DNA from: Mycobacterium kiyosense | Lineage (GTDB): Bacteria > Actinomycetota > Actinomycetes > Mycobacteriales > Mycobacteriaceae | Assembly: GCA_021654635.1 (NCBI GenBank) | Contig: AP025179.1 | Location: 1,488,001-1,552,000 of the forward strand | DNA length: 64,000 nucleotides | Direction: 5' to 3' | Shown: in pieces, positions 1-64,000 of the stretch | How the letters are laid out: each line of letters opens with the position of its first letter | Position numbering within the stretch: the first letter of the stretch is position 1 | Program-made: the position numbers and the translations under genes | Notes under the pieces: generated by a model | What the model was told of the DNA's origin: nothing | Seen by the model: the letters and a program-made list of their open reading frames with translations, nothing else | The model's database searches: none

Positions 1-2
1 AC

Positions 3-233
3 GATCCGCTGGCTTCGGCGTTGGCGCTGGCCGAGGAGATCGCGCAGAAGTCACCGGACGCCGTCCGTGCTGCCAAGCGGCTCTACGAACAAACGTGGCT
101 CAGTAACGACGCCGCCCGGGCGCTGGCCCTCGAATCCGAGCTGCAGGCGGGGCTGATCGGTTCGCCCAATCAACTCGCCGCGGTGGCGGCCGGAATGTCC
201 GGGGAGAAGCCCGTTTTCGTCGACCCTGCGTAA
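3..233 (+). CDS. Enoyl-CoA hydratase/isomerase family protein, C-terminal part (5' truncated by window edge)
   Basis: The reading frame is open from the first bases and ends in TAA. The visible 76 residues look like the C-terminal helices of crotonase-fold enoyl-CoA hydratases: a run of the type LALAEEIAQKSPDAVRAAKRL, followed by an acidic helix and a short tail. In this family that region packs on the core and contributes to trimer formation, while the catalytic oxyanion-hole and Glu residues lie further upstream and are not in the window. Role by family: hydration or isomerisation of enoyl-CoA in fatty-acid or related catabolism. The substrate cannot be told from this fragment. Confidence 0.75.
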   Translation, partial: DPLASALALAEEIAQKSPDAVRAAKRLYEQTWLSNDAARALALESELQAGLIGSPNQLAAVAAGMSGEKPVFVDPA

Positions 234-315
234 CGGTGACCGAAGGCAACTCGCACTGCACATGCCGATTCCCACCCCTGTTCACAGCCGCAACGACGGC
301 GTCGGTGCAACGCGG

Positions 316-321
316 TAGTGT
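316..321 (+). promoter_or_regulatory. Candidate -10 box (TAGTGT) for a leaderless transcript
   Basis: TAGTGT fits the mycobacterial TANNNT -10 pattern and ends 7 nt before the ATG at 329. That is the geometry of leaderless transcripts that begin at the start codon. It supports 329 rather than the in-frame ATG at 236 as the start. Confidence 0.4.
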
Positions 322-328
322 CCGCCCA

Positions 329-1528
329 ATGCCGGACAGTCGAAAGCGTCGCAAGGCCAAACAGGCGAGGCGAGATGCGCGCCGGATGCGCTCGGCGCGT
401 CGCGCACACGAACTCGAAGAGGAGTTCCCGCTCGTCGACGCGGTGCGCGAAGCCCTCGCCGAAGAGCATCCGCTGGAACTGCTGCACACGGTCAGCCTCA
501 TCATCCAGGCAACGGAGCCAAGGCACTGGGCGCTCAGCGACCCGGACGAGCCAGAGGCCGTCAATCTCGGCGAACTCATCGACAGCTTTATCGCGACCAA
601 GCTTCCCGAAACCACGGTGCTGTTGGCGGTGCTGTCCGAATTGCTCGACAACGAGGTGCTGCGGACACGCTGTGAACGAGAGGTTGCCGCGCGGGATGAC
701 GACCTGCCGCAGTGGATCACCGATCTGGGTCGAACGCACGTCGAGCGGGTGGTGCGGATGACACACGTGCTCGGGGAGGGGGACGAACTGATGCTCGGCG
801 TGAAGTTGTCCTCCGGACAGGAGATGACCTGCGCGGCCTTCATCGACCACACCGTCGTGTCAGAGGTCAAAGACGCCTTTTTCGTTCCCGCGCCACTGCA
901 GGAGGTTCTCGACGTCGCGACGCGCAGCCGTACGGATCCCGACACCACCTTCGTCGAAATGAGCCTCGCCGATGCCCGTGCCTGGTTGCATCGGGGTGTC
1001 GAGGTCGACGGTCTGCTGTCGATGTTGAGCGAGTCCGACACGTGGCCGGCGAGTCGTCCGCTGCTGCAATGGCTGACCCGGGGCTTGCCGGAGGGAGGCA
1101 GCGGCTACCAACCGCCGTTCTTCTCTGAGGACCAGATTGAGGAATTGTTGGACAGGTTCTTTGCCACAGTGCCGGGCTTGCGATTCGACGACTCCGGCCA
1201 TCGGGATTTGTTGCGCACGTGCATCGATGAAGGCACCGGTGATCCATTGCGGTGGAGCGCGGGCCGGCTGCGGGACCTACCCGACGTTTTTCTGCCGCTC
1301 GACGAATACTCCGATGAGCGGTCCATTCAAGACCTGCTGGACCTACCGGATGTGATGCGCGCGTATGTTCCGTTCGCTCACGCCGAGAGCGGGATCCGCG
1401 ACGAATTGACCGCAGAGGCACAGGCCGCCATCGATGAATTCGAGTCCGAGTTTCGAGAGATGGTTCTGGAGGACGCCCGATATCTGGACGACGACGACGA
1501 CGACGATGACGACGGGGACCCGAGTTAG
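329..1528 (+). CDS. Conserved hypothetical protein with basic N-terminus and poly-Asp tail
   Basis: 399 residues. The N-terminus is strongly basic (MPDSRKRRKAKQARRDARR), the middle is acidic and apparently all-helical, and the C-terminus ends in a run of nine Asp. No enzyme motif, signal peptide or membrane segment is visible and I do not recognise the family. An in-frame ATG at 236 would add 31 residues of low-quality sequence; I prefer 329 because a TANNNT box sits 7 nt upstream. Codon use is ordinary for the window. The charge polarity could suit nucleic-acid or ribosome contact, but that is only a guess. Confidence 0.6.
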   Translation: MPDSRKRRKAKQARRDARRMRSARRAHELEEEFPLVDAVREALAEEHPLELLHTVSLIIQATEPRHWALSDPDEPEAVNLGELIDSFIATKLPETTVLLAVLSELLDNEVLRTRCEREVAARDDDLPQWITDLGRTHVERVVRMTHVLGEGDELMLGVKLSSGQEMTCAAFIDHTVVSEVKDAFFVPAPLQEVLDVATRSRTDPDTTFVEMSLADARAWLHRGVEVDGLLSMLSESDTWPASRPLLQWLTRGLPEGGSGYQPPFFSEDQIEELLDRFFATVPGLRFDDSGHRDLLRTCIDEGTGDPLRWSAGRLRDLPDVFLPLDEYSDERSIQDLLDLPDVMRAYVPFAHAESGIRDELTAEAQAAIDEFESEFREMVLEDARYLDDDDDDDDDGDPS

Positions 1529-1596
1529 AGGGCCCGGTGACGCAGGTGGGCAACGCCCGGCGCTTCGAGCATCCGGACCCAGCGCGAGTCGGTGGA

Positions 1597-2766
1597 TCAC
1601 ACCATCGCGATCGGCGAGATCTTCATCCCGATCTCCAGCGCACCATAGAGTTCGCGAGCGACGTCCTGATCGAAGATGACGTGGCCCGCGCCCATCTCCG
1701 CGTCCCGGCGCGCCCGTTGCAACGGATTGGCCAGGAAGTTGGCCGACGCTCCGGACGCCGCCATGAGATTGTTGATGACGCAAAGTGATTCGTTCACTAC
1801 GTGCGCTGCCGTAGCTCGTGCGCGGGCCCGCAGTTTTCGTTGCACGATGCCGCCGTCGGCGACGATCGACTCGATGGTGCCGGCGATGTCGGTCACCAGT
1901 CCCTGCAGTGCCTGCAGCCGGATCCGGGCATCGGCCAGTCGGATCTGGGTGGCCGGCTGTTCCTTCTGCTTGACACCGCTGTAGGCCAACACCCGGGTCT
2001 CGAGACGCTCGGCGAACGCGTTCACCACCAGCTGCGCACTGCCGAGAATGGGCATCGCCGCGGTCAACGCGAGCGCGGGCACCACCGGCCAGCGGTACAG
2101 CGCGGCATCGTGCAGCGCCGCACCTGCTGAGGTGCCGTTGTAAATGTCCGATAGCGGGACGATGCGGTGCTCGGGCACGAACACGTCGGTGATGGTGACG
2201 TCGTTGGATCCGGTTGCGCGCATGCCCAGGGTGTGCCAGACGTCGTCGACGCTGACCTGGTCGGCCGGGACGAGCACCAGGCCGGGGAACATGTCGTCGC
2301 CGGAGCCGCACAACGCGCAGACCATCACCCAGTCGGCATGCATGATCCCGGTGGCCCAGGACCATTTTCCGCTCAATTTGATTCCACCGCTTACCTTCTC
2401 GCCGAAACCGGTCGGCGCCAGCGGTGCGGGTGCCAGCACCGGGCCGGAGGCGAAGACCTCCACTTGGGCCTGTTCGTCGAACAACGACAGCAGCCAGTTG
2501 TGCAGTACGAAGAAGCCGATAGTCCATGCGCTCGACGCGCAGCCCAGCGCCATCCGCTGCACCGGTTCGAGCACCTCGGGGAAGCTCGCCTGCCGGCCGC
2601 CGAAACGTTTCGGGGCGAGCAGGCCGAGCAGCTCGCCGGCGCGGACTTCCGCGACGGTGTCGTCCGGCAGTCGCCGCAGTCGCTCTGCTTCGTCGGCCCG
2701 TCGGGCCAGGCGTGCGACGAAGTCGTCGGGTACCAAGCTCGCAGCGGATTCCACAGGCAGTATCAT
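1597..2766 (-). CDS. Acyl-CoA dehydrogenase-fold flavin-dependent monooxygenase (HsaA-like)
   Basis: 389 residues. The protein has the three-part acyl-CoA dehydrogenase fold, and motifs resemble the group-D flavin monooxygenases typified by HsaA (3-HSA hydroxylase): LRRLPDDTV near residue 32, the HNWLLSLFDEQAQ segment near 100, and GMRATGSNDVTI/VFVPEHR near 200. The usual catalytic Glu of true acyl-CoA dehydrogenases is not evident. Enzymes of this group hydroxylate aromatic or steroid-derived phenols with reduced FMN/FAD supplied by a separate reductase; no reductase gene is nearby, so the substrate is unknown. It lies 56 bp downstream of a TetR gene in the same direction. The start ATG is preceded by TAGAGT with 7 nt spacing, suggesting its own leaderless promoter. 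Confidence 0.75.
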   Translation of the reverse strand: MILPVESAASLVPDDFVARLARRADEAERLRRLPDDTVAEVRAGELLGLLAPKRFGGRQASFPEVLEPVQRMALGCASSAWTIGFFVLHNWLLSLFDEQAQVEVFASGPVLAPAPLAPTGFGEKVSGGIKLSGKWSWATGIMHADWVMVCALCGSGDDMFPGLVLVPADQVSVDDVWHTLGMRATGSNDVTITDVFVPEHRIVPLSDIYNGTSAGAALHDAALYRWPVVPALALTAAMPILGSAQLVVNAFAERLETRVLAYSGVKQKEQPATQIRLADARIRLQALQGLVTDIAGTIESIVADGGIVQRKLRARARATAAHVVNESLCVINNLMAASGASANFLANPLQRARRDAEMGAGHVIFDQDVARELYGALEIGMKISPIAMV

Positions 2767-2773
2767 ACCGGGA

Positions 2774-2792
2774 ACTCTATACCAAAAAGTAT
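2774..2792 (-). promoter_or_regulatory. Candidate -10 box and overlapping operator for the monooxygenase gene
   Basis: On the minus strand TAGAGT (complement of 2774-2779) lies 7 nt before the ATG at 2766. An inverted repeat ATAC-N6-GTAT (2779-2782 and 2789-2792) overlaps its upstream edge. An operator placed here would let the neighbouring TetR protein block transcription. The repeat arms are only 4 bp, so the evidence is thin. Confidence 0.3.
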
Positions 2793-2822
2793 GGCGACAA
2801 AATCGGCCGGTCGCAAGCTAAT

Positions 2823-3386
2823 TCAAGGCCGCAGCATGAAGTCGACCAGTTCGGCGCGCTCCGCGGCTGGCATATACGCCCGCTTGGATGCCAGATGCAG
2901 CGCGCCGACGCCCATCGCAAAGATCCAGTCGGCCCGTTGTCGCGCGGTCTTCTCGTCGAAGCCAGCGTCGAGAAAAGCCTGGCGCACCGCGCGCTGGACC
3001 CGACGGTCGGCAGCCAGGACGCTGGACGCGGCGGTGGCGTCCGAGCGTGCCCATTCCCGCATCGCGCGCTCCAAGGTCCAGTACCGCGGACTGAGCAGCA
3101 CCGACATCATCTTGATCAACCGATCTCGCGGCGCCAGTTCAGCCAAGTCGCCCATCAGCTGGTGGTCCTCGTCGCGCCACTGCGCCCAATTGGCCACCAG
3201 CGCAGCCTTATACGCGGCCATGTCGGCGAAGTGCCAGTAGAAACTGCCGCGTGTGACGCCGAGGCGGGCAGTGATCACGTCGAGCTTGAGGGCTTTGAAC
3301 CCTTCCTCGGCGAGGACTTCGTACCCGATCTGCAGCCAGGCATCTTTGGTGCTTTCACCGGAGCCGCGCCGCTGGGCTTTGGTCAT
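2823..3386 (-). CDS. TetR-family transcriptional regulator
   Basis: 187 residues. Residues about 12-60 form the TetR helix-turn-helix: an initial helix (AWLQIGYEVLAEEGFKAL), then the recognition part VITARLGVTRGSFYWHF. The remainder is a helical ligand-binding domain with no recognisable effector signature. It is upstream of, and in line with, the HsaA-like monooxygenase and divergent from the Wadjet operon with only 74 bp between the starts. It could therefore repress the monooxygenase, itself, or conceivably the defence operon. The ATG has TAAGGT 6 nt upstream, the leaderless geometry. Confidence 0.85.
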   Translation of the reverse strand: MTKAQRRGSGESTKDAWLQIGYEVLAEEGFKALKLDVITARLGVTRGSFYWHFADMAAYKAALVANWAQWRDEDHQLMGDLAELAPRDRLIKMMSVLLSPRYWTLERAMREWARSDATAASSVLAADRRVQRAVRQAFLDAGFDEKTARQRADWIFAMGVGALHLASKRAYMPAAERAELVDFMLRP

Positions 3387-3392
3387 CCAGTT

Positions 3393-3398
3393 ACCTTA
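3393..3398 (-). promoter_or_regulatory. Candidate -10 box (TAAGGT) of the tetR gene
   Basis: The complement reads TAAGGT, followed by 6 nt and the ATG at 3386, the typical mycobacterial leaderless arrangement. It is 50 bp from the opposing -10 box of jetA, so the two promoters are back to back. Confidence 0.45.
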
Positions 3399-3448
3399 GA
3401 GGCGTCGTTCGGCCGCGGGCGTCGCCCGCATCCGTCGGTGCCATTACT

Positions 3449-3454
3449 TACGCT
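3449..3454 (+). promoter_or_regulatory. Candidate -10 box (TACGCT) of the Wadjet operon
   Basis: TACGCT matches TANNNT and is separated by exactly 6 nt from the GTG at 3461. No Shine-Dalgarno sequence is visible, so jetA is probably translated from a leaderless mRNA. This box also supports the GTG as the true start. Confidence 0.5.
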
Positions 3455-3460
3455 GTCCAG

Positions 3461-4903
3461 GTGGACTACGCGAGGATCGACGGACTGCGGGAGCGGCATC
3501 CTGCTTGGCGGCTGCTGCGCGCCGGCAACTCCACGCTGATCCTCGCTTTCTTGGGACAGTTCTTCGTCGAAGGCAACCGAGGCGCGTGCCCGGTAAGCGA
3601 AGTCGCGGCCGCGTTGGACGACCATCTCTACGCGCTGAACGCTGAGATTCCGGCCGAGCGTGGCGAGCAGCGGTTCCCGAAGAACGCTCGTTCCTATTTA
3701 GAGGACTGGGCGGCCACCGAAACTGCTTATCTGCGGCGCTTCTATCCCCCCGGCGACGACGAAGTGCACTATGAGGTCACGCCCGCTTTCGAGAAGGCCT
3801 ACGCCTGGGTCATGTCCCTGAAGGGCCGTTCCTTTGTGGGGACGGAATCCAGGTTGCACACCGTGGTGGACTTGCTTCGGCAGATCGTGCACGGAACCGA
3901 AGTCGAACCCGACGTGCGGCTGGCTGAGCTGCGTCGGCGGCGCGACGAAATCGACGCCGAGATCGCGGCCGTCGAATCTGGCACCTTCACCGTGCTGGAC
4001 GGGACTGCAGTGCGCGATCGCTACCAACAGCTCGCTGCCACCGCCCGGGAGCTGCTGTCGGACTTTCGCGAGGTCGAGGAGAACTTCCGGCTGCTGGACC
4101 GCGCCGCGCGCGAGAAGATCGCGGCCTGGGACGGTTCCAAGGGCGAACTGCTCGCCGACCTGGTCGGCAGCCGTTCCCAGATCACCGGTTCGGACCAGGG
4201 ACGAAGTTTTCAGGCGTTCTACGAATTCCTGCTCTCCGAAGCGCGCCAGGCTGAGCTCGCCGCCCTGATCGGCAAGGTTTCAACCCTCGACATCGTCGAC
4301 GCTGACCAGCGGATTAGCGGCATCCACCAGGACTGGTCTGAAGCTGCTGATCGGGCACAGCGCACGGTCCGACAGATATCCGAACAACTTCGCCGTTTCC
4401 TTGACGACCAGGTCTGGATGGAGAACCGTCGTGTGCTCGACTTGGTCCGGGCGGTCGAGAGCACCGCGCTCGAGGTCCGCGACGACCCGCCAACCTGGGG
4501 ACTCGAAGTTGATCAGCCGGGCATCGACATCACCCTGCCGTTCGAACGCCCGCTTTACCAACCTCCTGCGGAAGTAGCCGTCGAAAGCCACCTTCCGCCG
4601 GAAGCTGAGGAAGTCGACGCGGACCTGCTCTTCACGCAGACCTTTGTCGACCAAGCGCGGCTTGCCGAAGTCATCCGCACTGTTCTGCCGGAGAATTCCT
4701 CGGCGCTGTTGTCCGACGTCGTCGCGATGTACCCGATCGAACAGGGCGCCGCAGAGATCGTCGGTTACCTCGCGCTCAACGACGACGACGTCATGGTCGA
4801 CATGGACGACAGCGATGAAACTCTCTTGGAATACGTCGATCCGGACGATCCGCAGACAACCAAGCGGGCCAGGCTGCCGAAAGTGACGGTACGGCGACGA
4901 TGA
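3461..4903 (+). CDS. jetA: JetA, DUF3375 protein of a type I Wadjet (MksF/EptA-like) system
   Basis: 480 residues, the normal size for DUF3375. The N-terminal half (DGLRERHPAWRLLRAGNSTLILAFL onwards) is winged-helix-like. The middle is long helical or coiled-coil (about 150-360), and the C-terminus is acidic. By family, JetA is the kleisin-like subunit that bridges the JetC SMC-type ATPase dimer and cooperates with JetB. The assembled machine extrudes DNA loops and marks small circular plasmids for cutting by JetD. It is first in the operon jetA-jetB-jetC-jetD, which fixes the assignment. The GTG start has a TANNNT box 6 nt upstream; the stop overlaps the jetB start by 4 nt (ATGA). Confidence 0.9.
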   Translation: MDYARIDGLRERHPAWRLLRAGNSTLILAFLGQFFVEGNRGACPVSEVAAALDDHLYALNAEIPAERGEQRFPKNARSYLEDWAATETAYLRRFYPPGDDEVHYEVTPAFEKAYAWVMSLKGRSFVGTESRLHTVVDLLRQIVHGTEVEPDVRLAELRRRRDEIDAEIAAVESGTFTVLDGTAVRDRYQQLAATARELLSDFREVEENFRLLDRAAREKIAAWDGSKGELLADLVGSRSQITGSDQGRSFQAFYEFLLSEARQAELAALIGKVSTLDIVDADQRISGIHQDWSEAADRAQRTVRQISEQLRRFLDDQVWMENRRVLDLVRAVESTALEVRDDPPTWGLEVDQPGIDITLPFERPLYQPPAEVAVESHLPPEAEEVDADLLFTQTFVDQARLAEVIRTVLPENSSALLSDVVAMYPIEQGAAEIVGYLALNDDDVMVDMDDSDETLLEYVDPDDPQTTKRARLPKVTVRRR

Positions 4904-5475
4904 GCAACGAGCACGCCGTCGCCAGCGCCATCATCCGGTTGATGCAAGGCGTCGTCTACCGCGAATCGGACGAGGACACCTGGCTGACACTGGGACGTCT
5001 GGGTGCCGGTGTGCGAGACCATTTCGCCACCATCGGCGTCGACGTGATCGTCGACGACGTGGAAGGCTATGCCTACCTCCGGTCCCGGTCTGACGAGGAG
5101 GGCGACGAGGCGCTGCCTCGTTTGGTGCGCAGGCGCGCCCTGACTTACAACGTCAGCCTGCTGTTGGTCCTGCTGCGCAAACGGCTCGTCGAGTTCGAGA
5201 CGGCGGGCAGTGACGGAAAGTTGGTCCTCACCTCCGACCAGATCGTCGAGATGTTGCGTCTGTTCCAGGCCGAGTCCAGCAACGATGCCCGGGTCGTGGA
5301 CCAGGCGGAGACGACCATCAAGAAGGCGACCGAACTCGGATTCCTACGACCGTTACGCGGTCAGCGCGACCAGTGGGAGGTGCGGCGGATCCTCAAAGCC
5401 TACGTCGATGCCCAGACCCTGTCGGACTTCGCGGGTAAGTTACGGCAGTACGCGGGTTCGGTAGCCGATGAATGA
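4900..5475 (+). CDS. jetB: JetB, DUF4194 protein of the Wadjet system (MksE-like)
   Basis: 191 residues. DUF4194 features are visible: a short winged-helix domain including RRRALTYNVSLLLVLLRKRL (about residues 77-96) and a second helical part ending in LGFLRPLRG and WEVRRILKAYVD. In the family, JetB (MksE/MukE-like, a kite-type subunit) binds the JetA kleisin. It starts at ATGA overlapping the jetA stop by 4 nt, and its own end overlaps jetC by 8 nt, so the three subunits are translationally coupled. No abnormality is seen in the reading frame. Confidence 0.9.
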   Translation: MSNEHAVASAIIRLMQGVVYRESDEDTWLTLGRLGAGVRDHFATIGVDVIVDDVEGYAYLRSRSDEEGDEALPRLVRRRALTYNVSLLLVLLRKRLVEFETAGSDGKLVLTSDQIVEMLRLFQAESSNDARVVDQAETTIKKATELGFLRPLRGQRDQWEVRRILKAYVDAQTLSDFAGKLRQYAGSVADE

Positions 5476-8400
5476 AACAGCCTCCGCTGCAGCAGGTCTC
5501 GGTGATTCCGGGAGAGCAGGTTTCCGGCTCGAGTACGCCGAACTCCTGAACTGGGGCACCTTCGACAACCAGGTCTGGCGGTTTACGCCCAGGGCGGAGA
5601 CCGCACTGCTCACCGGTGACATCGGCTCCGGCAAGTCGACGATCGTCGACGCGCTCACCACGTTACTGGTGCCGTCTCATAAGGCGGCATACAACAAGGC
5701 CGCCGGCGCTGAGGCCAAGGAACGCACCCTGCGCTCCTATGTCGAAGGCCACTACAAATCCGAACGGAATGAGACCACCGGAAAATCGCGCGCCAAGGGC
5801 CTTCGGGAGAACCGCCGGACCTATTCGGTACTTCTCGGTGTCTTCACCAACCACGGCTACGACGAAACCGTCACCCTTGCGCAGGTCTTCCAGCAGCGCG
5901 AAAGTGCCGGACAGCCGTACCGTTTCTTCGTCACCGCCACCAAGCAACTCACGATTGCGGCGGACTTTGCCGAGTTCGGCTCCGATCTTCGGGATCTGCG
6001 CAGGCGACTGCGCGGTGCCGGGGCAGAGATCTTCGACGAATTCCCAAAGTACGCAACATCGTTGCGCCGTCTGCTTGGAATTCGATCCGAACAGGCACTG
6101 GAACTGTTCCACCAGACCGTTTCGATGAAATCCGTCGGCAACCTCAACGATTTCGTGCGCGACCACATGCTGGAACCCAGCGACGCGACCGAACGCGTGC
6201 GGGACATCATCGCCCACTTCGAGGACTTGACCAAGGCGCACGACGCCGTGCGGCGTGCGCGGGAACAACTCGAGGCGTTCGAGCCTATTGTGGCGACCGC
6301 CGCCAAATACGATGCCGCACTTGGCGAACGCGATGCAATGGAGAGCGAACGATCCGCGGTCCGCGTGTTCATCGCCGAGTTGCGCTCCGGACTGCTGGCG
6401 GACGAGATCGCTCGGCTAGAGGCCGACTGCGCGGACCGGGCAGAACAACTAGCCGCAGCCGAAGCAGGCGAGCTGCGGCTCAAGCATGAACGCGAGTCTC
6501 TCATCGAAGAACGCGCCAAGGCAGGGGGAGATCGCATCGGCGAGCTGCAGCGGCTCGCCCACGAGGCCTGGGCCCAAGCCGAAACACGCCGTCATACCAG
6601 GACATTGTTCGACGATGCCGTGCGCGGCGCCGGGCTCGAGCCGGTCGCCGACCGGGCCGCGCATGAGGCATTGTCCGCCTTGGTCACCGCCGAACGCCCG
6701 CGACGGGCGGACGAGAAACGAGCCCTGGACGCGGCCACCGCCGAGGCGATCGGGATCTCAAAGGACTACCAACGTAAGTGCGACGCGATCGCCGACGAGC
6801 TCGCCAGCCTGGAGCAGCGCACCAGCAACCTGCCGCCAGAGCAGGTCGAACTGCGCGCCGACTTGTGTGCAGCCCTGGGTCTGGGGCCGGAGGATATTCC
6901 TTATGCCGGGGAACTTCTCGACATATTCGACGAGCATGCCGAATGGCGGGGGGCGGCGGAACGAGTGCTGCGTGGATTTGCGCTCTCGCTGCTAGTTCCC
7001 CAACCGCACTACGACGCCGTCACCCGATGGGTCAACGACCGAAGACTCACCTTCCGCGGCCGCGGAGCCAAGTTGGTGTACGAACGGGTTCCACCGCACC
7101 AGGTCCGTCTCCAGCCGTCCCGACATGACGGACTTCTGCTCGCCGACTGCGTCGAAGCCAAGGACGGACCATTCCGCGAATACCTCCTGAACGAGCTCGT
7201 AAAGCGGGCCGATTTCCGTTGCGCAACAACGCTCGAAGAATTTCGCAACCAGCGCCGTGCCGTAACTCGCCAGGGGCAGGTGCGATCCGGCGATCGGCAT
7301 GAGAAGGACGATCGCTACCGCGTCGATGATCCCCGCCGCTGGGTCCTCGGCTGGGCCAACGAACGAAAGATCGCCGCGCTGCGCAACGAGCTCGACGAAC
7401 TGGTGGTCCAGCGGGTGGCGGCGGATGCCGAGGTCGATACTCTCACCGCCCAGCGGGAAGCGCTGCAGGAGAGACTGGACGCCCTGTTGCGAATCGAAGG
7501 GTTCCGTTCGTGGACCGACCTTGACTTTGGCGAGGCCGAAGCGCGCGCGAATGACCATGACGCCGAACGCATCCGGTTGCAGGCCGGCTCGTCGCGACTG
7601 CAGGAGATCACACGCGCGCTCTGGATCGAAATGAGGAATTGGCCTGTGCCCTCGGGGAGTCGATCAAGAAACTCACCGGTGATCTGGCCACCACCGCCGC
7701 AGCGGCGGATCGGGCGAAGAAGGACAAGCAACGTGTTGACGACTTCGTGGCGGCGCAGCCGGAACCCGAGTTGGCAACGGCCCGCGTGTCCTATCCTGCA
7801 CTGAATCAACGCATTGGCAGGTCCCGTCCGACGCGGGCTGCGGATTGTGGTGAGGCGGAGACCACGCTGTCCAGTGCCCTGCATACTCGCATCGAGAAGC
7901 TGACGCGGGAACTAAACGGTCATGCGTTGAATCTGGGTCAGTACATGGCCGAGGTGCTGCGCCGGTGGCCCGAGCTGCGCGCTGACATGGACGCGAATAT
8001 CGAAGCCCGGCGTGAGTTTCTAACATTCCGCGATCGCATAGCGACCGATGATCTTCCGCGCTTCGAAAGCGAATTCAAAGAACAGCTCAATAAGAACGCC
8101 ATCCAGGAGTTGGCCGGGTTCAACAATTGGCTGGGCAGACAGGCATCAGCGATCGATCAGCGCGTCGACCGCATCAACGAGGCGCTCGGCGCGGTGCCCT
8201 ACAACCCGGGTCGCTACATCCGGCTAGAGAAGGAACCCACCACCAATCAAGATGTCGCGCAGTTCCGTTCCGATCTGCGTAACCTCACCGACGACAGCCT
8301 CGCCGTGGACGGTGATCAGTACTCCGAGCAGCGGTTCCTCGACGTCAAGCGCGTCATCGAACGCTTCCGCGGTCGCGACGGCTATTCCGAATCGGACAAG

Positions 8401-8853
8401 TCCTGGACACGACGGGTCACCGATGTGCGCAACTGGTTCGTCTTCTCTGCCTCCGAGCGCGATGCCGAAACCGGTGCGGAATGGGAACACTATAGCGATT
8501 CGGACGGCAAGTCCGGTGGTCAGAAAGAAAAGCTCGCGTACACGATCCTGGCGGCGTCGCTGGCTTACCAGTTCGGGCTGGAATGGGGTGTCGCGCGATC
8601 GCGCGACTTCCGCTTCGCGGTCATCGACGAGGCATTCGGGCGTGGCTCGGACGTCTCGACGCGCTACGCTCTGGAACTCTTCGCTACGCTGGGACTGCAA
8701 CTGCTCATCGTGACGCCTTTGCAGAAGGTCCACGTCATCGAGCCATACGTCAAAGCGATTGGTTTCGTTGACAATCCAACCGGAACGTTCTCTCGGCTGC
8801 AGACGATGACAATCGAAGAGTACCGGTCCCGGCGCGACGGGCGGCGACCGTGA
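5468..8853 (+). CDS. jetC: JetC, SMC/MukB-like ATPase of the Wadjet system (MksB/EptC-like), frameshifted near 7621
   Basis: Restored length about 1,128 residues. Walker A is LLTGDIGSGKST (about 46-57). Long coiled coils run about 270-470 and 640-760, with a hinge-like segment around 470-620. The ABC signature region is SDGKSGGQKEKL (about 1014-1025) and Walker B is FAVIDEAFG. By family this is the loop-extruding ATPase; its M. smegmatis homologue EptC restricts plasmids. The frame is broken: the first part stays in one frame to about 7621, then continues one frame back from LDRNEELACALGESI. A single missing base, for instance in GCT-CTG read as GCTGCTG, would restore ALLDRNEEL. The break is not in a homopolymer, so a real inactivating mutation is possible. 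As written, the first product ends at 7804. Confidence 0.85.
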
Positions 8854-10028
8854 AGCCCGCCTGGACCACATCGGCGGGCATCGCGGTCCGAGTCAGGCGT
8901 CGGTGGGACGATGGGTCCCTGCTACGTGGTTATGCCAACGGCGATCCTTTCGAGCCGATCGAAGTGCCGCTGCGCGGACCGAAGCCGTCGCAGGTCGGCG
9001 ACGACTTAGCCGCTGCGCGACAGTGGGTGGCCGACCTCCAAGCAAGCGCTCGGGACGGCGAACGATTTACCCTGCAGTGGCAAGCTATTGGCGGCAGGCG
9101 AATTGGCCGCAACCAATTGCCTTCCCGTGCAATGATATCCACATTCGAGCAAGCCGTGGCGCTGTTGGGGGTGACGGCGCTGGTCCGCAAATTCGACGAG
9201 CTGCTGGTTCTGGCAGATCAACATCGGCGGGTTCGACAGTGGATCGTCGACCATCCGCATCGTGCACTCGAACTGGGGCCGGAGATGCCGCGGCTGATCG
9301 CCGCGTACGTGTGGCTCGACATTAATCGCCAATCGCAAAAATATTTGCGGGAGATCAGTGCGCCCGGGGTGGACACCAAGTTCGCCGAACGGCACCGGCC
9401 GGTTTTGGCGGCCATGCTGGGCGTCTCCTCGACGGCGGCGGGCTTTGTCGCCGGCCTCGGCTTGAGGTCGAAGCCAGGCTTAGTAAGGCTACGGCCCTCG
9501 CCTTCTTTGGGTCTGCCCGGGCCGACTCTTTCTGAACTGGGCTTGCGTCCTGAAGAGTTGGCTCGACTGGATGTCGTGCCACGGCAGGCGGTGATCGTCG
9601 AGAACGAGATCAGCTATCTGTCCTTCGACGTCCCCGAAGACGGTGTTGTGATCTGGGGAAGGGGCTTCGACGTCGACAGCGTGGGCCGTTCGCCGTGGCT
9701 CGCTGGCGCCGATGTCCTCTACTGGGGCGACATCGACACGCACGGATTCGCGATTCTTGATCGGCTGAGGGCATGGTTGCCGCACGTCCGGTCGGTGCTG
9801 ATGGACCGAGAGACACTGCTCGCCCATCGCGATCGTTGGGTGGCTGAGGACCGCCCGGCCCGGTCGCTTCTGACCCGGCTCACGCCGCCGGAGCAGGAGC
9901 TCTACTGCGACCTTGTTACCGATGGGCTTGGCGAACGGGTGCGCTTGGAACAGGAGCGAATTGACTGGCAGTGGGTGGTGCAGCGGGCGTCGGCAGCCGA
10001 ACCGAGCCGAGAGCAGTCGCTGACGTGA
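8850..10028 (+). CDS. jetD: JetD, Toprim nuclease of the Wadjet system (DUF3322-DUF2220, MksG-like)
   Basis: 392 residues. The N-terminal half (about 1-190) fits DUF3322 and the C-terminal half fits DUF2220, a Toprim/topoVI-A-like domain. Metal-binding acidic residues are visible: the Glu in VIVENEISYLSF (about 251) and the pair in YWGDIDTHGF (about 292). By family, JetD forms a dimer that cleaves plasmid DNA trapped by the JetABC motor. The GTG start overlaps the jetC stop by 4 nt (GTGA). All catalytic acidic positions appear intact, so a frameshifted jetC would leave a nuclease without its motor. Confidence 0.9.
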   Translation: MKPAWTTSAGIAVRVRRRWDDGSLLRGYANGDPFEPIEVPLRGPKPSQVGDDLAAARQWVADLQASARDGERFTLQWQAIGGRRIGRNQLPSRAMISTFEQAVALLGVTALVRKFDELLVLADQHRRVRQWIVDHPHRALELGPEMPRLIAAYVWLDINRQSQKYLREISAPGVDTKFAERHRPVLAAMLGVSSTAAGFVAGLGLRSKPGLVRLRPSPSLGLPGPTLSELGLRPEELARLDVVPRQAVIVENEISYLSFDVPEDGVVIWGRGFDVDSVGRSPWLAGADVLYWGDIDTHGFAILDRLRAWLPHVRSVLMDRETLLAHRDRWVAEDRPARSLLTRLTPPEQELYCDLVTDGLGERVRLEQERIDWQWVVQRASAAEPSREQSLT

Positions 10029-10240
10029 GTTGGAAGAGATACAAAGGCACCGCCCGCGCGGATGCGGCCCTGCACGGCAGCGCGCTGCTGGCCGAACTGG
10101 AAGCTTATGTCCGCGTGCAAAACCCACACTTGACCGACGTCCGGCTGGACGAGGCGAGTGCTAACGAGGGCGCACCGGTCGAGCAGGGCCGGCGCATGTA
10201 CGACGTCACTTATCTGGCCGATGACGGCGAGGGGAGCTGA
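10025..10240 (+). CDS. Small unrecognised protein, stop-start coupled to jetD
   Basis: 71 residues, starting MSWKRYKGTARADAAL at a GTG that overlaps the jetD stop by 4 nt (GTGA), the same junction used inside the Wadjet operon. The composition is soluble and mixed charge, with a central helix (ALHGSALLAELEAYVRVQ) and a C-terminal strand-like RRMYDVTYLADDG. There is no membrane segment, signal or catalytic motif, and I do not recognise the family. The coupling argues that it is made in step with JetD, so an accessory or regulatory role in the defence system is a reasonable inference. It could equally be an unrelated passenger gene. It is too short to judge by codon use alone. Confidence 0.6.
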   Translation: MSWKRYKGTARADAALHGSALLAELEAYVRVQNPHLTDVRLDEASANEGAPVEQGRRMYDVTYLADDGEGS

Positions 10241-10359
10241 GCGTCCCAGCCGAGTCGGGTGGTTCGACAAACACGTCGGCTGAGCGGTCTGGTTTCGCGG
10301 GAGTGAAAGAGGTGGAATGGGTAGCACCACTCGGGCAGCGCTGACGGACGGGCTTTGAT

Positions 10360-11805
10360 GTGAAACGACTCACCGGCTTGGACGCCTTGACGTTGTACAG
10401 CGAGACCCCGGAAATCCACATGCACACGCTGAAAATCGGCGTACTGGACATCTCGGGTTTCAGCCAGGAGTTCAGCTTCGAGCTGTTCCGGCAGATCGCC
10501 TACCCGCGCCTGATGGCGTTGGAACCGCTGCGCTATCAACTGGTCGACATCCCGATGAAGCTGCACCACCCGATGTGGCGGACCAACGACGACATCGACC
10601 TCGACTACCATCTGCGTCACACCCGGGTGGCCGCGCCCGGCGGACGACGCGAACTCGACCAGCTGATCGGTCACATCGCCAGTACCCCGCTGGATCGCTC
10701 CCGGCCGCTGTGGGAGATGTACGTCGCCGAGGGCCTGGCCGACGGTCGCATCGCCATCATCCACAAGGTCCACCACGTATTGGCCGACGGAGTGGCGTCG
10801 GCCAACCAGATGGCACTGGCGATGGCGCTCGAGCACCCGGACCCGAGGCGCCGCGCCAAAGCGCCCGACCTGCCGGGCACCCGCGCCGAGCTGCTCCGGG
10901 CCGCCGCACGCGACCACGTCGGCCTGATCCGCAAGCTGCCCCGCCTGCTCACCGAGACGACCACCGGTGTCCGGCGGGTCCGCCGCCGCGCCAAGGAACG
11001 CGGCGCGCACCCCGAGCTTGCGCGCAACTTCGCACCGCCCCCATGCTTCATCAATCACCGGGTGACCCCGGGTCGTCTGTTCGCCACCGCGCCGCTGCCG
11101 CTGGCGGACGTCAAGCAGACGGCCAAGCACCTCGGGGTCACGCTCAACGATGTGGTGCTGGCCATGGTCGCCGGCGCGCTGCGTCGACTGCTGCTGCGAT
11201 ACGACGGTGAAGCCGGCGAGCCCTTGATCGCCGGCGTACCGGTAAGTTACAACACCTCCCCAGATCGGTTGGCGGGCAACGAGTTCTCCTATATGACGCC
11301 GTCGCTGCCGGTACACATCGACGACCCGATCGAGCGGGTGAAGCTGACTTCGCTGGCCACCAAGATCGCCAAAGAGAACCATCAGTTGCTGGGCCCTACG
11401 GTGCTGCCGGCGTGGATGTCGTATTTGCCGCCGGCGTTGGCGCCGCGCTTGTTCCGCGCCCAGGCCAGGCGAGTCGAATCAGCCAGCGTGATGAATCTGA
11501 CCGTCTCCAACGTGCCCGGTCCGCGGGTTCGGGGCGACGTCGAGGGCGCCACGGTCAACGAGATCTACTCCGTCGGGCCGATCGTCGCGGGCAGCGGCAT
11601 GAACGTCACGGTGTGGAGTTACGTCGATCAACTGGCCATCTCGGTGCTCACCGACGATGTGACGCTGACCGACCCGCACGAGGCCACCGAGGCGATGATC
11701 GATGCGTTCATCGAAATACGCAGTGCTGCAGGGCTTTCCAGTGAATTGACACCGGTGGGCGCCGTCCTTCCGCTGGTAACCGGGATCAAAGGAGGATTTT
11801 CATGA
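10360..11805 (+). CDS. WS/DGAT family O-acyltransferase (wax ester synthase/diacylglycerol acyltransferase)
   Basis: 481 residues, typical for the mycobacterial Tgs family. The catalytic HHxxxDG motif is present as HHVLADG at about residues 137-143, and the C-terminal block has the conserved NVPGP motif (about 384). These enzymes use acyl-CoA to esterify diacylglycerol or fatty alcohols to form storage triacylglycerol or wax, at the inner face of the membrane. Residues 195-225 are basic. The GTG start gives MKRLTGLDAL, the normal N-terminus of the family. The last 4 nt (ATGA) overlap the next gene, so the two are coupled. Confidence 0.9.
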   Translation: MKRLTGLDALTLYSETPEIHMHTLKIGVLDISGFSQEFSFELFRQIAYPRLMALEPLRYQLVDIPMKLHHPMWRTNDDIDLDYHLRHTRVAAPGGRRELDQLIGHIASTPLDRSRPLWEMYVAEGLADGRIAIIHKVHHVLADGVASANQMALAMALEHPDPRRRAKAPDLPGTRAELLRAAARDHVGLIRKLPRLLTETTTGVRRVRRRAKERGAHPELARNFAPPPCFINHRVTPGRLFATAPLPLADVKQTAKHLGVTLNDVVLAMVAGALRRLLLRYDGEAGEPLIAGVPVSYNTSPDRLAGNEFSYMTPSLPVHIDDPIERVKLTSLATKIAKENHQLLGPTVLPAWMSYLPPALAPRLFRAQARRVESASVMNLTVSNVPGPRVRGDVEGATVNEIYSVGPIVAGSGMNVTVWSYVDQLAISVLTDDVTLTDPHEATEAMIDAFIEIRSAAGLSSELTPVGAVLPLVTGIKGGFS

Positions 11806-12557
11806 CTGCTGACGGGATGCTCGAAGCGGCCCGCGCCGCCGGAGCGCCGATCGAGAAGGCCGTCGCGGTATTCATGCTGCATCCGGAGACGTTCGGCGAA
11901 AGTGTCGCGGCCGGTTACCAGAACCCGCTGGCAGGGTACGTCGCCGGCCGCGGCGGTGTGCTGGGTGATGCCAGCGGAACGACGGTCGCGGCGGTGTTCG
12001 CGGTCTTCGAGCCCGATTCGCTGGCCGCGCTGTGGGACCAGGGTGTCGCGGTACGCGGCGCAGCTGGTGCGGCGCAACAATATTGGGAGCAGACCGCTGG
12101 TTTCGCCCGCAGGCACCTGGCCGGAGTCGACGGCCTGGACCGTGTTGCCGAACTGGGCGAGAAGCTCATCGCGGTGACACCGACCGCGGGTCTGCCCCTG
12201 TTTGCGGGATGGCGCACGATGCCGCTGGCCGAGGATGCTCCCGCGCGGGCGCTGCAGGTGATGTTCATCCTGCGCGAGCTGCGGGCCGGTGTGCATTTCA
12301 ACGCCCTCACCATTTCCGGCGTCAGCCCGGTGGAAGCGCACATGCTCAACAAGGGGGCCGAGTACACCAGGATGTTCGGCTGGCCCGAGCCGTTCGCCGA
12401 CGGTACCGACAAGAAGGACCGCTACGAGCAGGTCGAGCAGACGACCAATCGCCGGATGGCGGAGATCTTCGCGGCGGCCCTCAGCCGTGACGAGGCCGAC
12501 GAACTTGCCCGACTCGGCGCCGCCGCGCTGTCGTCGTTGCAGGCCAACCTGCCGTAA
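11802..12557 (+). CDS. Conserved actinobacterial protein, SCO6745-like family
   Basis: 251 residues, soluble and helix-rich. The features recall the SCO6745 family of actinobacterial proteins: a block containing ARAAGAPIEKAVAVFMLHPETF at the start, LPLFAGWRTMPL in the middle, LRELRAGVHFNAL later and a MFGWPEPF motif near residue 195. The biochemical role of that family is not known to me. Translation is coupled to the WS/DGAT gene through an ATGA overlap, which suggests a shared context in lipid storage, but that is inference from position only. Confidence 0.6.
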   Translation: MTADGMLEAARAAGAPIEKAVAVFMLHPETFGESVAAGYQNPLAGYVAGRGGVLGDASGTTVAAVFAVFEPDSLAALWDQGVAVRGAAGAAQQYWEQTAGFARRHLAGVDGLDRVAELGEKLIAVTPTAGLPLFAGWRTMPLAEDAPARALQVMFILRELRAGVHFNALTISGVSPVEAHMLNKGAEYTRMFGWPEPFADGTDKKDRYEQVEQTTNRRMAEIFAAALSRDEADELARLGAAALSSLQANLP

Positions 12558-12575
12558 CGGTGTTTAGCTTGCGGC

Positions 12576-13241
12576 ATGGCGCACCAGGCAAGGTCTCGCT
12601 GGCGGACGCGGGTGGTGGTCCGGCTGATCGTCGCGGCGGGTATTGGTGTCGCTGCCGCGACGCTCGTGCCTCTGCTGGCCGGGCTGAGGTACGCGCCCAG
12701 CGTCGGCTGGATCGCCGCGGCGTCGACGTACCTGGTCTGGACGTGGATCGTCGTGCTGCCGATGGATGCCGACCGGACCCGCGAGCACGTCGAACCTGAG
12801 GACCCGCCCCGCGGTTGGCTGACCGACGCGGTGATCCTGACGGCGAGCGTGGCGAGCCTGGCCGGCGTGGAACATCTCCTGGTCGCCGGGTCGAAGTCCG
12901 GCCCGGAGAAGGATGTGGCCGCGGCGGTAGGCGTGGTCAGCATCGTCGCCGCGTGGTGCGTCGTGCACACCGTGTTCAGCGTCCGCTACGCCGACGTCTA
13001 CTACTCCGATGCTGCCGACGGAATCACGTCCATCAACTTCAACGGGTCCGACGCCCCGCGGTTCCTGGACTTCTTCTACCTGGGCTTCACCATCGGCATG
13101 ACCTATCAGGTTTCCGACACCACCCTGCAGACCGGCCAGTTGCGCCGCATCGCACTCGCGCAGGCGTTGTTGTCCTACCTCTTCGGTGCGGTGATATTGG
13201 CGGTGACGATCAATCTTGTTGTAGCACTCAGTAATTCATGA
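12576..13241 (+). CDS. DUF1345 integral membrane protein
   Basis: 221 residues with four or five hydrophobic segments (about 12-32, 40-60, 85-102, 115-133 and 190-215). The conserved block HTVFSVRYADVYY and FLDFFYLGFTIGMTYQVSDT (about 132-190) is diagnostic of DUF1345. The function of the family is unknown; it sits in the cytoplasmic membrane. The ATG is 18 bp after the preceding stop, and a weak TAGCTT box lies 5 nt before it. Confidence 0.8.
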   Translation: MAHQARSRWRTRVVVRLIVAAGIGVAAATLVPLLAGLRYAPSVGWIAAASTYLVWTWIVVLPMDADRTREHVEPEDPPRGWLTDAVILTASVASLAGVEHLLVAGSKSGPEKDVAAAVGVVSIVAAWCVVHTVFSVRYADVYYSDAADGITSINFNGSDAPRFLDFFYLGFTIGMTYQVSDTTLQTGQLRRIALAQALLSYLFGAVILAVTINLVVALSNS

Positions 13242-13362
13242 GTCCATACAGGAACCTCGGTGGTCCGGTCGGTGAGCGACGGCAGGCTTGCCCCCCATGC
13301 CGTCAGACGATCTCGAACGCGGCATGATGTTTCCGTCCGCCCGGTGACGGGAAAGCGAACGT

Positions 13363-14841
13363 GTGCGCGAGGAGCCGACCATTTCGACGTCCGATGCGGT
13401 GACCGGTTCGATCCGCAGCCTCATCCCCGCCCGCATCGACCGGCTGCCCTGGTCGCCGTTCCACACCCGGATGGTGGTGGCACTCGGCGTCGCCTGGGTC
13501 CTGGACGGCCTGGAGATCACCGTGGCCAGCGCGGTCGCCGACACCCTCACCGCCCCCGAGACGCTGCACCTGTCCTCGGCGGCGGTCGGGTTCGCCGCGA
13601 CCATCTATCTGATCGGCGAGGTGACCGGCGCGCTCTTCTTCGGCCGGCTGTCCGACAAGCTGGGCCGGCGCAATCTGTTCATGGTCACCCTGGCCGTGTA
13701 CCTGGCGGGCAGCGCGCTGACCGCATTCACCATGGGCAACAGCGCCGGCTGGATCGCCTTCCTGTATGCCACCCGGTTCATTGCCGGCACTGGCATCGGG
13801 GGTGAGTACGCGGCCATCAACTCCGCGATCGACGAGCTGATCCCGGCCCGCTACCGCGGCCGCGTCGACATCGCCGTCAACGGCACCTACTGGGCGGGGG
13901 CGATCCTCGGCACGCTCGGCACGTTCGTCTTCCTCAAAGTGATCGACCTGAGCCTGGGCTGGCGGCTGGCCTTCCTGCTGGGACCGGTGCTGGCCCTGGT
14001 GATCCTGCTGGTGCGCCGCAATCTGCCGGAGAGTCCGCGCTGGCAGGTGATGAACGGCCGCATCGAAGAGGCCGAGAAATCCATCGCCTACATCGAGGAG
14101 GAAGTCCGGGCCACCGGAGCCCGCCTGCCGGAGGTCGACGAAACCAGGGCCATCGAACTCAAGCCAGCCGAGAAGATCGGCTACCTGGCGCTGACGCGGG
14201 TGTTGTTCCGGGACTACCCCGGCCGCTCGGTGCTCGGCGCCTCCCTGATGATCAGCCAGTCGTTCCTGTACAACGCGATCTTCTTCACCTACACGCTGGT
14301 GCTGGGCAAGTTCTATCATGTCTCCCGGGATTCGGCGCCGCTCTTTCTCGTTGCTTTCGCCGTCGGAAACCTGTTGGGGCCGTTGACACTTGGGCGTTAC
14401 TTCGACACTATCGGCCGCCGCAAGATGATCGCCGGCACCTACCTGACGTCCGGCCTGCTGCTGGCGGTGAGCGCCGGGCTGTTCGAGGCGGGGGTCCTCA
14501 ACGCGATCACTCAGACCATCGCCTGGTGCGTCATCTTCTTCATCGCCTCGGCCGGTGCGAGCGCCGCCTACCTGACGGTCAGTGAGATCTTCCCGCTGGA
14601 GGTCCGGGCCAAGGCGATCGCGGTGTTCTTCGCGATCGCCCAGAGTTTCGGCGCCCTGGGTCCGGTCATCTACGGCGCGCTCATCGGCGACGGCAATAAT
14701 CCCACCATGCTGTTCCTGGGTTACCTGCTGGGTGCGGTGGTGATGATGGCCGGCGGACTGATCGCCTGGTTCCTCGCCGTCGACGCCGAAGGCAGATCCC
14801 TCGAGGACATCGCCACCCCGCTGGCAGCCAGCACCGATTGA
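13363..14841 (+). CDS. MFS transporter, sugar-porter/metabolite:H+ symporter type
   Basis: 492 residues with about twelve hydrophobic helices. The loop 2-3 MFS signature is present as GRLSDKLGRRNLF (about 92-104), and the second-half counterpart GRYFDTIGRRKM is near residue 346. A motif RYRGRVDI after helix 4 is of the sugar-porter/MHS type. The substrate cannot be read from sequence; similar mycobacterial proteins are annotated as sugar or aromatic-acid transporters. The GTG start at 13363 gives MREEPTISTS. The gene stands 121 bp after the DUF1345 gene with nothing recognisable in between. Confidence 0.8.
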   Translation: MREEPTISTSDAVTGSIRSLIPARIDRLPWSPFHTRMVVALGVAWVLDGLEITVASAVADTLTAPETLHLSSAAVGFAATIYLIGEVTGALFFGRLSDKLGRRNLFMVTLAVYLAGSALTAFTMGNSAGWIAFLYATRFIAGTGIGGEYAAINSAIDELIPARYRGRVDIAVNGTYWAGAILGTLGTFVFLKVIDLSLGWRLAFLLGPVLALVILLVRRNLPESPRWQVMNGRIEEAEKSIAYIEEEVRATGARLPEVDETRAIELKPAEKIGYLALTRVLFRDYPGRSVLGASLMISQSFLYNAIFFTYTLVLGKFYHVSRDSAPLFLVAFAVGNLLGPLTLGRYFDTIGRRKMIAGTYLTSGLLLAVSAGLFEAGVLNAITQTIAWCVIFFIASAGASAAYLTVSEIFPLEVRAKAIAVFFAIAQSFGALGPVIYGALIGDGNNPTMLFLGYLLGAVVMMAGGLIAWFLAVDAEGRSLEDIATPLAASTD

Positions 14842-14892
14842 GGTTTTTTCATGATGCGACCGCGTTGCGTGCCCGTGTTCGTTTGCTACAGA

Positions 14893-14898
14893 TAATCT
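14893..14898 (+). promoter_or_regulatory. Candidate -10 box (TAATCT) upstream of the hybrid kinase gene
   Basis: TAATCT in the 109-bp gap between the MFS gene and the kinase matches TANNNT and lies 52 nt before the GTG start. No convincing -35 hexamer is seen, and it does not fit a SigF-type GTTT...GGGTAT promoter. Confidence 0.25.
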
Positions 14899-14950
14899 CT
14901 GAGGTTGAGGGAACGCTGGTGGGACCAACCAGAGCTCGAAAGGTGGGTCA

Positions 14951-17900
14951 GTGGTCTTCCGAGCAGACCAGGAGATCGGGCTAGATCTCGCTGCCGTCGA
15001 TTGGTCGTCGACCCCGCTGGGGCCCGTCGACACGTGGCCGCAGAGCCTGCGTACGGCCGTGGACATCCTGCTGTCGTCTCGGTTTTCGATGTGGATGGGG
15101 TGGGGGCCCGAGCTCACTTTCTTCTGCAACGCCGCCTATCGCCACGACACCCTGGGACGCAAATATCCGTGGGCGCTGGGCCGGCCGGCCAGCGAGGTGT
15201 GGGCCGAGATCTGGCCTGACATCGCACCGCGCGTCGACCGCGTCCTCGGTGCGGAGGCAGAGTCGACCTGGGACGAGGCGTTGCTGCTCTTCCTGGAGCG
15301 GTCCGGCTACACCGAGGAGACCTATCACACGTTCTCCTACAGCCCGCTGCGCGATGACGACCAGCGCGTGGTCGGTTTGCTGTGCGTCGTCAGCGAGGAC
15401 ACCGGGCGGGTAATCTCCCAGCGCCGCATCGCGACGTTGCGGGAACTGGGCTCGGATCCCAGCGTCGTGCGCACCGAGCGGCAGATGCTCGACTTCGCCG
15501 CCCAGCAGCTCGGGCGCAACCCGTATGACCTCCCGTTCACCCTGACCTACCTGTTCGACGACGACGGGCCGGCCCACCTGGTCGGTACCAGCGGTATCGC
15601 CGCCGGGCATCCGGCGGCACCGGAAACCCTGCCCGGCGACGGCCCGTCGGTGTGGCCAATCGAGAAGGCGGCGCGCGGCGAGGCCGAACTCGTCGAGCTG
15701 GACGGCGTCGCGCAGCAGCTGCCCTGTGGCGCCTGGCGCAAGCCGCCTAGGCAGGCGCTGGTGGTGCCGCTGCTGCAGCACGGTGGACCGCCGGTCGGTT
15801 TCCTGGTGGCCGCGCTGAACCGGCACCGGGGGAATTCGACGACGGCTACCGCGGCTTCGTCGAACTGGTTGCCGGTTACCTCGCGGCTGGAGTGATCAGC
15901 GCCCGCAGCTATGAGGCGCAGCAGCAGCGTGCCGAGGCATTGGCCGAACTTGACGGCGCCAAGACCGCCTTCTTCTCCAACATCAGTCACGAGTTCCGTA
16001 CGCCGCTCACCCTGATCCTGGGGCCGGTCGACGAGTTGCGCCGTCAGGAGACCGGCCTCGACAGCCATGCGCGGCAAGAACTCGAACTGGTGCACCGCAA
16101 CGCCCTGCGGCTGGCCAAGCTGGTCAACACATTGCTGGATTTCTCCCGCATCGAGGCGGGACGTATGCGGGGCCCGCTTCGAGCCCGTCGATCTCGCGAG
16201 GTTCACCGCCGAGCTGGCCAGCGTGTTCCGGTCAGCGATCGACCAGGCCGGCCTGACGTACGTGGTGGACTGTCCGCCACTCGACGAACCGGTGTATCTG
16301 GACCGCGAGATGTGGGAGAAGGTGGTGCTCAACCTGCTCTCCAACGCGCTGAAGTTCACCTTCGAGGGGTCCATCACGGTCCGGGTGGCCCGCGACGACG
16401 GTCAAGCGGTCGTCACCGTCTCCGACACCGGAATCGGCGTTCCCGCCGCCGAGATGCCCCGGCTCTTCGAGCGTTTCCATCGCATCGAGTCGGCCCGCGC
16501 ACGCTCCACCGAGGGCAGCGGGATCGGGCTTGCCCTGGTCAAGGAACTGGTCGGGTTGCACGGCGGGACCATCAGCGCCGACAGCCGCGAAGGCGCCGGC
16601 ACCACGTTCACCGTGCGGCTCCCGTTCGGTGCCGCCCATCTGCGTGCCGACGAACTGGCCGCCACGGCGCAGGAGCCACCGGCCACCGGTGCGATCGCCG
16701 AGCCGTTCGTCCAGGAAGCCCTGCGCTGGCTGCCGGGCACGACGACGCCCGTCGCCGCCGCGGCCGCCCCGGCCGAGTCCACCGGGGTCCAGGCCCGTGT
16801 GCTGGTGGCCGATGACAACGCGGACATGCGCGAATACCTGACCAGTCTGCTGGGAGCCTCCGGGTACGAGGTCAGTGGCTACAGCGACGGCCTGGCCGCG
16901 CTGGAGGCGATCCGTGCACAACCGCCCGAGCTGGTGATCAGTGACGTCATGATGCCGGGGTTGGACGGCCTGCAGCTGCTCTCGATGCTGCGGCAGGATC
17001 CGCGCACCGCCGCCCTCCCCGTTATTCTGCTGTCCGCGCGGGCCGGCCAGGAGGCCGCCGTGGAGGGGCTACTCGCCGGTGCCGACGACTACCTGGTCAA
17101 GCCTTTCGCGGCCGCCGACCTGCTGGCCCGGGTGCGCACCAACGTCGAGTTGACGCGGTTGCGCAACTATCACTCGCGCTGGCGCGCCGCGTTGGTGGAC
17201 TCGCTGCAGGAAGGGTTCTTCATCTGCGACGAGCACGGTGCGATCATCGAGGTGAACACCGCGTTCACCGAGATCCTCGGTTACGGCCCCGAAGGAATAC
17301 CGTACGAGCCCGTCCACCCCTGGTGGCCCGACCCGGACACCGACGCCGAGGCCTATCGGCAGTGCGAATCGGCGTTTACCCGACTGCTGAACGACAGCCA
17401 AGGTGGCTACGTCGTCCCGGTCACCCACCGAGACGGCCACCGAGTGTGGCTCACGGTCAACTTCAACCATGCCAACGACCCCGACTCCGGGCGTCGCGTC
17501 ATGGTCGGCACCTTCCGCGATATCACGGCCGAGCACTACGCCGTACAGAGCCAACTTGCGCTCGCGGAGCTCAACGCCCAACTGGCGCAAGCGGATACGC
17601 TCGAGGACGGGCTGCGGAGCACCGCTGAGGTGTTGCGCGGAGTGTGGCAGGCGCGGCGCGTTCTAGCCGTGACGTTCATCGACGACTCGCCCACCGAGCA
17701 CGCCCCGGCTCTGGTCTGCGCCGGCGAGGCGTGCACCTGGGGAGAGCTCGCACCGCGGCACCGCCAGCTGATCGAGACACTCCGCGGAGCCGATCTGCTG
17801 AGCACCTACACCGCAGACGCCGGGGTGGCCGGCGTCTCGTTGCAGCATCCCCACGGCCTCCTGGTCATCTGGATCGAGCTCTCCGAGCATCGCCGCTTCA

Positions 17901-19060
17901 CCCGGGAGGACGAGACGCTGCTCACGGCGCTGGCCGGGCGTCTCGGTCAGGGGCTGCACCGCATCAACCAATTGGACCTGCAACGCGAGACCGCGCTGGC
18001 GTTGCAGCACGCGATGCTGGGACCGGCGGACCTGCCCGGCGGCATCGCCGTGCGCTACCTCCCGGCCAGCCGACCACTACAGGTCGGCGGCGACTGGTAC
18101 GACGTGGTCGATCTCGGGGACGGCCGGGTGGCCCTGATCGTCGGCGACTGCGTGGGCCACGGTTTGGCGGCCGCCACGGTGATGGGTCAGTTGCGCAGCG
18201 CATGCCGCGCGCTGCTGCTCGAGCAGTCCGGCCCGAGTGCGGCGCTGGCCGGCCTGGATCGGTTCGCCGCGCGCCTACCCGGCGCGCGCTGCACCACGGC
18301 GTTCTGCGCGGTGCTCACCTCCGAGACCGGGGAACTGGTGTACGCCAATGCGGGTCACCCGCCGCCGATCATCGTCTACGCCGACGGCACCAAGGTGATG
18401 CTGGACGGCGAGCACGGGTTGCCGCTGGCGCTGCGGCCGGACTGGGAGCGGCCCGAATCGCGCATCACGATGCCGCCGCGCGCAACTCTGTTGCTCTACA
18501 CAGACGGTCTGGTCGAGCGTCGGGGCAGCTCCCTGGACGACGGTATGTCCCGCGCCGCCGATCTGGTGCAGGAAGGCCGGTCGCAGTCCCTCGACGAGGT
18601 GGCCGACTACCTGATGTCCCGCTTGGAGCCCGCGGGCGGTTATCCCGACGACGTGGCAGTGCTGTTGTATCGCCAACCAGCGCCGCTGGCAATGGAATTC
18701 ACCGCCGACGCCGAGAACCTCGCGGGAAGCCGGGCCGCCTTGCGCAGCTGGCTCACTCAGGTCGGAGTCGAGCCGGCTCAGATCCAGGACGTGCTGACCG
18801 CAACCGGTGAGGCTGTCGCCAACGCGATCGAGCACGGCCACCGTGACAAACCGCACGGCACCGTCTGCCTGCATGCCAGCGCAATGGTGGACCGCCTGCA
18901 GGTGACGGTCACTGACAGCGGTGAGTGGAAGACGCCCACCAAGGTTCCCGGCATGAGTCGCGGCCGTGGCATCGCTTTGATGCGAGTCCTGATGGAGGAC
19001 TTCAGCATCAACTCCACTGAAGCCGGCACCACGGTGCACATGTACGCGAGGATCCCGTAA
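14951..19060 (+). CDS. Hybrid sensor histidine kinase / response regulator / SpoIIE-type PP2C phosphatase / anti-sigma kinase (two frameshifts)
   Basis: Restored length 1,369 residues. Domain order: N-terminal PAS-like sensor (WSSTPLGPVDTWPQSLR, 19-35); GAF-like region; HisKA with the phospho-His in SNISHEFRTPL (about 346); HATPase (LLSNALKF; DTGIGVP; GSGIGLAL); receiver with phospho-Asp in ISDVMMPG (about 665); a second PAS; GAF; PP2C/SpoIIE (GGDWYDV, VGDCVGHGL, about 1025-1240); and an RsbW-like ATPase (EAVANAIEHGH) to the end. Such proteins feed the partner-switching control of alternative sigma factors; the STAS gene that follows is the probable phosphatase/kinase substrate. The assembled frame breaks at the G5 run 15828-15832 (needs six) and the G4 run 16169-16172 (needs three). 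The two shifts compensate, so sequencing error is likely. Confidence 0.85.
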
Positions 19061-19407
19061 TGGCCACACCGCTGCACCTCAACACCGACCGCGGCGCTGA
19101 CGGGACACCGCGGGTGATCGCCACCGGCGAGATAGACCTGAGCAATATCGCGACATTCACCCGGGCATTGGCGGACGCGGGCGGGGGGACGCGCCGGCCG
19201 ATCACCGTCGATCTCAGTGCGGTCAGATATCTCGACAGTGCCGGCATCAACGCGCTTTTCGATCATGCCGACGCGGTGGACCATCTGCGGGTCATCGTTC
19301 ACCCCCTGCTGGTTCGGGTTCTCACGGTCAGCGGATTCAGCAAGATCGCGACAGTCGAGTCCGCGCCGGCCTCGACCGACGGCGCCTCCGGCTTAGACTC
19401 ACCCTGA
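19060..19407 (+). CDS. STAS-domain anti-anti-sigma factor (anti-sigma factor antagonist)
   Basis: 115 residues. A single STAS domain carries the GEIDLSNIATF strand-helix and the phosphorylation loop VRYLDSAGINALFDHAD, where the Ser in LDSAG (about residue 63) is the expected target. The TAATG junction overlaps the kinase stop by 1 nt, so the two proteins are made together. By family, the unphosphorylated form binds an anti-sigma kinase and frees a sigma factor. Here the PP2C and RsbW-like domains of the upstream protein are the obvious phosphatase and kinase. The sigma factor affected is not encoded in the window. Confidence 0.85.
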   Translation: MATPLHLNTDRGADGTPRVIATGEIDLSNIATFTRALADAGGGTRRPITVDLSAVRYLDSAGINALFDHADAVDHLRVIVHPLLVRVLTVSGFSKIATVESAPASTDGASGLDSP

Positions 19408-19703
19408 CTTTTTGCGCCGCGCGCCCGCGGATCCTGCGCTGGAAGGCGCGGGCGCTGCTGCCGAGCCAATGACATTGTTGGGGCCGGATAGGTCAATGGT
19501 GTGAACTCAGTTCGGTGACCGCGCCGGCGGGGGTGGCCGCGACCAGTGCTTTATGCCCTCGTGCGGGGCGGGGCCGACGATCGGCACGAGCCGTTGCCGG
19601 TGGCCATGCCGCGCCCGGGGGGCTGCTGTGCCACGGGGCGAGCGGAAGAGGCTGCCGCACCTTGTCGCGCTCGGCGACGCTGCCGACACGCCGCGGGCTT
19701 TGC
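19408..19703. other. Non-coding stretch before the sulfate transporter leader
   Basis: About 300 bp of GC-rich sequence with no ORF that I can support on either strand. There is a short T run just after the STAS stop (near 19408) but no clean stem before it, so I do not call a terminator. The only structured part of the gap lies downstream, in the leader peptide region from 19704. Confidence 0.5.
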
Positions 19704-19709
19704 TACGTT
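19704..19709 (+). promoter_or_regulatory. -10 box (TACGTT) for a leaderless leader-peptide transcript
   Basis: TACGTT matches TANNNT and is followed by exactly 6 nt and then the ATG of the cysteine-rich short ORF at 19716. The spacing is that of mycobacterial leaderless transcription, so the sulfate operon mRNA probably begins at that ATG. Confidence 0.55.
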
Positions 19710-19715
19710 TCCGCC

Positions 19716-19772
19716 ATGTATGCGGCAGCCGACGGCGTGGAGTGCGATCCCGCCATGCGTTGTTGTCGCTGA
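19716..19772 (+). CDS. Cysteine-rich leaderless leader peptide (putative cysteine attenuator) of the subI operon
   Basis: The 18-codon ORF MYAAADGVECDPAMRCCR ends in TGA 80 nt before subI. It has three Cys codons, two of them adjacent (TGT TGT) two codons before the stop, and a TANNNT box 6 nt before its ATG. Leaderless polycysteine short ORFs upstream of sulfur-assimilation operons are known in mycobacteria. There, ribosome stalling or slowing at Cys codons, when charged tRNA-Cys is scarce, opens the downstream ribosome site. Position, promoter geometry and Cys codons all fit that model for this sulfate transporter. The peptide sequence itself need not be conserved apart from the Cys codons. 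Confidence 0.6.
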   Translation: MYAAADGVECDPAMRCCR

Positions 19773-19801
19773 AGTTCTGACCCCGATTCTGTTGATTACA
19801 A

Positions 19802-19825
19802 GCACCATTGCGCGGTGTGCGCACC
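19802..19825 (+). promoter_or_regulatory. Candidate mutually exclusive hairpins between the Cys leader and subI
   Basis: CACC at 19803-19806 and CACC at 19822-19825 can each pair with the single GGTG at 19814-19817. Only one of two small hairpins can therefore form at a time. They sit between the leader stop (19772) and the subI ribosome site (GGAAGG near 19842), the place expected for an attenuator switch. Stems are only 4-5 bp, so folding must be tested. Confidence 0.3.
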
Positions 19826-19852
19826 CCGTTACCCAAATCCTGGAAGGCATCG

Positions 19853-20891
19853 ATGTCTGCTGGCACCGACCGCGTGTCCCGTTGGGGACGAGTCGTCGGC
19901 ATGACGGTTGTCGCCGCCGTGGTCGCGGCGTGCGGCGGCGGTGCCAGCGACGCCGTGGGCGGCGACTCGGTCACCGAGGTGAACACCAGCATCACCCTGG
20001 TGGCGTACTCGGTGCCCGAACCCGGTTGGAGTGCGGTGATTTCGGCGTTCAACGCTTCCGAGGAGGGCAAAGGCATTCAGGTGATCACCTCCTACGGCGC
20101 CTCCGGTGACCAGTCCCGCGGCGTTGTCGCGGGTAAGCCGGCCGACATCGTGAACTTCTCGGTGCAACCCGACATAACGCGATTGGTGAAGGCGGGCAAG
20201 GTTTCTGCGGACTGGGACACCGAAGCCAGCAAGGGCATACCCTTCGGTTCGGTAGTGACGTTGGTGGTGCGCAAGGGTAACCCGAAGAACATCCGCGACT
20301 GGGACGACCTGCTGCGCCCGGGGGTGGAGATCATCACCCCCAGCCCGATGAGCTCGGGGTCGGCGAAGTGGAATCTGCTTGCCCCCCTACGCGGTCAAGA
20401 GCGGTGGCGGGCGCAACGTCGCGGCAGGCGTCGACTTCGTCGACCGGTTGGTCCGCGAGCACGTCAAGTTGCGTCCGGGATCCGGCCGGATCGCCACCGA
20501 CGTGTTCGTCGAAGGCAGCGGCGATGTCCTGATCAGCTACGAGAACGAGGCCATCGCCACTGAGCGGCAAGGCTATCCGGTCGAGCACATCAACCCGCCC
20601 CAGACGTTCAAGATCGAGAACCCGGTCGCCGTGGTGAGCAGCAGCACACATCTGCAGGCTGCGACGGCGTTCAAGAACTTCCAGTACAGCGCGGTGGCGC
20701 AACGGTTGTGGGCACGCGCCGGGTTTCGGCCCGTCGATCCCGCCGTCGCCTCGGACTTCCGCGACCAGTTTCCGGTGCCGGTGAAACTGTGGACCATCGC
20801 TGATCTCGGCGGCTGGGGAACGGTCGATCCCGAGCTGTTCGATCGGCACACCGGAAAGATCACCACGCTCTATCTGGAGGCCACCGGATGA
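19853..20891 (+). CDS. subI: SubI, sulfate-binding lipoprotein of a sulfate ABC transporter (one frameshift)
   Basis: Restored length 345 residues. The N-terminal signal has a basic start, a hydrophobic core and the lipobox VVAAC (Cys near residue 23), so the mature protein is anchored outside the cytoplasmic membrane. The periplasmic-binding fold shows sulfate-binding family motifs: GASGDQSR (sulfate loop), PADIVNFS, ITPSPMSSGSAKWNLLAPYA and VLISYENEA. It binds sulfate (or thiosulfate) for CysT/CysW. The frame breaks in the C6 run 20382-20387; with five C the text reads LLAPYAVKSGGG and continues correctly. A sequencing error is likely. The stop overlaps the cysT start by 4 nt. Expression is probably controlled by the Cys leader ORF upstream. 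Confidence 0.88.
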
Positions 20892-21745
20892 CAGCCGCAG
20901 TGTTGACCCCGGAACGTCAGCTACCAGCGCCGCCACCGGTCGCCGCCGCAGACCCCAAGGGCGACAAAGCCGTTCGGGTCGGTGTGGTGACGCTGTGGCT
21001 GTCCATCATCGTGCTGTTACCACTGGCCGCGATTGCCTGGCAGGCATGTGGTGGTGGCTGGCAACACTTCTGGTTGGCGGTCACCTCGCACGCCGCGCTG
21101 GAATCCTTCAAGGTCACGTTGATCATCTCCGTGGTCGTGACCGTGCTCGACGTGGTGTTCGGGGTGTTGGCAGCGTGGATGTTGGTGCGGGACGACTTCG
21201 CCGGGAAGGGGTTGTTGGACGCGATCATCGACCTGCCTTTCGCATTGCCGACCATCGTCACGAGTCTGGTGATGCTGGCCTTATACGGCCCCAGCAGCCC
21301 GGTGGGCCTGCATCTGCAGCACACTCCACCGGGGGTTGCGATGGCGTTGGCGTTCGTGACGATGCCTTTCGTGGTGCGTGCCGTTCAGCCGGTGCTGCGC
21401 GAAATCGATCGCGAGGTAGAGGAGGCCGCGGCCTCGCTGGGTGCAAGTGGCCGAAAGGTTTTCGCCTCGATCGTGCTGCCCGCGCTGCTGCCCGCGGTGT
21501 TGTCCGGTGCGGGGCTGGCGTTTTCGCGGTGCATCGGTGAATTCGGTTCGGTGGTGACGATCGGCGGCGCCGTGCCGGGCAAGACCGAGGTTTCCTCGCA
21601 GTGGATCCGGGCGCTGATCGAGAACGACGACCGTACCGCTGCTGCCGCGATATCGATTGTGCTGCTTTCTATCTCGTTCAGCGCATTGTTGATTCTGCGG
21701 CTTGCGGGCGGGTGGTTCACCAGGCGGCACGAGGATCTCGGGTGA
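20888..21745 (+). CDS. cysT: CysT, sulfate ABC transporter permease
   Basis: 285 residues with about six membrane helices (first near 38-60). The cytoplasmic EAA loop that docks onto the ATPase is visible at about 178-200 (EEAAASLGASGRKVFASIVLP). The block LLDAIIDLPFALPTIV is characteristic of CysT/CysU. The N-terminal 30 residues are Pro/Ala-rich and cytosolic. It forms the channel with CysW and receives sulfate from SubI. ATGA and GTGA overlaps on both sides tie it to subI and cysW. Confidence 0.9.
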   Translation: MTAAVLTPERQLPAPPPVAAADPKGDKAVRVGVVTLWLSIIVLLPLAAIAWQACGGGWQHFWLAVTSHAALESFKVTLIISVVVTVLDVVFGVLAAWMLVRDDFAGKGLLDAIIDLPFALPTIVTSLVMLALYGPSSPVGLHLQHTPPGVAMALAFVTMPFVVRAVQPVLREIDREVEEAAASLGASGRKVFASIVLPALLPAVLSGAGLAFSRCIGEFGSVVTIGGAVPGKTEVSSQWIRALIENDDRTAAAAISIVLLSISFSALLILRLAGGWFTRRHEDLG

Positions 21746-22560
21746 CCTCGTCGAGCGTGGTGCGCCACCTGGTGCGCTGGGTGGCGTCGGGCTACATCGT
21801 GGTGATGCTCGTGGTGCCGGTGTCGCTGATCCTGTACCGGACGTTCCGGCCGGGACTCCATCAATTCTTCGCCTGGATCAGCACACCCGCGGCGATCTCC
21901 GCACTGCAGCTGTCCCTGCTGGTGCTGGCCATCGTAGTGCCGTGCAATGTGGTGTTCGGTGTTCCCACGGCGATACTGCTGGCGCGCAACAAGTTTCGTG
22001 GCAAAGGTGTCTTGCAGTCGGTCATCGACCTGCCGTTCGCGGTTTCGCCGATCATCGTGGGTGTGGCGTTGATCTCGGCGTGGGGATCGGCGGGTGCGCT
22101 CGGATTCATCGAGCGCGACACCGGCGTCAAGATCATCTTCGGCGTTCCCGGCATCGTGCTGGCCAGCATCTTCGTCACCCTGCCGTTCATCGTGCGGGAG
22201 GTGCAGCTGGTGCTGAGCGAGGTGGGCACCGAACAGGAGCAGGCGGCGGTGACCCTGGGTTCGAATGCGTGGCAGACCTTCTGGCGGATCACGCTGCCCT
22301 CGATCCGGTGGGGCCTGACCTATGGCGTGGTGCTGACCGTGGCGCGGGTGCTGGGCGAGTTCGGTGGTGTGGTGATGGTGTCGTCGAACCTGCCGGGCAG
22401 CACGCAGACCCTCACGCTGCTGGTCAACGACCGCTACAACCGCGGGCATGTCTACGGCGCCTACGCGCTGTCGTCGCTGATGATGGCCGTCGCGATCGCG
22501 TTCCTCATCGTCAAGGTGATCCTGCACGTGCGCCGGGCGCGGTCAAACCGCCAGGCCTGA
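21742..22560 (+). CDS. cysW: CysW, sulfate ABC transporter permease
   Basis: 272 residues from the GTG that overlaps the cysT stop by 4 nt (GTGA). An in-frame start at 21601 would lie deep inside cysT and is rejected. About six membrane helices are present; CysW motifs include LQSVIDLPFAVSPIIVG and the EAA loop EQAAVTLGSNAWQTFWRI near residues 168-186. It pairs with CysT. In the usual operon the ATPase gene cysA follows directly. Here the next gene is an unrelated oxidoreductase, so the transporter must borrow an ATPase encoded elsewhere. Confidence 0.9.
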   Translation: MTSSSVVRHLVRWVASGYIVVMLVVPVSLILYRTFRPGLHQFFAWISTPAAISALQLSLLVLAIVVPCNVVFGVPTAILLARNKFRGKGVLQSVIDLPFAVSPIIVGVALISAWGSAGALGFIERDTGVKIIFGVPGIVLASIFVTLPFIVREVQLVLSEVGTEQEQAAVTLGSNAWQTFWRITLPSIRWGLTYGVVLTVARVLGEFGGVVMVSSNLPGSTQTLTLLVNDRYNRGHVYGAYALSSLMMAVAIAFLIVKVILHVRRARSNRQA

Positions 22561-22566
22561 GTTGAG

Positions 22567-22572
22567 TATGGT
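22567..22572 (+). promoter_or_regulatory. Candidate -10 box (TATGGT) for the HpnE-like gene
   Basis: TATGGT matches TANNNT and ends 6 nt before the ATG at 22579. It favours 22579 over the GTG at 22576 as the start and suggests the gene is transcribed separately from cysW. Confidence 0.45.
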
Positions 22573-22578
22573 TCGGTG

Positions 22579-23952
22579 ATGAACGATTCGCCGAACCTGC
22601 ACATCGTCGTCGTGGGCGGCGGTCTGGCGGGCCTTGCTGCCACGGTGTGGCTGGCCGAACTCGGTTACGCGGTCACCTTATTGGAGAGCAACGGCTCGCT
22701 GGGCGGGCGCACCATCGGCCTGACCTCCGGGCACGGTGATGCCATCGAGAACGGTCAGCACGTGTTCGCCGGCTCATACGACTGCGTGTTCCGTTACCTC
22801 GATTCCGTTGGTACCCGGCATCTTTTGCGGTTCCCCGACGAATTCGGGGTGCGCTATCCGGGCGGGCACGTCGAGACGTTCGGTTTGCGGGCCCGTAACG
22901 CGCGCCGCATGCTGCTGGGCCGGGTCCGCGGTCTGGGTCTGCCGGCGTTGCTGAAGGCCGGCCCGGCGTGGGCGCGGCTGGTCCGCGACGTCATCCGGTT
23001 CGACGACGCCCTGGACGACATCACCGTCGACGAGTGGTTCGACCGACTGGGCTTTCCCGCCGAGGTGCGCCGGATCATGCTCAATTCGATGGTGATCGGC
23101 CTGCTCAACGAGCTCCCGCACCTTGCCTCCGCGCACGCCTTCGCGGCCCTGCTGCGTACCGGTGCCGACCGGGTGCGCAGTGGGGGGTCAGCGGCGGCGC
23201 GGATCGGCTATCCGACCGTCGACCTGGAGACGCTGTACCTGCAGGGCGCCCGGCGGGTGATGGACGAACGCGGGGTGGACGTGCGATTGCGCACCCGCGC
23301 GGTGTCGGTGGAGGTGGCCGACGGCCGCGCCAGCGGCGTCCGGTTGGCGGACGGTTCGACGGTGCAGGCCGACGCGGTGGTGCTGGCGGTGCCGTCGTGG
23401 AATCTACGGTCGCTGCTCGACGAGGTGCCGGGCTCCGAAGAGATCCGACTGGCGGCCAAGCAACTCGAGCCCATCCCGATCATGAACGCCTACGTGTTAC
23501 TGGATCGCCCGCTGGGCACCGTCGCGCCATGGGAATCGTTGTTGGACAGCGACATTGGTTGGGTGTTCGACCGCGACCGGATGCACGGGCCGCGCGCCGA
23601 CGGCAACCACCTGTACGCGCTCACCACCTGCGCCGCCTACGACCTGATGCCGCTGAAGAACCGGGAGGTGGGCGAGCGGCTGGTCGCCGCGCTGCGCGCC
23701 AGCTACCCGGCCGCCCGGGACGCCCGGGTGCTCGACGTGACCGTGGTGCCCTGGCCAAAGGCCACTTTCTCGTCCCGGGTCGGCATGTCGACGATCCGCC
23801 CCGGCAACCGCACGGCGCTGCCGAATCTCGCGCTGGCCGGCGACTGGACCCACAACGACTGGCCCACCACCATGGAGGGGGCCGCGCAGAGCGCGGCCCG
23901 CGCGGTCGATCTGGTTCATGCGGCGCTCGGCCCGGCCACGGCCGGGGTCTAA
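22579..23952 (+). CDS. FAD-dependent oxidoreductase, HpnE/hydroxysqualene-dehydroxylase-like
   Basis: 457 residues. An N-terminal Rossmann dinucleotide motif (VVVGGGLAGLAATVWLAELG, 10-29) is followed by the amine-oxidase/desaturase signature LLESNGSLGGRTIG. A C-terminal FAD motif resembles LALAGDWTHNDWPTTMEGAAQSA. The overall pattern, including ENGQHVFAGSYD, matches the HpnE group, which reduces hydroxysqualene to squalene in hopanoid synthesis; related proteins act on carotenoids. The partner genes hpnC, hpnD and shc are not in the window, so the substrate is uncertain. It begins a short same-direction run with an SDR and an acetoacetate-decarboxylase-like gene. Confidence 0.75.
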   Translation: MNDSPNLHIVVVGGGLAGLAATVWLAELGYAVTLLESNGSLGGRTIGLTSGHGDAIENGQHVFAGSYDCVFRYLDSVGTRHLLRFPDEFGVRYPGGHVETFGLRARNARRMLLGRVRGLGLPALLKAGPAWARLVRDVIRFDDALDDITVDEWFDRLGFPAEVRRIMLNSMVIGLLNELPHLASAHAFAALLRTGADRVRSGGSAAARIGYPTVDLETLYLQGARRVMDERGVDVRLRTRAVSVEVADGRASGVRLADGSTVQADAVVLAVPSWNLRSLLDEVPGSEEIRLAAKQLEPIPIMNAYVLLDRPLGTVAPWESLLDSDIGWVFDRDRMHGPRADGNHLYALTTCAAYDLMPLKNREVGERLVAALRASYPAARDARVLDVTVVPWPKATFSSRVGMSTIRPGNRTALPNLALAGDWTHNDWPTTMEGAAQSAARAVDLVHAALGPATAGV

Positions 23953-23955
23953 GGT
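23950..23955 (+). promoter_or_regulatory. Candidate -10 box (TAAGGT) for the SDR gene
   Basis: TAAGGT overlaps the stop codon of the preceding gene and ends 7 nt before the ATG at 23963, again the leaderless spacing. Confidence 0.35.
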
Positions 23956-23962
23956 TTGCGAC

Positions 23963-24811
23963 ATGCCGAAGCTGCGGGGACGACGCGTCGCCATCACCGG
24001 GGGTGCGCAGGGCATCGGCCGCGCGATCGGCGAGGCGCTGATCGCCGCGGGCGCCACGGTGGCCCTCGGTGACGTCCAAGAAGCCGCCGTGCAGCAGACG
24101 GCCGCCGAACTTGGCACGGCGGCAACGGGTTACCGCCTCGACGTAACGGACCCGGCCGGTTTCGAGACGTTCCTGGACCGCTCGGCCGAGGATCTCGGCG
24201 GGCTCGACGTGCTGGTCAACAACGCCGGCATCATGCCGATCGGGCCGTTTCTGCAGGAGAGCCCGAACGTCACCCGTCGCACCCTGGAGATCGACGTCCT
24301 GGGGGTGATGACCGGAACGCGGTTGGCCGGCGCCCGGTTCGCCCGGAGTGGGTCGGGCCACATCGTGAACATCGCCTCGGTGATGGGCACCCTGGCATCG
24401 CCCAACGCGGCCACCTACTGTGCCGCCAAGTACGCGGTGGTCGGTTTCAGCGAGGCGCTGCGCCAGGAGTGGCGGGGCAGCGGGGTCAAGATCTCGGCGA
24501 TCTGCCCGGGCTTCGTGCGCACCGAGCTGATCGCGGGCATGGCCGCGCCGGGGCCGCTGGAACGGTTTCTGGTGGTCGATCCTGAGGCCGTTGCCGCCGC
24601 GGTGGTCACCGAACTGAACCGGGGTGCCTCGCGCACGGTGTTCGTTCCCAAGTTGGTGGGCCTGGTTGCCCGCGGGACCGCCGTCCTGCCGGACCCGCTC
24701 GTCGACGCCGCGTTCCGGTTGTCGGGTGGCAACAAGGTCACCTCAGAGCTGGACCGCGAGAAACGAGCGTCGTACCAGGCGCGTGTCGAAGGCCGAGAGA
24801 TCCAGGAGTAG
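23963..24811 (+). CDS. Short-chain dehydrogenase/reductase
   Basis: 282 residues. The cofactor motif is TGGAQGIG (about 11-18), NNAG is near 82-85, the catalytic Ser lies in IVNIASVMG and the Tyr/Lys pair in YCAAK (about 151-155). The charged residue after strand 2 is Asp (ALGDVQ), which suggests NAD(H) rather than NADP(H), though this is a weak indicator. A C-terminal extension beyond the core ends in ELDREKRASYQARV. The start is taken at 23963; an in-frame start 15 codons earlier falls inside the preceding gene. The substrate is unknown. Confidence 0.85.
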   Translation: MPKLRGRRVAITGGAQGIGRAIGEALIAAGATVALGDVQEAAVQQTAAELGTAATGYRLDVTDPAGFETFLDRSAEDLGGLDVLVNNAGIMPIGPFLQESPNVTRRTLEIDVLGVMTGTRLAGARFARSGSGHIVNIASVMGTLASPNAATYCAAKYAVVGFSEALRQEWRGSGVKISAICPGFVRTELIAGMAAPGPLERFLVVDPEAVAAAVVTELNRGASRTVFVPKLVGLVARGTAVLPDPLVDAAFRLSGGNKVTSELDREKRASYQARVEGREIQE

Positions 24812-24813
24812 GT

Positions 24814-25509
24814 ATGTCGCGTATCGAGTTGACCGGGTTGCGCGGGGTGCCGGAGACCGCGCTGTCCGAGGCCTTGGTCGCCACCTTGCCCGCCAACGCA
24901 GCGCCCGCACCGTGGGAGTGCCGCTGCTCGGCGTTGCTGTGGCTGGGGCGGGGTGGTCGGGCCGCAGCCGCGGCGCTGCCGCCCGCACTGGCCGGTAGCT
25001 CGGCGCTGGCCACGATCGGCGGATTCGTCCGTTACACCGACACGCCGGTCGGTGCCTACGACGAGGTGCTCGGCATGGTCGGCTCCCGCACCGGGCTGCG
25101 GCCGTGGGGAAATGTGGCCTTCATGTCGGTGGATTCGGAGTCCAGCCTGGTCGGGGGCCGCACGAATTGGGCGATGCCCAAGACGCTGGCTCGGTTCGAC
25201 GGCGAGTTGGCCAACGGTCAGGTCATCACCGGCAGCAGCGCCGACCAGCTGTCCTGGACGGTCAGCGCCACTCCGCGGGTGGTGGGCCCGGCCATCCCGC
25301 TCAAGACCAGGGCCAGCGCCCGCCAGCAGTTCGCCGACGGGCGCGTCGGTGACTCGTTGTTGACGTTCGCCGGTCGGGTGCGCCCGGCATTGGTGACCGT
25401 CGGCGTCTCCTCGGCGGGGCCACTGCCGACCTGGCTGCGCCCCGGCCTGCATCTCGGGGCGCTGATCGACCAGGCGGTCTTCACCTTGGGCGAGCCGCGG
25501 TTCAGCTAG
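24814..25509 (+). CDS. Acetoacetate decarboxylase-like family protein
   Basis: 231 residues, soluble. The central part, with YTDTPVGAYDEVLGMVGSRT (about 71-90), GNVAFMSVDSESSLVGGRTNW and AMPKTLARFDGE, has the arrangement of the acetoacetate decarboxylase (ADC) superfamily beta-barrel. The Lys in MPKTLA is a candidate for the Schiff-base residue, but I cannot align it with certainty. It starts 2 nt after the SDR stop and is certainly co-transcribed with it. Members of the superfamily include decarboxylases, aldolases and dehydratases, so the reaction is open. Confidence 0.65.
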   Translation: MSRIELTGLRGVPETALSEALVATLPANAAPAPWECRCSALLWLGRGGRAAAAALPPALAGSSALATIGGFVRYTDTPVGAYDEVLGMVGSRTGLRPWGNVAFMSVDSESSLVGGRTNWAMPKTLARFDGELANGQVITGSSADQLSWTVSATPRVVGPAIPLKTRASARQQFADGRVGDSLLTFAGRVRPALVTVGVSSAGPLPTWLRPGLHLGALIDQAVFTLGEPRFS

Positions 25510-25522
25510 TCGCGACCGCGGA

Positions 25523-27019
25523 CTAGTCCAGTTCGCCGTACTCGTCGAACCAGTGCGCCAGTTTGCCGCGCCGGCTGACGGCCCGCAGCCTGGCTTCGGC
25601 TGCCGCCCGCGTCTTGCTCGTGGTGACGATCAGCAGTTCGTCGCCGGCCGCGATCCGCGTGTCGGGCTCCGGGACGAAGGTGTGGCCATTGCGGATGATC
25701 AGCGTGATGACCGCCGGGTCCGGCAGGCGCAGCTCCAAGATGGTGACGTTGTGCAGGCGCGACGGCCGCTGCACGGTCATGGTCAGCAGTTCCGCGTCGA
25801 GCATGTCCAGCGGGGCGGCCTCGACCTGGATCTCGCGGGTTGCCTCGCGCGATATCAGTCCCAGGATCCGGGCGATCGGGCGCAGGCTGGGGCCCTGGAT
25901 CAGGGTGAAGACCACCACCAGTACGAAAACGATGTTGAGCAGCCGGTGACTGCCCTCCACACCGGCGACGATCGGGAAGGTGGCCAGCACGATCGGGACC
26001 GCGCCACGCAGTCCCGCCCAAGACAGGAAGACCTGGTCGCGCCAGGGGATGCGGAACCAGATCAGTGAGACCACCACCGACAGCGGCCGGGCAACCAGCA
26101 GCAGGACCAGGCCGATGACGATCGCCGGAAAGACGTCCGGCGCCAATTCGTGCGGGTTCACCAGCAGGCCGAGCAGCACGAACAACCCGATCTGCGCCAG
26201 CCAGCCGACGCCTTCGGCGAACGATCGGGTCGCCGACCGGTGTGGCAGGCCGGAGTTGGCCAGTACCACCGCGGCTAGATAGGCGGCGATGAAGCCGCTG
26301 GCGTGGGCGTCGCCGGCGGCAGCGAACGCCATCAAGCCGAGCCCGAAGGTGGCGATCGGGTACAGGCCGGAGGCCGGCAGCGCGATGCGCCGCAGGCCCA
26401 GCGCTCCCAGATAGCCCACCACCAGACCGATCGCCGAACCGCCGAGCAGTTCGTAGACCAAGCCGGTGACGGCACCTTCCGGTTCGAACACGAACGGCAC
26501 CACGCTGAACATGAGCACGAGGATCACGCCGGGGGCGTCGTTGAACCCCGACTCGGCTTCCAGCAGTCCGGCCAGGCGCCGCGGCAGCGGCAACACCCGT
26601 AACACCGAGAACACCGCCGCGGCGTCGGTGGACGACACGATGGCGCCGAGCAGCAGCGCGAGTTGCCATTGGATGCCGAGCAGCAGGTGCGCGCCCACCG
26701 CCGTCACCAGCGTGCTGATCAGCACGCCGAGGGTGGCCAGCGCGCCGGCGGGCGCCAGCACTTTACGGATGTCGCCGAACCGGGTCGTCAGACCGCCCTC
26801 GACGAGAATCACCGCCAGCGCCGCGGTCCCGACGTTGCGGGCCAACAGCGCGTCGTCGAATTTCAGCCCCAGCCCGTCCTCGCCGATCACCACCCCGACC
26901 ATCAGGTAGAGCAGCAGGCTGGGGAAGCCCACCACGGTGGCCACCCGGGTACCGACAATGCTGGCCAGCAGCACGAGGCCACCGATCGACACGATCAGGT
27001 ACAGCTGTTCCAGGGTCAT
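25523..27019 (-). CDS. K+(Na+)/H+ antiporter of the CPA1/CvrA type with a C-terminal RCK_C (TrkA_C) domain
   Basis: 498 residues: about twelve membrane helices (residues 5-385), including the helix-break region AIVSSTDAAAVFSVLR (about 126-141) and GFNDAPGVIL with the transport Asp. A cytosolic TrkA_C domain occupies about 400-485 (TILELRLPDPAVITLIIRNG; AGDELLIVTTS). By family it exchanges K+ or Na+ for protons at the cytoplasmic membrane, with nucleotide or pH control through the TrkA_C domain. It is divergent from a TrkA-type gene 151 bp away, which suggests joint K+ homeostasis. The 3' end is convergent with the ADC-like gene, 13 bp apart. Confidence 0.85.
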   Translation of the reverse strand: MTLEQLYLIVSIGGLVLLASIVGTRVATVVGFPSLLLYLMVGVVIGEDGLGLKFDDALLARNVGTAALAVILVEGGLTTRFGDIRKVLAPAGALATLGVLISTLVTAVGAHLLLGIQWQLALLLGAIVSSTDAAAVFSVLRVLPLPRRLAGLLEAESGFNDAPGVILVLMFSVVPFVFEPEGAVTGLVYELLGGSAIGLVVGYLGALGLRRIALPASGLYPIATFGLGLMAFAAAGDAHASGFIAAYLAAVVLANSGLPHRSATRSFAEGVGWLAQIGLFVLLGLLVNPHELAPDVFPAIVIGLVLLLVARPLSVVVSLIWFRIPWRDQVFLSWAGLRGAVPIVLATFPIVAGVEGSHRLLNIVFVLVVVFTLIQGPSLRPIARILGLISREATREIQVEAAPLDMLDAELLTMTVQRPSRLHNVTILELRLPDPAVITLIIRNGHTFVPEPDTRIAAGDELLIVTTSKTRAAAEARLRAVSRRGKLAHWFDEYGELD

Positions 27020-27170
27020 TCTTTCCCGTTCGACATGAGCAGCGGTTACCGCGGTTTGCCAGGTGAGGGTGCCGATTTCGGCGTCTTGTCAGTAAATCAG
27101 CCCGGACCGAGTGGTCGCTCGGCGCACAGCGGGCACAGCCGAGCTGCTGCCGATACGCAAAGATGATCAC

Positions 27171-27884
27171 GTGACGACACGCAAGTTGCGAATCGGGATT
27201 GCCGGAGCCGGCAATGTCGGGCGTTCCGTCGCGCAGGAATTGCTGGACAACGGGCACAAGGTGTTGCTGATCGAGCGGGAGCGCCGCAATTTCGTGCCGC
27301 ACAAGGTCCCGGACGCGGACTGGCTCAACGCGGACGCCTGCGAGATGACCGCGTTGCAGGAGGCCGGCGTGCAGACCTGCGATGTGGTGATCGCCGCCAC
27401 CGGTGACGACAAGGCCAACCTGGTGGTGGGCCTGCTCGCCAAGTCCGAGTTCGGCGTGCCGCGGGTGGTGGCGCGGATCAACGACGTCCGCAACGAGTGG
27501 CTGTTCGGGCAAGCCTGGGGCATCGACGTCTCGGTCTCCGCGCCCGGCGCCATGGTCGCCGGCATCGAGGGTGCCATCGACGTCGGTCACCTGGTGCGGC
27601 TGATGGGCATGCGGGAGGGCCGGACGGCGCTGACGAAGCTGACGCTGCCCGCCGACAACCCGACTGTCGGGCAGCGGGTCGACGAGCTGGACTTGCCGCA
27701 CAACACCGCGCTGGTCACCGTGGTGCGCGGCGACGAGGTGATCGCTCCCCGGGGCGAGGATGTGCTGGAGGCGGGCGACGAGTTGCTGTTCATCGCCGAC
27801 AACGCACGCGAGCGCGCGCTGTGGGCCGCCGTCAACCGGATCAAGCCGGCGCCGCGGATGCCGATGCGCCACGACGCATGGTGA
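27171..27884 (+). CDS. trkA: TrkA-type potassium-channel/transport regulatory protein
   Basis: 237 residues from the GTG at 27171; the upstream in-frame start gives an implausible N-terminus. RCK_N is a Rossmann domain: GIAGAGNVGRSVAQELL (7-23), acidic residue at LLIER, then VVIAATGDDKANLVVGLLAK. RCK_C (about 150-225) ends in GDELLFIADN. It resembles the CeoB/CeoC (Trk) proteins of mycobacteria. No TrkH/TrkG channel gene is present, so it may gate a K+ system encoded elsewhere or the divergent antiporter. The stop overlaps the next gene's possible start. Confidence 0.8.
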   Translation: MTTRKLRIGIAGAGNVGRSVAQELLDNGHKVLLIERERRNFVPHKVPDADWLNADACEMTALQEAGVQTCDVVIAATGDDKANLVVGLLAKSEFGVPRVVARINDVRNEWLFGQAWGIDVSVSAPGAMVAGIEGAIDVGHLVRLMGMREGRTALTKLTLPADNPTVGQRVDELDLPHNTALVTVVRGDEVIAPRGEDVLEAGDELLFIADNARERALWAAVNRIKPAPRMPMRHDAW

Positions 27885-28813
27885 GGTGCCTGGGTGTCGG
27901 TCCCGCTTGGATCACCACCGCACGTCCAGGGGAAGATCCGACCCGCATCGAGGCGGAGACCGTTCGCCGATTGCTCGACGACGTCGGTCTGGCCTCGATG
28001 ATCGACGTGCACACCCATTTCATGCCGAAACGCGTGCTCGACAAGGTGTGGGCCTACTTCGACGGCGTCGGCCCGCTGACCGGGCGGCCGTGGCCCGTCG
28101 CCTACCGGCACGACGAGCAGGCGCGGGTGGCGGCGCTGCGGGACTTCGGGGTGGTGGCCTTCACCTCGCTGCTCTACCCGCACAAACCGGACATGGCCGA
28201 ATGGCTCAACTCCTGGTCTGCCCAATTCGCCGCTGCCACACCGGATTGTCTGCACACCGCCACGTTCTACCCCGAACCCGGCGCGGCCGACTACGTGTCA
28301 CGTGCCATCGCCGACGGGGCCCGGGTGTTCAAGGCCCACGTGCAGGTCGGCAACTATTCGCCGAAAGATCCGCTGCTGGAACCGGTTTGGGCGGTCCTGG
28401 AGCGAGCCGGCGTCCCGACGGTGATCCACGCCGGATCCGGCCCGACACCGGGCACCTTCACCGGCCCGCAACCGGTCGCCGATGTCCTGGACCGCCACCC
28501 GGACCTGAAGCTGATCATCGCGCACCTGGGCATGCCCGAATACCGCGAGTTCATCGACCTCGCCCAGCAGCACGCCGGGGTGTATCTGGACACCACGATG
28601 GTGTTCACCGACTTCACCGAAGAGTTGCACCCCTTCCCCCGCGCGGAGCTGCCCCGGCTGCTCGAAGTGGCCGACAAGGTGCTCTTCGGCAGCGACTTTC
28701 CCAACATCCCCTACCCGTACCATCACGCCGTCGAATCGGTCGTCGCGCTCGGGCTGGGTGACCAGTGGAGCCGAAAGGTATTGTTTCACAATGCTTTTGA
28801 ATTGTTCAACTGA
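27878..28813 (+). CDS. Amidohydrolase-family (amidohydrolase 2/TIM-barrel) metal-dependent hydrolase
   Basis: Up to 311 residues. The metal motif HTHF (DVHTHFMPK), later catalytic positions in VIHAGSG, IIAHLGMPEY and the terminal metal Asp in LFGSDFPNIPY follow the amidohydrolase-2 pattern of ACMSD-like decarboxylases and lactonases. The start is uncertain: ATG 27878 overlaps the trkA end by 7 nt, while the ATG at 27998 would begin just before the HTH motif and still keep all metal ligands. The 3' end overlaps the convergent amine-oxidase gene by 8 bp. The substrate is unknown. Confidence 0.75.
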   Translation: MVRCLGVGPAWITTARPGEDPTRIEAETVRRLLDDVGLASMIDVHTHFMPKRVLDKVWAYFDGVGPLTGRPWPVAYRHDEQARVAALRDFGVVAFTSLLYPHKPDMAEWLNSWSAQFAAATPDCLHTATFYPEPGAADYVSRAIADGARVFKAHVQVGNYSPKDPLLEPVWAVLERAGVPTVIHAGSGPTPGTFTGPQPVADVLDRHPDLKLIIAHLGMPEYREFIDLAQQHAGVYLDTTMVFTDFTEELHPFPRAELPRLLEVADKVLFGSDFPNIPYPYHHAVESVVALGLGDQWSRKVLFHNAFELFN

Positions 28814-30146
28814 GTCTGCGCAGCAACTCGGCCGCCGCATGCCGGCCGCTGAGTAAGGCGCCGTGCACGGTGGCCGGGTTGTCCACGCCGACGGCCTCGC
28901 CGGCCAGGTAGAGCCGGTCGCTGATCGGTTCCTGCAGTCGCCGACGATCGTCGAGACCGGAGCCGGGAGCGTGATAGGAATACGAGCCCAGTGCGTAAGG
29001 GTCGTTGGACCAGCCAGAGGAACGGACCTCGGTGACGTCGGTGTCGAACAGCGCCCGGGCAATCGGCATCGCCCCGGACAGCAACTCGCCCGCCGGCGCC
29101 GACTCCACCTGCCGGCCACGCCGACCGGCGTTGAACGCCAACACAATCGGGCCGGCGGCGGCGGACAGCGTGAACCACTGCGCCCACCTGCCGGGCTCGG
29201 AACCCAGGTACTGGAAGAATGCGTTTTCGGCGTCCCAGGTGCGTTGCCGGAAACGGAAGTAGCTCTTGGACAGCACGCCGAATCCCAGCGCGTCCACCGC
29301 GTGCGCGTGGCCGTCGGGTAGGGGTGGGTCGAAGATGATCTTGCCGGATTTGAGCACGCCGAGCGGAACGGTGAGGATCGCGGCCGGGCCTTCGAACGTC
29401 TGCCCGCCGGCCCGCACCATCACCGAGTTGCCTTTGCGCACAACAGCATCCACCGCCGTGTTCAGGCTGATCGGCAGGCCGTCGGCCAGCAGTCGCGGCA
29501 GCGCGTCGTAACCGCTGGTGATCACCGCCTGCGGTCCGCCGGTGTAGGTGCCCAGGTCGAACGTCGTCGCGGACAGCTGGTCTGCGTCGGCGGCGTACTC
29601 GTCTTCGATCTCGGTGGTGACGTAGTAGGCGAGTGCGGCGCGGTCCCGATCGGAGAGCCCGACGGCCTCGGCGTCGATCGCGGCGCTCAGCGTGCCCCCG
29701 TCGGTGTCGTCGCGCGCATCGGACACCAGCGTGCGCCAGGTCTTCGCGTCGTAGGTCATCGGCTGCAGGCGGGGATCGATGGCCAGTTTCACCGGCCGGT
29801 TGTAGTCGGTGGGCACGACCTGCGCCTGCACTTTCCGCGTCAATTCCAGTAGCGGATTGTCGGTTGTGCCGTGGATCCACGAGGCGCCCATTTCCAGCGG
29901 CGTTCCCCAGTCGCGGCTGGTGTACACCCGGCCGCCGATCCGGTTGCGGGCCTCGATCACCCGCACCGGCCGGCCCGCGTCCGCCAGGCTGCGGGCCGCC
30001 GCCAGACCGGCCATGCCGGCGCCGACGATCAAGATCGACCCGGTGTCCGGTGGTGCGGTGCTCGTGTTCTCGCTCTGCGGCCGCGGCCTTGCGCACCCTG
30101 CCAGCAGGGCGGATGCCGTCAGGAAACCCCGACGCGACAGGGACAC
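28806..30146 (-). CDS. Flavin amine oxidase-family protein with Tat/lipoprotein signal
   Basis: About 446 residues from the GTG at 30146, which gives MSLSRRGFLTASALLAGCA, a compact twin-arginine signal with a lipobox Cys. The protein is probably exported folded with its FAD and lipid-anchored. An in-frame ATG at 30233 would add 29 residues before the signal. FAD motif: ILIVGAGMAGLAAARSLADAG. Also visible are the GGRVYTSRDWGTPLEMGASWIHG block and the C-terminal RLYLAGEAVGVDNPATVHGAL. It resembles monoamine/polyamine oxidases (AofH-like). A second such oxidase lies on the other side of hpx. Confidence 0.8.
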   Translation of the reverse strand: MSLSRRGFLTASALLAGCARPRPQSENTSTAPPDTGSILIVGAGMAGLAAARSLADAGRPVRVIEARNRIGGRVYTSRDWGTPLEMGASWIHGTTDNPLLELTRKVQAQVVPTDYNRPVKLAIDPRLQPMTYDAKTWRTLVSDARDDTDGGTLSAAIDAEAVGLSDRDRAALAYYVTTEIEDEYAADADQLSATTFDLGTYTGGPQAVITSGYDALPRLLADGLPISLNTAVDAVVRKGNSVMVRAGGQTFEGPAAILTVPLGVLKSGKIIFDPPLPDGHAHAVDALGFGVLSKSYFRFRQRTWDAENAFFQYLGSEPGRWAQWFTLSAAAGPIVLAFNAGRRGRQVESAPAGELLSGAMPIARALFDTDVTEVRSSGWSNDPYALGSYSYHAPGSGLDDRRRLQEPISDRLYLAGEAVGVDNPATVHGALLSGRHAAAELLRRLS

Positions 30147-30218
30147 GGGTGTCAGGGTCTCACATGCCGTTACCGGATCGTGTTCTGAGAACGTGACAGA
30201 GCGCACATTACGTTCAGG

Positions 30219-30224
30219 TAAAAT
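30219..30224 (+). promoter_or_regulatory. Candidate -10 box (TAAAAT) for hpx
   Basis: TAAAAT is the best -10 match in this AT-richer gap and lies 51 nt before the ATG of hpx. A GGGGAG ribosome site sits 7-12 nt before that ATG, so this would be a leadered transcript. A TGACAG hexamer lies 19 nt upstream, a loose -35. Confidence 0.4.
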
Positions 30225-30275
30225 CGTGCGCATCTGGAGGGCGGCAACGGTGCCGCGTCCAAGTGGGGAGCGGCA

Positions 30276-31220
30276 ATGAATGCTCGACAGGCCACCCGTG
30301 CTTTACCGGCGGGCCGCGCCCTGACGGTCCGCGCGGCGGACGGTACGCCCCTGCACGCCGAGGTATTCGGACCGGCAGACGGCTACCCCATCGTTTTGAC
30401 CCACGGCTTCGTGTGCGCCATCCGCGCCTGGGCCTACCAGATCGAAGAGTTGTCCACCGACTTCCGGGTCATCGCGTTCGACCACCGTGGCCACGGTCGC
30501 AGTGGACTCCCGCGCCGCGGTGGCTACAGCCTCAATCACCTTGCCTCCGACCTCGATTGCGTGCTGGAGGCGACGCTCGCGCCGCACGAGCGCGCGGTGA
30601 TCGCCGGGCACTCGATGGGCGGGATGACCATCCAGGCGTGGTCGCAGCGCTACGGGCACAAGGTCGCTCGCCGCGCCGATGCCGTGGCGCTGATCAACAC
30701 GGCCAGTGGCGATCTGCTGCGCAAAATCCGGTTCCTCTCGGTGCCACGCGGCCTGTCACCGGCCCGGGTCATGGCCGGGCGGACGCTGATCAGCGCGGTC
30801 GGCGGAGTCCCGCTGCCCAACGCCGTGCGGATCCCGGCCCGCTACCTGGTGGCGCTGATGGCGACCGGCGCCGAGGCGCATCCCGACGTGGTCAAACTGG
30901 TCTACGAGATGTTCGCGCAGACGTCACCGGCTGGGCGCGGGGGCTGCGCCCGGATGCTGGTGGGCGAGGTGGGGTCGCGGCACCTGAGCCTGGCGGGCCT
31001 GACGGTGCCGACCCTGGTCATCGGCAGCGAACGCGACCGCCTGACGCCGATCGGCCAGTCCCGCAAGATCGCCCGTACCGCACCCAACGTCGTCGATCTG
31101 GTCGAGCTGCCCGGCGGGCACTGCTCGATGCTGGAACAGCCGGCCGCGGTGAACGCTCAGTTGCGCGCCCTCGCTGAATCCGCGCTGGCGCGCCACGAGC
31201 TGCGGCGGATCAGCTCATAG
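30276..31220 (+). CDS. hpx: Alpha/beta hydrolase, Hpx-like (annotated non-heme haloperoxidase family)
   Basis: 314 residues. Alpha/beta-hydrolase features: oxyanion-side [15 protein letters not shown] (about 41-55), nucleophile elbow GHSMGG (Ser near 112), acid in [11 protein letters not shown] and His in [10 protein letters not shown]. Rv3171c (hpx) of M. tuberculosis holds the corresponding position next to aofH, Rv3169 and Rv3168. The haloperoxidase label is historical; many such proteins are esterases or lactonases. The ATG has a good GGGGAG ribosome site. The 3' end overlaps the convergent aofH by 6 bp. Confidence 0.8.
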
Positions 31221-32561
31221 CACGGCGGCGACCTCGGCGGCGGCGCGCCGGCCGGATCTGACGGCGCCGTCGAAGTACCCGGTCCACTCGTCGGCGGTCT
31301 CGGTGCCGGCCCAGTGAATGGGCCCGACCGCCGTGCGCAGCAGCCGACCGTATTTCGTCCACGACCCCGGCGGTACCGCGGCGGTCGGACCGCCCGGCGC
31401 GAATTCCTCTGTACCCCAACGGAAGTCGGTATAGTCCAACGGCTTGAGCGCTGCTTCGCCGTACACCGAGGCGAAGCAGCGCAGCGCGTCGCGGCGCCGT
31501 TGGTCACTCGGCAGCGAGTCGAAAGCGCGGGCATCGACGAAACCCAGCAGAATCCCCGGCCCGTCGTCGTGCGGGCTGACGTCGAAGGTGATGAACACCG
31601 GTCCCCGGTCCAACAGCGCCTGTCCCGACAGACCGTCGGCGCGCCAGAACGGCGTCTCGTAGGCCGCATACGCCTTGCTCAGCCGGCCCTGCGGCCACTG
31701 CCGGGCCAGCTCGGCGTATTCGGGTGGCAGCGGGGGATCGAACTCGATATCGGCCCGGTGGGCGGGCGGGATCGCGACGATGACGAATCCCGCCTCGGCT
31801 TCACCCCGATCGGTGCTCACCGTCACGCCCGATCCGTGCCGTCGGATGCGGTGGACCGGGGCGTCCAGCACCACGCGGTCGCCGAGCTCGGCCGCCGCCC
31901 GATCGGCGATCTGCTGGGTACCGCCCGGGATCAGGTCCTGTTGCGCGCCGTTTTCGACGTCGAGCAGCCGGTCCAGGCCGCCGGCGGCGCGCACGTAGCG
32001 GGCGGCGTGCAGCATTGACACCTCGTCGGGCTCGCACCCCCAGGTGACCCGGGACATGATCGCCATCAGATCCAGGGAGGACTTGGTGGCCCGCGCCATG
32101 GCAAGCCACTGAGCCAGTGAGATGTCGTCCAGCTGCCTGGCCCGCTTGGCGTCCCACGGCGCCGAAATCGGAATGCTGCGGGCGAGCCGTTCGAACTGCC
32201 ATTGCAGCCGGCCGATGTCGAGCAGGCCCACCAGCGACAGCCGAGGAATGGTGCCGCTGTAGGCGCGAGCGGCGCCGCGCCAGAAGATCACGTTCTTGCC
32301 GTCGTGATAGGTGGGGGTGGTGGGTACGCCCAATTCAGCGGCCAGCGCCAGCACGGCGTCCTGGGTGGGGCCCACGAACGACCCGCCCAGGTCGACGGGT
32401 AGTCCCGCGACATTGCCGGTGAACGAGCGGCCCCCGACCCGGTCGCGGCCCTCGAAGACCAGGACGTCGTGACCCTGCTGGGTCAGCTCACGGGCGGCGG
32501 TCAGACCGGCGAAGCCCGCGCCCACCACGACAACGTCGACGTCCCACGAGGCGTTTGTCAC
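31215..32561 (-). CDS. aofH: AofH, flavin-containing amine oxidase
   Basis: 448 residues with no signal peptide, so probably cytosolic. FAD motif: [20 protein letters not shown] (11-30), followed by the [16 protein letters not shown] segment, [22 protein letters not shown] in the middle and [19 protein letters not shown] near the C-terminus. These match the monoamine oxidase family, which oxidises amines to imines with O2. The syntenic M. tuberculosis gene is Rv3170 (aofH). The GTG start at 32561 gives [16 protein letters not shown]. It is followed leftward by the convergent hpx. Confidence 0.85.
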
Positions 32562-32591
32562 GCCCTACAGTGAACCGCATCCGGACCGGAT

Positions 32592-33706
32592 TTACGGCGC
32601 AACCGTCAACCAGTCGGCGAAGCCGGACGGGTCGTGGCGGCCCAGCGCGCCGTGCTCATAAAGTCCCCAGCCTTGCACCGGTTTCCCGTCGCCGTCCCGG
32701 CACACCGCGCGCCCGACGTGGTCGATGACGCCGAATCCGGACCGGGCGACGATGGCGGCGTCGGTCATGTCGTAGGTGAGCCGTTCGACGAACTTCTCGC
32801 CCTTCCACACCCCGTGCAGCCAGTCCGAGTCGCCGCCGTAGCCGCCGCCGACGTGGATCGGCACCGGCAGTTTGGACTCGACGTCCAAGTGCACCGGCGT
32901 GCCGTCCGGAGTCGTCGCGTCGATCGTCGCCCCGGTCGGAATCCGGGTGCCGGAGCGGTAGTGGATCTTGACCCGCGGCCAACCCAGCTGCTCGACTCGG
33001 CCGTCCCGCCACACCCGGGTGCAGTCGTTGAGCGAGCGGAACCCGTTGGGCTCCTCCTGGATGATCAGCACGATTGCGAACTCGTCGAACGCCATCGGTA
33101 CGTACAGCCACCACATGCCCTCGAACGGGGGGTCGGCGGGACGGCCGGCGGGCTCGGGCTCCCCGATCGGGCGGATGCCCCAGGATCGGTCCCGGCTGCC
33201 GATCCACACGGCGGGGTCGACGGCGATGTCCTGCCCGTCGATCGCGAGGTGCCCGCTCCAGCTGCCCAGCTGGGCGAACCGCTGTGCGTGGAGGGTCATC
33301 CGGTTTCCCGCGCGCAGGATGTGCGGTTGCTCCTGGACGACGTCGAACAGTCCTTGCCAGGTGAGATCGGCTGCAATGCCCTCGGTTTCGTCGAGCACGA
33401 TGCGCAACTTGCGCAGCGGTTCGATGACCTCGACCCGGTAGCTGTTCACATGCTGGTTGAGCCGGTCCTGGTCGATGGCGTCGGACAGGTGCACGGCGGT
33501 CTGCGTGTCACCGCGCCGGACGAGCAGAAACGCGTCCTTGACTCCGAGATTGGGGTAGTAGCCGATGCCGGAGATCACGAAGATGTCGCCGGTGCGGTCA
33601 TGGGCGTTGAAATAGGAGCGGTCGTAGAAGTTGCGGTCGGAGGAGCCGGGCCAGGCGATCGGCTGCGGCACCTGGTGGACCGGATACTCGTCGAGTGGTC
33701 CGAGCA

Positions 33707-33707
<1 letters not shown>
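32592..33707 (-). CDS. Conserved hypothetical protein (Rv3169-like)
   Basis: 371 residues from an ATG that overlaps the upstream stop by 1 nt (TAATG); the longer in-frame extension upstream is the shadow of the phosphotransferase gene. It is soluble and beta-rich, with repeated Trp/Tyr positions (GMWWLYVPMAFDEFAIVLI, about 182-200). It corresponds in position and partner to Rv3169 of M. tuberculosis, which is paired with the Rv3168 phosphotransferase. The sequence suggests a lipocalin/AttH-like barrel, but I am not certain. No catalytic residues are recognised. Confidence 0.7.
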
Positions 33708-34868
<1,161 letters not shown>

Positions 34869-35465
34869 ATGAAAGCAGACCTGCCATCCCTTGACAAGGC
34901 CCCCGGCGCCGGGCGGCCCCGAGATCCCCGCATCGACTCGGCCATCTTGGCAGCAACCGCCGAACTGCTTGTGCAGATCGGCTATTCGAACCTCAGTCTG
35001 GCCGCCGTCGCCGAACGGGCCGGGACCACCAAGTCGGCGCTGTACCGACGGTGGTCGAGCAAGGCGGAGTTGGTTCACGAAGCCGCCTTCCCGGTGGCGC
35101 CGACCGCGCTGACCACGCCGGCCGGTGATTTCGCCGCCGACATTCGATTGATGTTCGAAGCCACGCGGGACATCTTCACCACCCCGGTGGTGCGTGCCGC
35201 GCTGCCCGGCCTCATGGCGGACATGACCGCCGACCCGGAACTGAACGCCAGGGTGATGGCACGCTTTGAAGGTCTTTTCGAAGCGGTCCGGGTGCGACTG
35301 CGCGAAGCCATCGAGCGCGGGGAAGCCCATCCCGATGTCGATCCCGGCCGGCTCATCGAATTGATAGGTGGCTCCACCATGCTGCGGATGCTGTTGTATC
35401 CGGAATTGGACGACACCTGGGTGGAGCAGACCACCGCGATCGTGGTGCACGGGGTCAACCGATGA
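34869..35465 (+). CDS. TetR-family regulator (Rv3167c-like)
   Basis: 198 residues from the ATG at 34869; a longer in-frame start at 34596 lies inside the divergent gene. The HTH domain occupies about 18-65: AGRPRDPRIDSAIL, then the recognition part LAAVAERAGTTKSALYRRW. The C-terminal domain fits the TetR_C type with FEATRDIFTTPVVRAALPGL. Its M. tuberculosis counterpart Rv3167c sits beside Rv3168/Rv3169 and is reported as a negative regulator. Here the stop overlaps an SDR gene by 4 nt (ATGA), so regulator and SDR are coupled. Confidence 0.85.
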   Translation: MKADLPSLDKAPGAGRPRDPRIDSAILAATAELLVQIGYSNLSLAAVAERAGTTKSALYRRWSSKAELVHEAAFPVAPTALTTPAGDFAADIRLMFEATRDIFTTPVVRAALPGLMADMTADPELNARVMARFEGLFEAVRVRLREAIERGEAHPDVDPGRLIELIGGSTMLRMLLYPELDDTWVEQTTAIVVHGVNR

Positions 35466-36295
35466 CCGCGATCGTCACCGGCGCCAGCCGCGGCCTCGGG
35501 CGGGCGATCGCGCTGGCGCTGGCCGCCGACGGCGAGGCGGTGGCCGTCGTCGGGCGTACCGAAGCAGTCTGGGACGACCGGCTGCCCGGAACCATCGGCG
35601 AAACCGTCGCCGAGATCGAGTCCGCGGGAGGCCGGGCGATCGCGGTGCGGGCGGACCTGACCGACCGTGAGGATATCGGCCGACTTGTCGCGGAGGCGCG
35701 GAATGCGTTGGGGCCCATCTCGATTCTGGTGAACAATGCCGCCTTCACCGCGCCGGGGCGTCCGGGGGCCACGCCGCGACCGAAGGCGCCGAAGTCGACC
35801 GAAAGCAAACCCGGCTGGCCCGGTTTCGTCAGCACCCCGCTCGCGGCCTACCGCCGGCACTTCGAGATCTCGATCTTCGCCGCCTACGAGCTGATGCAAC
35901 TGGTCGCCCCCGACATGATCACCGCGGGCGGCGGCTCGATCGTCAACATCACCTCGATCGCCTCGCGGATGCCGGGCAATGGGCCCTACCCCGACCGCAG
36001 TGCCGGGGTGCTGCCCGGCTACGGCGGATCCAAGGCCGCACTGGAGCACCTCACGCAGTGCGCCGCATTCGACCTCGCCGACCACAACATCGCGGTGAAT
36101 GCGCTGGCGCCGTCCAAGCCGATCATGACGCCCGGCCTGTCCTACTATGCCCACGGCTTCGACGAGGAAAGCTCCGCCGAGGAATTCGCCCAAGCCGCTG
36201 TGCAATTGGCGCGCGTCGACCCCAGCGTGGTGACCGGGCGCACCATCGGTCACCATCAGGTGCTCGACGGCAGCTTCACCCCGTTCGCGGTGTGA
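35462..36295 (+). CDS. Short-chain dehydrogenase/reductase coupled to the TetR gene
   Basis: 277 residues. Cofactor motif TGASRGLG (6-13), Arg in VVGRTEA suggesting NADP(H), NNAAF in place of NNAG (about 91-95), Ser in IVNITSIASR, and the Tyr/Lys pair in YGGSK (about 181-185). An insert of about 20 residues rich in Pro and Lys (GRPGATPRPKAPKSTESKPG) precedes the middle helices. It starts at the ATGA overlapping the TetR stop. From memory, no SDR occupies this place in M. tuberculosis, so this may be an insertion or a lineage-specific gene. The substrate is unknown. Confidence 0.85.
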   Translation: MTAIVTGASRGLGRAIALALAADGEAVAVVGRTEAVWDDRLPGTIGETVAEIESAGGRAIAVRADLTDREDIGRLVAEARNALGPISILVNNAAFTAPGRPGATPRPKAPKSTESKPGWPGFVSTPLAAYRRHFEISIFAAYELMQLVAPDMITAGGGSIVNITSIASRMPGNGPYPDRSAGVLPGYGGSKAALEHLTQCAAFDLADHNIAVNALAPSKPIMTPGLSYYAHGFDEESSAEEFAQAAVQLARVDPSVVTGRTIGHHQVLDGSFTPFAV

Positions 36296-36302
36296 CCGCG
36301 CA

Positions 36303-37583
36303 TTAGGCGGCATGGCGGTCGGTCAGCGTGATGCTGATGGCTGTTTCGATTTCGCTGATATCGAATTTCGGATAGATCGGTGGCGCGGACGATTGGTACC
36401 GCGCACCGGTCGGCGTCGCGTATTCGGCGGTGTGGGTGCCGTTTTCGTCATGGGTGATGACGGCCCAGCCGGGTGACTCTTTGAGGTAATTGCAGTGTTC
36501 GCACAGTCCCAGGCCGTTGGTGGCGGTGGTGGGTCCGCCGCGCTTGCAGGGTTGGGCGTGGTCGCGGTGGCGGATGGGGGCGTCGCAGTAGGGGGTGCGG
36601 CAGGTTTGGTCGCGCAGGCCGATGAAGTCGGCCAGGCCGCGCGGGAAGGTGCGGGACCGCGATTCCAGGGCGACCAGGGCGCCGGTGGCAGGACTGGCAT
36701 AGAGCCGGCGCAGCGTCGCCTTGGACTTCCGGTCGGCCACCGCGCTGGTCACCATGTTGCGGGCCACTGCGGCGGGGATGGGTCCGTAGCCCTCGAGGAC
36801 GGCCGGCGCGGTGTCGTCGCCGAGCAGCGCCTGATCGGAGATCACCAGGTTGACCGTCACCGGTGCCGTTGCGCTGGCGGGGGTGCCGGTGACGCGCTCA
36901 ACCAAAGTGTCGGCCATCACCTGCCCACGTGAGCGGCCGTCGAAGGTGGTGTCGGCGGCGCGGCGCAGCGCCGCGTAGACGCCCACACCCTGGGCTACCG
37001 GCAGTAGTGCGCTGATCCAGGTCATCATGTCCGGGGCCGGCCGGGTGGTGACCGTGCGCTCCTCGACCGCTTTAGCAGCGCGATCGACGACCGCGTGCGG
37101 GTCCAGACGGTAAGCAATCGTCTTTGCGGCGGCGGTGATGCGCCGATCACCCATGCCGGCCAACGCCGCCGCGTCAGCGCACAGCTCGGCGTCGAGCCTG
37201 CGTCGATCTTCGAGGTCCAGGCAAGCTGATTCGCGCACGATCAACGTCGCGCGCCATTCCGAGAGCGCCCCGGATTCCAGGGCGGCCAGGGTGTGGGGCA
37301 TTTCGTGGACCAGGGCTTTGGCGAACCCGAGGTGGCGACCGCCGCGGTTCGGGGAGTCGTGGCGGGCCAGGGCGACCTCGCTGGCCACCCCGCGGCCCCG
37401 CTTGCCCGCGGGCACCCCGGCGGCCGCCTCGGTAGCGCGCCGCGCGGCATCCAGGGCCGCCGCCGCGCGGGCCTGCCCGGCCGCCGCGGCGCATTTGATC
37501 TGCTCGAGCTCGGTGATCCGCGCGATCAACTCGGCCTCACCGGCTTCCGCCGGCAACCCCGCTAAGTCAAGCGATTCGCACAT
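36303..37583 (-). CDS. DUF222/HNH endonuclease-domain protein of the 13E12 repeat family
   Basis: 426 residues from the ATG at 37583 (MCESLDLAGLPAEAG). That start is supported by a TATAGT box 7 nt upstream; a further in-frame ATG at 37625 is less likely. DUF222 covers about 25-310, and the HNH domain is near 330-375: CRTPYCDAPIRHRDHAQPC, then NGLGLCEHCNYLK. Mycobacteria carry many such 13E12 (REP13E12) genes, often insertion targets; their role is unproven. All HNH positions look intact. It separates two gene blocks that adjoin in M. tuberculosis. Confidence 0.85.
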   Translation of the reverse strand: MCESLDLAGLPAEAGEAELIARITELEQIKCAAAAGQARAAAALDAARRATEAAAGVPAGKRGRGVASEVALARHDSPNRGGRHLGFAKALVHEMPHTLAALESGALSEWRATLIVRESACLDLEDRRRLDAELCADAAALAGMGDRRITAAAKTIAYRLDPHAVVDRAAKAVEERTVTTRPAPDMMTWISALLPVAQGVGVYAALRRAADTTFDGRSRGQVMADTLVERVTGTPASATAPVTVNLVISDQALLGDDTAPAVLEGYGPIPAAVARNMVTSAVADRKSKATLRRLYASPATGALVALESRSRTFPRGLADFIGLRDQTCRTPYCDAPIRHRDHAQPCKRGGPTTATNGLGLCEHCNYLKESPGWAVITHDENGTHTAEYATPTGARYQSSAPPIYPKFDISEIETAISITLTDRHAA

Positions 37584-37590
37584 ATGTTCG

Positions 37591-37596
37591 ACTATA
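37591..37596 (-). promoter_or_regulatory. Candidate -10 box (TATAGT) of the 13E12-family gene
   Basis: The complement of 37591-37596 is TATAGT, 7 nt before the ATG at 37583, which is the leaderless arrangement. Confidence 0.45.
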
Positions 37597-37641
37597 CACG
37601 ATTGCGCGACAAAGTGCTGTGACAACGCCCCACCCCGGGGC

Positions 37642-37654
37642 TAGCCTTCGGCTA
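37642..37654 (+). promoter_or_regulatory. -10 box (TAGCCT) within a small hairpin at the DUF4129 gene start
   Basis: TAGCCT (37642-37647) lies 6 nt before the ATG at 37654, the leaderless pattern. The same bases form TAGCC-TTC-GGCTA, a perfect 5-bp hairpin whose last base is the A of the start codon. If the transcript starts at the ATG the hairpin exists only in DNA. Confidence 0.4.
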
Positions 37655-38604
37655 TGGGGCGAGTCGACAAGCCCACCGCGCGTGTCATCGCGGTGATCGC
37701 CCTGCTGATTCTGGTGGCCGCGGCCCTGCGCGGCTACCTGCCGGCCCACCACGGATCGCGCTTGAGAGAATCGGGCGGCAGCCCGGCCGCGCTGATGATC
37801 CTCGCCGCGGCCCTCGCTGCCACTCTGGCTCTGTTGGCGTTCTCGATCATTGTCCGACTGCGAGATCCGCGCGCGGTGGCGTCCAGCGCCGGTGCGCTGC
37901 CGGAAATGCTGGGCGGCGGCGCCGGTCGGCCGAGTTGGCGCGTGATCGTGATTGCGGTCGGGGTGGTAGTGGCCTGGCTGGTGATCGCGCTGCTGCTGTC
38001 CCGATCATTCACCCCGCCCGATATCGCGCTCGACGCACCGCAACCCGACACCAATGCCACCCCGCCCGGAGCGGGCAACGCGCAGCCGCCTCGCCCGCCG
38101 GCCCCACGCCAGAACACCGGCGACATCCTCGGCGTCCTGCTCGTCACAGCTCCGCTGTTGCTAATGATGTTCGTCGGCGGGATCTTTGCCGCCCGACGCC
38201 GTACACCCGTCGCGACAACGCCACCAGCCCCCGACCGCGACATCCCACAGTCGCCCGAAGCCGCCGCCGAATCGCTTGCGCGTGCAGCCGAAGTCGGGTT
38301 GGCCGAGATGGCCGATCTCAGCCGCGACCCTCGCGCTGCCATCATCGCGTGTTACGCGGCGATGGAACGTGAGCTGGCCAACGTGCCCGGCGCGGCCCCA
38401 CAGGACTTCGACACTCCCACCGAAGTGCTGGCCCGTGCCGTCAAACACCAAGCACTGCAAGCTGATAACGCCATCCAGTTGGTGAGCCTGTTCGAGGAGG
38501 CGCGGTTCAGTCCGCACGTCATGGGTGAGGAGCACCGCGAAACGGCGGTACATGTGCTCGAGCTGGTTCTTGCCGAAATAGCGCCGCGATCGGCCATGCG
38601 ATGA
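37654..38604 (+). CDS. DUF4129 membrane protein (Rv3166c-like), first gene of the moxR3 operon
   Basis: 316 residues. Hydrophobic segments lie at about 12-30, 46-66, 97-117 and 155-175, with a Pro-rich outer loop (125-150). The cytosolic C-terminal DUF4129-like region contains DPRAAIIACYAAMERELANV and FDTPTEVLARAV, then LFEEARFSPH. Such proteins accompany MoxR ATPases and DUF58 proteins and are thought to act in cell-envelope assembly or maturation. ATGA overlap with the next gene. Position corresponds to Rv3166c. Confidence 0.8.
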   Translation: MGRVDKPTARVIAVIALLILVAAALRGYLPAHHGSRLRESGGSPAALMILAAALAATLALLAFSIIVRLRDPRAVASSAGALPEMLGGGAGRPSWRVIVIAVGVVVAWLVIALLLSRSFTPPDIALDAPQPDTNATPPGAGNAQPPRPPAPRQNTGDILGVLLVTAPLLLMMFVGGIFAARRRTPVATTPPAPDRDIPQSPEAAAESLARAAEVGLAEMADLSRDPRAAIIACYAAMERELANVPGAAPQDFDTPTEVLARAVKHQALQADNAIQLVSLFEEARFSPHVMGEEHRETAVHVLELVLAEIAPRSAMR

Positions 38605-39086
38605 GGAAGCTTGTTGCGCTTGGCGTTTTGCTCGTGGTCGGTATCGAGCTGCTGGCGCTGTTGATGCAGAACCGCACTCTGGTGCTCGCCGCGTCCGGTG
38701 TAGGTGTGGCTCTGGTGTTGCTCAACATTCGCAAACTGCTGGGGAGCCCCAACGATCCTCCGGACGACGAGAGTGCCGACGATTCGGGCGACGCTCTGCG
38801 TCGCTGGGTAGCCAGCACCGAGACCACGATCCACTGGTCGGAGTCCACTCGCGCGGACTGGGACCGGCACCTGCGGCCAATGTTGGCCCGTCGTTTCGAA
38901 TTGGCGACCGGCCAACGGCGGGCCAAGGACCCGGCTGCTTATGCCGCAACCGGTGAGATGCTCTTCGGGCCGCAGTTGTGGGTATGGGTGAATCCCAACG
39001 ACATCGGGCATCCGGGTAACCGCCAGCACCCCGGGCCGGGCCGGGCGGCACTCGAGGAGATTCTGCGAAGGTTGGAGCAGGTATGA
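38601..39086 (+). CDS. Small membrane protein of the moxR3 operon (Rv3165c-like)
   Basis: 161 residues. Two hydrophobic segments at the N-terminus (about 4-22 and 28-44) are followed by an acidic linker (DDPPDDESADDSGD pattern) and a soluble domain with DWDRHLRPMLARRFEL and MLFGPQLWVW. The family function is unknown. It is stop-start coupled to the preceding gene (ATGA) and 13 nt before moxR3. Position corresponds to Rv3165c of M. tuberculosis. Confidence 0.75.
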   Translation: MRKLVALGVLLVVGIELLALLMQNRTLVLAASGVGVALVLLNIRKLLGSPNDPPDDESADDSGDALRRWVASTETTIHWSESTRADWDRHLRPMLARRFELATGQRRAKDPAAYAATGEMLFGPQLWVWVNPNDIGHPGNRQHPGPGRAALEEILRRLEQV

Positions 39087-39099
39087 ATGCGGAGCAGGC

Positions 39100-40087
39100 A
39101 TGAGTACGCCGGCCACCATGCCGGCGGGCCAGACCACTGCCAATTGCGAAGCGGTACTGTACGAGATCGAACGCCTCGTGGTGGGCAAACGTTCGGCGTT
39201 GACGCTGATCCTGACGGCGGTGCTGGCGCGGGGTCACGTGCTGATCGAAGATCTCCCCGGGCTCGGTAAGACGCTGATAGCAAGGTCTTTCGCCTCGGCA
39301 TTGGGCCTGGAATTCACCCGGGTGCAGTTCACCCCAGACCTGTTGCCGGCCGATCTGCTGGGCTCGACCATCTACGACATGCAATCCGGCCGGTTCGAGT
39401 TCCGTCGTGGACCGATCTTCACCAATCTGCTGCTGGCCGACGAGATCAACCGCACGCCTCCCAAGACGCAGGCCGCGCTGCTCGAGGCGATGGCCGAGGG
39501 GGCAGGTGAGTATCGACGGCCAAACTCACCGTTTGCCAACCCCTTTCATCGTGTTGGCCACTGACAACCCGATCGAGTACGAGGGCACCTATCCGTTGCC
39601 CGAGGCGCAGCTGGACCGATTCGCCATCCGCCTGGAACTGCGCTATCTGTCCGAACAGGACGAGACCGCGATGCTGCGCCGGCGGCTGGATCGCGGCTCG
39701 GCCGAACCGACGGTCAACCAGGTGGTCGATGCGCACGACCTGCTGGCCATGCGCGAATCGGTCGAGCACGTCACTGTTCACCAGGACGTGCTGCATTACG
39801 TGGTGTCGTTGGCCACCGCCACCCGGCACCATCCGCAGGTGGCCGTCGGGGCCAGCCCGCGAGCCGAACTCGACCTGGTGCAACTCGCCCGCGCCCGCGC
39901 CCTGTTGCTGGGCCGCGACTATGTGATTCCCGAGGATGTGAAGGCACTCGCGATCGCCGCGGTCGCACACCGCATCACGTTGCGACCAGAGATGTGGGTG
40001 CGCAAAATCCAGGGTGCCGATGTACTTGGAGAACTGTTGCGACGCTTGCCGGTTCCCCGTGCCCATGGCAGGCCGGCGCCCGGGTGA
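39100..40087 (+). CDS. moxR3: MoxR-type AAA+ ATPase (MoxR3-like), one frameshift
   Basis: Restored length about 328 residues. Walker A is EDLPGLGKTLIARS (about 50-63), Walker B LLLADEINRTPPKTQAALLEAM (DE near 115) and sensor I ATDNPIEYEGTYPLPEAQLDRF. The MoxR lid domain follows. The family acts as a chaperone or metal-insertase-like machine with VWA or DUF58 partners. The frame shifts in the G5 run 39498-39502; with four G it reads EAMAEGQVSIDGQTH, the expected MoxR text, so a base-calling error is likely. The stop overlaps the DUF58 gene by 4 nt (GTGA). Corresponds to Rv3164c. Confidence 0.88.
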
Positions 40088-41331
40088 GCGAAGCGGAGGT
40101 GCAGTTCCGCTGGCGCGCGGCACGATTGACGCTGGCGATCGCAACCTGCGCCGGAGTTGCGCTGGCCGCCGCGGTGATGGCCGGCCGCTGGCAGCTGATC
40201 GCATTCGCCGCCCCGTTGCTCGGGGTGTTGTGTTCGCTCGGTTGGCAACGGCCCGCCCCGGCGGTTCGCGTGCATGCCGAACCGGACCTGCAGCGCTGCT
40301 TCGAAGACGAGATATCGACGTTAAGAGTATGGGCGACAATCGATTCCGACGATGCCATGATCGAACTCACCGTCTCTGCGCCCGCTCCGATGCAACTCGA
40401 AGTGCAAGGCGGCGACGCGAAAGCGGTGACCGCGGTCGCCGATCGCTGGGGACGTTATCCCATCAGGGTCCGGGTCGACGTTCTCGCCCGCGGTGGGCTG
40501 CTGCAGGGTACCGGGACGGTCGACGCCGCTCACCTCATCGTCTTTCCCTTGACGCCACCGCAGTCCACTTCCATACCGCAGATCGACTTGCTCGACCGGT
40601 TGGGCGCCCACCTCACCCGCTACGTCGGTCCGGGCGTGGAATACGCCGACATTCGTCCCTACATTCCGGGTGACCAACTGCGCGCGGTGAACTGGCCGGT
40701 GAGCGCACGCCGCGGCCGGCTGCACGTGACCCAGCGACTCACCGATCGCGCCGCCGACGTCGTGGTGCTGATCGACAGGTATCAGCAGCCGGAGGGTCCG
40801 GCGACAGCGGCCACCGAACGCGTGGTGCGCGGCGCGGCGCAGGTGGTGCAGACCGCGCTGCGGCACGGCGACCGGGCCGGGATCGTCGCTCTGGGTGGCA
40901 ATCGCCCGCGCTGGCTGGGCGCCGACATCGGGCAGCGCCAGTTCTACCGGGTGCTCGACACGGTGCTGGAAGCCGGCGAGCAGGTCGACAACGCCACCGG
41001 CACGCTGGCGCCGCGCGCCGCCGTCCCGGCCGGTGCGATCGTCATTGCGTTCTCCACGTTGCTCGACACCGAATTCGCCTTGGCACTAATCGATTTGCGT
41101 AGGCGCGGTCACGTGGTGGTCGCCGTCGACGTCCTCGACACCGCTCCGTTCCAAGGTGAGCACGACCCGTTGCTGCTGCGGATGTGGACGCTGCAACGGT
41201 CCGCGATGTACCGGGATATGGCGACCGTCGGGGTCGACGTGCTGTCCTGGCCTGCCGACCGAGCGCTGGAACAGTCGATGGGAACGTTGCCCGATCGTCG
41301 CCGTGGTGGGCAGCTGCGTGGACGGCGCTGA
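40084..41331 (+). CDS. DUF58 (VWA-like) protein of the moxR3 operon (Rv3163c-like)
   Basis: 415 residues from the GTG overlapping the moxR3 stop. Two membrane segments lie near 15-32 and 34-50. The DUF58 core motif follows at about 195-225: GVEYADIRPYIPGDQLRAVNWPVSARRGRLHV. A VWA-like Rossmann region then starts DVVVLIDRYQQ, in which the MIDAS-type first Asp is kept (LID). DUF58 proteins are partners of MoxR ATPases. The protein faces the membrane interface; its substrate is unknown. Confidence 0.85.
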   Translation: MSEAEVQFRWRAARLTLAIATCAGVALAAAVMAGRWQLIAFAAPLLGVLCSLGWQRPAPAVRVHAEPDLQRCFEDEISTLRVWATIDSDDAMIELTVSAPAPMQLEVQGGDAKAVTAVADRWGRYPIRVRVDVLARGGLLQGTGTVDAAHLIVFPLTPPQSTSIPQIDLLDRLGAHLTRYVGPGVEYADIRPYIPGDQLRAVNWPVSARRGRLHVTQRLTDRAADVVVLIDRYQQPEGPATAATERVVRGAAQVVQTALRHGDRAGIVALGGNRPRWLGADIGQRQFYRVLDTVLEAGEQVDNATGTLAPRAAVPAGAIVIAFSTLLDTEFALALIDLRRRGHVVVAVDVLDTAPFQGEHDPLLLRMWTLQRSAMYRDMATVGVDVLSWPADRALEQSMGTLPDRRRGGQLRGRR

Positions 41332-41332
41332 G

Positions 41333-41749
41333 ATGCCGGCCCTCGCACGCAACGCACTGTCGACCGCGCCCGGACTGGCGATGGTCGGGTTGGCTGCGTT
41401 CGAGTCGCACGGGGCCGCCCTGGTGGTCGCGGCAGCGGCAGGGCTGATGGTGGGGCTGGGAACGGTGTACCGCTTCGCTGCGACTGGTGCGGTGCTGCTG
41501 ACGGTGCTGGTGATTGTGCTCTTTGACGTCTCGCACATCCTGGTCGCGCTGTCCGGACTTTGCGCGGCGGCGTACCTGGTGAGTCGACACGCAACGGCTT
41601 CCTGGCCGACGACCGTTGCCGCTGTGGGGTTTACGTTCGTCGGCCTGGTGGCGACGTCGTTTCCGCTGCAGGTGCCGTGGTTGCCGTTGGTGGCTCCACT
41701 GGCGGTCTTGGCGATCTACGTGGTGGCGACGCGGCCCTTTCTGAGTTGA
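41333..41749 (+). CDS. Integral membrane protein, last gene of the moxR3 operon (Rv3162c-like)
   Basis: 138 residues, nearly all hydrophobic, with about four or five membrane helices. The ATG at 41333 is 1 nt after the DUF58 stop; a GTG at 41318 would overlap it and is an equally possible start. No soluble domain or motif is seen. By position it matches Rv3162c. It closes the five-gene operon, after which the PPE genes begin. Confidence 0.7.
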   Translation: MPALARNALSTAPGLAMVGLAAFESHGAALVVAAAAGLMVGLGTVYRFAATGAVLLTVLVIVLFDVSHILVALSGLCAAAYLVSRHATASWPTTVAAVGFTFVGLVATSFPLQVPWLPLVAPLAVLAIYVVATRPFLS

Positions 41750-41875
41750 TCTGACTCAATTCGCACGCGGTTTCGCTGATTCCCCGGAAATGGCGAATCG
41801 CCGGCCCTAATATCTTGAGCGACAGGGTCTTGCCGTTACTGGGGGGCTGTGGTTCTCGGGGAAGGGGATGGCCCG

Positions 41876-44800
41876 GTGAGTTTCTTCGGACTGCCGCCGG
41901 AGATCAATTCGTTGCGGATGTTCGCCGGTGCGGGGTCCGCGCCGCTACTGCAGGCGGCCGCGGCCTGGAATGGTTTGGCCGAAGAATTGTCGACGGCAGC
42001 GCAGACGTTCGCGTCGGTGACCACCGGGCTCACCGGGCAGGCCTGGCAGGGTGCTGCCGCGACGGAGATGTCAGCCGCGGCGGCGCCCTACGCCGGCTGG
42101 CTTTCGGCTGCTGCGACGCGGGCGTTGGACGCCGCGGCGTCGGCGCAGGCTGTGGTCAGCGCGTTCGAGGCGGCCCAGGCGGCGGTCATCCATCCGGTGG
42201 CCGTCGCGGCGAACCGGAATGCGTTCGTGCAGTTGGTGGTTTCCAACCTGTTCGGGCAGAACGCACCGGCGATCGCGGCCGCGGAGAGTATCTACGAGCA
42301 GTTCTGGGCCGCGGATGTGGCCGCGCTGGTGGGCTATCACGGCGGGGCGTCGGCGGCCGTCGCGGCGTTGCAGTCGTGGGGTTCGGCGCTGCAGAAGTTG
42401 CCGGTGCTGGGTCAGGTAGCTGCCGCGGCGGCGTCGAATGCTGCGGCCGTCATTCCCGACGTCAACACGGGGCTGGGCAATATCGGCTCATGGAACTTCG
42501 GTGGCGGCAATATCGGGGATTTCAACATCGGCAACGGCAACGCCGGCAACGTCAATTTCGGTAGCGGGAACACCGGCGCCACCAACTTCGGCTTCGGAAA
42601 TTACGGGAACAGCAACTTCGGCTTCGGCAACTATGGTTCGATCAACTTCGGGCTGGGGAACCTGGGCAACCTGAACCTAGGCCTGGGCAACGACGGCAGC
42701 GGCAATGTCGGTTTAGGCAACATCGGCAACGGCAACTTCGGGTTCGGCAACACCTCCCACCCGGTCAATTTCGCAAGTGGCACGAATTTCGGCAGCGGCA
42801 ACGCCGGCGCCTACAACCTGGGTAGCGGGAATCTCGGCTCCAACAACGTCGGTTTCGGCAACAAAGGGAACTTCAACTTCGGATTCGGTAACACCGGCAA
42901 CAACAACATCGGCTTCGGACTCACCGGCGACAATCAGTTCGGCATCGGCGCGCTGAATTCAGGAATCGGCAACTTCGGTTTCGGCAACTCGGGAAACAAC
43001 AACATCGGGTTCTTCAACTCCGGTGACGGCAACGTCGGTTTCTTCAACTCCGGCAATGGCAACTTCGGGTTCGCCAACGGCGGAGACACCAACACCGGGT
43101 TCTGGAACGGGGGCGTCACTAATACCGGCTTCGGCGACTCCGGCACACGGAATTTCGGCGTCGGCAACGCGGGTAATGCCAACGTGGGTTCGGGCAACGC
43201 CGGCACCTTCAACATGGGCTCGGGTAACGCGGGCCAGGACAACACCGGATTTTTCAACTCTGGTGACATCAACACGGGCTTCTCGAACGCGGGTTCGGTC
43301 AATACCGGCTTCGGCAACGCCGATGACACCAATACGGGCCTGCTCAACTCGGGCGACCTGAACACCGGCATCGGCAGTTCCACGACGCCCACCGGCGTCA
43401 CCTCCTCCGGGGTCGGGAACACCGGCACCGGAAGCTCCGGCTTCTACAACTCGGCAAACGACTCGTCCGGCTACCACAACTCCGACACGAATCTCGGGTT
43501 GGGCCAGATTTCGGGCCTCAACAACACCAACACCTATGCCGTTGGCTTCAATAACTCGGGCTTTACCAGCGTGGGGATCGGCAATACCGGCACCAACAGC
43601 GTCGGCTTCTGGAATTCCGGCTTTGCGTCCTCGGGCATCTCGAACTCCGGCGACTTCAGCTCAGGCGTCGGCAACTCGGGCGCTTACAGCGCCGGTTTCT
43701 TCAACCAGGGCGATCACCAGGCGGGCATCTTCGGTCCCGCCGCCAGGCCGGCGTTCCTGCTCGATCTCGGACCGCTGGCACCGATCGTCTCCGCGGTGTC
43801 TGCGCCGACGCCGGTGACCGTGCCCGACATCAACACCGGGTGGGGCAATCTCGGCTCCTGGAATCTGGGAGGGGGAAACCTCGGCGACTTGAACTTCGGC
43901 AGCGGCAACGCCGGGAACGCGAACATCGGCAGTGGCAATATCGGCAACCTGAACATCGGCAGCGGCAACCAGGGCTTCTTCAACCTGGGCAGCGGCAACG
44001 ACGGACATACCAATATCGGCAGCGGAAACGTCGGCACCCTGAACCTGGGTAGTGGCAACTTGGGCGACGGCAACTTCGGGTTGGGTAACAACGGCGGCGG
44101 AAACCTGGGCAACGGCAACCGCGGTTACTACAACTTCGGCAGCGGCAACCTCGGCTCATTCAACCTCGGCAGCGGCAACCTCGGCTCCAACAACGTCGGG
44201 TTCGGGAACAAGGGCATCGCGAATTTCGGATTCGGCAACTCCGGTAACAACAACGTCGGCTTCGGACTGACCGGCGACAACCAGTTCGGGATCGGTGCGC
44301 TGAACACCGGATCCGGCAACTTCGGGTTCGGCAACTCCGGCAACAACAACATCGGGTTCTTCAACTCCGGCAACGGCAATGTCGGGTTCTTCAACTCCGG
44401 CAACGGCAGCTTCGGCTTCGGTAACGCCGGCAGCACGAACACCGGTTTCTGGAACGCCGGCTCGCTGAACACCGGCATCGGTAACGCCGACTACGGTAAC
44501 TTCGGGGTCGGCAATTCGGGCACATTCAACATGGGCATCGGCAACGCCGGGCAAGGGAATGTGGGATTCGGCAATACCGGTTCGTCGAACACCGGAAACT
44601 TCAACGCAGGAAACGTCAATACCGGTGACTTCAACTCCGGCTACTTCAACACCGGGTACGCGAACGCGGGTTTCAGCAACACCGGCCTGCTGAACTCCGG
44701 AGGCCTGAACACCGGTATCGGTAGCTCCACCACCCCGGTAGGGGTGACGTGGTCGGGCTTCGGCAACAACGGATTTGGCAGCTCGGGTTTCTTCAACACC

Positions 44801-45082
44801 GGTGATCACGCCTCCGGCTTCCAGAACATCATCACCGGTGCGGGCCTGTACACGTCCGGGTTCCACAACGTGGGGCCGTCGAACGTCGGTGTCAACAACG
44901 CCGGAAACTTCAATGTCGGCTGGTTCAACACCGGTTTCAGCTCCGTCGGCATCGAGAACTCCGGAACTGTCAGTACCGGAATCGGAAATGCGGGCAACCA
45001 GAGCAGCGGCTTGTCGAACTGGGGCAATGGCAGTGCGGGCGCGTACAACCGCAGCGACAACGTGGCGGGCATCTCCCGCTGA
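41876..45082 (+). CDS. PPE family protein, PPE-MPTR subgroup, with a doubled repeat array
   Basis: 1,068 residues from the GTG at 41876 ([16 protein letters not shown] at 7-9). The PPE helical domain covers about 1-175, with the WxG motif in GQAWQG. MPTR pentapeptides of the NxGxGNxG type follow in two arrays: about 192-620 and 650-1060. A non-repeat linker ([20 protein letters not shown]) lies between them. The first array ends [14 protein letters not shown], like the C-terminus of a complete MPTR protein, and the second restarts with [24 protein letters not shown] proteins are exported by ESX-5 and are surface-located; a PE partner is not adjacent. The neighbour downstream is a paralogue. 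Confidence 0.9.
42451..43734 (+). repeat. First MPTR repeat array of the upstream PPE gene
   Basis: Tandem degenerate 15-bp units encode NxGxG pentapeptides. The block starts with text encoding [15 protein letters not shown] and ends with [14 protein letters not shown]. It is similar along its length to the second block that starts about 1.37 kb later. Confidence 0.75.
43825..45060 (+). repeat. Second MPTR repeat array of the upstream PPE gene
   Basis: This block restarts with [17 protein letters not shown] and repeats the landmark order of the first block: the [10 protein letters not shown] unit, then [15 protein letters not shown], then a [12 protein letters not shown] unit. That ordered similarity points to duplication or fusion of a whole array and not independent unit growth. 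Confidence 0.7.
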
Positions 45083-45317
45083 CGCGGCGGGTGCCACCGC
45101 ACACCGGCGACACGCCGGCCGCGATGACTAAGTAGGTGCGCCGACAACGTTTTCCATGACCGTCGCGCGTAAACCTGTGGATCTGCTGAGCGCCAGAAAA
45201 AGCCTGTCAATCGACCTACCCGAGAATCGGCATTCCATTAGAGTTCGGTGTGCAGGTCGTGTGGCTCGGGAGCTGCTCACGGGAGGCGGCGTCATCCGGC
45301 TTGGAGGGAGCACAGCC

Positions 45318-47564
45318 ATGAGCTTTTTCGGATTGCCGCCGGAAATCAATTCACTGCAGATGTTCACCGGTGCGGGTTCCGAGCCGATGCTCGCGGCCGC
45401 GACCGCCTGGTCGGGTTTGGCCGACGAATTGGCAACGGCTGCAGAGTCGTTCGCGGGTGTCACGTCGGGGTTGACCGGTCAGGCTTGGCAGGGACCCGCA
45501 GCGGCGGCCATGACGGCCGCGGCCGCACCCTACACAAGCTGGCTGAGTTCGGCCGCCGCCCACGCCGCCGGTGCGGCAGCATCGGCCAACGCGGTGGTGA
45601 GTGCGTTCGAGTCCGCCCAAGCCGCCACCATCCATCCTCTCGCGGTGGCGGCCAACCGAAATGCGTTCGTGCAGTTGGTTGTATCGAATCTGTTCGGGCA
45701 GAATGCGCCCGCGATCGCGGCCGCCGAGAGCATCTACGAAGAGTTCTGGGCCGCCGATGTGGCGGCGCTGGTCGGCTACCACGGTGAGGCATCGGCGGCC
45801 GCTTCCGCCTTGGTGCCTTGGTTCAATGCCCTCGAGAGCCTGCCGAATCAGCTCGCCGGCGCGGCCACGGCCGCCATCCCCGCCAGCAACACCGGAATCG
45901 GCAACATCGGCTCATGGAACCTGGGCATCGGCAACATCGGCAACCTGAACCTCGGAAACGGCAACACCGGTGACGTGAACCTCGGTGCCGGCAACACCGG
46001 CAGCTACAACTTCGGCAGCGGCAACCTCGGCAACCTCAACCTGGGTCTGGGCAACTACGGCACCCAGAACTTCGGTCTAGGCAACTTCGGCAGCAGCAAC
46101 ATCGGTTTCGGCAACGGAAGCAGCTATTACAGCATCGACGTCAAGGCCATCGGGAACGTCGGCTTCGGCAATCTGGGCAACTACAACTTCGGCATCGGGA
46201 ACGCCGGCAACTCCAACTTCGGCCTGGGTAACCTCGGCAACAGCAATCTCGGGTTCGGCAACCTGGGCAACAACAACTTCGGCTTCGGAAACCTCGGCAG
46301 CAACGACATCGGGATCGGCCTCAACGGCAGCAATCAGATCGGCATCGGCGGGCTGAACTCGCTCACCAGCGGATGGAACCTCGGGTTCGGCAACAACGGC
46401 ACCGGTAACTTCGGCTTCGGCAACGCCGGCAACTACAACGTCGGTTTCGGCAACACCGGCAACAACGACTTCGGCATCGGGCTGACCGGCAACAACCAGT
46501 TCGGGTTCGGCGGGCTGAACTCGGGCAGCGGCAATGTCGGCTTCGGAAACTCGGGCAGCAACAACGTCGGCTTCTTCAACACCGGTAGCGGAAACGTCGG
46601 AATCTTCAACTCCGGCAACGGAAGCTGGGGCATCTTCAACTCGGGCAGCATCGACACCGGCATCGGTAACACCGGCATGCTGGACACCGGACTGTGGAAT
46701 GCGGGTACCACCAACTCCGGGTCGTTCAACGCCGGCTCAATCAACATGGGCTTGGGCAACGCTGGCGCCAACAACATGGGGCTGATGAACCCGGGCACCT
46801 ACAATCTCGGCATCCTCAACGCCGGCACGCTGAACGTCGGTTTGGTGAACGCCGGTATCGGCGATATGGGCAGCTTCAACTCGGGCGTGGACAACTGGGG
46901 CTTCGCCAACGCCGGCGGATTCAACCTGGGCGCCTTCAACTCCGGTGGTCCCGAGGTGCGGGACGCCAGCGGATACTCGCTGGGCTATGGCAACGTCGGA
47001 TTCGCCAACACCGGCGCGACGAACACCGGCTTCGGCAACTCGGGCAACACCAACACCGGCTTCTGGAACTCCGGCAACCTGGTCACGGGCCTGGGCAACG
47101 CGTTCAACGTCACCCCGGCGGGGGCGACGAGCTCGGGCTTCGGCAACACCGGCACCGGCGATTCCGGCTTCCTCAACTCCGGCAACGGCAACGCCGGCTA
47201 TGGGAACGCGGCCAACTACAGCATGGGCTTCATGAACTCCCAAGGCCAATCACAGGTGGGCTTTTACAACTCGGGCGCGGGCAGCAATGTGGGAGCCTGG
47301 AACTCGGGTAACGGTGGCAACGTCGGCTTCAACAACTCCGGCGCCGGCGACAACATCGGCTTCTTCAACTCGAACACCGACTCCGGCAATCCCGACGTCG
47401 GCTTCACCAATTCGGGTAACGGCAGCGCCGGGATCTCCAACTCCGGGACCGCCAACGCGGGTGTGCACAACACCGGGACGGGCAGCTCGGGGATCAGGAA
47501 TTCGGGTACCAACAGCAGCGGTGGTTTCAACCAGGGCGACGGACAGTCAGGGTTCTTCCGCTAA
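45318..47564 (+). CDS. PPE family protein, PPE-MPTR subgroup (PPE53 position)
   Basis: 748 residues from the ATG at 45318 ([19 protein letters not shown] at 7-9), preceded by GGAGGGAG. A longer in-frame extension to 45156 is not typical of PPE proteins. The PPE domain is about 1-175 and contains [12 protein letters not shown] and [21 protein letters not shown] single MPTR array follows to the end ([14 protein letters not shown]). It is convergent with nuoN, 14 bp apart, as PPE53 is in M. tuberculosis. Its PPE domain is closely similar to that of the gene upstream, so the pair arose by tandem duplication. Confidence 0.9.
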
Positions 47565-47578
47565 CCGGGCCCGCCGGG

Positions 47579-49150
47579 TCAGTGCAGTAAGGTGGCCGCC
47601 TGGGCGGCCAGGTCGAGCACCGGCTGCGGGAAGATGCCCAACGCCACAGTCACCAAGGCGCACACCGCAATTGCGGCCTTGCTCAGCACGCCGGGCTCGA
47701 CCACGTGCGGCGTGGTATCGGTCGGTTCGGTGAAGAACATCGACACGATCACCCGCACATAGAAGTAGGCGGCGATCGCGCTGGAGATCACACCGATGAT
47801 CACCAGCGGCACCGCCCCGCCCTGGGCCGCGGCCCGGAACACGGCGAACTTGCTGATGAACCCGCTCGTCAGCGGGATCCCCGCAAACGCCAGCAAGAAC
47901 ATCGAAAGCATCACGCCCACAATGGGAGAGCGCTGACCCAGCCCGGCCCAGTGCGACAGTTCGGCGTCCTCGACGCCGTCGGAACCGCGGATCAGTCCGA
48001 CAATCGCGAACGCGCCCACCGTGCTGAAGCTGTAGGCCACCAGATAGAACAACGTTCCGGACAGGCCCTCGGCGCTGTCGGCGATCACACCGGTGAGGAT
48101 GAAACCGACGTGGGCCACCGACGAATACGCCAGCATGCGTTTGACGTCGACCTGATTCACCGCGGTGATGGTGCCGACGAGCATGGTCAGGATCGAGATA
48201 GCCCACAGCACCGGGCGCCAGTCGTGATGCAGGGGAGGCAGCGCCACGTAGACCACCCGCAGCAGTGCGCCGAAGGCCGCGACCTTGGTGGCCGCCGCCA
48301 TGAACCCGGTGATCGGGGTGGGCGCACCCTGATACACGTCGGGAATCCAGGAGTGGAACGGCACCGCGCCGACCTTGAACAGCAGGCCCACCGACAGCAG
48401 CGCGACGCCGACCAACGCCATCGACTCATCGCTCTGCGCGGCAAGCGAATCGCGGATACCGGTCAGGGTCAGCGTGCCGGTTGCCCCATACAGCAACGCG
48501 ACCCCGTAGAGGAAGAACGCCGACGAGAAGGCGCCCAGCAGAAAATACTTCAGCGCCGATTCCTGCGACATCAGCCGGCGGTGCCGGGCCAGTCCGCACA
48601 TCAGGTACAGCGGCAGCGAAAGAACTTCCAGCGCAACGAACATGGTCAGCAGATCGTTGGAGGCGGGGAACACCATCATGCCGCCGACCGACAGCAGCAG
48701 CAGCGGGAAGAGTTCGGTCTGGGCGGCCCCGGCGCGCTGCGCCTCTTGCTCGGCGTCACTGCCGGGCACCGAAGACGCTTGCGGGGTAAAGGAATCCAAT
48801 CCCGCGAACACCTTGGCGGACTTCTTGACCGCGACCTTGCTGCGCTCGGCCACGAAAATGGTCGCCAGCACCGCAACCAACAGAATGGTGCCCTGCAGGA
48901 ACAGCGCCGCCCGATCGACGGCCATCGCGCCCATCACGGTGCGCCGGCCCTCGGCCGGAACCGATCGGGCCACCACGACCACCGCCACGAACGCGGCGAC
49001 CAACCCGGTGAGGGTCAGGAACACCTGAGCGCCGTAGCGGAGTCGCCGCGGCAGGAAGGCTTCGGCTACCACCCCGACGACTGCGACACCGAAGACGATG
49101 AACAGCGGGGACAGCAGGAAGTACTCGATGCTGGGGGAGGGCAGGATCAT
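47579..49150 (-). CDS. nuoN: NuoN, NADH-quinone oxidoreductase subunit N
   Basis: 523 residues, membrane antiporter-like subunit of respiratory complex I. Conserved blocks are visible: VALEVLSLPLYLMCG with the Glu on helix 5, SALKYFLLGAFSSAFFLYG with the Lys on helix 7, LLFKVGAVPFHSWIPDVYQGAP (about 270), and NQVDVKRMLAYSSVAHVGF with the helix-12 Lys region. A soluble loop of about 40 residues after helix 3 (KVFAGLDSFTPQASSVP and an Ala/Gln/Glu stretch) is a mycobacterial feature. Its ATG overlaps the nuoM stop (ATGA). Last gene of the operon, convergent with the PPE gene. Confidence 0.95.
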   Translation of the reverse strand: MILPSPSIEYFLLSPLFIVFGVAVVGVVAEAFLPRRLRYGAQVFLTLTGLVAAFVAVVVVARSVPAEGRRTVMGAMAVDRAALFLQGTILLVAVLATIFVAERSKVAVKKSAKVFAGLDSFTPQASSVPGSDAEQEAQRAGAAQTELFPLLLLSVGGMMVFPASNDLLTMFVALEVLSLPLYLMCGLARHRRLMSQESALKYFLLGAFSSAFFLYGVALLYGATGTLTLTGIRDSLAAQSDESMALVGVALLSVGLLFKVGAVPFHSWIPDVYQGAPTPITGFMAAATKVAAFGALLRVVYVALPPLHHDWRPVLWAISILTMLVGTITAVNQVDVKRMLAYSSVAHVGFILTGVIADSAEGLSGTLFYLVAYSFSTVGAFAIVGLIRGSDGVEDAELSHWAGLGQRSPIVGVMLSMFLLAFAGIPLTSGFISKFAVFRAAAQGGAVPLVIIGVISSAIAAYFYVRVIVSMFFTEPTDTTPHVVEPGVLSKAAIAVCALVTVALGIFPQPVLDLAAQAATLLH

Positions 49151-50723
49151 CGGTGCGGTCCTTCGGCTGTCCGGGGTACCTGCATAGGAACGGTGGGTGC
49201 GGGATCGTGTTGGCCGATGGTCTGCATGGTGTGGTCGACCGCCGGGTTGATGACGTCCAAGATCGGCTTGGGGTACACACCGAGCACCAGCAGCAGCGCG
49301 ATAAGCGGTGCGACGACCACCATTTCGCGGCCGGCCAGGTCGCGGATCTTCTCGTTGCCGGTCGCCACCGGGCCGGTCATCACGCGCTGGTAGAGCCAGA
49401 GCATGTAGATCGCGGCCAGCACCAGCGCGGTGACCCCGAACGCGGCGGCCACCCAGTAGCGGTTGAAAGTCCCCAGCAGCACCAGGAATTCGCTGACGAA
49501 CGGCGCCAGCCCGGGCAGCGAGAGGGTGGCCATGCAGGAGACCAGGAAGGTGCCCGCCAAGATCGGGGCCACCTTCTGCACGCCCCCCGTAGTCGGAGAT
49601 CGACCGACTGCCGCGCCGGGACACCAGGAAACCGGCGATCAGGAACACCGCCGCCGTCGAGAGGCCGTGGTTGAGCATGTACAGCGTCGAGCCGCTCTGG
49701 CCCTGCGTGGTCATCACGAAGATACCGGCGATGATGAACCCGAAGTGCGAGATCGAGGTGTAGGCGATCAGGCGCATCATGTCGGTCTGGCCGATCGCCA
49801 CGATCGCGCCGTAGATCACCCCCGATGATGGCCAGCGCCACGATCACCGGCCGGAAATACGTTGAGGCATCAGGGAACAGCTGCAGGCAGTAGCGCAGCA
49901 TGCCGAACGTGCCGACCTTGTCCATCACAGCGGTGATCAGCACCGCGGTCGCCGGCGTGGATTCGACCGCGGCGTCGGGCAGCCAGCGGTGCAGTGGCCA
50001 CAGCGGCGCTTTGACCGCGAACGCGAACATGAAGCCCAGGAAGATGGCCTTGAACACCGCGGGATCCACGTCGCTGTAGCGGCCCCACTGCACGCCGGTG
50101 ACGATCTCGCGGAAATCGAAGGTGCCGCCCCCGTGCTGCGCGGTCACCACGTACAGCCCGATCACCGCCGCCAGCATGATCAACCCGCCGAACAGGTTGT
50201 ACAGCAAGAACTTCACCGCTGCCTTCGAACGTCCGGCACCGTGACCGAAGCCGCCGATCAAGAAGTACATCGGGATCAGCATCGCCTCGAAGAACACGTA
50301 GAACAGCAGCACGTCGAGGGCGACCACCGAGATCAGCACCATCGACTCGATAGCCAGCGTCAGTGCGACGTAGGCGTGTACCCCGCGCGGGCTGGTCTGG
50401 CCACCGTCATTCCAGCCGGCGATAAGCAGCAGCGGGATCAGCACCGTGGTGAGCACCACCAGGACGAGCGCGATACCGTCCACGCCCAACGTGTATCCGG
50501 TGCCGAAAGCCGGTATCCACTGGTGTGATTCGACGAATTGGTAGTTGCTGCCGCCCGGTTTGAAACCGATACCGACGACCAGCGACACCGCCAGGGTCAG
50601 CACGCTGACCACCACGCCAGTCCATTTGGCGAGCTGGCGCTGGCCCGGCGGCAGCAGGATGACCAGCACCGACCCGGCCAGCGGCAGCAGCCACAGCACG
50701 GTCAGCCAGGGAACATCAGTCAT
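49147..50723 (-). CDS. nuoM: NuoM, NADH-quinone oxidoreductase subunit M (two frameshifts)
   Basis: Restored length about 524 residues. It is antiporter-like, with FFEAMLIPMYFLIG carrying the helix-5 Glu, SKAAVKFLLYNLFGG with the helix-7 Lys, KAPLWPLHRWLPDAAVESTPA (about 235), and RLIAYTSISHFGF. Two single-base insertions break the frame: the C5 run 49819-49823 (four C restores LAIIGVIYGAIVAIGQ) and the C6 run 49583-49588 (five C restores ISDYGGVQKVAPILAG). Both are homopolymers, so error is likely. The ATG at 50723 has the ribosome site GAGGAGG inside a 50-bp tandem repeat. Confidence 0.93.
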
Positions 50724-50817
50724 GAGCGCCGCTCCTCCTCATCGCTTCGCTCTGCATCGTCGCGACGAGTCATGAGCGCCGCTCCTCCTCATCGCTTCGC
50801 TCTGCATCGTCGCGACG
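50718..50817. repeat. Exact 50-bp tandem duplication, MIRU-like, between nuoL and nuoM
   Basis: Bases 50718-50767 and 50768-50817 are identical. The unit on the minus strand holds a core like GCGACGATGCAGAGC and GCGATGAGGAGGAG, which resembles the mycobacterial interspersed repetitive unit (MIRU) core. It includes the nuoM ribosome site and start codon, so the second copy provides a second ATG and ribosome site upstream. Confidence 0.75.
50720..50773 (-). CDS. 17-codon mini-ORF in the tandem repeat, overlapping the nuoM start
   Basis: The ATG of the upstream repeat copy (50773) begins [17 protein letters not shown], and its TGA overlaps the nuoM ATG as ATGA. A ribosome finishing it could restart on nuoM. 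MIRU elements are known for short ORFs whose ends overlap flanking genes. No function of the peptide itself is implied. Confidence 0.4.
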   Translation of the reverse strand: MTRRDDAERSDEEERRS

Positions 50818-50828
50818 CGGGCGCTCAC
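50739..50828 (-). CDS. 29-codon mini-ORF overlapping the nuoL stop (GTGA)
   Basis: A GTG that overlaps the nuoL stop by 4 nt opens [20 protein letters not shown] and ends in TGA 15 nt before the nuoM ATG, directly before the GGAGGAG ribosome site. It would carry ribosomes from nuoL through the repeat to nuoM. It is probably a coupling device and not a functional protein. Confidence 0.4.
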
Positions 50829-52714
50829 CACAGGTTCACCGCCAACAATGCGCCGGCCACCACGGCGGCACCCAGCAGCATCGACAGCGCATAGTTGCGG
50901 GCGAAGCCGGTCTGAAAGCCGCGCAGGCGATTCGACGTTCGGCCCACCAGCGCGGCCAGTCCGTTGACCGATCCGTCCACACCGGCGTCGTCGGCGACGA
51001 CCAGCGCGTGTGTCAGTTGCGCACCGGGGCGCATGAAGACCTCCTCGTTGAAGGCGTCGCCGTAGGCGTCGGCGCGGGCGGCCGTCGTGAGCACCGAGAC
51101 GCGGGCCGGGGCGACCCGCGGGATTTCCGCCTTGCCGCCGTACATCCGGTAGGCCACCACAACTCCGACCAGGACGACCGCCAGCGCCGCGGCACTGACC
51201 GCCGCGGCCGGAATGCCGTGCGCGGCTTCCTCGTGCACACCGACGACGGGTTCCAGCCAGTGCTTCAGCGAGTCGCCGTAGGTGAACAGGAAACCGGAAA
51301 ACACCGAGCCGAACGCCAGCAGGATCATCGGCATCGTCATCAGCGCCGGCGACTCGTGCGGGTGGGTCCCCGGCGTCCAGCGCTTCTTGCCGAAGAAGGT
51401 CATCAGCATCACCCGGGTCATGTAGAACGCGGTGATGCCCGCACCCAGCAGCGCGGCCCCGCCGAGCACGTAGCCGCGGGTGCCACCCGCGCCCAGGGCC
51501 GCCTCGATGATCGCGTCCTTGGAGAAGAAGCCGGCGAACGGCCACACCCCGATGATCGCCAGATACCCCAGACCGAAGGTGGCGAAGGTGATCGGCAGAG
51601 CCTTGCGCAGCGCGCCGTAGCGGCGCATGTCCTGCTCCTCGTGCATGGCATGGATGATCGACCCGGAGCCCAGGAACAGCCCGGCCTTGAAGAAGCCGTG
51701 GGTGAGCAGGTGCATGATCGCGAAGGGGTAGCCGGCCGGGCCCAGGCCCGCGGCCAGCACCATGTAGCCGATCTGGCTCATCGTGGAGGCGGCCAGGGCC
51801 CGCTTGATGTCGTCCTTGGCGCAGCCGATGAACGCTCCCAGCATCAGGGTCACCGCGCCGACGATGACGACGGCCAGCTGCGCGCCGGGCGCCAGGTTGA
51901 ACACCGGGTTGGACCGCACGATCAGGTAGACACCGGCGGTCACCATGGTGGCGGCGTGGATCAGCGCGGACACCGGGGTGGGGCCCTCCATGGCGTCGCC
52001 CAACCAGGCCTGCAGCGGCACCTGGGCGGATTTGGCGCACGCACCCATCAGCAGCAGCAGACCCATCGCGTTCAGCACGCCCTGACTGGCGGCGGGCGCC
52101 CCGGCGAACACGCCGCTGTAGGACACCGTGCCGAAGGTGCCGAACATCAGGAACATCGCCAATGCCAACCCGGCGTCGCCGACCCGGTTCATCACGAACG
52201 CCTTCTTGGCCGCCGTGGCCGCCGACGGCTTGTGGTACCAGAAGCCGATCAGCAGGTAGGAAGCCAGGCCCACGCCTTCCCAGCCGACGTAGAGCAGCAC
52301 GTAGTTGTCCGCGACCACCAGCAGCAGCATCGAGGCCAGGAACAGATTGAGGTAGCCGAAGAAGCGGCGGCGGTCCGGGTCCTCGGCCATGTAGGCGATC
52401 GAATAGATGTGGATCAGCGAGCCCACTCCGGAGATCAGCAGCACGAAACACATTGACAGCTGGTCGATCTGCAGGCCGAAGTCGACGTGCAGGCCACCGA
52501 CGGGAATCCAGGAGTACACCGTCTGGGCGATGGTCCGGTCGCCTTCGCCACGACCGAGCATCTCGGCTAGCAGCGTGGCTCCCACGCCGAACGCGGACAG
52601 CGCGGCCAGTGTGCCCAGCCAGTGGCCGAAGGCGTCGGTGCGCCGACCGCCGAACAGCAGGATCGCGGCACCTGCCAGGGGCAGTGCCACCAGCAGCCAG
52701 GTGTAGTGAATCAT
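50825..52714 (-). CDS. nuoL: NuoL, NADH-quinone oxidoreductase subunit L
   Basis: 629 residues from the ATG at 52714 ([19 protein letters not shown]); the in-frame extension to 52774 overlaps nuoK and is rejected. It is an antiporter-like subunit with the long lateral helix at the C-terminus. Motifs: [16 protein letters not shown] (helix 5, Glu about 143), [32 protein letters not shown] (about 240) and [21 protein letters not shown]. Membrane arm of complex I, proton pumping. The frame is intact. The operon continues into nuoM across a MIRU-like repeat. Confidence 0.95.
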
Positions 52715-52724
52715 CTTGGCGTTT

Positions 52725-53024
52725 CTAGCCTTTGAGTAGATTCGCGTCGTCGACCGACGCCGATTTGCGGGCACGGAAAATCGTCATGATGATGGCCAGG
52801 CCGATCACGACCTCGCAGGCCGCGACAACCATGGTGAAGAACGCGATCATCTGTCCGTCGAGCTTGCCGTGCATGCGGGCGAAGGTGACGAACGCCAGGT
52901 TGACGGCGTTGAGCATCAGCTCCACACACATGAACATGACGATCGCGTTGCGCCGCAACAGCACGCCGGCGGCGCCAATGGTGAACAGCAGGGCCGAGAG
53001 GTAGAGGTAGTTGGCCGGGTTCAT
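52725..53024 (-). CDS. nuoK: NuoK, NADH-quinone oxidoreductase subunit K
   Basis: 99 residues, three membrane helices. The conserved Glu residues of the proton path are visible in [16 protein letters not shown] (about 34) and [15 protein letters not shown] (about 70). The ATG overlaps the nuoJ stop by 4 nt (ATGA). Membrane arm of complex I. Confidence 0.95.
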
Positions 53025-53821
53025 GACGCACCGCCTTTGGGGCCGCCGGACACGGCTTCGGGGGAGGGGGTGGCAAGGCCGTCGGCCCCGCGGGTGCGCA
53101 GGATCTTGGAAACCGACAACTCCGAGTAGGAGCCGTCGGGCAGCAGCGCGGCCACATCGACGGCGTTGTGCCGGGCGTAGACACCGGGGTTCGGCAGCGG
53201 CGTCGGGTGGCCTCCCGGACGGAAGCGTTCCTCGGCGAGCTCGCGCTGGGTCTTGCGGCGCTCGAAACGCTCCCGGTGCGCCAGGATCATCGCCCCGACC
53301 GCCGCGGTGATCAACAGCGCGCTGGTCAATTCGAAGGCCCACAGGTAGCGCGAGAAGATCAGCGCCGCAAGGCCTTCGACGTTTCCGTTGGCGTTCGCGG
53401 CAGCCAGCCCGGAGAAGCCGCCGGTGGCCACGTTGCCGATCCCGGCGATCAGCAGCACACCGAACCCGATGCCGGTCACCACACCGGCGACCCGCTGGCC
53501 GTGCAGCGTCTCTTTGAGCGACTCGGCGGAGTCGACGCCGATGAGCATCAGCACGAACAGGAACAGCATCATCACCGCGCCGGTGTAGACGACGACTTGG
53601 ACGACGCCGAGGAACAGCGCGTCCTGGGCCATGTAGAACACCGCCAGGATGAGCATCGTCATCGCCAGGAACATCGCGGAGTAGACCGCGTTGACGGCCA
53701 GCACCACCCCGAGTGCGCCGATCAATGCCGCGGTGCCCAGCACCCAGAACATCACCGCTTCACCGGTGGAGGTGCGGACCAGCGTGTCGGCCGCGACGTT
53801 GGCGGCCAGGGTGGCGATCAT
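53021..53821 (-). CDS. nuoJ: NuoJ, NADH-quinone oxidoreductase subunit J
   Basis: 266 residues, starting [16 protein letters not shown] at the ATG overlapping the nuoI stop. Five membrane helices occupy about residues 24-190, including [34 protein letters not shown] with the pi-bulge helix. A long hydrophilic C-terminal tail of about 75 residues (from [14 protein letters not shown]) is typical of actinobacterial NuoJ. Membrane arm of complex I. Confidence 0.95.
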
Positions 53822-54366
53822 TTGGCGTCCTGGCTTTGACGCAGACCGTGGGCGGTCACGTTGCCCAGGTAGTAGTCCTTGTCGGTGGCGCCCTCGGCCC
53901 GCGGGTGCGGCGGCGCGAGCATGTCCTGCAGCAGCGGCGCCAGCAGCCGGTCCTTCTCGTAGATCAGGTCGGCGCGGTTGTCGTCGGCCAGTTCGTAGTC
54001 GTTGGTCATGGTCAGCGCCCGGGTGGGGCAGGCCTCGATGCACAGGCCGCAGCCGATGCAGCGTAGGTAGTTGATCTGATAGACGCGCCCGTAGCGTTCG
54101 CCCGGGGAGTACCGGGCTTCCTCGGTGTTGTCCGCGCCCTCGACGTAGATCGCGTCGGCCGGACACGACCAGGCGCACAACTCGCAGCCGATGCACTTCT
54201 CCAGGCCGTCGGGGTACCGGTTGAGCTGATGGCGTCCGTGGTAGCGCGGCGCCACCGGGCCCGGCTTCTCCGGATATTCCTCGGTGACGGTCTTTTTGAA
54301 CATCGAGCTGAATGTCACGCCGAATCCGGCCAGGGCGTCCAACGGACGCCGGAGTGGGTTAGCCAC
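53818..54366 (-). CDS. nuoI: NuoI, NADH-quinone oxidoreductase subunit I (2x[4Fe-4S] ferredoxin type)
   Basis: 182 residues. Two 4Fe-4S binding motifs are complete: [12 protein letters not shown] (about 58-69) and [12 protein letters not shown] (about 103-114), which hold clusters N6a and N6b in the peripheral arm. The GTG start at 54366 overlaps the nuoH stop region by 8 nt. The C-terminal extension ([16 protein letters not shown]) is normal for mycobacteria. Confidence 0.95.
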
Positions 54367-55630
54367 GTGCCTTCTCCTTGCTCGCGCCGATCGGCTGTTC
54401 GAGTTTCTTCAGCGGCAGCGGCGGCACCGGGAACGCCGGTTCGGTGCTGCCGCGCTCCTCGAGCTGCTGGCGGCGCTGGCGGGCGCGCGCCCTGGGGCTC
54501 GGTGCGCTGAACGGTTTGCGCAGCGTCGCCAACAGCAGCGCGCCGACGACGAGGCTGCTGATCACCAGGACCACCGTCCAATGCTGGTAGCCCTGGTTGC
54601 GCAGGGTGCGGACGACGGCGGCGATCATGATCCACACCAGCGAGACCGGGATCAGCAACTTCCAGCCCAGCGACATGAACTGGTCGTAGCGGAACCGGGG
54701 CAGGCTGGCGCGCAGCCAGAAGTAGATGAACAGGAAGGTCCACATCTTGGCGGTGAACCAGAGCACCGGCCACCAGCCGGAGTTGGCGCCGTCCCACATG
54801 TTCAGCGGCCACGGGGCATGCCAGCCGCCGAAGAACATGACGGTGGCCAGGGACGACACGGTCATCATGTTGACGTACTCGGCGAGCATGAAGATCGCGA
54901 ACTTCAGCGACGAGTACTCGGTGTGGAAGCCGGCGACCAGCTCGCCTTCGGCCTCGGGCAGGTCGAAGGGTGCCCGGTTGGTTTCGCCGACCATCGAGAT
55001 CAGGTAGATGATGAACGACGGGAGCAGCAGGAAGACGTACCAGACCCGGTCCTGGCTGGCCACGATCTGCGACGTCGACATGGAGCCGGCGTAGAGGAAC
55101 ACCGCGGCGAACGACAGCCCCATCGCCACCTCGTAGGAGATGACCTGGGCGGTCGATCGCACCCCGCCCAGCAGCGGGTAGGTGGAGCCGGACGCCCAGC
55201 CGCCCAGTACGATGCCGTACACGCCGATCGCCGAGAGCCCCAGGATGAACAGCACCGCGACCGGAAGGTCGGTGAGCTGCAACGGTGTCCAGTGGCCGAA
55301 GACCGACACCTCGGGGCCGAACGGGATGAACGCGAACGCGGTGAACGCCGGGATCGCCGAGATGGCCGGTGCGGCGAAGTAGACGAACCAGTCGACGCCG
55401 CCGGGAGTGATGCTTTCCTTGAGCGCCAGCTTGATTCCGTCGGCCAGGCTCTGCAGGGTGCCCCACGGGCCGACCCGGTTGGGGCCGGGCCGCAACTGCA
55501 TCCAGCCCAGGATCTTCCGCTCGAGCAGGATCGCCACCAGCACGTTAAGCATCAGGAACACGAAGATGGCCAGGGTCTTGCCGACCACCAGCCACCACGG
55601 ATCGTGCCCGAAAGCGGTCAAGCCGTTCAT
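54359..55630 (-). CDS. nuoH: NuoH, NADH-quinone oxidoreductase subunit H
   Basis: 423 residues from the ATG at 55630 ([13 protein letters not shown]), overlapping the nuoG stop by 4 nt; the longer in-frame start inside nuoG is rejected. Eight membrane helices are present. Conserved segments at the quinone chamber: [21 protein letters not shown] (about 38-58) and [27 protein letters not shown] (about 224). The C-terminal tail of about 60 residues is basic and Pro-rich ([15 protein letters not shown]), longer than in E. coli. Confidence 0.95.
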
Positions 55631-58047
55631 GATTTCGCCCCGATCTTCACCACGCTGCCTGCGGTCACGCCCAGTTGCCGGTGTACCGCCGAGCCGGGCG
55701 AGTTCAACGGCAACCACACCACCCGGTCGGGCATGTCGGTGATGTTGAGCGGCAATGTGATCGAGCCGCGCGGGGTGCTGACCGTGACGGGTTCACCGTC
55801 GGCGGCGCCGATCTCGGCCGCGGTGTCCGGCGACAGCCGCACCTCGGGTTGGCGCGCGGTTCCGGCCAGATGCGGTTCGCCGTCCTGGCCGCGGCCGGCG
55901 TCGAGCAGCAACCGCCAGCCGGTCAGCACCGCTTCGCCGGCGCCGGGCTGGGCGGGCGCTGCGGCCTGGACCGACGGCCCGGCCGGGCGTTCACCGTCCC
56001 AGGTACCCAGCGCCGCCAGTTCTTCGCGGGCCGACTCCACCGAGGCGCAGCCGAGGTAGATGCCCATCTCGTCGGCCAGCGTGTCGAGCACCCGGTGATC
56101 GGATTGGCCGGCCTGCACGGTGGTGCCACGGAACACCGGTTCGAAGCCGCGGTAGCGGCCTTCCCAGTTGACGAACGCGCCCGGCTTCTGCGTGGTCGGC
56201 GCCACCGGGAACACCACGTCGGCGCGTTCGGTGACCTCGCTGTGCCGCAACTCCAAGCTGACCACGAACGGCGCCGCATCGAGTGCGCCCAGCACCGCCT
56301 CGGGATCGGCGAAGTCGCCGGGCTCGATGCCGCCCACCAGCAGCGCACCCAGGGTGCCGTCGGCGGCGGCGGCCAGGATGCCGTCGGCGTCCCGCCCTGG
56401 CGCGGTAGGCAATTCGTCCACGTGCCACGCGGCGAGGACCTGTGCCCGGGCGGCGTCGTCGGCGACGGGGCGACCGCCCGGCAACAGGCCGGGCAGCGCG
56501 CCGGCTTCCAGCGCGCCCCGCTCACCGGCGCGCCGGGGCACCCAGGCCAGCCGGGCGCCGGTGGCCTCGGCCAGTCGGGCCGCGGCCGTCAGGCCGCCGG
56601 GAACAGTGGCCAGACGCTCCCCGACCATGATGACCGCGCCGGGTTTGCGCAGCAGCTCTCCCACCTCGCCGTCGGTCAAGCCGTCCAGCGTGGCGGGCTC
56701 GGCGCCGGGCGCGGTGCGCAGCAGCCGGCCGGACATCTTGGCCAGGGCGCGGGTGGCGAACGGCGCCACCCCGTAGACCGGAACACCGTTCTTGCGGGCG
56801 GCCTTTCGCAACCGCAGGAACACCGACGGCGACTCTTCCTCGGGCTCGAACCCGACCAGCAGCACCACCGGGGCGGTCTCCAGGTCGGAGAAGCTGACGG
56901 TGACCGGCCGCCCGGCGACGTGCGCCGCCAGGAAGTCGGCCTCCTCGGCCGAGAAGGGTCGGGCGCGGAAGTCGATGTCGTTGGTGCCCAACACAATTCG
57001 CGCGAACTTTGCGTAGGCGTAGGCGTCTTCCCAGGTGACCCGGCCGCCGACCAGAACCCCGGTGTTGCCGCGGGCCGCGTCGAGTCCCTGCACCGCGGCC
57101 ACGATCGCGTGCGACCACGACGCGGGCTGCAGCGTCCCGTCGGCGTCGCGGATCAGCGGCGTGGTGAGGACGTCGGGTTGGGTCGCGTAGGTGAACGCCC
57201 AGCGGCCCTTGTCGCAGATCCATTCCTCGTTGACTTCGGGGTCGTCGCCGGCCAACCGGCGCATCACCTTGCCGCGTCGATGGTCGGTGCGCTCGGCGCA
57301 GCCACCCGCGCAGTGCTCGCACACGCTCGGGCTGGACACCAGGTCGAAGGGACGGGCCCGGAACCGGTAGGACATCCCGGTCAACGCGCCCACCGGGCAG
57401 ATTTGCACGGTGTTGCCGGAGAAGTAGGAGTCGAACGGCTCGTTGGCGTAGATGCCGACCTGCTGCAGCGCGCCGCGCTCCTGCATGTCGATGAACGGGT
57501 CACCGGCGATCTGGTCGGAGAACCGGGTGCAGCGGGCGCACAGGATGCACCGCTCCCGGTCCAGCAGCACCTGCGAGGATATGTTGATCGGCTTGGCGAA
57601 GGTGCGCTTGGTGTCGGTGAAGCGAGATTCCGCGCGGCCGTTGGACATCGCCTGGTTCTGCAACGGGCATTCACCGCCCTTGTCGCACATCGGACAGTCC
57701 AGCGGGTGATTGATCAGCAGCAGTTCCATCACGCCGTGCTGGGCCTTATCGGCGGCCGGCGAGGTGAGCTGGGTGTGCACCTGCATGTCGTCGGTGCACA
57801 CCGTGGTGCACGACGCCATCGGCTTGCGCTGGCCCTCCACCTCCACCAGGCACTGCCGGCACGCGCCGACCGGGTCGAGCAGCGGGTGGTCGCAGAACCG
57901 GGGAATCTGAATCCCCATCAGCTCAGCCGCGCGGATCACCAAAGTGCCTTTGGGAACACTGATTTCGACGCCGTCGATGGTCAGCGACACCATGTCCGGC
58001 GGGGTCGCCTCGCCGGTCTTGTCGGTCGCATCAGAAGTCGTGGTCAT
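55627..58047 (-). CDS. nuoG: NuoG, NADH-quinone oxidoreductase subunit G
   Basis: 806 residues from the ATG at 58047 ([14 protein letters not shown]), the expected mycobacterial size. N-terminal [2Fe-2S] Cys ([17 protein letters not shown]), His/Cys [4Fe-4S] ([17 protein letters not shown]), a further [4Fe-4S] set ([17 protein letters not shown]) and the N7-type motif (VCEHCAGGC) are all present. A molybdopterin-oxidoreductase-like domain without cofactor follows. In M. tuberculosis NuoG is linked to inhibition of macrophage apoptosis. Frame intact. Confidence 0.95.
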
Positions 58048-58054
58048 CGGCAGG

Positions 58055-59371
58055 TCACGCCTTTCCGTCCGGCGAGAGCATGGAGTCTCGGGGGTCGAAC
58101 GGGCATCCGCCTCTTTCGACATGGGCGAGGTATTCGTCGCGGAAAAACTTGATCGAGGACATCACCGGGCTGGCGGCGCCATCGCCCAACGCGCAGAACG
58201 ACTTTCCGAGTATCGCGTCGGAGATGTCCAACAGCTTGTCGAGGTCTTCGCGGGTGCCCTGGCCGTTTTCCAGTCGTGCGTAGATCTTGTCCAGCCAGAA
58301 GGTGCCTTCGCGGCACGGTGTGCACTTGCCGCAGGACTCGTGCTTGTAGAACTCGGTCCAGCGCCGCACCGCCCGCACCACGCAGGTGGTCTCGTCGAAG
58401 ATCTCCAAAGCTTTGGTGCCCAGCATCGAGCCGACCCCGCCGACTCCTTCGTAATCCAGTGGGACGTCGAGATGTTCGTCGGTCAGCAGCGGCGTGGACG
58501 ACCCGCCCGGGGTCCAGAACTTGAGCCGGTGCCCGGCCCGCACGCCGCCGGCGTAATCGAGCAACTCGCGCAGCGTGATTCCCAGCGGCGCCTCGTACTG
58601 GCCGGGCCGGGTGACGTGCCCGGACAGCGAATACAGCGTGAAGCCCGGTGACTTTTCGGTGCCCATGGAGCGGAACCAGTCGACGCCGTTGCGGATGATC
58701 GACGGGACGCTGGCGATGGTCTCCACGTTGTTGATCACCGTCGGGCAGCCGTAGAGGCCGGCGACGGCGGGGAAGGGTGGCCGCAGCCGGGGCTGGCCGC
58801 GGCGGCCTTCCAGCGAGTCCAGCAGCGCGGTCTCCTCGCCGCAGATGTAGGCGCCGGCGCCGGCGTGCACCACCAGCTCCAGGTCGAAACCGGAGCCGCC
58901 GATGTCGCGGCCCAGATAACCGGCGGCGTAGGCCTCGGCCACCGCGTTCTGCAGCCGGCGCAACACCGGTACCACCTCGCCGCGCACGTAGATGAACGCG
59001 TGGCTGGCCCGGATCGCGTAGGAGGCGATTATCACGCCTTCCACCAGCACGTGCGGCGTGGCCAGCATCAGCGGAATGTCTTTGCACGTACCGGGTTCGG
59101 ACTCGTCGGCGTTGACCACCAGGTAGTGCGGCTTGGCGGCGGCGCCGGAGTCGCCCTGCGGGATGAACGACCACTTGGTGCCGGTGGAGAATCCCGCACC
59201 GCCGCGACCGCGCAGTCCGGAGTCCTTGACCGTCGTGATCACGTCGTCGGGGTCCATTGCCAGGGCCTTCTTCATGGCCTGGTAGCCGTCATGACGTTCG
59301 TAGGTCGCCAGCGACCACGACTCGGGGTCGTCCCAGTACCGGCTGATGACCGGCGTCAAAGGTGTTGTCAT
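58055..59371 (-). CDS. nuoF: NuoF, NADH-quinone oxidoreductase subunit F (NADH/FMN site)
   Basis: 438 residues from the ATG at 59371 ([15 protein letters not shown]), overlapping the nuoE stop by 4 nt. The FMN/NADH-binding glycine loops are [16 protein letters not shown] (about 53-68) and [19 protein letters not shown]. The N3 [4Fe-4S] cluster is bound by [11 protein letters not shown] plus a Cys in FCALGDGA. It is the electron entry site of complex I, in the cytosolic arm. All ligands intact. Confidence 0.95.
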
Positions 59372-60150
59372 GCTTTGCCTTCCGGCGCGCTGCCCGGAAC
59401 GGGGGGTGCCTGCATATCGTTGTCCTGTGCCACCCGCAGGCCGGCCAGGGTGGCCGCGCCGGCCCCACCCTGGCCTTCGTCGGGGCGTTCGTCGCGCAGA
59501 CCGGCCAGGATGCGCGAGGTCTCGCGGAACTTGCACAGCGGCGCCCCGCGGGTGGGGGGCACCGGCTCACCGGACCGCAGCGAGTCGACGAGCCGGCGCG
59601 CCGACTCGGTGGTCTGATTGTCGTAGAACTCCCAGTTGACCATCACCACCGGCGCGAAATCGCAGGCGGCGTTGCATTCGATGTGCTGCAGCGTGACCGA
59701 TCCGTCGGGGGTGGTCTCGTCGTTGCCGATGCCGAGGTATTCCTTGAGGTCGTCGAAGATTGCGTCGCCGCCCATCACCGCGCACAGCGTATTGGTGCAG
59801 ACACCCACGAAGTAGTCACCGGTGGGACCGCGCCGATACATGGTGTAGAAGCTGGCCACCGCCGATACCTCGGCGCCGGTCAGGTCTAGTTGCTGCGCGC
59901 AGAACTCCATTCCGGCCGGGGTGATGTAGGAGTCCTCGCCCTGCACCAGGTGCAGCAGCGGCAGCAACGCCGACCGCTTGTTCGGGTACTTGGCGATGAT
60001 CTCCTTGGCCTCGAGTTCCAGTCGCGCCTGCACCTCCGGCGCATACGACTCCGGGGCGCCCTCCACCACGAACTGGTTGGGTTCCGACGGGGGAGGCCCG
60101 AGCCGGATGAAGACCCGCTCGCCGCTGTTCGACGCGGACGGCGCGCTCAC
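59368..60150 (-). CDS. nuoE: NuoE, NADH-quinone oxidoreductase subunit E
   Basis: 260 residues. The thioredoxin-like [2Fe-2S] domain (cluster N1a) shows the four Cys: GVCTNTLC and [10 protein letters not shown]. The N-terminal helical region is normal; the C-terminus carries an extension of about 50 residues (from [15 protein letters not shown]) rich in Gly, Ala and Pro, common in actinobacteria. The GTG start overlaps the nuoD stop by 4 nt (GTGA). Confidence 0.95.
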
Positions 60151-61445
60151 CGGTCCACCCCGCCCATCACGGGGTCGATGCTGGCGACCGCGGTGATCAG
60201 GTCGGCCACCATCCCGCCTTCACACATCGCCGCCACCGACTGCAGATTGGTGAAGGAAGGGTCGCGATAGTGCACCCGGTAGGGCCGGGTGCCCCCGTCG
60301 CTGACCATGTGCACGCCGAGTTCGCCGCGCGGGGATTCCACCGCCGTGTAGACCTGTCCGGCCGGAACGCGGATGCCCTCGGTCACCAGCTTGAAGTGGT
60401 GGATCAGCGCTTCCATCGAGCTGCCCATGATCTTGGCGATGTGCTCAGGGGAGTTACCCATTCCGTCGGGGCCCACGTAAAGGTCTGCGGGCCAAGCGAT
60501 CTTGCGGTCCTCGACCATCGTCGGGCCGGGCCGCAGCTTGTCCAGGCACTGTTCGACGATCTTGATCGACTCCCACATCTCCTTGACGCGAATGATGTAG
60601 CGCGCGTACGCATCACAGGTGTCTTCGGTGATCACGTCGAACTCGTAGTCCTGGTAGCCGCAGTACGGCTCGTTCTTGCGCAGGTCGTAGGGCAGACCGG
60701 TGGCGCGCAGGATCGGGCCGGTGATGCCCAGGGCCATACAACCGGTCAGATCGAGGTATCCGACGTCTTCGGTACGGGCCTTCCAGATCGCGTTCTCGTT
60801 GAGCAGGTCGCCCATCTCGCGCAGGATTTTGCGGAGTTGTACGAGGGCTTCGGCGACGTCGTCGGCCCCGCCGGGCGGCAGGTCCTGCGCCAGGCCGCCG
60901 GGCCGGATGTAGGCGCTGTTCATCCGCAGGCCGGTGATCTTCTCGAACAGGGTCAGGATCACTTCGCGGCCCCGGAAGCCGACGAACATCGGCGTCATCG
61001 CGCCCAGCTCCATCCCGCCGGTCGCCAGCGCGACCAGGTGCGAGGAGATCCGGTTGAGCTCCATCATCATCACCCGGATGACGTTGACCCGCTCCGGGAT
61101 CTGCTCGGTGATGCCGAGCAGCTTCTCCACGCCCAGGCAGTACGCGGTTTCGTTGAAAAACGGTGAGAGGTAATCCATTCGGGTGACGAAGGTGACGCCC
61201 TGCGTCCAGTACCGGTATTCGAGGTTCTTCTCGATTCCGGTGTGCAGGTAGCCGATTCCGCAGCGGGCCTCGGTGACCGTCTCGCCCTCGATTTCGAGGA
61301 TCAGCCGCAGCACCCCGTGGGTGGACGGGTGCTGCGGGCCCATGTTGACGACGATGCGTTCGCCGGGGTCGGCGTTGCGTGCGGCGTCGACGACCTTGTC
61401 CCAGTCCTGACCGCCGGCGACGACGAGAGTTTCGGTGGTGCTCAT
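60147..61445 (-). CDS. nuoD: NuoD, NADH-quinone oxidoreductase subunit D (49-kDa type)
   Basis: 432 residues. The quinone-site loop [14 protein letters not shown] (about 34-47), the [14 protein letters not shown] block and the C-terminal [13 protein letters not shown] are clearly present. It belongs to the hydrogenase-large-subunit-like family without Ni ligands. With NuoB it forms the quinone-reduction pocket. The ATG at 61445 overlaps the nuoC stop by 1 nt (TGATG). Confidence 0.95.
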
Positions 61446-62170
61446 CAGTTGTAACCCCTCCGCTCGTCGGGCGGAGGAATCTGCGCGCCCTTGTATTCGA
61501 CCGGGATACCGCCCAACGGGTAGTCCTTGCGTTGCGGATGCCCGTGCCAGTCGTCGGGCATCTCGATCCGGGTCAGCGACGGGTGCCCGTCGAAGATGAT
61601 GCCGAAGAAGTCGTACGTCTCGCGCTCGTGCCAGTCGTTGGTCGGGTAGACGGCGAACAGCGAAGGAATGTGCGGATCACTGTCCGGCGCCGACACTTCC
61701 AGTCGCAGCCGGCGGTTGTGCGTGATCGACTTCAGCGGGTAGACGGCGTGCAGTTCGCGGCCGGTCTCGTGCGGGTAGTGCACGCCGTTGACGCCCATGC
61801 ACAGTTCGAAGCGCAGCTCCGGTTCGTCGCGCAGGCGCTGGGCGACCTCTACCAGCCGATCCCGGTGCACGTGCAGGGTGAGCTCGTCGCGGTCGACCAC
61901 CACCTTCTCGATCGCCTCGTCGAACTCGACGCCGTCGCGCGACAGCGCCTCGCTCAGTCGATCGGCGATGTCGTCGAAGTAGCTGCCGTAGGGCCGTGGG
62001 CTGCCGCCGGGCAGTGTCACTTTGCGAACCAGCCGGCCGTAACCGGAGGTGTCGCCGGTGCCGGACACGCCGAACATGCCGCGGCGGACGTCGATCACCT
62101 CGCCGCCCACCGGCACCTGGACGCCCGGGGTGACCGCCGCGCCCTGCGGATCCTTGTCCGGTGAGCTCAT
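61445..62170 (-). CDS. nuoC: NuoC, NADH-quinone oxidoreductase subunit C (30-kDa type)
   Basis: 241 residues from the ATG at 62170 overlapping the nuoB stop (ATGA). The conserved C-terminal signature is visible: [18 protein letters not shown] and then RKDYPLGG (about 170-215). An N-terminal extension of about 70 residues precedes the core. It is a separate gene here, not fused to nuoD as in some enterobacteria. Peripheral arm of complex I. Confidence 0.95.
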
Positions 62171-62721
62171 CGCAGCAGCCCGCGCATCTCGATGGTGGGC
62201 CGGGCCGCCATCGCCGCCTCTTCGGCTTCGGCGATGGCGCGCTCGCGGTTGACCCCCAGCGGCATTTCCTGAATCTTGTCGTGCAGCTTGAGTATTGCGT
62301 GCAGCAGCATCTCGGGCCGCGGCGGGCAGCCGGGCAGGTAGATGTCCACCGGGACGATGTGGTCGACGCCCTGCACGATCGCGTAGTTGTTGAACATTCC
62401 GCCCGACGAGGCGCACACGCCCATGGCCAGCACCCACTTCGGCTCGGCCATCTGGTCGTAGATCTGGCGCAGCACCGGCGCCATCTTCTGGCTCACCCGG
62501 CCCGCGACGATCATCAGGTCGGCTTGTCGCGGCGTCGCCGAGAACCGCTCCATTCCGAACCGGGCGATGTCGAACCTCGGGCCGGCGGTCGCCATCATCT
62601 CGATCGCACAACAGGCCAGCCCGAACGTCGCCGGCCACAGCGAGTTCTTGCGGACGTAGCCCGCCACCTTCTCCACCGTGGACAGCAGGATCCCACCGGG
62701 AAGCTGTTCTTCGATTCCCAC
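62167..62721 (-). CDS. nuoB: NuoB, NADH-quinone oxidoreductase subunit B (cluster N2)
   Basis: 184 residues. The tandem Cys of cluster N2 ([10 protein letters not shown], about 34-43) and the other two Cys (MGVCASSGG and LPGCPPRPE) are all present, so the terminal electron donor to quinone is intact. It starts at ATG 62721, 8 bp after the nuoA stop, and overlaps nuoC by 4 nt. Confidence 0.95.
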
Positions 62722-62729
62722 GTCCTACC

Positions 62730-63107
62730 TCAATCCCACGTCAGGCCGCCGCGGCGCCACACATAGGCGTAGGCCACGAAAACCGTCAACATGAAAACCA
62801 GCATTTCGACGAGCGCGAAAACTCCCAGCGAATCGAAGCTGACCGCCCACGGATAGAGGAACACGATCTCGATGTCGAACACGATGAACAACATCGCGGT
62901 CAGGTAGTACTTGATCGGGAAACGCTGACCGCTGGCCGCGTGCGGACCGCTGACCGGGCTGTCCGTCGGCTCGATCCCGCATTCGTAGGCCGCCAGCTTC
63001 GACCTGTTGAAACGGGTCGGCCCGGTGATGCTGGCCAGGAAGACCGAGCCGATGGCAAACGCCGCGGCAACTGCCGCGAGCACCAGGATGGGTATGTAGG
63101 CGTTCAA
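62730..63107 (-). CDS. nuoA: NuoA, NADH-quinone oxidoreductase subunit A (probable TTG start)
   Basis: 125 residues if started at the TTG (63107), which gives [17 protein letters not shown], the standard NuoA N-terminus. No ATG or GTG lies near; the only other in-frame ATG (63236) would add 43 residues of non-conserved sequence. Three membrane helices are present; the conserved ECGIEP and [25 protein letters not shown] segments are visible. The TTG overlaps the TGA of a 31-codon leader ORF as TTGA, so initiation at this weak codon may depend on coupling. First gene of the nuo operon. Confidence 0.9.
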
Positions 63108-63199
63108 CTCGCGCCACGATCCGTCCGTACGGGCCGCCAGCGCGGGCGGGCAAGCGGGTGATTGGGCTGTAGTGACGGACCGGGCTTGTGGGCCGTCAC
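63104..63199 (-). CDS. Possible 31-codon leader ORF upstream of nuoA
   Basis: A GTG at 63199 opens MTAHKPGPSLQPNHPLARPR and ends in TGA sharing bases with the nuoA TTG (TTGA). It is Pro/Arg-rich with no recognised family. It could couple translation into nuoA, whose own start is poor. It may also be chance in GC-rich sequence. Confidence 0.35.
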   Translation of the reverse strand: MTAHKPGPSLQPNHPLARPRWRPVRTDRGAS

Positions 63200-63205
63200 A
63201 GTGAC
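63172..63205. promoter_or_regulatory. Inverted repeats upstream of nuoA
   Basis: GTGACGG (63172-63178) and CCGTCAC (63193-63199) form a perfect 7-bp inverted repeat with a 14-nt spacer. GTCAC-A-GTGAC (63195-63205) forms an overlapping perfect 11-bp palindrome. Placed just downstream of the possible nuo -10 box, they could be a regulator site or an RNA hairpin in the leader. No known consensus is matched with the right spacing. Confidence 0.35.
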
Positions 63206-63209
63206 CTTC

Positions 63210-63215
63210 AACATA
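63210..63215 (-). promoter_or_regulatory. Candidate -10 box (TATGTT) of the nuo operon
   Basis: The complement reads TATGTT, the best TANNNT match in the gap. A start about 7 nt downstream would begin close to the GTG of the leader ORF. No good -35 is visible. Confidence 0.35.
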
Positions 63216-63495
63216 GTCGCGCGACCGCCCGAGCACATGCCCGGGGTCAAGCTCATAGACACCGCGGGGTCGCCCGGGTTCGGTGGCGGTTCGCGGCGGC
63301 GCCGCACGGCCCGGCGGGCAACCGCCAAGCCGCTGTCCAGACGGCCGGTTTTTGATACCCAGCCAGGCAAAATATCGCTGATTCCGGCGACCGCCAGACG
63401 CGTGGAGCGGTTGTTGTTACCCTTACAAGCAGACTGTAGCGGGGGCGATTTGCGAGGTCGCGAGCGCCGTCGGCCGATCTGGGAGGACGCGAACT
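63216..63495. other. Divergent intergenic region between nuoA and the PPE gene
   Basis: About 280 bp without a supportable gene. A locally AT-richer part near 63348-63385 (TTTTTGATACC, AAAATATCG) is the likely promoter area for the rightward PPE gene, but no -10/-35 pair with clear spacing can be assigned. GGGAGG at 63481 is the ribosome site of the PPE gene. Confidence 0.5.
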
Positions 63496-64000
63496 GTGAG
63501 TTTTTTCACGCAGCCGCCGGAGATCATCTCCCCGAAGATGTTCATGGGCGCCGGCAGTGGGCCGATGTTGCAGGCCGCCGCGGCGTGGGACGGTCTGGCC
63601 GCAGAGTTGAGTACCGCCGCCGAGTCGTTCGGTTCGGTGATCTCCAACCTGGCCGGACAGGCATGGCAGGGACCGGCAGCCGCGGCCATGGCAGCCGCCG
63701 CCGCTCCCTACGCGGGCTGGCTGGCCGCGGCGGCGTCGCAGTCAATGGGTGCGGCGGGACAGGCGCGATCGGTGGTCAGCGCCTTCGAGGCAGCCCGCGC
63801 GGCCGTTGTCCATCCGAGTGCGGTGGACGCCAACCGCAATGCGTTCGTGAACTTGGTGATGACGAACCTGTTCGGCCAGAACGCGCCGTTGATCGCGCTG
63901 GCCGAGAGCATTTACGAGGAGATGTGGGCCGCCGACGTCACCGCCATGGCCGGGTATTACGCCGACGCCGCGGCGGCGGCCGCGCAGGTGGTGCCGTGGC
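63496..64000 (+). CDS. PPE family protein, N-terminal part (PPE52 position; cut by the window end)
   Basis: 168 residues visible from the GTG at 63496 ([19 protein letters not shown] at 8-10), with the ribosome site GGGAGG 10-15 nt upstream. The PPE domain is almost complete, with the WxG motif [12 protein letters not shown] and [21 protein letters not shown]. The close similarity to the two MPTR-type PPE domains earlier in the window suggests this is also a PPE-MPTR protein, but the repeat part is beyond the window. It is divergent from the nuo operon, as PPE52 is in M. tuberculosis. Confidence 0.9.

What the first reader, a model, noticed from the sequence alone, without database searches (positions are those of the whole stretch)
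3461..10028. Complete type I Wadjet (JetABCD/EptABCD-like) operon in a mycobacterium, with a frameshift in the motor subunit
Seen: four overlapping genes with DUF3375, DUF4194, SMC-like ATPase and DUF3322/DUF2220 Toprim features in the canonical order. jetC changes frame near 7621 outside any homopolymer; one missing base would repair it. Known: Wadjet/MksBEFG systems destroy small circular plasmids, and loss of the M. smegmatis EptC (JetC) makes the strain plasmid-permissive. Inference: if the shift is real, this isolate has a disarmed defence with an intact nuclease; if not, it is an active plasmid barrier.
Basis: partly seen in the sequence, partly recalled or inferred. Interest (0 to 1): 0.72.

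Follow-up and report, generated by a model that had tools for sequence, protein, structure and literature searches.

The report
Ordinary plasmid-defence operon, probable assembly error
This is a known kind of bacterial anti-plasmid machine (type I Wadjet) in a mycobacterium; the break in its motor gene is more likely an error of this genome assembly, in which similar breaks disrupt many ordinary genes, than proof that the defence is disarmed.

Summary
Window 3461-10028 carries jetA-jetB-jetC-jetD in that order. Every product, and both jetC pieces, match type I Wadjet profiles, and catalytic motifs are present. JetC changes frame between about 7613 and 7657. The break is not ancestral or programmed: 85 of 89 distinct assessable related loci read straight through it.

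The 'disarmed defence' reading is weak, because frame breaks are common in the parts of this assembly that I tested. Against syntenic genes of four relatives, the window region shows 9 frame breaks (54 genes/63 kb comparable with the best-covered relative). The relatives, tested among themselves, give 0, 0, 0 and 3. A second region shows 14 breaks in 118 kb, uvrB among them. At that rate a 6.6-kb operon is expected to hold about 0.8 breaks (P of at least one 0.57). The 23 breaks cluster at homopolymers, with only one in-frame stop, as expected of indel errors. Against this, the jetC site is not in a homopolymer, so a recent real mutation stays possible (about 20%).

A side result is more interesting: this genome has a second, divergent JetABC locus without jetD. 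Of 111 genus genomes (198 searched) with a JetC match, 81 have no JetD_C match.

The parts
3461..4903 (+). jetA (mksF-like kleisin), DUF3375, 480 aa, GTG start
   Evidence: JetA1 1.3e-193; PF11855 475.5 bits
4900..5475 (+). jetB (mksE-like KITE subunit), DUF4194/MksE, 191 aa
   Evidence: (JetB1 4.4e-112)
5468..7621 (+). jetC (mksB-like SMC motor), N-terminal piece with Walker A at residue 50 (hinge and first coiled-coil arm expected here from the SMC layout, by recall); the ORF itself runs on out of frame to 7804
   Evidence: JetC1 model 12-712; AAA_29
7613..7657 (+). interval in which the jetC reading frame changes; no homopolymer longer than 3 within 30 bases
7657..8853 (+). jetC, C-terminal piece in another frame: SGGQ signature and Walker B (VIDEAF); its ORF is listed from TTG at 7639
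   Evidence: JetC1 model 724-1120; SbcC_Walker_B
8850..10028 (+). jetD (mksG-like Toprim nuclease), DUF3322 + JetD_C, 392 aa; Toprim glutamate E251 and DxD (WGDIDT) present

Best explanation
The locus is a complete type I Wadjet (JetABCD, MksFEBG) operon of the lineage that carries jetD. By analogy with studied members, JetABC would extrude loops on DNA and, when both motors meet after running round a small circle, trigger JetD to cut it. That mechanism is taken from the literature, not shown here. The frame break in jetC is most likely one of the many indel errors of this assembly, so the cell most likely has an intact jetC.
For: All four proteins match type I Wadjet families, and JetC and JetD match solved JetC, JetD and MksG chains by sequence. 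Walker A, signature, Walker B and Toprim residues are present; query glutamate E251 aligns to the residue mutated in the solved JetD(E248A). Frame-break census against syntenic genes, window region: 9 frameshift sites (6 supported by at least two relatives; 8 seen with G202 alone) and 1 in-frame stop; 54 genes/63 kb comparable with G202, the best-covered relative. Same test among relatives: G202 0, G006 0, G229 0, G107 3 frameshifts plus 1 stop (none supported by two). UvrB region: 14 frameshifts, 0 stops in 90 genes/118 kb; reverse comparison 3 in 93 genes/112 kb, two of them in genes broken in this genome and one independent (51% identity). Pooled rate 12.7 per 100 kb gives 0.83 expected in 6,568 bases, P(at least one) 0.57; difference from controls p = 4e-4. 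Homology-free HMM: 39 frame-break-like events per 400 kb against 8 per 200 kb in each of two controls, p = 0.001. 13 of 23 break sites lie within 30 bases of a homopolymer of 5 or more, background 7.9%, p = 3e-9. The uvrB open frame is 529 codons here and at least 715 in every other genome whose match is listed. A complex I antiporter domain stops at model position 157 of 294 in the ORF that meets the breaks near 49.6-49.8 kb.
Against: The jetC site has no homopolymer over 3, whereas 13 of 23 other breaks have one of 5 or more; 4 of the 23 also have at most 3. The second JetABC locus of this genome carries an in-frame TAG in its jetC, a lesion type seen once in the census, as well as a split jetA, so some real decay of such systems is possible. 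One control genome (G107) also shows 3 breaks. No reads were available.
Confidence: 0.75

Rival explanations
1. The frame break is real and recent: this isolate lost JetC function, keeps an idle JetD, and would be more permissive to small circular plasmids, like M. smegmatis mc2 155 with its EptC lesion.
For: The site is outside homopolymers. The other JetABC locus also shows lesions. Loss of such systems in a laboratory strain has precedent (PMC10123090 and PMC10586767, passages). 5 of 97 assessable loci (4 of 89 distinct) are not continuous in the jetC stretch tested, and the M. genavense jetC lies in pieces.
Against: About 0.8 breaks are expected in the operon from the assembly-wide rate alone. 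The rest of jetC and jetD is open, and the C piece is 80-87% identical in most close mycobacterial loci, 77% in one, so any inactivation would have to be recent.
Confidence: 0.2
2. The locus is an old pseudogene cluster.
For: One broken gene.
Against: The other three genes and both jetC pieces are open with no further stops, and catalytic motifs are kept.
Confidence: 0.03
3. JetC is made by a programmed frameshift or as two separate polypeptides.
For: The C piece has an in-frame TTG at 7639.
Against: 92 of 97 assessable homologous loci run through the junction in one frame, 37 of them at 70% identity or more; without duplicates 85 of 89 and 31. An SMC head needs both pieces (established knowledge).
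Confidence: 0.02

Closest known systems
Type I Wadjet (JetABCD) / MksBEFG, PADLOC models PDLC00457, 00468, 00512, 00530
   Same: Four genes, order A-B-C-D, full-length profile matches for A, B and D and for C in two pieces, Walker and Toprim motifs; same order in the close mycobacterial loci where all four were found.
   Different: JetC is split by a frame change in this assembly.
M. smegmatis EptABCD
   Same: Same kind of system, by the literature, in a mycobacterium, with loss of EptC in mc2 155 (PMC10123090, PMC10586767, passages read).
   Different: Orthology not tested. In the genus most JetC matches to this query are only about 30% identical, so there are at least two lineages.
JetD-less MksBEF
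   Same: The second locus of this genome (G000:C1:3358044-3363489) has JetA, B and C of a different lineage (PDLC00459, 00472, 00514) and no JetD.
   Different: The window operon has JetD and belongs to the other lineage.

Membership tests
Type I Wadjet (JetABCD) | DUF3375 JetA, DUF4194 JetB, MukB-like JetC and DUF3322/JetD_C JetD in one operon | tested here: met
Type I Wadjet (JetABCD) | SMC ATPase motifs Walker A, signature, Walker B | tested here: met
   on two separately read pieces
Type I Wadjet (JetABCD) | Toprim catalytic glutamate and DxD in JetD | tested here: met
Type I Wadjet (JetABCD) | JetC encoded as one uninterrupted SMC protein | tested here: not met
   two pieces in different frames in this assembly; continuous in 92 of 97 assessable related loci (85 of 89 distinct); probably an assembly error
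Type I Wadjet (JetABCD) | ATP-dependent cleavage of circular DNA, plasmid restriction | not testable with these tools
   no experiment
M. smegmatis EptABCD orthologue | closest relative is EptC rather than the other mycobacterial lineage | not tested
   no record titled M. smegmatis among the results

The most novel reading that the evidence does not exclude
Mycobacteria carry two type I Wadjet lineages. The commoner one has shed JetD and works as a nuclease-free loop-extruding condensin, or borrows a nuclease: the JetD of the rarer complete lineage in genomes such as this one that hold both, or another one (an endonuclease/exonuclease/phosphatase-family gene follows jetC in 3 of 10 loci compared). 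Many 'Wadjet' calls in mycobacteria would then not be plasmid-cutting systems of the known kind.
Probability: 0.3. Interest if true: 0.5.

Novelty: new member of a known kind. Interest (0 to 1): 0.2.

Why it matters
It is a caution: gene breaks read from this assembly, including one in a defence motor, should not be taken as biology without reads. If the break were real the strain would be a natural plasmid-permissive mycobacterium. The by-product, that 81 of 111 JetC-matching genus genomes show no JetD_C match, bears on how Wadjet counts in mycobacteria are interpreted.

Tried and rejected
Programmed frameshifting and old-pseudogene readings were rejected.

Earlier versions of the frame-break census gave noisy results and are not used for rates. 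One search used too small a reference set (75 kb covered; 12 events here, 0 in controls of 10 and 8 kb). One search counted spurious antisense ORFs (44 frameshifts and 37 stops here, 21 and 75 in the reverse direction). One search lost second pieces (2 here, 0 reverse). One search counted mirror images (25 here, 11 reverse). One search lacked start trimming: 15-18 frameshifts per 100 kb here but also 0-11 in the control comparisons. One search added start trimming and edge rules after those results were seen, so its thresholds were not fixed in advance. Its 9 window-region sites are a union over four relatives, while the 63 kb is the coverage by G202 alone; with G202 alone the count is 8. The HMM has a background of 4 events per 100 kb in both controls. 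The homopolymer background is 20,000 random places, coding or not.

A synteny search with the window gene at 45156 hit a large repetitive family and was useless. No tRNA was found in the window. GC content shows no sharp island edge. Structure prediction was not run; sequence matches to solved structures sufficed.

Papers: PMC10123090, PMC10586767, PMC11316565, PMC10482375 and PMC12287153 were seen as passages only; the others only as search listings.
Full report
WHAT IS THERE. The window is G000:C1:1488001-1552000 of a 6.35-Mb single-contig genome. Several 'same genus' genomes share identical DNA with named records (M. hubeiense, M. helveticum, M. genavense, Mycolicibacterium parafortuitum and others), so it is a mycobacterium in the wide sense. 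On the plus strand lie jetA 3461-4903, jetB 4900-5475, jetC from 5468 and jetD 8850-10028. PADLOC assigns all four, and both jetC pieces, to type I Wadjet families, and Pfam agrees. By sequence, the jetC and jetD products match solved JetC, JetD and MksG chains. Walker A (N piece), SGGQ signature and Walker B (C piece), and the Toprim glutamate and DxD of JetD are present.

THE FRAME BREAK. The N piece covers positions 12-712 and the C piece 724-1120 of the 1123-position JetC model, in different frames. The switch lies between about 7613 and 7657. No homopolymer longer than 3 occurs within 30 bases. Of 100 related loci examined, 97 had both pieces; 92 run through the junction in one frame without a stop, 37 of them at 70% identity or more. 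Five do not (one with differing frames, four with a stop somewhere in the tested stretch), and three lacked a piece. Eight of the loci duplicate another one (identical 300-base core); without them the counts are 85 of 89, and 31 at 70% or more. The test covers the junction, not the whole gene: the M. genavense locus passes although its jetC lies in pieces. The break is thus not ancestral or programmed.

IS THE BREAK BIOLOGY? The second JetABC locus of this genome (L004) raised doubt, because its neighbour uvrB was also split. A codon-usage HMM found 39 frame-break-like events in 400 kb sampled evenly from this genome, 8 in the 64-kb window, and 8 per 200 kb in each of two control genomes. A stricter homology test compared syntenic genes. 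In the window region (124 kb with flanks) this genome shows 9 frameshift sites and 1 stop; 54 genes/63 kb were comparable with G202, 46/50 with G107, 36/43 with G006 and 32/33 with G229. Six of the nine sites are supported by at least two relatives; eight are seen with G202 alone. The relatives, tested among themselves, show 0 (G202), 0 (G006), 0 (G229) and 3 frameshifts plus 1 stop (G107), none supported by two. In the uvrB region (213 kb) this genome shows 14 frameshifts and no stop in 90 genes/118 kb. The reverse comparison shows 3 in 93 genes/112 kb: two lie in genes broken in this genome, as expected when a broken ORF serves as query, and one, at 51% identity, is independent. The jetC break itself is not in these counts: no jetA or jetD match was found in the syntenic stretches of the four relatives.

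WHAT THE RATE IMPLIES. The pooled rate of 12.7 frameshifts per 100 kb predicts 0.83 in the 6,568-base operon, probability of at least one 0.57; the window-region and uvrB-region rates give 0.94 and 0.78. The excess over controls has p = 4e-4 (9 of 12 events against an exposure share of 0.25). Thirteen of 23 sites are within 30 bases of a run of five or more identical bases, against 7.9% of random places (p = 3e-9). Frameshifts outnumber stops 23 to 1. A complex I antiporter domain (PF00361) ends at position 157 of 294 in the ORF that meets the breaks near window 49.6-49.8 kb. Indels at homopolymers in conserved genes, almost without nonsense mutations, are what an under-polished long-read assembly gives; that attribution to a sequencing method is inference. 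The jetC site is in the minority that lacks a long run (4 of 23 other sites have at most 3), so it is not of the commonest error type. I put the artefact reading at about 0.75 and a real recent inactivation at about 0.2.

HOW IT WORKS. Not shown here. From the review PMC10586767 (passages read): JetABC is an SMC motor, JetD a Toprim nuclease, and circular DNA below roughly 50-100 kb is cut in an ATP-dependent, sequence-independent way, probably after complete loop extrusion. A JetC cut at about residue 717 of about 1120 would lack the C-terminal half of the ATPase head (signature and Walker B), so if the break were real the motor should be dead and JetD probably idle (inference).

CONTEXT. To the right, the gene at 10360 and several after it are collinear with G202 and G006. 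To the left, 30 kb of this genome gave no DNA match to the stretches of G202, G006 and G107 that I held, which reach only about 11 to 18 kb in that direction. So the operon lies at the edge of a block not found at that place in these relatives. Composition shows no sharp boundary and no tRNA was found in the window.

A SECOND LINEAGE. The genome also holds JetA, JetB and JetC of another type I lineage (PADLOC PDLC00459, 00472, 00514) at C1:3358044-3363489, between a protein kinase gene (PF00069) and uvrB, two genes that adjoin in G006; four G202 stretches around uvrB also have no match to it. Its jetA is split and its jetC contains an in-frame TAG. It has no jetD, and the only JetD match found in the genome is the window's. 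Over 198 genus genomes, 111 have a JetC match and all 111 also have a JetA match, but only 30 have JetD_C, all among the 111; 81 therefore show JetA and JetC without JetD_C (set counts). DUF3322, the other JetD domain, matches 35 genomes, 8 of them only weakly (E between 1e-4 and 8e-4), and five of those 8 (G014, G021, G051, G094, G152) are among the 81. Draft genomes and divergent JetD could lower the figure.

ITS NEIGHBOURS. Ten JetD-less JetABC loci were compared: this genome's and nine others, three of these from genomes that have a JetD elsewhere. No gene follows jetC in all ten. The commonest follower, in three loci, is an endonuclease/exonuclease/phosphatase-family protein (PF03372); those three also share other neighbours, so this may be plain synteny. 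Other followers tested are a luciferase-like monooxygenase, a PIF1-like helicase, a TetR regulator and a phytase-like protein. None of the four followers scanned with PADLOC matched. Loss of JetD giving MksBEF is already proposed for Pseudomonas (PMC10586767). My listings (15 of 39, 12 of 13 and 8 of 8 papers shown) held no title that describes this for mycobacteria; that is not proof of absence. A survey that reports Wadjet in 99.6% (662/665) of M. kansasii complex genomes assigned systems from PADLOC (PMC11316565, passages); whether those have JetD was not checked.

VERDICT. A sound observation of an ordinary type I Wadjet operon, with a frame break that most likely belongs to the assembly.

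Noticed in passing
L004 4044-9489 (G000:C1:3358044-3363489): Second, divergent type I JetABC locus without jetD, between a protein kinase gene and uvrB; jetA is split and jetC has an in-frame TAG. The two flanking genes adjoin in G006, and G202 stretches around uvrB have no match to it.
   Followed up: partly
198 genus genomes: 81 of 111 genomes with JetA and JetC matches show no JetD_C match: the commoner mycobacterial lineage appears to lack the nuclease.
   Followed up: partly
L231 10660-11472, L234 5014-5820, L238 9019-10158: An endonuclease/exonuclease/phosphatase-family gene (PF03372) directly follows jetC in 3 of 10 JetD-less loci; the three share other neighbours too.
   Followed up: partly
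window 15830, 16170, 20382, 27051, 39480, 49570, 49821: Further frame breaks in conserved genes (a signalling protein near 16 kb, a complex I antiporter-like gene near 49.7 kb and others), taken as assembly indels.
   Followed up: yes
L004 about 2443 (G000:C1:3356443): uvrB, a core repair gene, is split in this assembly (open frame 529 codons, at least 715 in every other listed genome).
   Followed up: yes
window 45156-47564: Member of a very repetitive family (up to 141 matches per genome); PE/PE_PGRS type by recall, no profile run.
   Followed up: no
L024 and L093 (the same DNA, M. genavense): jetC matches in three pieces with a TAG inside one frame: possible true decay of this operon in another species.
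   Followed up: no
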